NCBI GenBank assembly: GCA_017622995.1
Contig: JAGAQA010000060.1
Span: 1 to 39,425, forward strand
Direction of reading: 5' to 3'
DNA length: 39,425 nucleotides
DNA from: Oscillospiraceae bacterium
Lineage (GTDB): Bacteria > Bacillota > Clostridia > Oscillospirales > Oscillospiraceae
In this document: positions 1-39,425 of the stretch, in pieces
How positions within the stretch are numbered: the stretch's first letter is position 1
Layout: the number at the start of each line of letters is the position of its first letter
The notes under the pieces: generated by a model
Told to the model about the DNA's origin: nothing
The model's input: only the letters and a program-made list of their open reading frames with translations
Database searches by the model: none
Translations under genes and position numbers: made by a program

Positions 1-2
1 CC

Positions 3-119
3 TTCGATGACTTCGCCAAACAGCTTGCTGTCAGGCAGAGACGCTATAACGCTTTCCCCATGAGACCCCTCAACTGGATGGCTCCCAAAGATGTTCTTTA
101 TTCTTTTCCTAATGTGTAA
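3..119 (+). mobile_element. C-terminal end of a DDE-type transposase (gene cut by the window edge)
   Basis: Reading from base 3 gives 38 codons ending in TAA at 117-119. The peptide is basic and contains PMRPLNWMAP, which resembles the tail of the integrase core in IS3/IS481-like transposases, where a Y-N-x-x-P-M-R-P-L-x-W motif precedes a P-x-x-V-L ending. The catalytic residues would lie left of the window, so activity cannot be judged. No clear terminal inverted repeat is seen between 120 and 170; only a weak hairpin (CCGCA/TGCGG, about 145-163) follows the stop. Family assignment is from memory of the motif and moderately secure. Confidence 0.6.
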
Positions 120-170
120 CACATCATTGACAAACCTACAGCCGCCGCACTTTTTGTCTGCGGTTGCCCA

Positions 171-199
171 TTGCAAAATCAGAGAAAATATATTATGAT
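171..199 (+). promoter_or_regulatory. Predicted sigma-A promoter for the leucine-rich-repeat gene
   Basis: TTGCAA (171-176) and TATGAT (194-199) are separated by 17 bases and lie about 30 bases before the TTG start at 231. It sits directly after the transposase tail, so the gene does not depend on the insertion element for transcription. Confidence 0.5.
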
Positions 200-230
200 A
201 CAGGGTAGTCCGTAATTGGAGGAACCGAAA

Positions 231-1889
231 TTGAGAAGGAAGAAGAACCCACTGGTAACCATTCTTGTGACCCTTGCCGTTGCGGTAACGCTGATCGCCG
301 GAGGGCTCACCGCGTTTATCATTTATCAGAATACCCATGTATTTGTGGAAAATAAGGCCTATCCCATCCGTGCCCAGAGCCTGGATCTGCGGGAAGAGGA
401 CATTTCCTTTGCCCACTATGACAGCCTGCACAGCCTTTTGCCGGACTGTCAGATCCTCTGGAATGTACCCTTCCAGGGCGGAAAGGTATCCAACGATTCC
501 ACCCGGATTACCATAAAAAATCCCAGCAGCGATGACATTTGGCTTTTGCAGAATTATTTTCCCAACCTGAAGCTGATTGATGCCTCAAACTGCGACAATT
601 ATACGGCCCTGGAGCAGCTGCAGTCGGAAATGCCCGGGGTTACTGTGGACTATACGGTGTCCCTGGGCCCGTCGGTGGCCCTGCCGGACGCACAGGAGCT
701 GGTACTGGACCCGGGAACCTTTGACCTGGATACGCTGAAAGAGGGGCTCCTTTTTCTGCATCAGGTAAAAACCGTCCGCCTGCGGAAGATGACCCTGAGC
801 CTGGAGGACTTCCGGGCCATGCAGGAGGCTTTCCCGGACATCGAGTTCTCCTACACGGTGGAAATCCTGGGCCAGGAGCTGGAAAGCGATACCCAGGAGC
901 TGAACCTTTCCGAGCTGACCGATGCCGACCTGGAAGCGGTGAGCGCCAACCTGTCCCTGCTGCCGGAGCTGAAAACCGTGGAGCTCTGCGGCGCGGACGG
1001 CACCTCGGGCCTCTCCCGGGATCAGGCCAAGACCATCATTGCCGCCGCCCCCGGTGTGGTATTTCACTATGCCTTTGACTTCTTCGGCGAGACCCTGTCC
1101 ACCGATATGGAAGAAGTGGTGCTGAAAAACAAGAGCATCGGCGACAGCGGGGAAGCGGAGGTCCGGTCCGCGTTGGATCTGCTGTCCAACTGCAAGCGGT
1201 TTGTACTGGAAAACTGCGGCCTGAGCAACGAGGTTTTGGCGAAGATCCGGGATGACTACCGGGACCGGACCAAGGTGGTCTGGCGGGTTTCCTTCGGCCA
1301 GGGCACCACCATGACCGATGCGGAGGTCGTCCGCGCGGTGTATGATCTGTTCGACAGCAATTGCGCAAACCTTGTCTACTGCGAGGATGTCCGGTACGCG
1401 GACTTCGGCCACAACGAGTATCTGGATGACTGGTCCTTCCTGGCCGGCATGAAGAGCCTGGAGGTTCTGATCGTCTCCGGTTCTCCCATCAAGGATCTGA
1501 GCCCTCTGGAAAACTGCAAGAAGCTGCGGGTTCTGGAGCTTTCCAACTGCGGCTACGTTACAGATCTGACCCCCTTGGCAAACTGCGAGAGCCTGGAAAT
1601 GCTGAACATCAGCTTTACCAAGGCAACCACAGGCCTGCCTGCTCTGGAAAACCAGAACCTTACCCACCTGGTGGCGGTGGGCGGCGTGTGGACCAAGACC
1701 AGCCAGGAGGATAAGGAAACCTTCCAGGAGCAGCACCCCGACTGTCAGCTCACCACCAGCGGCAACGAGTATGGCGTGGGCTGGCGCTATGTGGATAAGG
1801 AAACCAAAATGGAATGGTACAAGGATGCCGCCGCGGCCTTCCGCTATCCCGATCCCCCGAACCATGTGGGCTGGTATCTGAACAAATAA
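231..1889 (+). CDS. Membrane-anchored leucine-rich-repeat protein, function unknown
   Basis: A 552-residue protein. I chose the TTG at 231 because GGAGG at 218-222 stands 8 bases before it; the in-frame TTG at 216 overlaps that site and has none of its own. After a basic start (RRKKN) there is one hydrophobic segment at about residues 6-30, so it is probably anchored with the bulk outside the cell. Most of the chain carries irregular leucine-rich segments, and regular LRRs appear near residues 395-480 (for example LEVLIVSGSPIKDLSPL followed by LRVLELSNCG). No enzymatic motif is visible. It is monocistronic, with its own promoter and a terminator at 1901-1937. LRR proteins of this type are common in gut Clostridia, where roles in adhesion or binding are proposed but rarely shown. 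Confidence 0.75.
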   Translation: MRRKKNPLVTILVTLAVAVTLIAGGLTAFIIYQNTHVFVENKAYPIRAQSLDLREEDISFAHYDSLHSLLPDCQILWNVPFQGGKVSNDSTRITIKNPSSDDIWLLQNYFPNLKLIDASNCDNYTALEQLQSEMPGVTVDYTVSLGPSVALPDAQELVLDPGTFDLDTLKEGLLFLHQVKTVRLRKMTLSLEDFRAMQEAFPDIEFSYTVEILGQELESDTQELNLSELTDADLEAVSANLSLLPELKTVELCGADGTSGLSRDQAKTIIAAAPGVVFHYAFDFFGETLSTDMEEVVLKNKSIGDSGEAEVRSALDLLSNCKRFVLENCGLSNEVLAKIRDDYRDRTKVVWRVSFGQGTTMTDAEVVRAVYDLFDSNCANLVYCEDVRYADFGHNEYLDDWSFLAGMKSLEVLIVSGSPIKDLSPLENCKKLRVLELSNCGYVTDLTPLANCESLEMLNISFTKATTGLPALENQNLTHLVAVGGVWTKTSQEDKETFQEQHPDCQLTTSGNEYGVGWRYVDKETKMEWYKDAAAAFRYPDPPNHVGWYLNK

Positions 1890-1900
1890 CAAATTCACGA

Positions 1901-1937
1901 AAGGTGGCCTCTGCGGAAAGCACGGGCCATCTTTTTT
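1901..1937 (+). terminator. Rho-independent terminator after the LRR gene
   Basis: GGTGGCC (1903-1909) pairs with GGCCATC (1925-1931, one G-T pair); the stem extends by AA/TT and is followed by six T (1932-1937). Confidence 0.65.
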
Positions 1938-2006
1938 ACAGGGGAGGAATGTGCAAAATATGCATAATCCGGCTCCTTTTCCTTCGGAATATGTGGATCC
2001 TGCCCA

Positions 2007-2035
2007 TTGATATTTTGGCCGTTCCAGAGTATCAT
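2007..2035 (+). promoter_or_regulatory. Predicted sigma-A promoter for the aminotransferase
   Basis: TTGATA (2007-2012), 17-base spacer, TATCAT (2030-2035); each box matches consensus at five of six positions. The start codon follows at 2100. Confidence 0.6.
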
Positions 2036-2099
2036 ATGAATACTATGCAAGTTTAGAAACAAAATCTTGCAAATTCGTGAAACAACCCGGGAGGTAGCT

Positions 2100-3401
2100 A
2101 TGAAACCGTATTCCGAAATGACCCGTGAAGAGCTGCTGGAGCAGAAGGAAGCCCTGAAAGCAGAATACGCGGAGTATCAGAAACGAAAGCTGACGCTGAA
2201 TATGGCCCGCGGCAAGCCCGGTCAGGATCAGCTGAACCTCTCCATGGGCATGATGGATGTGCTGAACAGCGAAAGCGACCTGACCTGTGAAGACGGCACC
2301 GACTGCCGGAACTATGGCGTGCTGGACGGCATTGAGGAAGCCAAGGAGCTGATGGCCGATATGATGGAGGTTCGCCCCGACCAGGTGATCATCTACGGCA
2401 ACTCCAGTCTGAACGTGATGTTCGATACCGTGGCCCGCTCCATGATCAGCGGCGTTATGGGCAGCACCCCCTGGTGCAAGCTGGAAAAGGTAAAATTCCT
2501 CTGCCCGGTTCCCGGCTATGACCGGCACTTTGCCATCACCGAGTATTTCGGCATTGAAATGATCAATGTTCCCATGCTGCCCACCGGCCCCGATATGGAC
2601 ATGGTGGAGCAGCTGGTATCCAGCGACCCCGCCATCAAGGGCATCTGGTGTGTTCCCAAATACTCCAATCCCCAGGGCATTTCCTATTCCGATGAAACCG
2701 TCCGCCGGTTCGCGAGACTGAAACCCGCCGCTGTGGACTTCCGCATCTATTGGGACAATGCCTACACCATCCATCACCTGTACGACCATGACCAGGACCA
2801 TCTGATTGAGATTCTGGCAGAGTGCAAGCGGGCAGGCAATCCGGATCTGGCCTACAAGTTTGCCTCCACCTCCAAGATCAGCTTCCCCGGCTCCGGCATT
2901 TCCGCTTTGGCGGCTTCTCAGAACAACCTGGTGGACATCCGGGCCCAGATGAAGGTGCAGACCATTGGCCACGACAAGGTGAACCAGCTGCGCCATGTGC
3001 GTTTCTTTGGGGATATTCACGGCATGGTGGAGCATATGCGGCTCCACGCCGATATTCTGCGGCCCAAGTTTGAAATCGTCCGTAATACCCTGGAGTCCCA
3101 GCTGGGGGGCCTGGGCATCGGCACCTGGACCAACCCTAAGGGCGGCTACTTTGTGTCCTTTGATTCTCTGGACGGCTGCGCCAAGGAGATCGTCTCCCGG
3201 TGCAAGAAGGCAGGTCTGGTGCTCACCAGCGCCGGCGCCACCTATCCCTATGGCAAGGACCCCCACGACAGCAATATCCGGATTGCCCCCTCGTTCCCGG
3301 CCAATTCGGATTTACAGCTGGCGATGAACGTCTTTACCTGCGTGGTCAAGCTGGTCAGCGTCAAAAAGTACCTGGCGGAAATGGACGCCCAGGAAAAATA
3401 A
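2100..3401 (+). CDS. PLP-dependent aminotransferase, type Ic aspartate aminotransferase family
   Basis: A 433-residue fold-type I aminotransferase. ATG 2100 is preceded by GGGAGG (2089-2094, 5-base gap). The PLP lysine is probably the K of TSKISFPGSG (about residue 261), with the cofactor-binding Asp and Tyr in the WDNAYT stretch and the arginine of NIRIAPSF near the C-terminus binding the substrate carboxylate. The length and the motifs ARGKPG, CRNYG and PGYDRH fit the subgroup typified by the Corynebacterium aspartate aminotransferase (AspTIc, Pfam PF12897) rather than classical AspC. The predicted reaction is aspartate + 2-oxoglutarate <-> oxaloacetate + glutamate in the cytoplasm; the subgroup also includes enzymes annotated as alanine-glyoxylate aminotransferases, so substrate choice is inferred. 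The gene stands alone with its own promoter and a downstream hairpin. Confidence 0.85.
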   Translation: MKPYSEMTREELLEQKEALKAEYAEYQKRKLTLNMARGKPGQDQLNLSMGMMDVLNSESDLTCEDGTDCRNYGVLDGIEEAKELMADMMEVRPDQVIIYGNSSLNVMFDTVARSMISGVMGSTPWCKLEKVKFLCPVPGYDRHFAITEYFGIEMINVPMLPTGPDMDMVEQLVSSDPAIKGIWCVPKYSNPQGISYSDETVRRFARLKPAAVDFRIYWDNAYTIHHLYDHDQDHLIEILAECKRAGNPDLAYKFASTSKISFPGSGISALAASQNNLVDIRAQMKVQTIGHDKVNQLRHVRFFGDIHGMVEHMRLHADILRPKFEIVRNTLESQLGGLGIGTWTNPKGGYFVSFDSLDGCAKEIVSRCKKAGLVLTSAGATYPYGKDPHDSNIRIAPSFPANSDLQLAMNVFTCVVKLVSVKKYLAEMDAQEK

Positions 3402-3418
3402 ACAAAAGCACCGAAAAA

Positions 3419-3446
3419 GCAGGCTGTGCCGAAAGGCGCAGCCTGC
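3419..3446 (+). terminator. Terminator-like hairpin after the aminotransferase
   Basis: A 12-bp stem (3419-3430 with 3435-3446, one G-T pair) closed by a GAAA tetraloop begins 17 bases after the stop. There is no strong T-run, so termination may be incomplete. It is the first of a series of hairpins continuing to 3750. Confidence 0.5.
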
Positions 3447-3470
3447 TGAATCACTTTATAATGCGTACTG

Positions 3471-3704
3471 AATAACGCAAAAAGCCTTGAAAGCCAAGGC
3501 TTTCCGGCAATCTTTGCGTTATTCGGATGCAAGGATTTTGCGGCTTTGGCCACAAAACCCTTGCACCTGCTTTTCCTGCATGGTTCGCCATGCAGGAAAA
3601 GCTACGCATTGATTGCGGTCTGAATTTCAAAAAATGGTTAAAAAGAGCCATTTTTTGAAATTACACACCTTCGGTGTGAGAATAAGCCGCATTGGCTGCT
3701 TATT
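3471..3704. repeat. Chain of consecutive hairpins in an intergenic gap
   Basis: Inverted repeats lie end to end with few free bases between: AATAACGCAAA 3471-3481 with 3513-3523, enclosing AAAGCCTTG 3481-3489 with 3495-3503; GCAAGG 3529-3534 with 3559-3564 (imperfect inner stem); a perfect 14-bp stem 3570-3583 with 3588-3601 and TTCG loop; a perfect 15-bp stem 3623-3637 with 3648-3662; CACACC 3664-3669 with 3673-3678; AATAAGC 3681-3687 with 3698-3704. No gene is convincing here. The gap separates convergent genes. It could be a composite of small mobile palindromes or a structured RNA. Confidence 0.7.
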
Positions 3705-3721
3705 CAGCAGACATCAGATAA

Positions 3722-3750
3722 AAGAGGAAGCGAAAAATCCGCTTCCTCTT
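3722..3750 (-). terminator. Terminator of the peroxide-defence operon
   Basis: A perfect 11-bp stem, 3722-3732 with 3740-3750, lies 13 bases past the stop of the last operon gene; on the minus strand it is followed by a short T-run (complement of AAA at 3721-3723 and neighbours). Confidence 0.7.
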
Positions 3751-3762
3751 ATTGATATTCGC

Positions 3763-4092
3763 TTAGTCCAGAATTTCCATCAGTCTGCCGCAGCAGAAGG
3801 GGATGGGCTCGCCAGCCTTGACATGCTGGGTCTTGTTGCAGGTAACGCAGTACACATCGGTGTCATAGGGCGCCCGAATCACAGGCACTTCCTTGGTTTC
3901 CTGCTCGGACAGACCGTCGATGTGGAACACGGCAGTCTTGCTCTCACTGGGGACATATGTGCCGATGGGGGACAGGGTTTTGTTCCCGCCAACACAGTTG
4001 CCCATCTTCACCCACAGGGCCTCCAGCTCAGCGGCTTCCGCAGCGTGCTCGGGAGTGAACTCCACTACATCCTTGTTAATCCGAATTTTCAT
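3763..4092 (-). CDS. Small protein with a C-terminal desulforedoxin-like iron site
   Basis: A 109-residue cytoplasmic protein. ATG 4092 is supported by GAGGAG (complement of 4101-4106, 8-base gap); that site overlaps the last codons of the upstream rubredoxin gene. The C-terminus has Cys82-x2-Cys85 and Cys100-Cys101 followed by G-R-L-M-E-I-L, the spacing of the desulforedoxin FeS4 site that also opens desulfoferrodoxin (there C-x2-C ... C-C-G-x-x-M). Residues 1-70 I do not recognise; they contain one more Cys (33) and lack the His4Cys catalytic pattern of superoxide reductase, so I do not call it SOR. Its position as last gene of a PerR-rubrerythrin-rubredoxin operon points to electron transfer or metal handling in oxidative stress. 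The iron site is inferred from the pattern. Confidence 0.7.
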   Translation of the reverse strand: MKIRINKDVVEFTPEHAAEAAELEALWVKMGNCVGGNKTLSPIGTYVPSESKTAVFHIDGLSEQETKEVPVIRAPYDTDVYCVTCNKTQHVKAGEPIPFCCGRLMEILD

Positions 4093-4097
4093 GGCAC

Positions 4098-4232
4098 TTA
4101 CTCCTCGGGGCTGAACTCGTCCTTGCCCACGCCGCACAGCTCGCAGGCGAAATCATCGGGCAGGTCTTCCCACTTCACGCCGGCCTCGTCCTCGTCATAG
4201 ACCCAGCCGCATACATTGCAAACGTACTTCAT
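4098..4232 (-). CDS. Short rubredoxin (44 residues)
   Basis: A very small gene: ATG at 4232, TAA at 4098-4100. AAGGAG lies about 9 bases upstream of the start. The protein has the two rubredoxin knuckles, Cys5-x2-Cys8-G-W and Cys30-x2-Cys33-G-V-G-K, plus the conserved LPDDF before the second. Classical rubredoxins have about 52-54 residues; here the loop between the knuckles lacks the usual N-G-V-x-P-G-T insert. It should bind one Fe(Cys)4 centre and carry single electrons in the cytoplasm, probably from the flavoprotein encoded just upstream (21 bases away) to reverse rubrerythrin. Its stop overlaps the ribosome site of the next gene, so the two are translationally linked. Confidence 0.88.
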
Positions 4233-4252
4233 AACGATATGCTCCTTCCTGA

Positions 4253-4729
4253 TTATACTTTCGGGCGAATCGCCTTGTGGTAGTGGGCGTAGGTACAGGG
4301 AGCACCCTTGCCCAGCACCTTGCTCTCGGTGACTTCACCGATGAACATCATATGGCTGCCCAGATTCTTGGTTTCCTTAACCGTGCAGGAGAACATGGCA
4401 TTGACATGCTCTGTCAGATAGAGAAGACCATTGCGGCTGCGCTCCACACCGGCAAAATCTGCAAATTTATCCACATCCCGGCCGGACTGCATCCCAAAGT
4501 GACGAATGGTCTCGAAGGGCACATCCTCTGTCAGTACACTGACATTGAAGGTTCCGGTCTTCTCAATGATCTCCCGGGTCAGATTGCCCATCTGGCAGGA
4601 AATCATCAGTCGGGTGGGCTCACTTGCCACCTGAACACAGGTGTTGATGATGCAGCCGTTGTCCACGCTGTCCTTTGCCGTCAAAACGAACAGACCATAG
4701 GTCAGATTCCGCATGGCGGCAGGGTTTAT
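4253..4729 (-). CDS. Flavin reductase-like FMN protein (split-barrel), probable AUA start
   Basis: 158 residues from an ATA codon at 4729, or 153 from the ATG at 4714. I prefer ATA: AGGAG (complement of 4739-4743) lies 9 bases before it, the ATG at 4714 has no site at normal distance, and the extra residues (start-N-P-A-A) restore the N-x-x-A-M-x-N-L-T-Y-G-L opening usual in the family. The fold is the FMN-binding split barrel ([12 protein letters not shown], then [17 protein letters not shown], and HYHKA near the end). In Moorella and relatives the same domain is fused to rubredoxin in high-molecular-weight rubredoxin (Hrb); here rubredoxin is the separate next gene. It probably receives electrons from a pyridine nucleotide enzyme or ferredoxin and passes them to rubredoxin. 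The donor is not visible here. Confidence 0.82.
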
Positions 4730-4745
4730 GGCAGGCTTCTCCTGC

Positions 4746-5336
4746 TCAGCGAAAGTAGCGCTCCAGCAGGCCCTTCAGCGCCTTGCCGTGACGGGCCTCG
4801 TCCCGGGCCATCTCGTGGACGGTGTCGTGGATGGCATCCAAACCGTTCTTCTTGGCGCACTTGGCCAGGTCGAACTTGCCGGCGGTAGCGCCGAACTCGC
4901 AGTCCACACGCCAGGCCAGGTTGTCCTTGGTGGTGGCCTTCATGTTGGGCTCCAGATCCTCGCCCAGCAGCTCGGCGAACTTGGCAGCGTGCTCAGCCTC
5001 TTCGTAGGCAGCCTTCTCCCAGTACAGGCCGATTTCGGGATAGCCTTCCCGGTGTGCGATCCGTGCCATGCACAGGTACATACCGACCTCGCTGCACTCG
5101 CCGTTGAAGTTGGCCATCAGCTGCTCGAAGATGAACTTCTTGTCCTCGTCAGAGATGTCGGGGTTGTTCTTCACGGTCTTGGCGTATACGCCGTACTCGT
5201 GCTCAGCGGCCAGCTTGCCTTCCTCCATGACCTTAAACTTGGTGCCGGGGACCTTGCAGACAGGGCAGACAAAGCCTTCGGGGATGGACTCGGCTTCCAG
5301 AACGTAACCGCAGACAGGACAAACAAACTTCTTCAT
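4746..5336 (-). CDS. Reverse rubrerythrin (rubredoxin domain first), peroxide reductase
   Basis: 196 residues with the two rubrerythrin domains in reversed order: rubredoxin Fe site Cys6/Cys9/Cys24/Cys27 at the N-terminus, then a four-helix ferritin-like di-iron domain (about residues 45-196) carrying the Glu/His ligands in [10 protein letters not shown] and [10 protein letters not shown]. This is the reverse rubrerythrin type known from Clostridium acetobutylicum, which reduces H2O2 to water with electrons from rubredoxin or NADH-dependent partners. GGAGG stands about 9 bases before ATG 5336. It follows perR by 27 bases and precedes the flavoprotein by 16 bases, so it belongs to the PerR operon and should be induced by peroxide. 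Confidence 0.93.
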
Positions 5337-5363
5337 AAATAATTCCTCCGTAATAAAATGATT

Positions 5364-5768
5364 TTAAGATTTTGGGGATTTGCGGGTGTTTCCCAGACAG
5401 TCCCGGCACAGGCCGGAGAGGGTCAATTGGGTGGTGTCAATGCGGCAGCCCAGGCGCTGGGCAAAACCGGAATAATCCGGCTGCTCCACCTGGAGAAGAT
5501 CCTGTACCGCGCCGCATCCGGTACAGACGAAATGAACATGGGGCTCTGTGGTGCCATCAAACCGTTCAACCCCGTTTACCGTAGCCACACTGGAAATGAT
5601 CCCCTGACTTTTAAACAGGGCAAGATTCCGGTAGACCGTCGCCAAGGAAATGTCCGGCTGCTCCTTTTGGAGCATTTGGTACAGAGTCTCGGCGCTGGGG
5701 TGGGCTTTGGAAGCGCGGAGGCAGGCCAGGATGGCGTTGCGTTTGCGAAACTGCTTTGCAGATTCCAT
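5364..5768 (-). CDS. perR: PerR-type peroxide-sensing repressor (Fur family)
   Basis: 134 residues from ATG 5768, which has AAGGAGG (complement of 5775-5781) 6 bases upstream; an in-frame ATG at 5810 has no such site. A winged-helix domain (to about residue 65) precedes the dimerisation domain. The regulatory metal ligands of Bacillus subtilis PerR (H37, D85, H91, H93, D104) align at a constant offset of 14 with His23, Asp71, His77, His79 and Asp90; structural Zn cysteines are Cys82/85 and Cys121/124. Asp at the position of D104, where Fur has Glu, supports PerR over Fur. It should lose DNA binding when Fe-bound histidines are oxidised by H2O2. Its promoter lies between two Fur-like boxes, so it probably represses its own operon. 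Confidence 0.9.
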   Translation of the reverse strand: MESAKQFRKRNAILACLRASKAHPSAETLYQMLQKEQPDISLATVYRNLALFKSQGIISSVATVNGVERFDGTTEPHVHFVCTGCGAVQDLLQVEQPDYSGFAQRLGCRIDTTQLTLSGLCRDCLGNTRKSPKS

Positions 5769-5794
5769 TGCACACCTCCTTGGTGTTCCATATT

Positions 5795-5873
5795 TGAGAT
5801 TGATTATCATTTACGGCATTATACTAACACAGAATGCCGGGTTTGTCAATATCAAAATAAGAATGATTATCAA
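5795..5873 (-). promoter_or_regulatory. perR operon promoter with two flanking Fur/PerR boxes
   Basis: On the minus strand TTGACA (complement of 5844-5849), 17 bases, TAGTAT (5821-5826), overlapping a TATAAT (5818-5823). Two boxes match the 7-1-7 consensus TGATAATnATTATCA at 12 of 14 positions: 5859-5873, just upstream of the -35, and 5795-5809, just after the -10 near the expected transcription start. This layout fits repression by the encoded PerR. Confidence 0.8.
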
Positions 5874-5927
5874 ATAGAATCAACAATTTTTTCCCGCCCG
5901 GTTTGTGCAATCGGACGGGGCAGGACG

Positions 5928-6707
5928 TTACAGCAGGGGAATATCCCCCACACCGTTGAGGATCATGGTGGGCTGGTATGCAAAGCCCTTGGGGGTGTCC
6001 GGGTCCGATACCCCGGAGAGCACCAGTACCGTATCAATGCCGCTTTCCGTACCGGCAATGATGTCCGTATCCATCCGGTCGCCGATGACCACGGCCTCTT
6101 CGGAATGGCAGCCCAGCAGCCGCAGGCCGGTGCGCATCATCAGCGGGTTGGGCTTGCCGCAGAAATAGGCCTGCTTTCCGGTGGCCATTTCCACGGGGGC
6201 GATCAGGGCCCGGCAGGCGGGGGCAATGCCCCATTCGATATTGCCGGATACATCGGAGTTGGCGCCGATGAGCCTGGCGCCGCCCAGCACCAGATTGACG
6301 GCCCGGGTCAGGGTATCCAGGGAGTAGGTGCGGCCCTCGCCGATGACCACATAGTCCGGGTTCACATCGTTCATGGTGATGCCCGCGTCATACAGGGCAT
6401 TCAGCAGCCCCGCTTCTCCGATGACAAAGGCAGAGCAATTCGGGGCCTGGGCCTTCAGAAATTCCGCCGTTGCCAGGGCGCTGGTATAGAAATGCTCCTC
6501 CGGCACGCTGAGGCCCATACGCTCCAGCTTCTGACCCAGCTCCCTGGGCGTCATGCCGCTGTTGTTGGTCAGGAACAGATAGTCCTTCTGCTCCCGCTGG
6601 AGCCACTGGACAAATTCCACCGCGCCGGGGAGCACCCGGTTTCCATGGTACAGCACCCCGTCCATATCGCAGATAAAGCCTTTTTTTCCTTTGAAATCAA
6701 TGTTCAT
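5928..6707 (-). CDS. HAD-superfamily IIA sugar/nucleotide phosphatase (NagD-like)
   Basis: 259 residues from ATG 6707, preceded by GGAG with a 6-base gap; the ATG at 6719 lies before that site. Motif I is ICDMDGVLYHG (nucleophile and acid Asp), motif II LFLTNNSG, motif III a Lys in FCGKPNP, motif IV VIGDRMDTD; a C2-type cap sits between II and III. The family (NagD, AraL, PLP phosphatase) removes phosphate from small metabolites and the substrate cannot be read from sequence. It overlaps the end of phoU by 11 bases and is the last gene of the pst operon, suggesting that it salvages phosphate or removes a phosphorylated by-product when phosphate is scarce. No clear terminator follows. Confidence 0.85.
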   Translation of the reverse strand: MNIDFKGKKGFICDMDGVLYHGNRVLPGAVEFVQWLQREQKDYLFLTNNSGMTPRELGQKLERMGLSVPEEHFYTSALATAEFLKAQAPNCSAFVIGEAGLLNALYDAGITMNDVNPDYVVIGEGRTYSLDTLTRAVNLVLGGARLIGANSDVSGNIEWGIAPACRALIAPVEMATGKQAYFCGKPNPLMMRTGLRLLGCHSEEAVVIGDRMDTDIIAGTESGIDTVLVLSGVSDPDTPKGFAYQPTMILNGVGDIPLL

Positions 6708-7350
6708 TCGCTTCTCCATTGCCGTTCAGCGCAAAGATCACCCACTCGGCAATATTGGTGGCATGGTCGCCGATGCGCTCCAGATATTTATTGACCAGCA
6801 GCAGATCTGCCGCGTGCTCGCCGTATTCCGGGTTCTCCCGGATGACCTCAATCAGATCGGCCTTGACCTTGACAAAGTAGTTGTCCACAATGTCATCGTG
6901 GGCAATTACAGTGTGGGCTTTTTCAATGTCCTTATTTACATAACTATTCACCGCATCCAGCAGCATCACAATGGTTTCCCCGGCCATCTTCCGGATATTC
7001 TCTCCCCGCAGAGGGTAGGGGACGGCGGCCATGGCAATGGTGAGCTCGGATATATCCGCCGCGTGGTCACCGATGCGCTCCATATCCGTTACCATTTTCA
7101 GGGCAGCGGTGATGGTTCGCAGATCCCGGGCCACAGGCTGCTGCTGAATCAGCAGCTGGAAGCAGATGTTTTCGATTTTCTTCTGCTCCTGGTCTACCAG
7201 CTCGTCTTCCGCCATAATCCGGCGGGCGGTTTCCGTGTCCTGGCTCAGCAGGGCCTGCACCGCATCCTGGATGTTCTTCTCAATCAGATTGCCCATGTGG
7301 GTCATTTTCATACCCAACTGGCGCAGCTGTTCATCAAATTTTGTCCGCAT
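6697..7350 (-). CDS. phoU: Phosphate transport regulator PhoU
   Basis: 217 residues, the usual length, made of two three-helix PhoU repeats. Typical metal-contact segments are visible: DLRTITAALKMVTDMERIGDH in the first half (split here: DLRTITAALK, then MVTDMERIGDHAAD) and LLVNKYLERIGDHATNIAEW in the second. PhoU is cytoplasmic; it links the Pst transporter to the phosphate two-component sensor and limits uptake. Its ATG overlaps the stop of pstB (TAATG), so translation is coupled. No phoB/phoR pair is present in the window. Confidence 0.95.
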   Translation of the reverse strand: MRTKFDEQLRQLGMKMTHMGNLIEKNIQDAVQALLSQDTETARRIMAEDELVDQEQKKIENICFQLLIQQQPVARDLRTITAALKMVTDMERIGDHAADISELTIAMAAVPYPLRGENIRKMAGETIVMLLDAVNSYVNKDIEKAHTVIAHDDIVDNYFVKVKADLIEVIRENPEYGEHAADLLLVNKYLERIGDHATNIAEWVIFALNGNGEANEH

Positions 7351-8111
7351 TAGCCAAACCTCCCGGTGATGTAGTCTTCGGTTCGCTTTTCCTTGGGATA
7401 GGAAAACACCTGCTGGGTTTTGCCGAATTCGATCAGGTCGCCCAGCAGAAAAAAGGCGGTGTAGTCCGATACCCGGGTGGCCTGCTGCATATTGTGGGTA
7501 ACCACAACAACGGTATACTTCTTTTTCAGATACTCCATCAGGTCCTCAATTTTGGCGGTGGAGATGGGGTCCAGGGCGGAGGTGGGCTCGTCCATCAGGA
7601 GCACCTCCGGCTCCACGGCCAGAGCCCGGGCGATGCAAAGCCGCTGCTGCTGCCCGCCGGAAAGACCCAGGGCGGACTTTTTCAGCCGGTCCTTCACTTC
7701 CTCCCAGATGGCGGCGCCCCGGAGGCTTTCCTCCACAATTTCATCCAGCCGGGCCTTGCTTCGGATGCCATGGACCCGGGGGCCGTAGGCCACATTGTCG
7801 TAGATGCTCATGGGGAAGGGGTTGGGCTGCTGGAATACCATGCCCACCCGGCGGCGCAGGGCAGTGGTATCCACATTTGGCCCGTAAATCTGTTCCCCGT
7901 CCAGCAGCACCTGGCCGGAGATGCGGACCCCCTCAACCAGATCATTCATCCGGTTCAGGGTTTTCAGGAAGGTGGATTTGCCGCAGCCGGAGGGACCGAT
8001 GAAGGCGGTAACGGCCCCGGCCGGAATATCCATGTTGATGTTTTTCAGCGCGTGATTGGAACCATAGTACAGGTTCAGATTACGGACACAGATTTTTGTC
8101 TCAGACTGCAT
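7350..8111 (-). CDS. pstB: Phosphate ABC transporter ATP-binding protein PstB
   Basis: 253 residues, standard for PstB. Walker A is GPSGCGKST, the Q-loop lies in [16 protein letters not shown], the ABC signature is LSGGQQQRL, Walker B is [12 protein letters not shown] and the H-loop is VVTHNM. The run [14 protein letters not shown] is diagnostic for PstB. The protein sits on the inner face of the membrane and powers phosphate import through PstC-PstA. It starts one base after the end of pstA and overlaps phoU. Confidence 0.97.
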
Positions 8112-8112
8112 A

Positions 8113-8985
8113 TCAGTTTCTCCTTGGGTCCAGCCTGGCGGCCAGACGTTTGGTTGTCAGGTTGATGCACAGCACCAGCACCAGCAGCACCACGGCGATG
8201 CCGAAGGCGGTATCAAAGTCGCCCTCACTGGTGGCGCTGAGATAGAGCTGGATGGTCAGGGTGCCGCCGGAGTGGAAGACCTTGGAAAAGAGCTTTCCCA
8301 GGGTTTTGGGCAGGGCCTTGGCGCTGCCTGCGGTAAACAGAAGGGCGGCGGATTCGCCCACGATCCGCCCAATGGCCAGAATGGCGCCGGTGAGAATGCC
8401 CGGGGCGGCGCTGGGCAGCAGGACGGTGCGGATCATGTACCATTTTCCGGCCCCTAGCCCAAGAGCGCCGCTGCGGTAGCTTGCGGGGACGGTTTTCAGG
8501 GCCTCCTGGGTGTTTCGTGTGATGAGGGGCAGCACCATGAGGATCAGGGTAAGGCTGCCCGTCAGCAGGGAGTAGCCCAGACCCAGGGTCTCGCCGAAGA
8601 ACATACTTCCGAAGAGACCGAAGATGATGGAGGGAATGCCGGACAGGGTTTCCGTGGCGAATTCGATGGAGGAAACCAACCTGCCGGGCCTGGCGTATTC
8701 ATTCAGATATACCGCCGCCCCCACACCCAGCGGGGTGGCGATCAGCATGGTGATCAGGACGATGATCAGGGTGTTCAGCAGATTTCCCGCGATGCCCACG
8801 GTGCCCTTCAGAACAGAGGTTACGGTGGTAAGAAACTGCCAGTTGACTTGCCCGATGCCTTTGATCAGAACGTAGGCAAGCAGAACCACCAGCAGTGCCA
8901 CCGAAAGCCCGGCACACAGATAGACAAGTCCATAGAGAAAGATGTCCATAGGACGCTTTTTGGAAACAGTCAGGGGCTCATCCAT
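8113..8985 (-). CDS. pstA: Phosphate ABC transporter permease PstA
   Basis: 290 residues with about six membrane helices; the first is at residues 14-38. The EAA-loop that docks onto PstB is seen in [20 protein letters not shown], and [11 protein letters not shown] is typical of PstA. ATG 8985 has GGAGAG about 7 bases upstream and overlaps the end of pstC by 8 bases. Forms the channel with PstC. Confidence 0.95.
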
Positions 8986-9907
8986 TGCCTTTCTCTCCTT
9001 TCCGGCGCATTTTCAGCAGTATCAGGTTTACGGCAAGAATAAACAGATAGAGAACAAGGCCCACGGTAAACAGCACCTGCCGGTGGGTTCCCTCGGCATA
9101 GCCCATTTCGCTGACCAGCTGGGTGGTCAGGAACCGGACGGAATGGAAGGGCAGGGGCAGATTCACAGAGCCGCCGGCCACCATGTTGATGGCCATGGCC
9201 TCGCCCAGAGCACGGCCGATGCCCAGCACTACGCCGGTGAGAATTCCGGAGCGGGCGGCGGGAACGGTCACCTTGAAAATGGTCTGCATCTTGCTGGCAC
9301 CCAGGGCCAGGGAAGCGGCCCGCAGAGAATCGGGCACTGCCCGGAGGGAGGAAGCGCTGACGCTGATGACGGTGGGCAGAATCATGATGGCCAGCACCAC
9401 CACGGCGGAAAGCAGGTTGGCGCCGCCGGTGAACTGATGGGTTTGGGAGCCCGCGAAAATCAGCTTTTCCAGCCGATACATGGCGGGGTTCAGCACCATC
9501 ATACCCACCAGGCCGTAGATCACGGAGGGAATGGCGGCCAGCAGCTCCACGGCGGGTTCCACCAGAGCGGCCGTTTTCTTCCCGGAAACCTCCGTGAGAA
9601 ACACCGCGGTAAACAGGCCCAGGGGCACGCCCAGCGCAACGCTGAGGGCGGTGCCCACCAGGGAGGAGAGGATGATATAGGCAATTCCAAACCTGGGCTC
9701 GCTGGCTGTGGGCTTCCAGATGGTGCCAAACAGCAGGTCTTTCACGCCGATTTTGCCCAAAGCGGGCAGACCCTTGGCGAACATATAGAAGGTGATGGCA
9801 CATACCGCAAAGATTGCGGCCACCGCGCAAATGAAAAGGAGGGCCCGGGCCACCGCTTCAGCGGTATTGTGCCTGTGGCCCGGTTTGCCCTCGGTTCTAT
9901 GATTCAT
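8978..9907 (-). CDS. pstC: Phosphate ABC transporter permease PstC
   Basis: 309 residues with six predicted membrane helices, the first at about residues 20-45. The segment AIPSVIYGLVGMMVLNP and the docking loop DSLRAASLALGASKMQTIFK are characteristic of PstC. ATG 9907 follows the TAA of pstS without a gap (TAAATG), so the two are translationally coupled. Pairs with PstA in the inner membrane. Confidence 0.95.
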   Translation of the reverse strand: MNHRTEGKPGHRHNTAEAVARALLFICAVAAIFAVCAITFYMFAKGLPALGKIGVKDLLFGTIWKPTASEPRFGIAYIILSSLVGTALSVALGVPLGLFTAVFLTEVSGKKTAALVEPAVELLAAIPSVIYGLVGMMVLNPAMYRLEKLIFAGSQTHQFTGGANLLSAVVVLAIMILPTVISVSASSLRAVPDSLRAASLALGASKMQTIFKVTVPAARSGILTGVVLGIGRALGEAMAINMVAGGSVNLPLPFHSVRFLTTQLVSEMGYAEGTHRQVLFTVGLVLYLFILAVNLILLKMRRKGEKGNG

Positions 9908-10810
9908 TTACTGGGGAAGGATCAGGCCCAGACCCTGAATGACAGCCTTGCCTTCGTCGGAGGCAATGTACTGGAACCAGGTTTTCACAGCCTCATTCTG
10001 CTCTTCGATGGTGCCCTTGGTGGCCATGACAAAGGGACGGGACAGCTTATAGGAACCGGCTACAATGTTCTCTTCCGTGGGAGCCACTCCGTTCAGGGCA
10101 ATGGCGGCTACCGTGCCGTCCACCACATCCAGGGAGACATAGCCGATGGAGCCGGGGGTTGCGGCAACCTTGGCCAGAACACCGCCGGTGGAGTCCAGCT
10201 CCTGGGCGTAGACACACTGGTCTTCGATTTTCATCAGCTCTTCAAAAGCGCCCCGGGTGCCGGAACCGGCCTCTCTGCCGATGACCACAATGGCCGCGTC
10301 CTCGCCGCCCAGGTCCTTCCAGTTGGTGATTTTGCCAGTGTAGACATCGGCTAGCTGTTCACTGGTCAGATCGGTTACGGGATTTGCCTTGTCGGTGATG
10401 ACGGCGATGCCGTCGATGGCAACCACATTCTCCACGGCGCCGGCTTCCTTTTCGCCGTCCTTCAGGCTGCGGGAGGAGTTGCCGATGTCGGTTTTGCCGC
10501 CGGCCAGGGCTTCCAGACCGGCACCGGAACCGGTGTACTCTGCGGTGACGGTGATGTCGGGATAGGCTTCCTCAAAGCTTTCCATCATGGCCTCGCACAG
10601 CTTCTGCATGGAAGTGGAGCCTGCCAGGCAGACGCTGCCGGTGACCTTCTTAGCTGCGGGCGCTTCCGCAGCGGCTTCGGTAGGAGCAGTGGTGACGGCT
10701 GCGGCAGGAGCAGCGGTGGTTGCGGTAGGTTCGGTTTTTGCGCCGCAGGCGGTCATGGTCAGCAGAGCCGCCACGGACAGAATTGCGGCAAGAATTTTCT
10801 TGGTATTCAT
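9908..10810 (-). CDS. pstS: Phosphate-binding lipoprotein PstS
   Basis: 300 residues. A lipoprotein signal peptide (MNTKKILAAILSVAALLTMT) ends in a lipobox with Cys22, followed by an Ala/Thr/Pro-rich linker (about residues 24-55) that lifts the binding domain off the membrane. The phosphate-binding motifs are AGSTSM, YTGSGAG, IGNSSR and REAGSGTRGAF. It captures phosphate outside the cell for PstCAB. GGAGG stands 8 bases before ATG 10810. It is the first gene of the operon, and its upstream region (10811-11037) holds the promoter and a striking 20-bp inverted repeat. Confidence 0.96.
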   Translation of the reverse strand: MNTKKILAAILSVAALLTMTACGAKTEPTATTAAPAAAVTTAPTEAAAEAPAAKKVTGSVCLAGSTSMQKLCEAMMESFEEAYPDITVTAEYTGSGAGLEALAGGKTDIGNSSRSLKDGEKEAGAVENVVAIDGIAVITDKANPVTDLTSEQLADVYTGKITNWKDLGGEDAAIVVIGREAGSGTRGAFEELMKIEDQCVYAQELDSTGGVLAKVAATPGSIGYVSLDVVDGTVAAIALNGVAPTEENIVAGSYKLSRPFVMATKGTIEEQNEAVKTWFQYIASDEGKAVIQGLGLILPQ

Positions 10811-10851
10811 TTTGTTACCTCCAAATTTGCTTTGTTTTTGTTTACGGGGGT

Positions 10852-10880
10852 ATCATACGACCGCCGCGTAAAATGGGAAA
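10852..10880 (-). promoter_or_regulatory. Candidate pst operon promoter
   Basis: On the minus strand TATGAT (complement of 10852-10857) lies 42 bases before pstS; the -35 position (10875-10880, TTTCCC) is poor, as is common for promoters activated by a PhoB/PhoP-type regulator. I could not identify repeated PHO boxes with confidence. Confidence 0.35.
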
Positions 10881-10936
10881 GCAGAGGAAGGTAATGCTTA
10901 TGTAAAAAATTTGGAGGGTAGGTAAATTGGGCTTCA

Positions 10937-10979
10937 ACAGGATTTCCATATTTGTCATTGACAAATATGGAAATCCTGT
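10937..10979. repeat. Perfect 20-bp inverted repeat with a 3-base loop
   Basis: Positions 10937-10956 are the exact reverse complement of 10960-10979, with ATT between. It lies between the divergent pstS and HTH genes, upstream of both promoters. There is no T-run on either side, so it is not an ordinary terminator. It may be an operator, a cruciform, or a small palindromic mobile repeat. Confidence 0.85.
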
Positions 10980-10987
10980 CGCGCTGT

Positions 10988-11016
10988 TTGAGGGCTTATG
11001 ATAAGTTATATATGAC
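10988..11016 (+). promoter_or_regulatory. Candidate promoter of the tandem-HTH gene
   Basis: TTGAGG (10988-10993), 17 bases, TATGAC (11011-11016), within an AT-rich stretch starting 8 bases after the inverted repeat. Confidence 0.4.
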
Positions 11017-11040
11017 ATATTTTGGATGGGGGAATGGTTT

Positions 11041-11598
11041 GTGACATTTCAGGAGCTGCTGAATGACTATCTGACACAACTGGGGTGTACCGCCAGAGAG
11101 CTGTCTGCCGCCAGCGGCATTTCTGCTCCTGTAATCAGCCGATACCGGGGCGGCAGCCACAGCCCGGACCTGACGCAATGCCGGAAATTGGCCGCCGGGA
11201 TTGCCGCCCTTGCGGCGGAACGCGGGCTGGAGGAAATCACCCGGGAATCGGTGGAGAGCGCTTTCCGGGATGCCTTGACCTGCCCGGAGGGCTTTGACAG
11301 AAAGCGCTTCTGTCACAATCTCAACGAACTGCTGGACGCCTTTTCCATCGGCAATACAGAGCTTGCCCGGTATCTGAGCTATGACGCTTCCTACCTTTCC
11401 CGGATTCGCTCCGGCCAGAGAACGCCCCGGGATACCGCCGCCTTTGCTCTGAGCGTGGGGCGGTTTGTTGCCCGCCGCTGCCAGAGCGTGGGGGAGCTGG
11501 AACAGCTTGGGGCACTGATTCGCAATGACACTCATTTCTTGCATTTTTTCGGGTATTACCAGCACCTTTTCCCTGTTTCAACTCTTGATTCGCATTGA
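11041..11598 (+). CDS. DNA-binding protein with two helix-turn-helix domains
   Basis: 185 residues from GTG 11041, which has GGATGGGGG (11024-11032) about 8 bases upstream; ATG 11026 has no site. Two XRE-like HTH units are visible: residues about 5-50 (TARELSAASGISAPVISRYRGG) read in two parts as TARELSAASGIS and APVISRYRGG, and about 95-140 (NTELARYLSYDASYLSRIRSG, likewise). It lacks a sensor or enzymatic domain. The end is close to a repetitive inverted sequence beginning at 11597, and the last residues (FPVSTLDSH) look arbitrary, so the gene may have lost a C-terminal part when that repeat arrived. It may regulate a neighbour, but nothing in the sequence names the target. Confidence 0.7.
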   Translation: MTFQELLNDYLTQLGCTARELSAASGISAPVISRYRGGSHSPDLTQCRKLAAGIAALAAERGLEEITRESVESAFRDALTCPEGFDRKRFCHNLNELLDAFSIGNTELARYLSYDASYLSRIRSGQRTPRDTAAFALSVGRFVARRCQSVGELEQLGALIRNDTHFLHFFGYYQHLFPVSTLDSH

Positions 11599-11692
11599 TA
11601 GATAAAAAATAAGAGATAATAGATAATAGAGAATAGGGAAGAAAAAACTTCTATCTATTCGATATTATCTCTTATCTCTTATCTCTTATCTG
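11597..11692. repeat. Imperfect inverted repeat built of GATAATA / TATTATC units
   Basis: A purine-rich arm (11597-11641) of GATAA/GATAATA steps is followed by six A and a complementary arm (11648-11692) of TTATCTC steps. The ending TTATCTGAGACCC (11686-11698) recurs in slightly changed form at 13788-13800 (TTATCTGAGCCC), so it is a dispersed repeat. The rest of the gap to 11778 holds nothing recognisable. Confidence 0.6.
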
Positions 11693-11778
11693 AGACCCGC
11701 CGTCGGTGAATCCAATTCCTTGGTTGCCTGATTGCGGAAAAAAGGGGAGCGGATTACGCTACAACATATTAAGGGACC

Positions 11779-13449
11779 CTAATCGGCGGGGACGAACTGC
11801 CTCTGGAAGGTATCCACGGGCACCGGCTTGGAAAAATAGTACCCCTGAATGGTGTCCACACCGCACTGGCGCACGATTTCACACTGCTCCTGGCTTTCCA
11901 CGCCCTCGGCGCATACCTGGGAGCCGCAGATTTCTGCCAGTTCGTTCATTACTCCGATGAGCCGGACGGCTTTCCCGCCCTTGGCAATGTTGTCCACAAA
12001 TACCTTGTCGATCTTTACCACGTCAAATTTCAGCTGGTTCAGAATGTCCATGGAGGAATAGCCCGTTCCGAAATCATCAATGGCGAAGCGCACCCCCAGG
12101 TCGCGCAGCTCAGAGATGATTGTGCCCAGGCGGCTGATGTCCAGCAGCCGGCACCGCTCGGTGATTTCCAGGCACAGATTCTCCGGCGGATACGCTGCTG
12201 CCGTCAGATTCCGCTTGACCATCTCCACAAAGGAATGCTGCTTGAGCTGCTCGTAGGCAATGTTGACGTTTAGTTCGAACGCCGGGCAGCTTGTCAGGAA
12301 GGGCTTCGTGTCCTCCATGGCCCTGCGCAGAATCCATTCGCCCAGCTTCACAAAGGCCGGGTCGTTTTCAATGATGGGGATGAACCGGTTGGGCGGAACC
12401 AGGCCGTACTCCGGGCTGCGCCAGCGAAGCAGGGCCTCGCAGCCGCTCAGGGTGTGGGTATTGGCATCCATAATCGGCTGGTAGTACAGCAGAAAGCCCT
12501 GGCAGTCATGCTCGATGCTCCGGCGGATGGTGTTAATCAGGGTCATCAGGTTTGTGCGGGTTTCGTCAATCTCGTTTCGGAAAATCTGAAGCGCTCCGTT
12601 GCCCCGCTCCCGGGACAGGTTGTACGCATAGCCCAGGCAGGAGAACATGGCCTGGGGGTTAACATCAAAGGTATCGATTTCCAGTGCGCTGCCACATACC
12701 TGCAGATTGGGATGATAGCCGTCAATCTCCAGCCTCTCGCAGATGTGCTGCCGCACCGTTTCGTATCGCCCGGCCAGCTGTTCCATGGTCAGCGAGCGGG
12801 TCAGCAGCACAAAGCGCACCCCATCCGCCCGGTACAGCACACCCTCGTTGCAGAAAATCTGCTTCAGCTCCTGCACCAGCTTGTGGATGACGATATTTCC
12901 GAAATCATAGCCCCACATTTCATTGATCGTGGAGAACCGCTTGATGCCGATCATCATGATGTTGGCCCTGGCCTGCTTGCTGTACAGCGCGTCCAGGTGC
13001 TGGAACAGGCCGTACTGGTTTTGCAGTCCCGTCAGGGAATCCACACTGTTCACCAGACCGTTGTTCCGGATCGACCCGGCGAAATACAGGGGCTGCCCGT
13101 CGGAACCGCGGATCACCGTGCCCCGGCAGGTGCACACCACATACTGACCGTCCCGGTTTCTGGCACGGTACTGCATATCATGCCAGCCAACCTGGCCGGA
13201 AAAAATGGCATCAATACTCTGGCTGTAGTTTTCCCGATCCTCCGGGAGAATGTGCGCTTCCCAGATCTTGCCGCAGCCCACCATGTACTCTCCCGGAAGG
13301 CCAAAATAGGTGATGGCCTCGGCTGACCAGCGGGAATAGTCGTACGCCAGGTCGCAGAGATACACATATGCGCCTTCCGCCACAATCTCAAACGCGCGGA
13401 ATAGTTCATCCAGATACTCTTTTCTGCTGGGTTCCATTTCATATTCCAT
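11779..13449 (-). CDS. Cyclic-di-GMP phosphodiesterase (PAS - degenerate GGDEF - EAL)
   Basis: 556 residues, no membrane segment. A PAS-like domain (about 20-125) is followed by a GGDEF domain (about 130-290) in which the signature is replaced by ADGVR (in YRADGVRFVLLT), so cyclase activity is lost. The EAL domain (about 300-550) keeps the metal and catalytic residues: EALLRW, the Asn of NVNIAY, EITERC, DDFGTGYSS, VKIDK and EGVES. It should hydrolyse c-di-GMP to pGpG, with the PAS and dead GGDEF domains as sensors. The start is uncertain: ATG 13449 has a GAGG about 12 bases away, but an overlapping frame from ATG 13520 reads a protein-like N-terminus (MKWQVYGKNGYWFYDDM), so a frameshift is possible. 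Confidence 0.88.
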   Translation of the reverse strand: MEYEMEPSRKEYLDELFRAFEIVAEGAYVYLCDLAYDYSRWSAEAITYFGLPGEYMVGCGKIWEAHILPEDRENYSQSIDAIFSGQVGWHDMQYRARNRDGQYVVCTCRGTVIRGSDGQPLYFAGSIRNNGLVNSVDSLTGLQNQYGLFQHLDALYSKQARANIMMIGIKRFSTINEMWGYDFGNIVIHKLVQELKQIFCNEGVLYRADGVRFVLLTRSLTMEQLAGRYETVRQHICERLEIDGYHPNLQVCGSALEIDTFDVNPQAMFSCLGYAYNLSRERGNGALQIFRNEIDETRTNLMTLINTIRRSIEHDCQGFLLYYQPIMDANTHTLSGCEALLRWRSPEYGLVPPNRFIPIIENDPAFVKLGEWILRRAMEDTKPFLTSCPAFELNVNIAYEQLKQHSFVEMVKRNLTAAAYPPENLCLEITERCRLLDISRLGTIISELRDLGVRFAIDDFGTGYSSMDILNQLKFDVVKIDKVFVDNIAKGGKAVRLIGVMNELAEICGSQVCAEGVESQEQCEIVRQCGVDTIQGYYFSKPVPVDTFQRQFVPAD

Positions 13450-13532
13450 ACGCGCCAGCCCTCTTTCGTCATATCGTCATAAAACCAGTAGCCGTTTTTG
13501 CCATAAACCTGCCACTTCATCTTTTCTTGGTT

Positions 13533-13560
13533 ATATTAGCACTTTGAACAGAATTGTCAA
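13533..13560 (-). promoter_or_regulatory. Predicted promoter of the EAL gene
   Basis: On the minus strand a perfect TTGACA (complement of 13555-13560), 16 bases, TAATAT (13533-13538). Transcription would begin near 13525, just before the ATG at 13520 of the overlapping upstream frame. Confidence 0.55.
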
Positions 13561-13626
13561 CAGGCCTTTGAAAAAAACTGTGCATCATTGCGGCGCTTCG
13601 CCGAATTTGCCGACTGCATTTTGCCT

Positions 13627-13766
13627 GTGCGGGCAACAGGACTCGATCAAATCAGGGAGCAAACGCCGTCCAGCCGGCGTTTGGCAATGCCCCACCGGGG
13701 CATTGCATTGAAGTGGGTTCGAGTCCAATGCCGTTACCATCAAAAAAGCACCCCTGAAGGGGTGCT
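13627..13766. repeat. tRNA-Leu 3'-end repeat unit A
   Basis: Begins with 20 bases identical to the tRNA-Leu 3' end (13627-13646). The inner element is bounded by GGACTCGA (13639-13646) and its reverse complement TCGAGTCC (13719-13726) and contains two hairpins (13660-13668 with 13675-13683; 13684-13693 with 13697-13706). It ends with the stem GCACCCC/GGGGTGC; the following T-run is replaced by a GATAATA-type repeat at 13767-13796 and a small GCCCC/GGGGC hairpin (13797-13809). Confidence 0.85.
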
Positions 13767-13816
13767 GTTATCTATTCCTTATTATCTATTATCTGAGCCC
13801 CGAAGGGGCGTTTCCG

Positions 13817-13961
13817 GTGCGGGCAACAGGACTCGATCAAATTAAGGAGCAAACGCCGTCCAGCCGGCGTTTGGCAATGCCCCGCCGGGGCATTGCATTG
13901 AAGTGGGTTCGAGTCCAATGCCGTTACCACCAAAAAAGCACCCCTGAAGGGGTGCTTTTTT
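13817..13961. repeat. tRNA-Leu 3'-end repeat unit B
   Basis: Same plan as unit A: tRNA-Leu 3' end 13817-13836, inner inverted ends GGACTCGA (13829-13836) and TCGAGTCC (13909-13916), two internal hairpins, then a complete bidirectional terminator hairpin 13933-13961. It differs from unit A at only a few positions in the core. Confidence 0.85.
13933..13961. terminator. Bidirectional terminator hairpin in repeat unit B
   Basis: AAAAAAGCACCCC, a TGAA loop, then GGGGTGCTTTTTT: a perfect stem with a T-run on both strands. Confidence 0.8.
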
Positions 13962-13965
13962 GATG

Positions 13966-14114
13966 GTGCGGGCAACAGGACTCGATCAAATCAGGGAGCA
14001 AACGCCGTCCAGCCGGCGTTTGGCAATGCCCCACTGGGGTATTGCATTGAAGTGGGTTCGAGTCCTGCCGCTGAATCCGACCAACAAAAAAGAGCCCGCA
14101 AAGGGCTCTTTTTT
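13966..14114. repeat. tRNA-Leu 3'-end repeat unit C
   Basis: tRNA-Leu 3' end 13966-13985, inner ends GGACTCGA (13978-13985) and TCGAGTCC (14058-14065). The second internal hairpin has a C-to-T change (GGGGTATTGC) that keeps pairing as G-T. The right flank after TCGAGTCC differs from units A and B (TGCCGCTGAATCCGACCA), and the terminal hairpin has a different stem. Confidence 0.85.
14086..14114. terminator. Bidirectional terminator after tRNA-Leu
   Basis: AAAAAAGAGCCC (14086-14097), GCAAA loop, GGGCTCTTTTTT (14103-14114). On the minus strand it lies two bases after the CCA end of tRNA-Leu and should terminate it. Confidence 0.85.
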
Positions 14115-14116
14115 GT

Positions 14117-14199
14117 TGGTGCGGGCAACAGGACTCGAACCTGCACGCTTACGCAGTGGAACCTAAATCCACCGAGTCTACCAATTCCACCATGCCCGC
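14117..14199 (-). tRNA. tRNA-Leu, anticodon UAG, CCA encoded
   Basis: The minus strand starts GCGGGCA at 14199 and ends TGCCCGC-A-CCA at 14117. The acceptor pairs over 7 bases, the anticodon stem is GTGGA/TCCAC with loop TTTAGGT giving anticodon TAG (reads CUA and probably other CUN codons), a long variable arm is typical of class II tRNA-Leu, and the T-loop is TTCGAGT. The terminator 14086-14114 follows at once. The last 20 bases before CCA are repeated three times further downstream. Confidence 0.97.
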
Positions 14200-14237
14200 G
14201 GATACGCGTTTCAGTCTACCATGAAGGGAATGGTTTG

Positions 14238-15407
14238 TCAATGGAAATAGCCGCGCCCTTTTTCACCGCGTTTGTTCCGCCGTTTGTTGCGGTACAGGGC
14301 CTGATCGGCGGCGCCAATCAGGTCGGGGATGGTCAGGGCGGGATCATAATAGGCCAGGCCCATGCTGATGGTCAGCTCGTAGGGCTTTCCTGAGGAGGCA
14401 TTGAAGGCATCCAGGGCATCCAGCAATTCCTGGCGGAACCGGTCAACCTCCTCGTCATCCCGGGCTTCCAGAACCACAAAAAACTCATCACCGCCGAAAC
14501 GGGAAATAAGGCCCTTGAAACGGGAAGCTACCTGCTTCAGAATCTCGGCCAGCAAAATGAGGGCGGTATCTCCTTCCAGGTGGCCATATTGATCGTTGAT
14601 CCGTTTGAAATCATTGATGTCAATCATATATGTGGCCAGCTTCCGGTCCCCACCGGATTTCTGGCGGTTGATGCATTTGTCCAGGTAATGGAGCATTTTG
14701 GACCGGTTGTTGATCTGGGTCAGGGGGTCAATGGTAATCTGGGCCTGCTGGAGGTTGACAAAGACCTGAACACAGGCCAGAGTGGCGCCCATGCAGGCAA
14801 TGGAAATACCGGTATACAGAGCCTGGATCACACCGGTGATCAGCGGAAAGACCACCAAGGAGGCGATGGACAGATATTCGGACCGGTGGGCATAGTTGGA
14901 TTTCTGGAACAGCGCGTACAGAGAACGCACACCGATCACCACCAGATAGCTGTAGCAAAGCACCAGAAGCAGGGGATACAACGGCCCCTTGGTGTAGCGG
15001 CCCTGTGCGTCAATATAAAAATAGAATTTCCCATAAAGGCTCAGAGGGATGGTGACCAGCTGAATGAGCAGGGGCAGGCTGAAGAGGAACCATCTCCTGC
15101 GGTCATGGAACCAGGTGTCGCCGAATTCACATTCGGCGTAGAGAAAGCCGAGAAAGCTGATGGTGGCGGCAGAGTAGAAGAACAGGACATTCATGATCTC
15201 TACAACCCAGGGGGCGGGACTGATAATCCGGTTTTCCTGCAAACCGCACAGCATATCCAGCAGCGCGTAGACAATCAGGCTGATCAGCAGGCCGCGGAAA
15301 AACCGGGCATTGGGACGGGTATCTCCGTTCCCCATATGGCAGCTGAAAAGGAGCAGTATAATCAGAATGCAGAAGGTATTGATTTCAAGGTAGGAAAGCG
15401 CACGCAC
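14238..15407 (-). CDS. Membrane diguanylate cyclase (GGDEF)
   Basis: 389 residues from GTG 15407 (GGAGGAG at the complement of 15414-15420, 6-base gap). Six or seven membrane helices fill residues 1-220; a GGDEF domain (about 225-380) follows, starting with DPLTQINNR and carrying an intact RFGGDEFF active site near residue 308. The inhibitory RxxD site normally five residues before GGDEF is absent, so product inhibition at that site is not expected. It should make c-di-GMP in response to an unknown membrane signal. A TATAAT (complement of 15438-15443) is a likely -10. The EAL protein 800 bases away would act oppositely, and the sugar transferase on the other side is a plausible output. Confidence 0.92.
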   Translation of the reverse strand: MRALSYLEINTFCILIILLLFSCHMGNGDTRPNARFFRGLLISLIVYALLDMLCGLQENRIISPAPWVVEIMNVLFFYSAATISFLGFLYAECEFGDTWFHDRRRWFLFSLPLLIQLVTIPLSLYGKFYFYIDAQGRYTKGPLYPLLLVLCYSYLVVIGVRSLYALFQKSNYAHRSEYLSIASLVVFPLITGVIQALYTGISIACMGATLACVQVFVNLQQAQITIDPLTQINNRSKMLHYLDKCINRQKSGGDRKLATYMIDINDFKRINDQYGHLEGDTALILLAEILKQVASRFKGLISRFGGDEFFVVLEARDDEEVDRFRQELLDALDAFNASSGKPYELTISMGLAYYDPALTIPDLIGAADQALYRNKRRNKRGEKGRGYFH

Positions 15408-15586
15408 AGGTTACTCCTCCTTTTACGAGATTTTTTCATTATATCATGCCGTAACTTAGAAAGAAATAGAAAAAATGCATAGGAATTTGGTTGTTTATTC
15501 GTACAAAATCTATTGATTCCCCTGAATTTCTGCTTTTGACCCCCTTGTGCCGCCTATGGGGACGTTTGGGAAGGTGTACAATTCTC

Positions 15587-15614
15587 TTGCCAAAAGAAGA
15601 AAAATGTATATAAT
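15587..15614 (+). promoter_or_regulatory. Predicted promoter of the sugar transferase gene
   Basis: TTGCCA (15587-15592), 16 bases, perfect TATAAT (15609-15614), followed by a leader of about 60 bases. Confidence 0.65.
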
Positions 15615-15681
15615 GGAAAGGAAGAAAACAGTACGAGAAAGCGTTTCCGGCGAAGGGCGGAAATGCGGATGGAGAAAAGCG

Positions 15682-17061
15682 ATGTTTAACAGTCAACAGA
15701 AGCGGCAGGCGCTGCGGACCATCCTTGGCGCGGTGCTGACAGCTGCCAACGGCGCGCTGTTCGCGCTGATGTGGTTTCATTTCTATAAAATGAAGATGTA
15801 TATTTTCCCCTTCTTTGCCAAGGGCGACTATATTGTCATCTTTCTGTACACGGCGCTGTATCTGCTGTTTGCCCGGCTCTACGGCGGATTCGACATCACC
15901 TTTCACTCCGCGGGGGAGCTTACCTATTCTCACGCGGTGGCGGCGGTATTGAGCTGCGGCATTCTGTATCTGGTCACGGCGCTGCTGATGCGCGCGGTGC
16001 CGGAGGTGCTGCCCATGCTGGGCCTGGTGGCGTCCTCCGTAGCGGCGGGAGCAATCTGGGCCTTTGTCTCCAAGCGCCTGACGGAAAAGCTGCTGTCCGC
16101 CCGGCCCACCCTGCTGATTTACGACAACCCGGAAGCCAGAGACGACGGCGAGGCGATTCTCAAAAGCCTTCCCAGTGTGTTCCGGCTGCTGGGCAGCGTA
16201 TCCACCGAAGCGGGAAGCGAAGCCCTCTATCGCTGCATCGCGGAAAAGAATGCCCGGGCGGTGATGCTCTGCGGCATCCCCTCCAGCCTGCGCAATGACC
16301 TGGTTAAATACTGCATTGATCACAATGTGGAATGCTATGTCCGGCCAAATATCGGTGACTTCCTGATCAAGGGCGCCCAGTCCATGCAGCTGGACAATCT
16401 GCCGGTGCTGCTGTGCCACCGGTCCAGCCCGTCCATCTGGTATCTGGCGGTCAAGCGGCTCATGGACATTGTGCTGAGCCTTGCGGCGCTGGTGCTGTTC
16501 AGCCCCTTTATGCTCCTCACGGCGATTCTCATCAAAGCCTACGATGGCGGCCCTGTGCTCTACAAGCAGCTGCGGCTGACAAAGGACCGGAAGGAATTCT
16601 ATGTGTATAAGTTCCGCAGTATGCGGGTGGACGCGGAAAAGGACGGCGTGGCCCGTTTGGCCCAGACCAACGACGACCGGATTACCCCTGTGGGCAAGGT
16701 AATCCGGATGCTGCGCATTGACGAAATGCCCCAGCTTTTCTGCATCCTCCGGGGAGATATGACCATCGTGGGTCCCCGGCCGGAGCGGCCCCAGATTGCG
16801 GAGCAGTATGAGAAGGAGATGCCGGAATTTGCCCTGCGGCTCCAGGCGAAAGCGGGGCTGACGGGGCTTGCCCAGGTCTACGGCAAATACAACACCACCC
16901 CCTACAACAAGCTGCAAATGGATTTGCAGTACATCGGTTCCATGGGGATTGTGACGGATCTGAAGATCATGTTCGCCACCATCAAGATTCTCTTCATGCC
17001 GGAATCCACCGAGGGCGTGGCCCAGGGCCAGGTCACGGCGGAAAAGAAAGAAAAGGAATAA
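15682..17061 (+). CDS. Polyprenyl-phosphate glycosyl-1-phosphate transferase (exopolysaccharide priming)
   Basis: 459 residues from ATG 15682 (GGAG 7 bases upstream); longer in-frame starts have no ribosome site. Four N-terminal membrane helices (about 10-125), a cytoplasmic Rossmann-like region, then a fifth hydrophobic segment (about 260-285) opening the bacterial sugar transferase domain (PF02397). Motifs are YKFRSM, the DE of RIDEMPQL, and GDMTIVGPRPERP. Such enzymes place the first sugar phosphate on undecaprenyl phosphate in capsule or exopolysaccharide synthesis. It stands alone here: no other polysaccharide gene is adjacent, though CapE and a GT4 enzyme lie about 17 kb away. Confidence 0.92.
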   Translation: MFNSQQKRQALRTILGAVLTAANGALFALMWFHFYKMKMYIFPFFAKGDYIVIFLYTALYLLFARLYGGFDITFHSAGELTYSHAVAAVLSCGILYLVTALLMRAVPEVLPMLGLVASSVAAGAIWAFVSKRLTEKLLSARPTLLIYDNPEARDDGEAILKSLPSVFRLLGSVSTEAGSEALYRCIAEKNARAVMLCGIPSSLRNDLVKYCIDHNVECYVRPNIGDFLIKGAQSMQLDNLPVLLCHRSSPSIWYLAVKRLMDIVLSLAALVLFSPFMLLTAILIKAYDGGPVLYKQLRLTKDRKEFYVYKFRSMRVDAEKDGVARLAQTNDDRITPVGKVIRMLRIDEMPQLFCILRGDMTIVGPRPERPQIAEQYEKEMPEFALRLQAKAGLTGLAQVYGKYNTTPYNKLQMDLQYIGSMGIVTDLKIMFATIKILFMPESTEGVAQGQVTAEKKEKE

Positions 17062-17069
17062 GAACCTCC

Positions 17070-17394
17070 AGCGCCCGGGCGGCTTGCCCGGGCGCTCAGA
17101 CTGTCAAAAGCCTCGCAGAGTTTGCTGCGTCAGCAGCAAAAGGAATTCAGAACATTTTCTGCCGGGGCGCGTACCTGGCAGAAAATACATCTCAGGCTGC
17201 AAGTGCGGTGCGTCGCGCAGCGAATCTAATGGAACAATTGCCAGTGGCAATTGCTCCATAATATATGGAATTTGTTCGCCTATGGCGAACAAATTATGCG
17301 CGCGGCAGACTGCAAAAACTGTCGGAAAAGCCCGGAGGGATTTTCCGACAAGCGAAGCGCCCGGGCGGCTTGCCCGGGCGCGTTTCCGTCTGCC
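17070..17394. repeat. Second chain of hairpins, framed by two copies of one GC-rich hairpin
   Basis: Stems in order: 17070-17080 with 17086-17096; TTTGCTGC 17121-17128 with 17133-17140; 17154-17163 with 17177-17186; 17229-17242 with 17246-17259 (one mismatch); a perfect 12-bp stem 17269-17280 with 17284-17295; GTCGGAAAA 17321-17329 with 17341-17349; 17357-17366 with 17372-17381. The last repeats the first exactly (AGCGCCCGGGC-GGCTT-GCCCGGGCGC at 17070-17095 and 17356-17381). GGCAGAC 17304-17310 also pairs with 17388-17394 around the last two. The first hairpin may end transcription of the sugar transferase. No gene is seen between 17062 and 17554. Confidence 0.75.
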
Positions 17395-17554
17395 CGGCAG
17401 CCACAGGAACCGCAGCCCCTCCTGACTGCCGGTTTTCGGTAGATTCTGGGATTTTTTGCACAAAGAATATCGATAAAAATGGAGGGAATTGTTGGAAATG
17501 AGCAAAAAATACGAAAAATCCTGTTGCTACGGCAACAAAAAGAAAAGAAAGGTG

Positions 17555-17583
17555 TTGATATTATGATTCGGATAAATTAGAAT
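17555..17583 (+). promoter_or_regulatory. Predicted promoter of the rnf-nrf gene cluster
   Basis: TTGATA (17555-17560), 17 bases, TAGAAT (17578-17583); both five of six to consensus. A small hairpin GCCC-TTT-GGGC (17610-17620) lies in the leader before rnfC. Confidence 0.65.
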
Positions 17584-17658
17584 AGAAACGTATCAATTCT
17601 CGGACTATGCCCTTTGGGCGATTCCGTGGAAATTTTGAGTGAATAAGGAGAGGTGTAC

Positions 17659-18990
17659 ATGGAAGTTAAGACATTCCATGGCGGTGTTCATCCCGCGGGC
17701 CACAAGGAGCTTTCCCAGGAAAGCGCTTTGCAGCCCCTGCTCCCTCAGGGCGAACTGGTCTATATGACCAATCAGCACATTGGCAAGCCTGCCACGCCTG
17801 TTGTTCAGAAGGGTGACAAGGTTCTGGCCGGTCAGGTGATCGCTGAGGCCGGAGGGTTCGTGTCCGCCAACATTCATAGCTCCGTGTCCGGCACGGTCAA
17901 GGCGGTGGAGCCCCGAAAGAACGCCTCCGGCGGCAGCGCGATGGCCATTGTGGTGGAAAACGACGGAGCCTACACCCTGGCGGAGGGCGTGGGACAGGAG
18001 CTGGCGGATGTGGAGGCCCTGACCAATCAGGAGCTGCTTGCCAAGGTGCGCAATGCCGGTATTGTCGGCATGGGCGGCGCCGGATTCCCCACCCATGTGA
18101 AGCTGACGGTGAAGGAGCCGGAGAAGATCCGCTTTGTCATTGCCAACGGCGCCGAGTGCGAGCCCTATATCACCTGTGATGATCAGCTGATGCAGACCAA
18201 GTCAAAGGAGATCGTAGCCGGTATGGAGCTGATCCTGCGGCTGTTCCCCAATGCGGAGGGCATCGTGGTCATTGAGAACAACAAGCCCAAGGCCATCGCC
18301 GCCATGCAGGAGGCCGCAAAGGGCACCCAGCGTGTCAGCGTCATGCCTGTGCAGACCAAGTACCCCCAGGGCGGCGAGCGGTCCCTCATCAGCATCATCG
18401 CCCAGAAGCACCTGAAGCTGGGTATGCTGCCTGCGGATGCCGGCTGTGTGGTGGACAATGTGGCCACCATCTACGCCATCTACCGGGCCGTATACTTTAA
18501 TGAGCCTCTGATGGAGCGCGGCTTTACCGTATCCGGCGACGCCGTGGAAAAGCCCGGCAACTTTATTGTCAAAATCGGCACCAGCCACCGGGAGCTGGTG
18601 GAGGCTGCCGGCGGCTTCAAGCTGACCCCCAAAAAGGTGCTGTCCGGCGGCCCCATGATGGGCTTTGCCATGACCACCCTGGATGCCCCCATCTGCAAGA
18701 ACAACAACGCGCTGACCACCCTGAGCTTTGACGATGTGGAGGTGGCCCAGAAGCAGATGACTGCCTGCCTGCGCTGCGGCCGGTGCAGCCGGGTGTGCCC
18801 CCTGGGCCTCAGCCCCCAGCTGATGCAGGTGGCCGCCCAGCGGAAGGACTACGAGCGCTACGAAAAGCACCTGTACGGCCTGGAATGCATCGCCTGCGGC
18901 TGCTGCACCTACAATTGCCCTGCCAAGCGTCCGCTGATGCAGCTGTTTAAGCAGACCAAGGCGGAAATCATGGCAATGAAGAAACGTTAA
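17659..18990 (+). CDS. rnfC: Rnf electron transport complex subunit C
   Basis: 443 residues from ATG 17659 (AAGGAGAGG upstream, about 8-base gap). The N-terminal barrel-like part is followed by the nucleotide/FMN-binding segment GMGGAGFPTHVKL (about residue 136) and two [4Fe-4S] motifs near the C-terminus, CLRCGRCSRVCP and CIACGCCTYNCP. RnfC is the peripheral cytoplasmic subunit where NAD+/NADH reacts. First gene of a cluster with gaps of 3-15 bases. Confidence 0.96.
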   Translation: MEVKTFHGGVHPAGHKELSQESALQPLLPQGELVYMTNQHIGKPATPVVQKGDKVLAGQVIAEAGGFVSANIHSSVSGTVKAVEPRKNASGGSAMAIVVENDGAYTLAEGVGQELADVEALTNQELLAKVRNAGIVGMGGAGFPTHVKLTVKEPEKIRFVIANGAECEPYITCDDQLMQTKSKEIVAGMELILRLFPNAEGIVVIENNKPKAIAAMQEAAKGTQRVSVMPVQTKYPQGGERSLISIIAQKHLKLGMLPADAGCVVDNVATIYAIYRAVYFNEPLMERGFTVSGDAVEKPGNFIVKIGTSHRELVEAAGGFKLTPKKVLSGGPMMGFAMTTLDAPICKNNNALTTLSFDDVEVAQKQMTACLRCGRCSRVCPLGLSPQLMQVAAQRKDYERYEKHLYGLECIACGCCTYNCPAKRPLMQLFKQTKAEIMAMKKR

Positions 18991-19004
18991 AGGAGGAGAC
19001 GGAA

Positions 19005-20540
19005 ATGGAAGAATTGTACAATGTCTCTTCAGCCCCCCATGTGCGCAGCCCGCTGACCACAAAGGGCGTTATGACCGATGTGCTGATCGCCCTGCTCCCC
19101 ACCGCCGTTATGGGCGTTTGGGTCCACGGCTTCCCCGCATTCCTGGTGATTGCCCTGAGCATGTGCAGCGCCGTGGTGACGGAATATCTGTTTGACCTGG
19201 CAACCCACCGGAAAAACACGGTGAATGATTGCTCCGCTATGGTCACTGGCCTGCTGCTGGCCCTGACCCTGCCTGCCCAGGTGCCGGTATACATCCCGGT
19301 TCTTGGCTCCGTGTTCGCAATCCTGGTGGTCAAGTGCCTCTTCGGCGGCCTGGGCCACAACATTATGAACCCTGCCCTGGCAGGCCGCAGCTTCCTGCTG
19401 ATCTCCTTTGGCAGCCTGATGACGGTTTACAGCGTAGACGGTGTTTCCGCCGCCACCCCCCTTGCCGAGCTGGCCGCGGGAAAAGCGGTGGATCTGCTGC
19501 CTCTGTTTACGGGCTTCTCCAGCGGTGTCATCGGCTCCTCCGCCATCGCGCTGATCGCCGGCGGCATTTACCTGCTGCTCTCCGGCGGCATTACCTGGGA
19601 GATTCCCGTGTCCATGATCGGTTCCACCTGGCTGTTCCTGGCGATTTTCGGCGGCCATGGTCTGAATCCTGCCTACATCCTGCCCCAGCTGCTGGGCGGC
19701 GGCCTGCTGATGGCGGCCTTCTTTATGGCTACCGATCCCGTGTCCTGCCCCTCTACCCGGGACGGCCAGCTGGCCTTCGGCGCCTTTGCCGGTATTCTCA
19801 TCGGCCTGTTCCGTGTCAAGGGCGCGTCTCCCGACTCCACCACCTACGCCGTACTGCTGGCGGATCTCTTCGGCCCCATTATTGATGACCTGATTATTCC
19901 CCTGCCCTTCGGCTACCGCATCCCCAAGGATCGGAAGAAGGCCATTCCCAAGCCTGTGTTTATTCTGCTGAGCATCACCCTGGTGGCGGGCCTTGCCCTC
20001 AGCGCCGTTTACGGAATGACGGCGGGGACCATCGAGCAGAACAAGGCAGCCGCCAACAAGGAGGCGTTCATGGCTGTGGTGCCGGATGCCGTGGACTTCA
20101 AGGTGGACGACACCTTCAAGACGGCCCTTTCTGAGCACGAGGGCGTTTACGGTGAGGGCTTCGGCTCCGCCAGCATTGAGTCCGCCGTGGTTGGCACCGA
20201 CAGCGCCGGAAATGTGGTGGGCTATGCCGTAACCGTCTTCAACGCCGACAGCTACGACGGCGGCCTGAAGCTGGTGGTGGGCATCTCTGCCGACGGTACC
20301 GTCAACGGCATCTCCTTCACGGAGCTCCACGATACCCCGGGTATGGGTATGCGCTGCGGTGATCCGGAATTCAAGGATCAGTTCGCCGGTGTGAAGGTAT
20401 CCAAGTTTATCCTGAATAAGAGCGGCGGTTCCACCGCAGATGACGAGATCGACTCCGTTTCCGGCGCGTCCGTCACATCCGGTGCCGTGGTCAACGCCGT
20501 CAATGCCGCGCTGGACTTCGTGTCCGCACGGATCGGTTAA
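19005..20540 (+). CDS. Fused Rnf subunits D and G
   Basis: 511 residues, against about 310-350 for RnfD and 180-200 for RnfG. Residues 1-310 are RnfD: about nine membrane helices, GGLGHNIMNPALAGR, the flavinylation region DGVSAATPL (Thr about 151, SAAT in place of the usual SGAT) and SCPSTRDGQ. A helix at about 322-345 matches the RnfG anchor, and residues about 375-505 are the RnfG FMN-binding domain with HDTPGMG and the covalent FMN site SGASVT (Thr about 491). No stop or frameshift separates them, and there is no separate rnfG, so one polypeptide supplies both flavin carriers. AGGAGG precedes ATG 19005 by 8 bases. Confidence 0.93.
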   Translation: MEELYNVSSAPHVRSPLTTKGVMTDVLIALLPTAVMGVWVHGFPAFLVIALSMCSAVVTEYLFDLATHRKNTVNDCSAMVTGLLLALTLPAQVPVYIPVLGSVFAILVVKCLFGGLGHNIMNPALAGRSFLLISFGSLMTVYSVDGVSAATPLAELAAGKAVDLLPLFTGFSSGVIGSSAIALIAGGIYLLLSGGITWEIPVSMIGSTWLFLAIFGGHGLNPAYILPQLLGGGLLMAAFFMATDPVSCPSTRDGQLAFGAFAGILIGLFRVKGASPDSTTYAVLLADLFGPIIDDLIIPLPFGYRIPKDRKKAIPKPVFILLSITLVAGLALSAVYGMTAGTIEQNKAAANKEAFMAVVPDAVDFKVDDTFKTALSEHEGVYGEGFGSASIESAVVGTDSAGNVVGYAVTVFNADSYDGGLKLVVGISADGTVNGISFTELHDTPGMGMRCGDPEFKDQFAGVKVSKFILNKSGGSTADDEIDSVSGASVTSGAVVNAVNAALDFVSARIG

Positions 20541-20551
20541 GGAGGGAACCT

Positions 20552-21214
20552 ATGAAACCCTATCTGGAACGAATCAAAAACGGCCTGCTCACGGAAAATC
20601 CCGTGTTCGTGCTGATGCTGGGCATGTGCCCGACCCTGGCTGTTACCACCTCCGCCATCAATGGCTTCGGCATGGGCGTGTCCTCCCTGGTGGTTCTGGC
20701 CGTTTCCAACCTGGTGATTTCTCTGCTGCGGAAGATCATTCCCGATGAAGTGCGGCTGCCCGCCTTCATCGTGGTGGTTGCCTCCTTCGTGACCGTGGTG
20801 GAGCTGCTGATGGAGGCGTACATCCCCTCCCTGTACGCGGCGCTGGGTATTTACATCCCCCTGATCGTGGTTAACTGCATCATTCTGGGCCGTGCGGAAG
20901 CCTATGCTTCCAAAAATCCGCCCATCGTCAGCCTGTTTGACGGCATCGGTATGGGCCTGGGCTTTACCGTAGCCCTGACCATCATCGGCGCCATCCGGGA
21001 GCTCCTGGGCAATGGTTCCATCTTTGGCCTGAAGATCCCCGGGTATGAGCCCATGGCATTCTTCGTCCGGGCCCCCGGCGCCTTCCTGGTGCTGGCCGTG
21101 TTGGTGGCCATTATGAATGCCGTCGGCATCAAGAACCGTGCCAACAAGATGACAGAGGGCTGCGACGGCTGCTGCGCCAGCTGCGCCGCTGCCTGCGACA
21201 AGAAGGAGGGCTAA
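20552..21214 (+). CDS. rnfE: Rnf electron transport complex subunit E
   Basis: 220 residues, six membrane helices, with the RnfE/NqrD motifs LGMCPTLAVT near the start and INCxILGRAEA-like VVNCIILGRAEAYAS in the middle. The C-terminus carries a cysteine cluster (CDGCCASCAAACDKK) beyond the usual end of the family, facing the cytoplasm by prediction and of unknown use. AAGGAGGG upstream of ATG 20552. RnfE and RnfA together hold a membrane-embedded iron centre. Confidence 0.95.
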   Translation: MKPYLERIKNGLLTENPVFVLMLGMCPTLAVTTSAINGFGMGVSSLVVLAVSNLVISLLRKIIPDEVRLPAFIVVVASFVTVVELLMEAYIPSLYAALGIYIPLIVVNCIILGRAEAYASKNPPIVSLFDGIGMGLGFTVALTIIGAIRELLGNGSIFGLKIPGYEPMAFFVRAPGAFLVLAVLVAIMNAVGIKNRANKMTEGCDGCCASCAAACDKKEG

Positions 21215-21217
21215 CGC

Positions 21218-21793
21218 GTGTCCAGTCTCATTTTGATCATTGTCACCACAGCCCTGGTCAACAACGTGGTGCTGAGCCAGTTCCTGGGCATCTGCTCCTT
21301 CCTGGGGGTTTCCTCCCAGAAGAAGGCATCCCTGTCCCTGGGTCTGGCGGTTATGGCGGTGCTGACCGTATCTTCCGCTGTGGCAAACCTGCTGTATACC
21401 TATGCTCTGGCGCCTCTGGGCCTGGATTACCTGAAGACCATTGTCTTCATCCTGGTCATTGCCGCCCTGGTTCAGATGGTGGAAATGTTCCTGAAGAAGA
21501 ATGCCCACGCCATCTATCAGTCCCTGGGCATCTATCTGCCCCTCATCACCACCAACTGCGCGGTGCTGGGTGTGGCGCTGACCAACGTGCAGAATGGCTA
21601 TAACCTGCTGCAGAGCATCTTCGCCGGGTTCGGCACGGCTCTGGGCTACACCATCGCCATTGTCCTGCTGGCTGAAGTCCGGGAGCACCTGGACGAGGAA
21701 GCCATTCCCGCTCCTTTCCGGGGGGCCCCCATCGTTCTGCTGTGCGCAACCCTGATGGCAATGGCCTTCATGGGCTTCAGCGGTCTGGCGTAA
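21218..21793 (+). CDS. rnfA: Rnf electron transport complex subunit A
   Basis: 191 residues from GTG 21218 (AAGGAGGG 21203-21210, 7-base gap), six membrane helices. Family motifs: NNVVLSQFLGICSFLG and LPLITTNCAVLGVAL; the two cysteines in these motifs are the expected ligands of the intramembrane Fe centre shared with RnfE. It starts 3 bases after rnfE. Confidence 0.96.
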   Translation: MSSLILIIVTTALVNNVVLSQFLGICSFLGVSSQKKASLSLGLAVMAVLTVSSAVANLLYTYALAPLGLDYLKTIVFILVIAALVQMVEMFLKKNAHAIYQSLGIYLPLITTNCAVLGVALTNVQNGYNLLQSIFAGFGTALGYTIAIVLLAEVREHLDEEAIPAPFRGAPIVLLCATLMAMAFMGFSGLA

Positions 21794-21805
21794 GGAGGAC
21801 TTGAT

Positions 21806-22597
21806 ATGCAGGGAATCATCATTGCAACTCTGGTTGTGGGCGTTGTGGGCCTGGTTCTGGGCCTGGCGCTGGTCACCGCCAGTAAGAAATTCTATGTGGA
21901 AGTGGACGACCGGGTCACCAAGGTCCGGGAGTGCCTCCGGGGCGCCAACTGCGGCGCCTGCGGCTATGCCGGCTGTGATGCGCTGGCTGAGACCATTGTA
22001 AAGGGCGATGCCCGGGTGGATGCCTGCCCCGGCAACAGCACCGAGAACATTGCCAAAATTGCCGCCATTCTGGGCAAGGAAACCGTTCACCAGAATCCCC
22101 AGGTGGCATATATCCGCTGTGCCGGCACCTGCGATGCCACGAAGGCCAAGGCAAACTATGTGGGCATTCCCGACTGCCGGGCCGCGGTGCTCAGCGGCGG
22201 TCTGGGCTTTATGTCCTGTGACTACGGCTGCCTGGGGCTGGGAAGCTGCATGGCTGTGTGTCCCGAAAAGGCCATCAGTATTGTTGACGGCATTGCCCGG
22301 GTGGACAGCCGCAAGTGCATCGGCTGCGGTATGTGTGCCAAGACCTGTCCCAAGCACGTGATTGAGATGCATGAGCGCACCGCGAAGGTGGCGGTCTCCT
22401 GCTCCAATATGGACCGGGGCCCTGCTGTGAAGAAGGTATGCTCCGCCGGCTGCATCGGCTGCGGCATCTGCGCCAAGCAGTGCGAGCAGGGTGCGGTTAC
22501 CCTGGAAAACAACCTGGCCCGGGTGGATCAGGAGAAGTGCGTGGGCTGCGGCAAGTGTGTGGAAAAGTGCCCCACCAAGGCCATCCACTTTGTATAA
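21806..22597 (+). CDS. rnfB: Rnf electron transport complex subunit B, polyferredoxin
   Basis: 263 residues: one N-terminal membrane helix (3-25), then the Fe-S domain C-L-R-G-A-N-C-G-A-C-G-Y-A-G-C, and C-terminal ferredoxin motifs (CLGLGSCMAVCP, CIGCGMCAKTCP, CIGCGICAKQC, CVGCGKCVEKCP). It accepts electrons from reduced ferredoxin on the cytoplasmic side. Last rnf gene in this cluster; nrfA begins 12 bases later. Confidence 0.96.
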   Translation: MQGIIIATLVVGVVGLVLGLALVTASKKFYVEVDDRVTKVRECLRGANCGACGYAGCDALAETIVKGDARVDACPGNSTENIAKIAAILGKETVHQNPQVAYIRCAGTCDATKAKANYVGIPDCRAAVLSGGLGFMSCDYGCLGLGSCMAVCPEKAISIVDGIARVDSRKCIGCGMCAKTCPKHVIEMHERTAKVAVSCSNMDRGPAVKKVCSAGCIGCGICAKQCEQGAVTLENNLARVDQEKCVGCGKCVEKCPTKAIHFV

Positions 22598-22609
22598 GGA
22601 GGAATGAAT

Positions 22610-23902
22610 ATGAATGTACTTCGTTTTCTCGGCAATGAGCTGAAAAAGTGGGCCATTGGGATTGTGGCTGCCGCCGCGGTCTTTGGCCTGTGTACCTGGC
22701 TGATGACTCTGGCACCCGAGCCCGTTAATCAGCAGGAGACTGCCGCCGCGGCTCCCGTGACCAAGCGGACCGCCAAGGTGGTGGAAACCGGCACCGGTGT
22801 AACGGTGATGTCCGCTGAGGACTGGGCTTCCAAGTATCCCGAAATCTATGCCTCCTACAAGGCAAACAGCGAGAACGCGGAAATCCATGACTACGTAGAG
22901 CAGTATCCCATGATCTCCACGGTTTACGAGGGCATGGCCTTCTCCAAGTTCTACGGCAGCGCCCGGGGCCACACCTACACCGTAGACGATGTGACCGCTA
23001 CCGGCCGCCCCCACAAGCTGGCAAACTGCTTCAGCTGCAAGACCCCCAACTTTACCGCAATGGTCAATGAGCTGGGCGACGCGGCCTACCAGCTGAATTT
23101 CGAGGATGTACTGACCCAGGTTAACGAGCCCATCAGCTGCTACAACTGCCATGCCAATACCGGTGATGAGCTGGTTGTGACCCACACCTATCTGGCGGAT
23201 GCCCTGGGCGACGATCTGCAGAAGGTTGACCCGGCCACCCTGGCCTGCGCCCAGTGCCATGTGGAGTATTACTTTGATCCCGAGACCAAGGCAACCAGCC
23301 TGCCCTACCATGACCTTGCGTCCATGCATCCCGATGCCATTCTGAAGTTCTACAACGAGGAGCTGCTGGTGGACGGTCAGCCCTTCGCGGACTACACCAA
23401 TCCCCGGACCGGTGTGCGGCAGATCAAGGCCCAGCACTCCGAGTTTGAGACCTATATGGGCGCGGGCAGTGTCCATGCTTCCATGTTTACCTGCGCCGAT
23501 TGCCATATGGGCAAGGCAACCGCGGAGAACGGAACCACCTATTCCAGCCATACCTGGACCAGCCCTTTGGAGAATCAGGCTCTGCTGGACGATTCCTGCT
23601 CCAAGTGCCACACGGATCTGGCCGGTCAGGTAAAGGCCATTCAGGAGAAGACCGAGGCCCGCACCAACGAGATCGGTTATCTGCTTCAGGATCTGACCGA
23701 GAAGCTGGCTGCCGCCGTGGAGTCCGGCGACTACACCGAGGAGGAGCTGAACCCCATCCGCGCGGTTGCCCGGGACGCCCAGTTCTACTGGGACTTCGTG
23801 TTCGTGGAGAACAGCGAGGGCGCCCACAACTCCAAGCTGGACAGCGAGTGCCTGGATAAAGCGGAAGCGCTCACCAACCAGGCTCTGGGTATGTTCAAGT
23901 AA
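22610..23902 (+). CDS. nrfA: Pentaheme cytochrome c nitrite reductase NrfA
   Basis: 430 residues from ATG 22610; AAGGAGG (22596-22602) gives a 7-base gap, while ATG 22604 almost touches the site. An N-terminal helix (about 12-34) exports or anchors it. Five c-haem sites: CFSCK (residue 140, the Lys-ligated catalytic haem that identifies NrfA), CYNCH (177), CAQCH (213), CADCH (295) and CSKCH (330). It reduces nitrite to ammonium with six electrons outside the membrane. The usual electron donor NrfH is not encoded here. The tight spacing after rnfB places it in the rnf transcript, which suggests Rnf as electron source; that is inference. Confidence 0.94.
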   Translation: MNVLRFLGNELKKWAIGIVAAAAVFGLCTWLMTLAPEPVNQQETAAAAPVTKRTAKVVETGTGVTVMSAEDWASKYPEIYASYKANSENAEIHDYVEQYPMISTVYEGMAFSKFYGSARGHTYTVDDVTATGRPHKLANCFSCKTPNFTAMVNELGDAAYQLNFEDVLTQVNEPISCYNCHANTGDELVVTHTYLADALGDDLQKVDPATLACAQCHVEYYFDPETKATSLPYHDLASMHPDAILKFYNEELLVDGQPFADYTNPRTGVRQIKAQHSEFETYMGAGSVHASMFTCADCHMGKATAENGTTYSSHTWTSPLENQALLDDSCSKCHTDLAGQVKAIQEKTEARTNEIGYLLQDLTEKLAAAVESGDYTEEELNPIRAVARDAQFYWDFVFVENSEGAHNSKLDSECLDKAEALTNQALGMFK

Positions 23903-23915
23903 AAGAAGCAACGCG

Positions 23916-23950
23916 ACGCCGCCCCTCCGGTCGGATGGGCGGCGTTTTCT
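23916..23950 (+). terminator. Terminator or attenuator between nrfA and resB
   Basis: ACGCCGCCC (23916-23924) pairs with GGGCGGCGT (23937-23945), followed by TTTTCT. Since resB starts 20 bases later without another visible promoter, it probably lowers rather than ends expression of the maturation genes. Confidence 0.75.
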
Positions 23951-23964
23951 AAGAGGAAACAATA

Positions 23965-25224
23965 TTGAAACAGAAAATTCTGAAATTTCTGCGTTCCATG
24001 ACCTTTGGCATGATCCTGTTGGGCCTGATTGTGGCCTGCAGTCTGGCCGGTTCCCTCATTGCCCAGGGCAAGGAGGTTATGTGGTATGTGAAAACCTATC
24101 CGGGCTGGTACGGGATTCTGCTGAAGCTGGGCCTCAACAATGTGTTCTACAGCTGGTATTTTCTGGTACTGATGGTGCTGCTGTGCCTGAACCTGACCCT
24201 GTGCTCTCTGGTCCGCATCCGCAGGGTGTACAGGGCGGCAAAGAACGCGGTGCCCAATGCCGCCAAACGGACAACGGACATTCCGTTGTCCCCGGAAAAG
24301 CTGGCGGAGTTTTGTGCTTACCTGGAAGACCGCCGGTTCCGGAAAACGGAGATCGGGGATGCTGTGGTTTACAGCAAAAACAGCCTTGGCTGGTACGGCT
24401 CCTTTCTGACCCATCTGGCGATCCTGCTGACGGTGCTTTTTGGCGCGGCGACCCTGTACCTGCCCCAGGTGATGGATGAAACCTGCCTGCCCGGGGAGAC
24501 CCTGGTGATGGCCGACGGAACGGAAATTGCCGTGGATTCCTTTCATATTGAGGATGCCCAGGGCAATCTGGACTATGCCAGCAAGATCCATGTGACCCTC
24601 CCGGATGGCAGAAGCAGCGGTATTCAGGAAATCCGGGTCAACCATCCCTTCGGCTTTGGGGGCTATAAAATCTACCAGCAGACCTACGGAACTGCCGGTG
24701 CGGTTACCGTCCGGGACAAGGCCACGGGAGCGGAGGATCCCTTTACGCTGACGGAAAATTGCTTCCTTTCCGCGGACGGCAGAAACGGCGTCTGGTTTGA
24801 AGCCCTGTATCCCGATTATTCCCGGGATGAATCCGGGAATTTTACCCTGATTTCCCAGACCTCCGGACGGTATTCCAATCCGGTGTATCAGATCCTGATT
24901 GCCTCCGATGGGGTGCAGACTCCGGTACTGGCCTTTCCGGGGGAGACGGTAACCGTGGGGGGACTGGAATATACCTTTGAAGCGCCTGTAGAGTATCCCG
25001 GCCTGCGGATCAAGCAGACCCCTGTGATTGTGAATATCCTGCTCTGCGGGGCCTTCTGCCTGATGATTCTGGGCCTGTGGTTCTGCTTCTTTGGAAGCCC
25101 CGCCCTTGTGACGGTACGGCCTGACGGATGCGCCATCGGAGGGCCCAAGCCCCAGGGCACCCGGATGGAGCTGGCGGCGCTGCTGGAGGACGGAATCCAA
25201 GAGAAAGAGGAAGAAAAATGCTGA
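23965..25224 (+). CDS. resB: Cytochrome c biogenesis protein ResB/Ccs1
   Basis: 419 residues from TTG 23965 (AGAGG about 9 bases upstream). Three N-terminal membrane helices (about 12-34, 60-82 and 145-170), a large outer domain (about 175-355) and one C-terminal helix (about 357-380): the ResB/Ccs1 plan. SLRSM-F-like start FLRSMTFGMILLG and NHPFGFGGYKIYQQ are typical. With CcsA it forms the system II synthase that attaches haem to apocytochrome c, here most likely NrfA. Confidence 0.92.
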   Translation: MKQKILKFLRSMTFGMILLGLIVACSLAGSLIAQGKEVMWYVKTYPGWYGILLKLGLNNVFYSWYFLVLMVLLCLNLTLCSLVRIRRVYRAAKNAVPNAAKRTTDIPLSPEKLAEFCAYLEDRRFRKTEIGDAVVYSKNSLGWYGSFLTHLAILLTVLFGAATLYLPQVMDETCLPGETLVMADGTEIAVDSFHIEDAQGNLDYASKIHVTLPDGRSSGIQEIRVNHPFGFGGYKIYQQTYGTAGAVTVRDKATGAEDPFTLTENCFLSADGRNGVWFEALYPDYSRDESGNFTLISQTSGRYSNPVYQILIASDGVQTPVLAFPGETVTVGGLEYTFEAPVEYPGLRIKQTPVIVNILLCGAFCLMILGLWFCFFGSPALVTVRPDGCAIGGPKPQGTRMELAALLEDGIQEKEEEKC

Positions 25225-26006
25225 ATATTTTGTTTTTTACCCCGCTGGTGCTGTTTTTCCTGGCGGTGATTCTGGGATTTTTTGGAATCCTGTTTCATAA
25301 GGAGCAGGTTTCCCGGCTCTCCTGGTGGCTGTTCCTGGGGGGAACGGCGATTCTCACTGCCTATCTCGCTGCACGGGGTGTGGTGGCCGGACGGATTCCC
25401 CTGTCCAATCAGTTCGAATTTGCCACCGCCTTTGCCTGGGGCATTGCCGTGATGCTCATTGCTGTGCAGACCCGTGCCAAAGCGGAGTGGATCCGGGTCG
25501 CGGCCATGCCCATGACCTTTCTGGTGCTGTCCTACGCGGCACTCCAGCCCCGGGAGATTACGGAGCTGATGCCCGCACTGAAAAGCGCCTGGTTTGCTCT
25601 GCACATCGGTTCGGCGGTGTTCTCCTACGCCTCCTTTGTGCTGGCCGGCTGTGCCGGTGTGCGGTATCTGCTGATCAGCCGGAAGGACCACACTGCCGGG
25701 CAGCTGGTGCAGATCGATTATCTGAGCTACCGGATGGTGGCCCTGGGCTTTCTGCTGCTGACGGTGGTGATCCTCTCCGGCGCCATCTGGGCAGAACAGG
25801 CCTGGTCCGCCTTCTGGACCTGGGACCCCAAGGAAACCTGGGCATTGATTACCTGGATTCTCTACGCCATCTACCTGCATCTGCGGCTTCGCAAAAAGCT
25901 CAGCGGAAAGGTAATGGCATGGATGGTGGTAATCTATGTACCCGTGGTGTTGTTTACCTTCGTGGGTGTAAACACCCTGCTCCCGGGCCTGCATTCCTAC
26001 GGCTGA
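25218..26006 (+). CDS. ccsA: Cytochrome c haem lyase subunit CcsA/ResC
   Basis: 262 residues from ATG 25218, overlapping the end of resB by 7 bases. About eight membrane helices and the tryptophan-rich haem-handling WWD segment (WSAFWTWDPKETWALITW, about residues 199-216), with conserved His residues nearby. It carries haem through the membrane to the outer site and ligates it to CxxCH/CxxCK motifs with ResB. Whether a system II enzyme can serve the CxxCK haem without a special partner is a question here. Confidence 0.93.
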   Translation: MLNILFFTPLVLFFLAVILGFFGILFHKEQVSRLSWWLFLGGTAILTAYLAARGVVAGRIPLSNQFEFATAFAWGIAVMLIAVQTRAKAEWIRVAAMPMTFLVLSYAALQPREITELMPALKSAWFALHIGSAVFSYASFVLAGCAGVRYLLISRKDHTAGQLVQIDYLSYRMVALGFLLLTVVILSGAIWAEQAWSAFWTWDPKETWALITWILYAIYLHLRLRKKLSGKVMAWMVVIYVPVVLFTFVGVNTLLPGLHSYG

Positions 26007-26016
26007 GCGATTGCGT

Positions 26017-26050
26017 CCCCCTGCTCCAAACGGCAGGGGGGCGTTTGTTT
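26017..26050 (+). terminator. Terminator of the rnf-nrf-res cluster
   Basis: CCCCCTGC (26017-26024) pairs with GCAGGGGG (26033-26040), followed by a T-rich stretch. Confidence 0.8.
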
Positions 26051-26106
26051 TCGAAACAAATCCAGTTTCATCGTAAAGTTTACGTTTTCGTAAAAAATGC
26101 TTGACA
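26044..26106 (+). promoter_or_regulatory. Operator-like palindromes and -35 box before the exporter gene
   Basis: TTTGTTT-TCG-AAACAAA (26044-26060) is one palindrome. Three CGTAAA half-sites follow in alternating orientation (26072-26077 forward, 26079-26084 reverse, 26089-26094 forward). A perfect TTGACA (26101-26106) lies 7 bases later, but no good -10 is found at 17 bases (26124-26129 reads CATTTT). The arrangement resembles operators of TetR/MarR-type regulators of efflux pumps; the regulator is not in the window. Confidence 0.45.
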
Positions 26107-26198
26107 GATTTTTCCGGTTTGCCCATTTTTTTCTGTGCCAATCTGTGCTATTCTAAAGGAAAATAAGGAAGCTGTACTTCGGAAAGGATTGCTTTTCT

Positions 26199-28664
26199 AT
26201 GGCAAAAGATATGGCTGCGAAAGGAGACAACGGCGCGATGAAGAAGGTCGCCGCCTTTATTGTCGACAAACGGAACCTGTTTTTCCTGCTGTATGTGGTG
26301 GCGCTGGTATTCAGCCTGTTTTCCATGAACTGGGTGCAGGTGGAAAATGACATCACCACCTATCTGCCGGAGGATACGGAAACCCGCCGGGGCCTCACCG
26401 TGATGAACGAGAATTTTGTAACCTATGGCTCTGCCCGGGTGATGATCTCCAACATCACCCCGTGCAAGGCCCGGGAGCTGGCAGACCGCGTTGGGGAAAT
26501 TCAGGGTGTGTCCCAGGTGATTTTTGACAGCTCCAAAAACCATTACCGGGGCGGGTCAGCGCTGCTGGATGTGAACTTTGACGCGGAGGCCACAGATCCC
26601 CGGGCGGAGGAGGCCATGGCGGCAATCCGAACGCTTCTGGATGGCTACGATGTGTATGTGGACACCACCGTGGGTGTGGATGCATCCGCTGAGCTGACAG
26701 GGGAAATGGCCCAGATCGTTCTGGTGGCGGCGGTGATCATTGTGGTGGTGCTGATTCTCACCTCCAAGGCTTATATGGAGGTGCCGGTGCTGCTGATCAC
26801 GTTTCTTGCGGCGGCCCTGCTGAATATGGGAACCAACTACCTCTGCGGAAAGATCAGCTTTATCTCCAACGCCATCACTGTGGTGCTGCAGCTGGCGCTG
26901 GCCATTGACTATGCCATCATCCTGTGCCACCGGTTTTCCGCGGAGCACGAAACCCTTCCTTCCCGGGAGGCCTGCGTGGAAGCGCTGAGCAAGTCCATTC
27001 CGGAGATCTGTTCCAGCAGCCTAACCACCATTTCCGGCCTGGGGGCTCTGGCCTTTATGCACTTCGGCATCGGTCTGGATATGGCGGTGGTACTGATCAA
27101 GGCGATTTTTCTGAGCCTTCTGACGGTGTTCACCCTGATGCCGGGACTTTTGATGCTGTTCAGTAAGCTCATCGACAGAACCCAGCACAAAAACCTGATT
27201 CCTCCCATCACCGCCGTGGGCAAATTCGATGTGGCCACCCGCTATGTGGTGCCGCCTCTGTTTCTGGTGGTGGTGGTCTTTGCCTTTTACTTCGCAAACC
27301 AGTGCCCCTATGCCTACAGCTACAACGATCTGGACACCGCCAAGCAGAGTGCGCAGCAGATGGCGGTGCAGAAGATCAAGGAAACCTTCGGCTCTTCCAA
27401 CATGGTGGCCATCATGGTGCCCACCGGGGACTATGAAAAGGAAAAGTGGATTCTGGAAACCCTGGAGGCAAATCCCAATGTGGAGTCCACCATGGGTCTT
27501 GCCAGCATCGAGGCCATGGACGGCTACACCCTGACGGACGCCTTGACGCCCCGGCAGTTTTCCGAGCTGGCGGGGCTGGACTACGAGGTATGCAAGCTCC
27601 TCTACACCGCCTATGCCACCGATAAGAGCCAGTACGGGGAGCTGCTGAACGGGGTGGGGGCCTATCAGGTGCCTCTGTTTGATATGTTCCTGTTTCTGAA
27701 GGACCAGATGGAAACGGGAAACATCCACCTGGAGGGGGAGACCCAGGAAATGCTGGATACGCTGTTCGACCAATTGGATCAGGCCAGGCTCCAGCTGCAA
27801 AGCGACCGCTACAGCCGGATGGTGGTCAACCTGAACCTGCCCGAGGAGGGGGAGGAAACCTACCGGATGATGGACGAGATCCACGATCTGGTGCGCAGCC
27901 AGTATGGGGACGACTTCTATCTCATGGGCAACACCACCTCCGCCATGGATCTCAGCGCCTCTTTTGTCCAGGATAACCTCTTGATTTCCATACTGTCTGC
28001 CCTGTTTGTTATGCTGATTCTGCTGTTCACGTTCCAATCCGCGGGCCTGCCGGTACTGCTGATTCTGGTGATTCAGGGCAGCATCTGGATCAACTTCGCC
28101 ATCCCTGCCATCCGCAATACCCCGCTGTATTTTCTGGGGTATCTCATCGTCAACGCCATTCAGATGGGCGCGAACATCGACTATGCCATCGTCATCTCCA
28201 GCCACTACACGGAGCAGAAACAGCTGTATCCCCCGAAGGAGGCCATTATCCGGGCCCTGAACGCGTCCTTCCCTACGGTCTTCACCTCCGGCACCATCAT
28301 GGCCTCTGCCGGTAATCTGATTGCGGTGATGACTGCCAACCCGGTGATCTCCACCTTCGGCGCCTGTATCGGCAGAGGCACCATCATCTCCCTGATCCTG
28401 GTGATGGGGGTGCTGCCCCAGCTTCTGGTGCTGGGAGACATCCTCATCGAGCGCACCAGCTTCCGGATGCCCCAGCTGGACCGCAAGACCCGCTCTGCCT
28501 CCGGCACCCTGCGGGTTCGGGGCCGTGTCCGGGGTTACATCAGCGGCATGGTGGACGCGGAGATCAACGGCGAGCTCACCGGACAGATACATGCTTCTGT
28601 TTCTGCCGGGGATCTGGAGATGATCGAGGAACACCCGGCCACCGAAGGAGGGAGCGACGCATGA
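26199..28664 (+). CDS. MMPL/RND-superfamily membrane exporter
   Basis: 821 residues from ATG 26199, or 808 from ATG 26238, which has AAAGGAG at an 11-base gap; neither is decisive. It has the duplicated RND plan: helix 1 (about 27-47), an outer domain, five helices (about 175-325), then helix 7 (about 345), a second outer domain and five helices (about 615-770). Conserved transmembrane residues include LALAIDYAIILCHRF and the second-half GANIDYAIVISSHY, the D-Y pairs used for proton coupling in MMPL proteins. The tail (from about 775) is hydrophilic. Such proteins export lipids, surfactin-like compounds or drugs; the cargo here is unknown. The downstream gene overlaps it by 4 bases and probably works with it. 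Confidence 0.88.
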   Translation: MAKDMAAKGDNGAMKKVAAFIVDKRNLFFLLYVVALVFSLFSMNWVQVENDITTYLPEDTETRRGLTVMNENFVTYGSARVMISNITPCKARELADRVGEIQGVSQVIFDSSKNHYRGGSALLDVNFDAEATDPRAEEAMAAIRTLLDGYDVYVDTTVGVDASAELTGEMAQIVLVAAVIIVVVLILTSKAYMEVPVLLITFLAAALLNMGTNYLCGKISFISNAITVVLQLALAIDYAIILCHRFSAEHETLPSREACVEALSKSIPEICSSSLTTISGLGALAFMHFGIGLDMAVVLIKAIFLSLLTVFTLMPGLLMLFSKLIDRTQHKNLIPPITAVGKFDVATRYVVPPLFLVVVVFAFYFANQCPYAYSYNDLDTAKQSAQQMAVQKIKETFGSSNMVAIMVPTGDYEKEKWILETLEANPNVESTMGLASIEAMDGYTLTDALTPRQFSELAGLDYEVCKLLYTAYATDKSQYGELLNGVGAYQVPLFDMFLFLKDQMETGNIHLEGETQEMLDTLFDQLDQARLQLQSDRYSRMVVNLNLPEEGEETYRMMDEIHDLVRSQYGDDFYLMGNTTSAMDLSASFVQDNLLISILSALFVMLILLFTFQSAGLPVLLILVIQGSIWINFAIPAIRNTPLYFLGYLIVNAIQMGANIDYAIVISSHYTEQKQLYPPKEAIIRALNASFPTVFTSGTIMASAGNLIAVMTANPVISTFGACIGRGTIISLILVMGVLPQLLVLGDILIERTSFRMPQLDRKTRSASGTLRVRGRVRGYISGMVDAEINGELTGQIHASVSAGDLEMIEEHPATEGGSDA

Positions 28665-31315
28665 AAAGGAAGGGATTTTGCCTCCTGATGGCACTGACCC
28701 TACTGGCTTCTCTGGTGCTTCCCGCTTTCGCGGAGGAAGCAGAGGAGGCCGAGCCCATGTACAAAGAAATCACCCTGTCCACCGCGGAGGATGTGCAGAA
28801 GCTGGCAAAGCTTTGCCGTCTGGACAGTGCCAGCCGGAATCTCAAGGTGACGCTGGAAAAGGACATTTCCCTGTCCGGGTATCCGGACCTGGAAATCCCC
28901 ACCTTCGGCGGCGTTTTTGACGGCTGCGGCCACCGGATCACAGACCTGAACATCAGCGCCAAGGGCTCTGTCCGGGGCCTGTTCCGCTACCTCCAGGAGG
29001 GGGCCGTGGTTCAGAATCTGGAGGTCTGCGCCAGGGTTCTTCCCCAGGGCAGCGCCACCCAGGCAGGCGGCCTGGTGGGTGTCAACAGCGGCACCATCGA
29101 TTCCGTCCGCTTTTCCGGCACCCTGGCGGGCACGGACCGGCTGGGCGGCATCGCCGGAACCAATACCGTATCCGGAAAGATCAAAAACTGTACGGCAGAG
29201 GGATATATTCGGGGCAAACAGATCCTGGGCGGCATTGTGGGTGAAAACCAGGGTGTTGTATACAATTGTGTCAACCGGGCGGAGGTCAATACCGGTGTGC
29301 CCGAAGAGGAGCTGAAGCTGGACGACATCACCGTTCCCAGACTGACCAGCGAGGAAACCCTGCGCAGCGGCTCGGATATCGGCGGCGTGGCAGGCTCCAG
29401 CAGCGGTGTGATCCGGCTATGCCGCAATGAAGGAAATGTGGGCTATCCCCACACGGGCTACAATGTGGGCGGTGTGGCCGGAAGCCAAAACGGGTTTATG
29501 GCCGACTGCGTCAACTATGGGGATGTGTATGCCCGGAAGGAGGGCGGCGGCGTGCTGGGCCAGATGGAGCCCAACCATATGCTGGAATTCAGCGAGGATA
29601 CCCTGCAAAAGCTCCAGAAGGAGCTGCGCGCCACCAACGGCATCCTTACCCAGACCTCCAGTGATGCCTCCGCTGCCAACAGCAGTGTGCAGAGCAGCCT
29701 GGTGCATGTGCAGAACAATATGGGCGATTTCCTGAGCGCCATCAATTATCTGCTGGAAACGGTGCGCAGCAACACCTCCATTACGCTGCCCGATACGGTG
29801 GAGGGGGATATTCCCATTCCGGATCTGGAAATCTCCAATCAGGACCAGGTGTGGGCAGCTGCCGGTCTGGTGGGGGAGTGCCTGACGGATGTGGTGAATT
29901 CCGTCAGCAATACAACGGACATTGCCACCAACGAGGGCGGCGTGGTGCTGGCGGATCTTCAGGCGCTGGCAAACCAGCTGAACCGGGTGGTCAACGTGAT
30001 GAGCGGCCGGGAGGAGGATGCCTCCACGGTGGAGGATGTTTCCGGCCAGAATGTACAGGAGGATTCTCCGGGGAAGATAAGGAGCTGCATCAATTATGGT
30101 ACCGTGAACGCGGACATCAATTCCGGCGGCATTGTCGGCGCGCTGTCCTGGGAAAATGATCTGGATCCCGAGGACGACCTGAAGGTCCAGGGGGATGTTT
30201 CCCTGAATTTCACCTATAAGACCCGGGCCCTGGTGTATCAGTGCATGAACCGGGGTACGGTCCAGGCCAAAAAGCAGGCCTGCGGCGGTGTGGCGGGCCG
30301 GAGCTCCCTGGGGGCCATTATTGAGTGTGAGGGCTACGGCCTTGTAAAGGCGGAGGATGCCAGCTGGGTAGGCGGCATTGTGGGAAAATCGGAGGCGGAG
30401 GTCCGGGGCTGCTGGGCCAAGTGCAGCGTCACCGGCGGAAACCTCTGCGGCGGTGTGGCCGGTGAGGCAGCGGAGCTGAATGGCTGCCGGGCGCTGGTCA
30501 CCGTGGAAAACGGCGGTGAGTACACCGGCGCCATTGCGGGAAAGCTCAGCCAGGACGGAACGGCGGAACGCAATGTGTTTGTGGACAGCGATACTCTGGC
30601 GGGCATTGACGGCATCAGCTATTCCGGCCAGGCAGAGCCCCTGAATTACCGGGCCTTTCTGGAGCTGGACGGGGTGCCGGATGCCTTCCGGAAGATGATC
30701 CTTACCTTTGTGGCGGAGGACAGGGTGATCACCCGCCGGGTGGACTACGACAAAACACTGAAAGATATTCCGGAGGTCCCGGAGAAGCCGGGCTATTCCG
30801 GCGCCTGGGAGGACTTCAATGCCGCCCATATCCGGGCGGATCAGACGGTGTACGCGGCCTATTCCGAGCTGCAGGCCTCCGCGGATTCCGGTGAATCCGG
30901 CGGGCTGCCGGTGGTGCTGGCAGAGGGCAGCTTCCGGGACGCTGATCAGGTGACGGCGGAGCCGCTGGAGACAGACTTGCCCGATACGGCGACTGCAGGC
31001 TGGAGAATCACGGTGCCGGAGGACGGCGCAGGCGCCCATGTGATCCATCTGCGCAAGCCGGAAACGGACAGGCACTACCAGGTGCTGCTGGATACCGGTT
31101 CCGGCTGGCAGACGGTGGATGCCCGGGAGGATGGCAGCTATCTGGTGTTCTCTGCCCGGGGAAATGATTTCCGGGCGGCGATGGAGCCGGTCAGCGACAA
31201 CGGATCCCTGTGGATCGCCGGGGCCGTCGGCGCCGGAGCGCTGGTGCTTCTGGTCGGTGTGCTGGTGTACAGAAGAAAGAAACAGAAAAAGACCGCTTCC
31301 AAACCGGTCCAATAA
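28661..31315 (+). CDS. Secreted GLUG-repeat surface protein with C-terminal membrane anchor
   Basis: 884 residues. Signal peptide about 1-24 (ends LPAFA). About ten GLUG-type motifs of the form GG-[IV]-[AV]-G occur in two groups, residues about 140-310 and 490-640, typical of right-handed beta-helix surface proteins. Between them is a helical stretch (about 310-455) likely to form a coiled coil. Near 700-740 there is one InlB-like repeat (YDKTLKDIPEVPEKPGY to TVYAAYS). A single helix (about 847-867) and basic tail RRKKQKK anchor it. Its ATG overlaps the exporter stop (ATGA), so the two are coupled; it may be an outer partner of the exporter. No enzymatic motif is seen. Confidence 0.8.
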   Translation: MKRKGFCLLMALTLLASLVLPAFAEEAEEAEPMYKEITLSTAEDVQKLAKLCRLDSASRNLKVTLEKDISLSGYPDLEIPTFGGVFDGCGHRITDLNISAKGSVRGLFRYLQEGAVVQNLEVCARVLPQGSATQAGGLVGVNSGTIDSVRFSGTLAGTDRLGGIAGTNTVSGKIKNCTAEGYIRGKQILGGIVGENQGVVYNCVNRAEVNTGVPEEELKLDDITVPRLTSEETLRSGSDIGGVAGSSSGVIRLCRNEGNVGYPHTGYNVGGVAGSQNGFMADCVNYGDVYARKEGGGVLGQMEPNHMLEFSEDTLQKLQKELRATNGILTQTSSDASAANSSVQSSLVHVQNNMGDFLSAINYLLETVRSNTSITLPDTVEGDIPIPDLEISNQDQVWAAAGLVGECLTDVVNSVSNTTDIATNEGGVVLADLQALANQLNRVVNVMSGREEDASTVEDVSGQNVQEDSPGKIRSCINYGTVNADINSGGIVGALSWENDLDPEDDLKVQGDVSLNFTYKTRALVYQCMNRGTVQAKKQACGGVAGRSSLGAIIECEGYGLVKAEDASWVGGIVGKSEAEVRGCWAKCSVTGGNLCGGVAGEAAELNGCRALVTVENGGEYTGAIAGKLSQDGTAERNVFVDSDTLAGIDGISYSGQAEPLNYRAFLELDGVPDAFRKMILTFVAEDRVITRRVDYDKTLKDIPEVPEKPGYSGAWEDFNAAHIRADQTVYAAYSELQASADSGESGGLPVVLAEGSFRDADQVTAEPLETDLPDTATAGWRITVPEDGAGAHVIHLRKPETDRHYQVLLDTGSGWQTVDAREDGSYLVFSARGNDFRAAMEPVSDNGSLWIAGAVGAGALVLLVGVLVYRRKKQKKTASKPVQ

Positions 31316-31328
31316 AATGATCCTTATG

Positions 31329-31362
31329 CCCTTCCCCGGGAAAACGGGGAGGGGTTTCTTTT
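31329..31362 (+). terminator. Terminator of the exporter/GLUG operon
   Basis: CCCTTCCCCG (31329-31338) pairs with CGGGGAGGGG (31345-31354), followed by TTTCTTTT. Confidence 0.85.
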
Positions 31363-31446
31363 GTACATATAGCTGCGAAAAGCATAAAAGCGGCAGCCGA
31401 AATGCGAAAAATCACCTGAATGAGAGGGGCGCAGCCCAGAAATCCC

Positions 31447-31475
31447 TTGACAAAAGGCACCAAACAGGCTAAATT
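31447..31475 (+). promoter_or_regulatory. Predicted promoter of glycogen phosphorylase
   Basis: Perfect TTGACA (31447-31452), 17 bases, TAAATT (31470-31475). A leader of about 120 bases precedes the start at 31604; I see no known riboswitch in it. Confidence 0.6.
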
Positions 31476-31603
31476 ATACCATGGACCATCGTAGGGGGCA
31501 GAGGCGGAATTGCCGCAGGCCTGCCCGTAAACAGAACGGCAGCCCTTTCTGCCGGTACAAGAATAGACGGCACGGATTTGCCGTTTTAGATTGGAGTTTG
31601 AAA

Positions 31604-33937
31604 ATGAATTACGATTGCGCGAACATCCTCCGGTGGACGGAAGCTCAGCTGAAGTACACCTATGACGTTTCCTTGCAGGAGGCCACCGCACAGGAGCTCC
31701 ACGAGGCTCTGGGTGAGGCCGTTATGATGGCGATTTCCGACAGCTGGAAGAGCAGCAAGAGCGCCCGCCTGCAGCAGCGGAAGGCCTACTATTTCTCCGC
31801 CGAGTACCTGATCGGCCGCCTGGTGTACTCCAACCTGTACAACCTGGGCATTCTGGACGAGATGAAGCAGCTCTTCGCCGCCAAGGGTGTGGACCTGAGC
31901 ATTCTGGAAGAGGTGGAGGATGCCGCTCTGGGCAACGGCGGCCTGGGCCGTCTGGCAGCCTGCTTCCTGGACAGCGCCGCTTCCTGCGACATTCCTCTGT
32001 CCGGCTACGGCCTGCGGTATAAGTTCGGCCTGTTCAAGCAGAGCTTTGATGAGCAGGGCAGCCAGAAGGAAAATGCCGATGACTGGTCGAAGTACGGCGA
32101 TCCCTGGTCCTACCGCCGGTACAACCACACCGTAAAGGTCAAGTTCCCGGATCATACCGTGCTGGCCGTGCCCTATGATGTGCCCATCATCGGCTATGGC
32201 ACCGACAACATCAACACCCTGCGCCTGTGGCAGTGCGAGGCGGAGGAGGAACTGGATTTCTCCGCTTTCAACGATCAGGACTATCTCCGGGCTCTGGCGC
32301 AGAAGAACAAGGCAGAGGACATCACCCGCGTCCTGTACCCCAATGACTCTACCTGGGAAGGCAAGCGCCTGCGCATCAAGCAGCAGTATGTTCTGTCCTC
32401 CGCCTCCCTGCAGGATATGCTGCGGACCTTCAAGAATGCCCACGGCAACGACCTGAGCCGGTTCGCCGACTACTATGCCGTCCAGCTGAACGATACCCAT
32501 CCTGCCATGTCCATCCCTGAGCTCATCCGTCTGCTCATGAATGAGGGCATGGATTTCGATCAGAGCTTCTCCATCGCCCAGCGCACCTTCTCCTACACCA
32601 ACCACACCGTCATGTCCGAGGCTCTGGAAAAGTGGCCCCTGGATCTGCTGAGCTCCGTGGTTCCCGAGATTGTGGACATCATCCGCCGCATTGACGAGAA
32701 GCTGAAGCGGGAGCATCCGGGCCTCTTTATCATCAAGGACAACACCGCCCATATGGCAAACCTGTCCGTTTATGTGGGCAGCTACGTCAATGGCGTTGCC
32801 GAGATCCACAGCCAGATTCTGAAGGACGACCTGTTCCATGACTGGTATCAGGTGTTCCCCGAACGGTTCCAGAACAAGACCAACGGCGTTACCCCCCGCC
32901 GCTGGATGGGCCTGTGCAACCCCGAGCTGACCCAGCTCCTCAAGTACCGCATCGGCGGCGACTTCCTGAAGGACCTGGATAAGCTGGCAAACCTGAAGCC
33001 CATGATCGATGACGATATGGTGCGTCAGTTCAACGCCGTAAAGCGGGAGAAGAAGGAACAGCTCTGCAAGGTGATCGCGGAGAAGGAAGGCGTTCAGCTG
33101 AATCCCGACTTCATCTTCGATGTGCAGGTCAAGCGTCTGCACGAGTACAAGCGTCAGCTGATGAATGCTCTGTCCATTGTGGATATTTACTTCCGGCTGA
33201 AGAACGGGGAGCTGCCCGACTTCCAGCCCACCGCGTTCATCTTCGGCGCCAAGTCCGCCCCCGGCTATGCCCGGGCCAAGGCCATCATCCGCTATATCAA
33301 CCGGATTGCCCGGATGATCAACAACGATCCCCAGGTGGCCGATAAGCTGAAGGTTGTCTTTGTCCAGAACTACAACTGCTCCTACGCCGAGCACATCATT
33401 CCGGCCGCCGACATTTCCGAGCAGATCTCTCCTGCCGGCACTGAGGCTTCCGGCACCGGCAACATGAAGCTGATGATCAACGGCGCGGTGACCCTGGGCA
33501 CCCTGGACGGCGCCAATGTGGAAATCGCCCAGGAAGCCGGTATGGAGAACGAATACATCTTCGGCCATACCGTGCAGGAGATCAACAGCACCAAGGACAG
33601 CTATTATGCCCGGGGCATTTACGATTCCGATGCCCACCTGCACCGTGCCATCGATACCCTGGTGGACGGCACCGTGCCCACCGATGACGCACAGCGGGAG
33701 CTGTACCATGCCCTGCTGGACGGCACCAACTGGCATAAGGCGGACCACTACTTTGTGCTGCTGGACTACAGCTCCTATATGGATGCCAAGCTCCGCGCCA
33801 ACCGGGAATACGCCGACCGTCTGGCCTTTGGCCGGAAGTGCCTGGAGAATGTAGCCTCCGGCTCCAAGTTCTCCTCCGACCGGACCATCCGCCAGTACGC
33901 CGACGAAATCTGGCACATCAAGCCTGTGAAGCGCTAA
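31604..33937 (+). CDS. glgP: Glycogen/maltodextrin phosphorylase
   Basis: 777 residues from ATG 31604 (TTGGAG 7 bases upstream); the frame is open further up but without a site. GT35 family: the N-terminal domain has AYYFSAEYLIGR and ALGNGGLGRLAACF; the C-terminal domain has the PLP-binding Lys622 in GTGNMKLM, then NGAVTLGTLDGANVEI. It releases glucose 1-phosphate from alpha-1,4-glucans in the cytoplasm. Clostridial phosphorylases lack the animal regulatory N-terminus, as here. Codon use is strongly biased, consistent with high expression. It is a single-gene unit with promoter and terminator. Confidence 0.97.
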   Translation: MNYDCANILRWTEAQLKYTYDVSLQEATAQELHEALGEAVMMAISDSWKSSKSARLQQRKAYYFSAEYLIGRLVYSNLYNLGILDEMKQLFAAKGVDLSILEEVEDAALGNGGLGRLAACFLDSAASCDIPLSGYGLRYKFGLFKQSFDEQGSQKENADDWSKYGDPWSYRRYNHTVKVKFPDHTVLAVPYDVPIIGYGTDNINTLRLWQCEAEEELDFSAFNDQDYLRALAQKNKAEDITRVLYPNDSTWEGKRLRIKQQYVLSSASLQDMLRTFKNAHGNDLSRFADYYAVQLNDTHPAMSIPELIRLLMNEGMDFDQSFSIAQRTFSYTNHTVMSEALEKWPLDLLSSVVPEIVDIIRRIDEKLKREHPGLFIIKDNTAHMANLSVYVGSYVNGVAEIHSQILKDDLFHDWYQVFPERFQNKTNGVTPRRWMGLCNPELTQLLKYRIGGDFLKDLDKLANLKPMIDDDMVRQFNAVKREKKEQLCKVIAEKEGVQLNPDFIFDVQVKRLHEYKRQLMNALSIVDIYFRLKNGELPDFQPTAFIFGAKSAPGYARAKAIIRYINRIARMINNDPQVADKLKVVFVQNYNCSYAEHIIPAADISEQISPAGTEASGTGNMKLMINGAVTLGTLDGANVEIAQEAGMENEYIFGHTVQEINSTKDSYYARGIYDSDAHLHRAIDTLVDGTVPTDDAQRELYHALLDGTNWHKADHYFVLLDYSSYMDAKLRANREYADRLAFGRKCLENVASGSKFSSDRTIRQYADEIWHIKPVKR

Positions 33938-33946
33938 AAACGATCC

Positions 33947-33978
33947 AAAACCGGCTGCTCCGAAGAGCAGCCGGTTTT
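33947..33978. terminator. Terminator between convergent glgP and capE-like genes
   Basis: AAAACCGGCTGCTC (33947-33960), CGAA loop, GAGCAGCCGGTTTT (33965-33978): a perfect 14-bp stem with T-runs on both strands, serving both genes. Confidence 0.9.
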
Positions 33979-34055
33979 TGCTGTTCCTGACCGGCAGCAG
34001 AATCATTCAACACAGCGCGCAAAAAAGAGCTGCCCGGGAGGGCAGCTCTGAATTC

Positions 34056-35102
34056 TTAGTTGTGACGGATACCGGCCAGTTCTTCTTTTACATAGTCGGT
34101 GGTCATCAGCTTCTGAATGGTCCCTTCCACATCCAGCCGGGTGGTGTTGTGGCTGGTGTAGGATTCGTCCGCCTCGGTGTGGACCTGGCCCTGGACCACA
34201 AACTTATCGTAGTTCAGATCCCGGCTGTCGGCAGCCACCCGGAAATAGTTCCCCATGTCCTCCGCCCGGAGACGCTCCTCCCGGGTCATCAGGGTTTCGT
34301 AGAGCTTTTCGCCGTGACGGGTGCCGATGATGTTGGTGCCCGTATCCCCAAAGAGCTGCTGCACGGCCCTGGCCAGATCGCCGATGGTGGAGGCATCTGC
34401 CTTCTGAATGAACAGATCCCCGGGGTTGGCGTTCAGAAAGGCGAATTTCACCAGCTCCACCGCCTCGTCCAGATTCATCAGGAACCGGGTCATGTTGGGA
34501 TCGGTGATGGTGATGGGGCTGCCCGCGTGGATCTGATCGATGAACAGGGGAATTACGCTGCCCCGGGAGCACATCACGTTGCCGTAACGGGTGCAGCAGA
34601 TGGTGGTGCCGCCCCGTTCCGCGGCCACCCGGGCGTTGGCGTAGATCACGTGCTCCATCATGGCCTTGGAGATGCCCATGGCATTGATGGGGTAGGCGGC
34701 CTTGTCGGTGGACAGGCAGACCACCCGCTTGACACCGGCGTCAATGGCGGCATGGAGCATATTGTCGGTGCCTTCCACGTTGGTCTTCACTGCCTGCATG
34801 GGGAAAAACTCGCAGGAGGGCACCTGCTTCAGAGCGGCGGCGTGGAAGATGTAGTCTACACCGGGCATGGCATCCCGGATGGACTGGAGATCCCGCACGT
34901 CCCCCACATAGAATTTCACCTTGTGGGCGCTGTCCGGATGGGTGGCCTGGAGCATATGGCGCATATCGTCCTGCTTCTTCTCATCCCGGGAGAAAATCCG
35001 GATTTGTCCAATGTCGGTATCCAGAAAATGCTTCAGAACGGTATTGCCAAAGGAGCCGGTACCGCCGGTGATCATCAGGGTTGCGCCGGAAAATTCAGAC
35101 AT
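34056..35102 (-). CDS. UDP-N-acetylglucosamine 4,6-dehydratase/epimerase, CapE/FnlA family
   Basis: 348 residues, extended short-chain dehydrogenase fold. The NAD(P) motif is TGGTGSFG (residues about 13-20). The active-site stretch is STDKAAYPINAMGISK: Met replaces the usual Tyr of YxxxK, as in the CapE/WbjB/FnlA and PseB families. Length and FLMNLDEAVELVKFAF point to CapE/FnlA, which starts UDP-L-FucNAc synthesis from UDP-GlcNAc. The usual partners CapF and CapG are not adjacent, so the final sugar is uncertain. AAAGGA lies about 9 bases before ATG 35102; the gene is 15 bases after the glycosyltransferase and cotranscribed with it. Confidence 0.88.
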   Translation of the reverse strand: MSEFSGATLMITGGTGSFGNTVLKHFLDTDIGQIRIFSRDEKKQDDMRHMLQATHPDSAHKVKFYVGDVRDLQSIRDAMPGVDYIFHAAALKQVPSCEFFPMQAVKTNVEGTDNMLHAAIDAGVKRVVCLSTDKAAYPINAMGISKAMMEHVIYANARVAAERGGTTICCTRYGNVMCSRGSVIPLFIDQIHAGSPITITDPNMTRFLMNLDEAVELVKFAFLNANPGDLFIQKADASTIGDLARAVQQLFGDTGTNIIGTRHGEKLYETLMTREERLRAEDMGNYFRVAADSRDLNYDKFVVQGQVHTEADESYTSHNTTRLDVEGTIQKLMTTDYVKEELAGIRHN

Positions 35103-35117
35103 AGTATTGTTTCCTTT

Positions 35118-36233
35118 CTACTTTTGAAGACGGGAAAATTCCCGGATATGTGTCATGTGGTCCGCGGCCATGGTTTCCACGGTGTAGGGCCGGATGGTTT
35201 CCAGGGCGCACCGCCCCAGAGCTTCGGTGTTTACCAGAGCCTCCAGCATGGCCTCCCGGAGGGCGTGTACATCCTCCACGGCCACAAGATAGCCGTTTTC
35301 TCCGTTGCGGATCAGCTCCAGTCCCGCATTGCAGCGGTTGGTGGTGATAACGCCCAGGCCGCAGGCCATGGCCTCGTTGACCACCAGACCCCAGATGTCT
35401 TCCCGGGTGGGCAGCACGAACAGGTCGGCGGCCATGTAGTATTTTTTCAGCCGGTCCTTCTTCTGGAAATCCACAAAATGAACGCCGGTCAGGTCATTTT
35501 CCCGGGCAAAGGTCAGGTAGCTTTCCGTGGGAATGCCGCCGATGATATAGATGCCCACATTTTTATCCAGCCCCCGGGCGGCCTGTAACAGCAGGTCGAT
35601 GCCCTTGCGGGGGATGAACTGGCCGATGCTCAGCACCATCCGTGCTTCCCGAATCCCCAGCTCCCGGCGCAGGGCCTGCTTTTCCTCTGCCGTGACGGGC
35701 CGGGGCAGAATGTCCGCTTCCGTCAGGGAGGAGAATCGATACCGGCGGAGCCGGTCCGCCCGGGCGCCGTAGTGCAGGTAGTATTGATCCAGCTCCCGGC
35801 AGGTGGACAGGTAGAGGCCGGCATTGCCAATGGCCCGGGCTTTGATCCACTCCTTCAGGCCGGACCCGGACCCGGCAAAGGCGCCGTCCGCTTCCAGACA
35901 GTAGGGGACCCGGTGCAGCTTGCACCAGGCAATGGCCCACAGCTCCGTAGGGGAGGTGTTTCCGGAGATGATGATGGCATCCCAGCCCTTTTTCAGCCAT
36001 GCGGTGACGCCGGGGCAGAACGCCTTGTCTGCCGCCGTGGCCTTGCCCCGCAGAAATACCTGCCGGTAGGTGCCCGATGCCTGGGCGGTCCACTGTACAT
36101 CTCGTTCGGAGGAACGATACAATTGATATAAAACCGTCAGATCGCAGTCCGCGCTCAAGGCGTTAAAGAACTCCACCCGATAGGGGGAGGGCACATTGGC
36201 AAGGAACAGGACCTTCAGCTGCTGTTTATCCAT
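35118..36233 (-). CDS. GT4-family glycosyltransferase
   Basis: 371 residues from ATG 36233 (GGGAG 6 bases upstream). GT-B fold: N-terminal FLANVPSPYRVEFFNAL, C-terminal nucleotide-sugar domain with IGQFIPRKGIDLLLQA and LPTREDIWGLVVNEAMACG. In the E-x7-E motif the first position at that spacing is Asp (D-I-W-G-L-V-V-N-E). It has no membrane segment and should add a sugar to a lipid-linked glycan at the inner face of the membrane. It is the first gene of a two-gene operon with the CapE-like enzyme, which may make its donor sugar. Confidence 0.88.
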   Translation of the reverse strand: MDKQQLKVLFLANVPSPYRVEFFNALSADCDLTVLYQLYRSSERDVQWTAQASGTYRQVFLRGKATAADKAFCPGVTAWLKKGWDAIIISGNTSPTELWAIAWCKLHRVPYCLEADGAFAGSGSGLKEWIKARAIGNAGLYLSTCRELDQYYLHYGARADRLRRYRFSSLTEADILPRPVTAEEKQALRRELGIREARMVLSIGQFIPRKGIDLLLQAARGLDKNVGIYIIGGIPTESYLTFARENDLTGVHFVDFQKKDRLKKYYMAADLFVLPTREDIWGLVVNEAMACGLGVITTNRCNAGLELIRNGENGYLVAVEDVHALREAMLEALVNTEALGRCALETIRPYTVETMAADHMTHIREFSRLQK

Positions 36234-36276
36234 AACATTCTCCCTTTTTCCGGGGCTATGCATTCAAAATCACTTT

Positions 36277-36306
36277 ATTATAGCACAGCGCAATCCGGAA
36301 TGTCAA
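36277..36306 (-). promoter_or_regulatory. Consensus sigma-A promoter of the glycosyltransferase operon
   Basis: On the minus strand a perfect TTGACA (complement of 36301-36306), 18 bases, and a perfect TATAAT (complement of 36277-36282), about 45 bases before the start codon. Confidence 0.85.
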
Positions 36307-36360
36307 TGTTCAAGGGGAGGGAGAATGCGTTGAGGAAAAAAGAGGGAGTTAGCCAAATCG

Positions 36361-36388
36361 ACAATTGTTCATTGTCAATTGTCAATTC
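36361..36388. repeat. Short repeat of ATTGTCAATT/ACAATTG units
   Basis: ACAATTGTTC-ATTGTCAATTGTCAATTC: overlapping copies of a 7-base unit (TTGTCAA), partly palindromic, in the gap between two minus-strand genes. No function is evident. Confidence 0.6.
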
Positions 36389-36410
36389 ACGAAAACTCCC
36401 GATTGTGCAT

Positions 36411-37559
36411 CTACCCCTTTGCCATGGCGGCGCGGCGGAGTACGGTTACATAGATTTCCCCCAGGGTCAGCCGGGGCACCGGCTGGGCAGCCACCAGAGG
36501 GGTTTCCAGCAGGGTTTCCTCCCCGCTGGTCATGGTCAGGGTTCCCAGCCTCTGGCCCTGCTCCACCGGGGCGGTGACTTCCTCCTCCAATTGAAGCCTG
36601 GTCACAATGCCGGACCGTTTTGCTTTCGGCACCAGCAGCGAGCCCGCACCCTCCAGCTTCAGGGGAACACTGGCGTCCTTTCCCAGCCGGACCGGGACCA
36701 CCGGGGCATCCTCCAGACCGGGGGTGACCAGGGCGTAGCCGGCAAAGCCGTAGTCCAGCATGGATTTGCAGGCGGCGGTGCGGATCTTGGCGCTTTCGCA
36801 GCCCATGACCACCGCAATCAGCTCCAGATCCTCCCGCTTGGCGGTGGCGCTGAGACAGTAGCCCGCGGTGGAGGTAAAACCGGTTTTCAGACCGGTGGCG
36901 CCGGGGTAGAAGCGGATCAGCTTGTTGGTGTTGGACAGCCCAAAGGCGCCGCCCCTTATGGTGTCCATCCAGATGGTCGTATACTTGGTGATGTCCGGAT
37001 GGCGGGCCAGAAGCTCCCGGGACATGACGGCAATATCGTGGGCGCTGGTGCGGTGGTTGGCCGCATCCGGGCCGTCGTCCAGACCGGTGCAGTTGACAAA
37101 GTGGGTGTCGTTCAGGCCCAGCTCCTTGGCACGCTCATTCATCCGCTCCACAAAGGCGGCTTCACTTCCGGCAATGTGCTCCGCCATGGCGCAGGCACAG
37201 TCGTTGGCGGAGGAGACGGCAATGGACTTGAGCATTTCGGAAACGGACATGGTCTCCCCAACCTTCAAAAATACCTGACTGCCGCCCTTGGCGGCGGCGG
37301 CTTCCGATGTGGTGACGGTGTCGGAGTAGTTGAGGGACCCGGAGTCAATGGCCTCCATAATCAGCAGCATGGTCATGACCTTCGTCACACTGGCAGGGGG
37401 CAGCGGTTCATGGGCGTTTTTTTCGTACAGGATCGTCCCGGTGGCCACATCCATCAGCAGCGCGCTCTTTGCCTGCACCTCCAGCCCTTCCGCGCTGACC
37501 CCCGATACCAGCGTGCTGAGCAGCAACAGTATACTGAGCACTACCCAAAGCTTTTTCAT
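36411..37559 (-). CDS. D-alanyl-D-alanine carboxypeptidase, DacF-like (penicillin-binding protein 5 type)
   Basis: 382 residues from ATG 37559 (GGAGG 8 bases upstream). Signal peptide about 1-23 (ending GVSA). Serine-peptidase S11 motifs: Ser57-x-x-Lys60 in PASVTKVM, S-x-N in SSANDCA, and K-T-G in GLKTGFTS. A C-terminal PBP5-type beta domain (about 280-375) follows; the last residues TVLRRAAMAKG are only weakly amphipathic, so membrane attachment is uncertain. It trims the terminal D-Ala of peptidoglycan stem peptides outside the cell. It is divergent from the hydrogenase gene, with 178 bases between starts. Confidence 0.93.
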   Translation of the reverse strand: MKKLWVVLSILLLLSTLVSGVSAEGLEVQAKSALLMDVATGTILYEKNAHEPLPPASVTKVMTMLLIMEAIDSGSLNYSDTVTTSEAAAAKGGSQVFLKVGETMSVSEMLKSIAVSSANDCACAMAEHIAGSEAAFVERMNERAKELGLNDTHFVNCTGLDDGPDAANHRTSAHDIAVMSRELLARHPDITKYTTIWMDTIRGGAFGLSNTNKLIRFYPGATGLKTGFTSTAGYCLSATAKREDLELIAVVMGCESAKIRTAACKSMLDYGFAGYALVTPGLEDAPVVPVRLGKDASVPLKLEGAGSLLVPKAKRSGIVTRLQLEEEVTAPVEQGQRLGTLTMTSGEETLLETPLVAAQPVPRLTLGEIYVTVLRRAAMAKG

Positions 37560-37653
37560 CCGCATCCCCTCCATGGCGATTTCCCTACAGCCTATGCGCC
37601 GGGTAAAAGGGTATGCCAATAAACCTATAATCAAATTGGTATAGGGCAGAACC

Positions 37654-37682
37654 TTGAAGAGGAGCGGCGGATTTGCTATAAT
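37654..37682 (+). promoter_or_regulatory. Predicted promoter of the [FeFe]-hydrogenase gene
   Basis: TTGAAG (37654-37659), 17 bases, perfect TATAAT (37677-37682). Transcription should start near 37689. Confidence 0.75.
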
Positions 37683-37695
37683 ACAGAGAAAAAAA

Positions 37696-37720
37696 CGGGC
37701 AGATGGAAACATTCTGCCCG
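37696..37720 (+). promoter_or_regulatory. Hairpin in the hydrogenase mRNA leader
   Basis: CGGGCAGA (37696-37703) pairs perfectly with TCTGCCCG (37713-37720) around a 9-base loop. It begins a few bases after the predicted transcription start and ends 5 bases before GGAGG (37726-37730), so it could protect the 5' end or influence translation. Confidence 0.55.
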
Positions 37721-37737
37721 ATTATGGAGGAGCGTAT

Positions 37738-39243
37738 ATGAGAGGAATCCCGTCCCTGATCACTGACATCCGCAATAAGGTGTTTACCGAGGTCGCCCGT
37801 ATGGCCTATTCCGGTTCCGACTACACCAAGGCAGAGGATCTGCCCTACATCATCGTGCCCGGGGATCAGCCCCTGCACCGGGAATCCGTGTTTCTGGAGC
37901 GTGCCATTGCCGGTGAGCGTGTGCGGCTTGCCATGGGCCTGTCTGTCCGCTCCGTCCAGACCCGGAGCCTGATGACCGAAGGCATGGACCAGGCGGCCAT
38001 TGCCCAGAGTTATTACGAGCCCCCGCTGATCAACATCATTCCCTATGCCTGCCACGCCTGCCCCACCAACCAGTATCGGGTGACGGAGAACTGCCAGAAC
38101 TGCCTGGCTGCCTCCTGCCAGCAGGTCTGTCCCCGGGATGCCATTCGCTTCGTCAACGGCAAGAGCCAGATCGATCCCGGCAAGTGCATCCGGTGCGGCA
38201 AATGCGCCCAGGCCTGCGATTACAATGCCATCATCCACATGGAGCGGCCCTGCCAGGCCGCCTGCGGCATGGATGCCATCGGCGCCGATGAGAACGGCAA
38301 GGCCATCATCAACCAGGACAAATGTGTATCCTGCGGCCAGTGCCTGGTTTCCTGCCCCTTTGGCGCCATTGTGGACAAGGGCCAGATCTATCAGGTGGTT
38401 CGCTCCATCGTGGAGGGGGATGAGGTCTATGCCATTGCCGCCCCCGCCTTTGCCCGGCAGTTTGGCAAGGAAGTAACCGTTGCCAAGTTCCGCGCGGCCG
38501 TTCAGCAGCTTGGCTTCCGGGATCTCATTGAGGTGGCTGTGGGCGCCGACATCTGCACCGTGGAGGAGGCCAGGGACTTTGTGGAAAAGGTTCCCGCCCA
38601 GCAGCCCTATATGGCAACCTCCTGCTGCCCCGCCTGGCACGCCATGGTTCACAAGCTGTTCCCCGCCCAGGCAAAGAACATCTCTATGACCCTGACCCCT
38701 ATGGTCTATACCGCCCGCATGGTCAAGAAGGAGCATCCGGATGCCAAGATTGTCTTTGTAGGCCCCTGCGCCGCCAAGAAGCTGGAGGCCATCCGGGAAA
38801 ACATCCGTTCCGATGTGGACTTTGTGCTGACCTTTGAGGAGATGCAGGGTATGTTCGAGGCAAAGGAAGTGGACTTTGAGAACCTGCCCGAGGTGGGCGC
38901 GCCGGACGAGGGCACCGCGGCCGGACGGGGCTTTGCCGTGGCCGGCGGTGTGGCCCGGGCCGTGGTGGAGGTGGTTCACGAAACCCATCCGGAAATGGAC
39001 ATCCAGGTGGCCAACGCCCAGGGCCTGCGGGAGTGCCGCAAGCTCATGAACATGGCAAAGGTGGGCAAGTACAACGGATACCTCCTGGAGGGCATGGCCT
39101 GCCCCGGCGGCTGTGTGGCCGGAGCCGGCACCATCCTGCCCATTCAGGAGGCCAACAAGGCAGTGGAAGCTTCCATGAAGCTGGCATCCAAGAAGAATCC
39201 GCTGGAATCCCGGTATGCCGACCTGGCGGAGAAGCTGGACTAA
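37738..39243 (+). CDS. Monomeric [FeFe]-hydrogenase, group B type
   Basis: 501 residues from ATG 37738 (GGAGG 7 bases upstream). The N-terminal half holds Fe-S motifs: CHACP, CQNCLAASCQQVCP, CIRCGKCAQACD and CVSCGQCLVSCP. The H-cluster motifs are L1 TSCCPAW (about 294-300), L2 GPCAAKK (about 342-348) and L3 GMACPGGC (about 452-459); GPCxAKK in place of MPCxxKK is the group B form. It should interconvert H+ and H2 with ferredoxin, but group B enzymes are poorly characterised and a sensory or other role is possible. No maturases (HydEFG) are in the window. Confidence 0.93.
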   Translation: MRGIPSLITDIRNKVFTEVARMAYSGSDYTKAEDLPYIIVPGDQPLHRESVFLERAIAGERVRLAMGLSVRSVQTRSLMTEGMDQAAIAQSYYEPPLINIIPYACHACPTNQYRVTENCQNCLAASCQQVCPRDAIRFVNGKSQIDPGKCIRCGKCAQACDYNAIIHMERPCQAACGMDAIGADENGKAIINQDKCVSCGQCLVSCPFGAIVDKGQIYQVVRSIVEGDEVYAIAAPAFARQFGKEVTVAKFRAAVQQLGFRDLIEVAVGADICTVEEARDFVEKVPAQQPYMATSCCPAWHAMVHKLFPAQAKNISMTLTPMVYTARMVKKEHPDAKIVFVGPCAAKKLEAIRENIRSDVDFVLTFEEMQGMFEAKEVDFENLPEVGAPDEGTAAGRGFAVAGGVARAVVEVVHETHPEMDIQVANAQGLRECRKLMNMAKVGKYNGYLLEGMACPGGCVAGAGTILPIQEANKAVEASMKLASKKNPLESRYADLAEKLD

Positions 39244-39334
39244 TCAGAATCGGGCAAATAAAGAAACTGTCATTTCGAGCCGGTGTGTGACCTGCGTCCC
39301 GTCAAGTAGACAGTGAAATAATTAACGAAAAGTT

Positions 39335-39354
39335 CACAGCGCTGCAGCGCTGTG
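39335..39354. repeat. Perfect 20-base palindrome
   Basis: CACAGCGCTG is followed directly by its reverse complement CAGCGCTGTG, 92 bases after the hydrogenase stop and just before a terminator. Confidence 0.75.
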
Positions 39355-39357
39355 GCA

Positions 39358-39410
39358 CCCACCAAACCCATGCACTTGCTGCGGCAAGCACACGGATTTG
39401 GTGGGTTTTG
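39358..39410 (+). terminator. Compound terminator downstream of the hydrogenase gene
   Basis: CCCACCAAA (39358-39366) pairs with TTTGGTGGG (39397-39405), enclosing a second stem CTTGC (39375-39379) with GCAAG (39384-39388); TTTTG follows. Confidence 0.7.
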
Positions 39411-39425
39411 TTATGCAGCTAAATC

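Follow-up and report, generated by a model that had tools for sequence, protein, structure and literature searches.

Behind a tRNA gene of the window (the whole stretch of 39,425 nucleotides that was analysed), the 3' end of that gene is repeated three times in tandem. What are these repeats, and how did they come to lie there? The gene, the one tRNA-Leu placed here by ARAGORN and Rfam, has the anticodon TAG and occupies 14117-14199 on the minus strand. A 20-mer shared by the gene and the repeats, GTGCGGGCAACAGGACTCGA, had been reported in a preliminary description of the locus. We confirmed it at 13627, 13817, 13966 and 14119, all on the plus strand; neither strand of the window has a further copy. 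The reported spacings of 190, 149 and 153 also held, the first being longer because 41 bp of extra DNA (13770-13810), with a further small hairpin, sit between units A and B. Units A, B and C are direct repeats of 149 nt, with identities to the reference of 100, 95 and 74% and BLAST E-values inside the genome of 4e-73, 9e-64 and 8e-45, so that the repetition is far above chance expectation.

Read on the tRNA strand, every unit follows one plan: a terminator-like palindrome (hp0), an inverted copy of the tRNA end (a*), hairpin 1 (hp1), hairpin 2 (hp2) and a direct copy of the tRNA end (a). The tRNA-Leu gene is the anchor, and its nucleotides 55-69, together with most of the CCA end, are copied in each unit. 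The unit as first delineated was therefore right as to the repeat and incomplete as to its content, since the tRNA 3' end is held twice per unit, inverted and direct. All features lie on the minus strand. In unit C, hp0 (14080-14120) is a perfect 18-bp palindrome that runs from the ACCA of the tRNA through a terminator-like hairpin to TGGT. The stretch from a* to a follows at 13978-14064 (model match 98.5 bits), with a* at 14054-14064, hp1 at 14023-14045 and hp2 at 13999-14022, and a (13964-13985) is exactly nt 55-76 of tRNA-Leu, with CCA. Unit B has hp0 at 13932-13961, its a*-to-a stretch at 13829-13915 (102.9 bits; hp1 13874-13896, hp2 13850-13873) and a at 13815-13836; unit A has hp0 at 13744-13769, its a*-to-a stretch at 13639-13725 (103.4 bits; hp1 13684-13706, hp2 13660-13683) and a at 13625-13646. 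The copy of nt 55-76 reaches CCA intact in unit C only, the last base being altered in unit B and the last two in unit A. All three units contain the features noticed earlier, namely two hairpins, inverted ends derived from the T-loop and a terminator-like hairpin. A change in copy C that had been taken for compensatory proved to be a single one: on the tRNA strand it reads GCAATACCCCAGTGGGGCATTGC and gives an A.C mismatch, where A and B have GCAATG...CATTGC. Compared with shuffled sequences, folding as RNA on the plus strand gave z scores of -5.8 and -7.9 for units A and C, and folding as DNA gave -7.5 and -8.4 for unit C on the two strands.

The three units are tandem copies of a widespread element family of about 150 bp, which we call E. 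With the unit as query, we obtained 10 matches in the home genome, the query included, and matches in 15 of 60 genomes from a draw of relatives that included the home genome; in two genomes (G039 and G054) the terminator alone was matched. Reading of eighteen loci with a tRNA pointed to one shared layout for Leu, Val, Gln, Glu, Arg and Ser tRNAs; in one of these loci (L018, from G039) the element is absent. A covariance model was built from 22 copies (24 pairs, 14 with double-sided changes). It found 24 matches in the home genome and matched 87 of the 101 genomes of the genus (home included), among them 24 of the 28 more complete ones. In an order-wide draw, it matched 2 of 295 genomes, the home genome itself and a second member of the genus. 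Scanning GTDB genomes with an exact pattern returned 101 stretches, and the 80 listed were all titled as Oscillospiraceae or Clostridia MAGs. On the tRNA strand, E generally consists of hp0, a* (the reverse complement of the T-loop region of the host tRNA), two to three conserved hairpins and a (nt 55-69 of the host tRNA, often extended to CCA). A type II variant, reached via the divergent relative L024, occurs in another family of the order, with DNA matches in 17 of 63 genomes and 4 of 13 genera. Its parts are arranged in the same way (tRNA, hp0, a*, hairpins, a) around another core, some of the loci read by eye being incomplete, and a tRNA (Gln, Ser, Arg, Ala, Leu or Pro) lies at most 80 nt upstream in 18 of the 23 loci read. 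The source data are draft genomes throughout, and several E copies lie at contig ends. One further E was seen behind a tRNA-like 3' end on a 20.7-kb IMG/VR viral contig (L358, 703-806). A chimeric one (L172, 12102-12199), with a normal right half (hp2 and the a of tRNA-Val) and a different left hairpin, lies 8.5 kb behind an intact E.

Do the copies consistently abut tRNA 3' ends? In the fetched loci, which were mostly the best-scoring matches rather than a random draw, 335 model matches were reduced to 324 by removing overlapping shadows and to 257 distinct contexts by collapsing identical ones, a step that also merges identical copies within one genome. Of the 257, 158 follow a tRNA or tmRNA gene at a distance of no more than 80 nt, at 31 kinds of gene (30 anticodons and the tmRNA). 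The others were located behind another E (40), behind cargo with an upstream E within 3 kb (9), behind a tRNA 3' fragment (5), at a contig start (12) or elsewhere (33); some of these last adjoin tRNA ends that ARAGORN missed, and some do not. The count is not circular because the loci were fetched through element matches, not through tRNAs. This is the opposite of an element placed mainly away from tRNAs. The median distance from tRNA to E is 51 nt (5-95% range, 45-60 nt). Of the elements within 100 nt of a tRNA, those on the tRNA strand number 158 downstream and 4 upstream, and the opposite strand has none. E also grows in tandem, as in the window.

The arms of the element are tailored to the local tRNA. 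In the first set, 94 of the 99 E that follow a tRNA were compared, the other 5 having no T-loop motif. At each position of nt 56-69, a and the host tRNA are identical in 96-99% of these E, with 77% at nt 55 and 67-83% beyond nt 69; against other tRNA types the agreement at variable positions is 25-47%. Complementarity of a* to the host in the same set is 97-100% over nt 54-62 and declines past nt 63. A larger set of 147 of the 158 E, 11 having been dropped by the anchor test, was used to examine the end. The copy of nt 70-76 is lost or replaced (at most 4 of 7 bases) in 46 of them, one merely because of a contig end, and these 46 keep nt 56-69 at a mean identity of 96.6%. The element therefore ends at tRNA position 69, whatever the sequence there. 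Over nt 54-76, a* agrees with its own tRNA in at least 16 of 23 bases in 54 of 158 E, compared to 3.3% for other tRNAs. The cores cluster by tRNA and by genome: among 95 E with genome handles, the nearest neighbour sits at the same tRNA end at a frequency of 0.32 versus 0.06 when shuffled, and in the same genome at 0.14 versus 0.03. Thirteen pairs of cores at least 85% alike lie at tRNAs that differ in nt 55-69, one pair inside one genome, and in 25 of these 26 E the tRNA alongside is the better match to a. This indicates that cores change tRNA while the arms stay local, and the arms would then be re-matched at the new tRNA. In L026, a* is of one tRNA type and a of another; a transfer reading of this case was dropped, as one point change suffices.

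Insertion could be followed directly at tRNA-Leu(TAG) loci of relatives. Reading 28 of them by eye, we found E in 8, while one ran off the contig end and the rest were without it; the fetched locus L219 lies outside the 28. In the occupied locus L198, a unit of 148 nt lies between the tRNA and the terminator that directly follows the tRNA in the empty locus L201. The flanks of the two agree over 45 columns with two mismatches and one gap (score 73; none of 18 other empty loci scores above 18). In a second empty and occupied pair (L206 and L218), 25 nt are common behind the insertion before the sequences diverge. With measured units of 148 and 153 bp, both locus pairs display a clean insertion of about 150 bp behind tRNA-Leu. 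Copy number and sequence are accordingly not identical in relatives, the presence of E at one tRNA locus varying between species. Together with the tRNA anchoring, this variation with clean boundaries supports the earlier suggestion of a non-autonomous mobile element.

The hairpins themselves were then compared to those of RNA genes. Across the family, in an alignment fitted to the model and a set mostly picked by a fixed hairpin-1 pattern, 95.4% of cells are paired, with 345 double-sided changes in 19 of 24 pairs, and none of 500 shuffles was as good. Wobble pairs are almost absent from hp1 (G.T 0.85%, A.C 0.42%; 236 of 250 distinct E) and hp2 (G.T 1.35%, A.C 1.40%; 237 E). The corresponding values are 4.0 and 3.3% in hp0 (242 upstream stretches) and 2.66 and 0.67% in hp3 (129 E), an intermediate case with some G.T excess. 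As a control, the acceptor and T stems of 77 adjoining tRNAs gave G.T 8.7% and A.C 0.2%. Hairpins kept as RNA should resemble these tRNAs; hp1, hp2 and hp0 do not, which argues for DNA rather than RNA, with hp3 in between. The idea of a T-arm-derived RNA, raised at the outset, is disfavoured by this, hp1 and hp2 exhibiting little or no strand bias relative to the adjoining tRNAs and hp3 some. Among Rfam 15 families, tRNA (RF00005) was the only one to reach its gathering score in the window, and all other matches in 13400-14300 up to an E-value of 10 stayed below gathering.

Genes can lie between successive E. We identified 11 such intervals of 308-8554 nt, seven of which, 0.6-2.3 kb long, hold candidate ORFs. 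At a tRNA-Tyr, a Phd/YefM-like frame (below the Pfam cut-off) and ParE lie between two E; toxin-antitoxin cargo is known from integrons. An HTH gene is found between E in two species (L019 and L056; 71% identity), in L056 together with a small Cys-rich frame. The locus L264 carries an array of four elements, and the 2.3-kb interval of L260 encodes a 424-aa frame (1468-2742) without a Pfam or PADLOC match, the C-terminal part of which we take to be reminiscent of small endonuclease domains. Ten cargo proteins were scanned; eight had no Pfam match and eight no PADLOC match, and the other two are of HTH type. In L139, one of the cargo intervals, a separate copy of the tRNA accompanies the second E, so that this case may simply be a duplication. 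Some of the stretches flanked by E consist of ordinary DNA, mobile or chromosomal. The one in L172 contains metabolic genes, and L180 (387-9224) has an E behind tRNA-Gly(GCC) and, 8.5 kb away, a weak second match, with a serine recombinase and a MobA/MobL relaxase in between. In the home genome, the 34.4-kb contig C41 (L175 and L176) has the same E near both ends, and contigs C43 (tRNA-Leu CAA) and C51 begin with it (L177 and L178); C41 is either a 34-kb E-bounded region or the result of assembly breaks at repeats.

If E is mobile, which enzyme moves it? Mobilisation by a tyrosine recombinase, which had been suggested as one possibility, gained no support from the recombinases tested. PF00589 had ten matches in the home genome (G000), none on the window contig (C52). 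Seven of these tyrosine recombinases, three further short matches lying outside the test, were scored against the integron integrase model TIGR02249, and the best, a XerD homologue, reached 137.1 bits versus a cut-off of 265. The survey was extended with PF00589 to 14 relatives, and ORFs of 11 genomes were compared, a selection from the matches of each. One integrase family, from L193, occurred in four E-bearing genomes and in none of the four E-free genomes compared. At 40% identity or more, among the matches listed, it is present in 29 of 101 genomes, 28 of 87 with E and 1 of 14 without (Fisher p 0.06), and among those matches it is missing from the E-rich genomes G117, G077, G011, G008 and G078. 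We rejected it as a dedicated mover on this weak, non-significant trend and these absences. Two strong Xer-like matches are present in 10 of 10 E-bearing relatives, so that XerC/XerD fit the distribution as candidates; they are likewise present in the E-free G006, G020 and G119, and orthology was confirmed by BLAST for part of the genomes. The 98% complete congener G034, which lacks E, has a single PF00589 match, of another family and not Xer-like. No enzyme family tested tracks E.

Traces that may come from other recombination at tRNA genes were noticed as well. In L113 (38-1012), the end of a serine recombinase gene (Pfam Recombinase, zinc ribbon) is joined, upstream of hp0, to the final bases of a tRNA-Val copy at about nt 69/70. 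Reading by eye upstream of E showed an identical junction sequence in L025 and a similar one, at a tRNA-Gln, in L124. A serine-recombinase element may integrate exactly at this junction. Elsewhere, pieces of tRNA-Leu covering nt ~34-76 and ~1-39 lie kilobases apart (G079:C12, G108:C10, G027:C48, G081:C93 and others), which suggests that other elements have integrated at the anticodon loop.

The explanation that we prefer, and to which we give a probability of roughly 45%, is that E is mobile DNA made of folded, attC-like recombination sites anchored on tRNA genes and served by a recombinase acting in trans. If E folds as single-stranded DNA in vivo, a* would pair with a, and a double-stranded copy of the tRNA T-arm would be rebuilt atop the hairpins. 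A recombinase supplied in trans would recognise this folded site, as the integron integrase does attC, and would join it, perhaps by way of circles, to the T-arm/acceptor part of a tRNA gene with the same 15 bp. The tRNA gene would thereby take the role of attI, and the hp0 palindrome would re-supply the terminator. Repeated rounds would give tandem arrays, and genes caught between two E (Phd/ParE-type, HTH proteins, small proteins) would act like cassettes. Simple integration of a circle cannot account for similar cores in which both arms, a and a*, are fitted to different tRNAs. We also entertain, tentatively, a self-customising form of mobile DNA, in which the conserved hairpin core moves, copies from each local tRNA both a* as its inverted guide and a as its direct end, and finds its target by DNA-DNA pairing. 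A base-pairing guide, as in IS608, or correction by template switching could each contribute to such re-matching of the arms.

Several rival explanations address the same facts. E could be an IS200/IS605- or REP-like element moved by an HUH (Y1) transposase, with the hairpins as recognition structures and a* as a DNA guide pairing with the T-arm (target, left cleavage) and with a (right cleavage). The DNA-type hp1 and hp2, the complementarity of a* to both the tRNA and a, and the fixed end after nt 69 would all suit such an enzyme, and so would targeting in IS608, which picks its targets by base pairing and has been engineered to 12/17-nt sites (PMC5934647). REP-associated-transposase-like genes are indeed frequent (PF01797 in 56 of 101 genomes; NF047646 in 61 of 101, its cut-off being reached in 5 only), and the same gene of this kind lies about 1.1 kb from E in L263 and L322. 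However, neither model has a match in G117, G011, G035 and G001, which bear E and are rather complete, and NF047646, the one family tested for association, is found in 55 of 87 genomes with E versus 6 of 14 without (Fisher p 0.24, not significant), so we regard this rival as doubtful. More doubtful still is a process with no dedicated enzyme, in which template switching during replication copies and corrects the palindromes at tRNA ends, inverts the local tRNA end, perfects the hairpins and expands the tandems. The nearly perfect hairpins, the clustering of cores by tRNA and genome and the 22-23-nt inverted copies of the own tRNA end in 3 of 158 E are what template switching would produce, but on its own it does not carry a conserved, fixed-loop core to as many as 31 kinds of tRNA/tmRNA gene, and it explains neither the fixed end at nt 69 nor the cargo between E.

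Duplicated tRNA 3' ends are the usual att trace, and the units could be left-over att sites, scars of ordinary tRNA-targeting islands or phages. The serine recombinase and relaxase between two E matches in L180 and the serine-recombinase end joined to the tRNA-Val end in L113 are in keeping with this. Nevertheless, one conserved core recurs at all these tRNA kinds, the units are far below island size and in tandem, and no tested integrase family tracks E, so that such scars are already unlikely. Least probable of all, and in our judgement very unlikely, is a structured RNA: a tRNA-processing switch, a small RNA or an antisense to the tRNA 3' end. The strong covariation, the terminator-like hp0, the 20 nt complementary to the tRNA and the G.T excess in hp3 would fit an RNA, but the mismatch frequencies of hp1 and hp2 set against those of tRNA stems, the polymorphic presence and the lack of any Rfam family other than tRNA at the gathering threshold speak against it.

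How does the preferred reading, folded recombination sites on tRNA genes, compare to known systems? Integrative elements at tRNA sites, ICEs and satellites duplicate the tRNA 3' end and restore the tRNA, and they usually carry kilobases of genes and use one integrase for each tRNA site. E shares the direct repeat of the tRNA 3' end at insertion; it differs in being about 150 bp long, without an integrase of its own, and in occupying 31 tRNA/tmRNA kinds. To our knowledge, REPs have no tie to tRNA genes. E shares with them a short, non-autonomous, palindromic form based on DNA hairpins, the traits given for REP elements and TnpA-REP (PMC8266576), whereas its arms fit the host tRNA and several E-rich genomes lack a REP-like transposase. 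According to PMC5934647, IS608 reads a tetranucleotide target by base pairing, and its targeting has been extended in vitro. Target choice by an element-borne pairing sequence, as in IS200/IS605 elements, is conceivable for a*, but E uses at least 9 nt plus a 15-nt copy and contains no tnpA. The integron attC is described as a single-strand hairpin site read by its structure (PMC2727003). With integron cassettes, E has in common a folded hairpin site with paired outer arms, arrays and small cargo, a resemblance of architecture only. Unlike them, it is anchored on a tRNA gene rather than on attI beside intI, its arms copy the tRNA, it has two to three hairpins, many copies are without cargo, and there was no integron integrase among the recombinases tested. 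In its presumed way of working, E comes closest to the integron cassette site, and judged on the features tested it is neither an integron nor a REP/RAYT pair nor a conventional tRNA island. A literature search of open-licence papers, preprints being outside it, found no comparable element among the titles and opening lines of abstracts listed, which is weak evidence of absence.

In many gut bacteria of one lineage, E seems to represent a type of mobile DNA not described before. If so, copying of the target would be the means by which such DNA recognises it, with essential tRNA genes serving as docking platforms without being destroyed, and it would provide a route of gene carriage in a large group of uncultured gut bacteria. 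The finding bears on the old question of how one recombination system may serve many different tRNA genes. Were the self-customising form true, one family could reach any tRNA gene, and the tRNA set of these bacteria would be a bank of addressed, integron-like cassette platforms.
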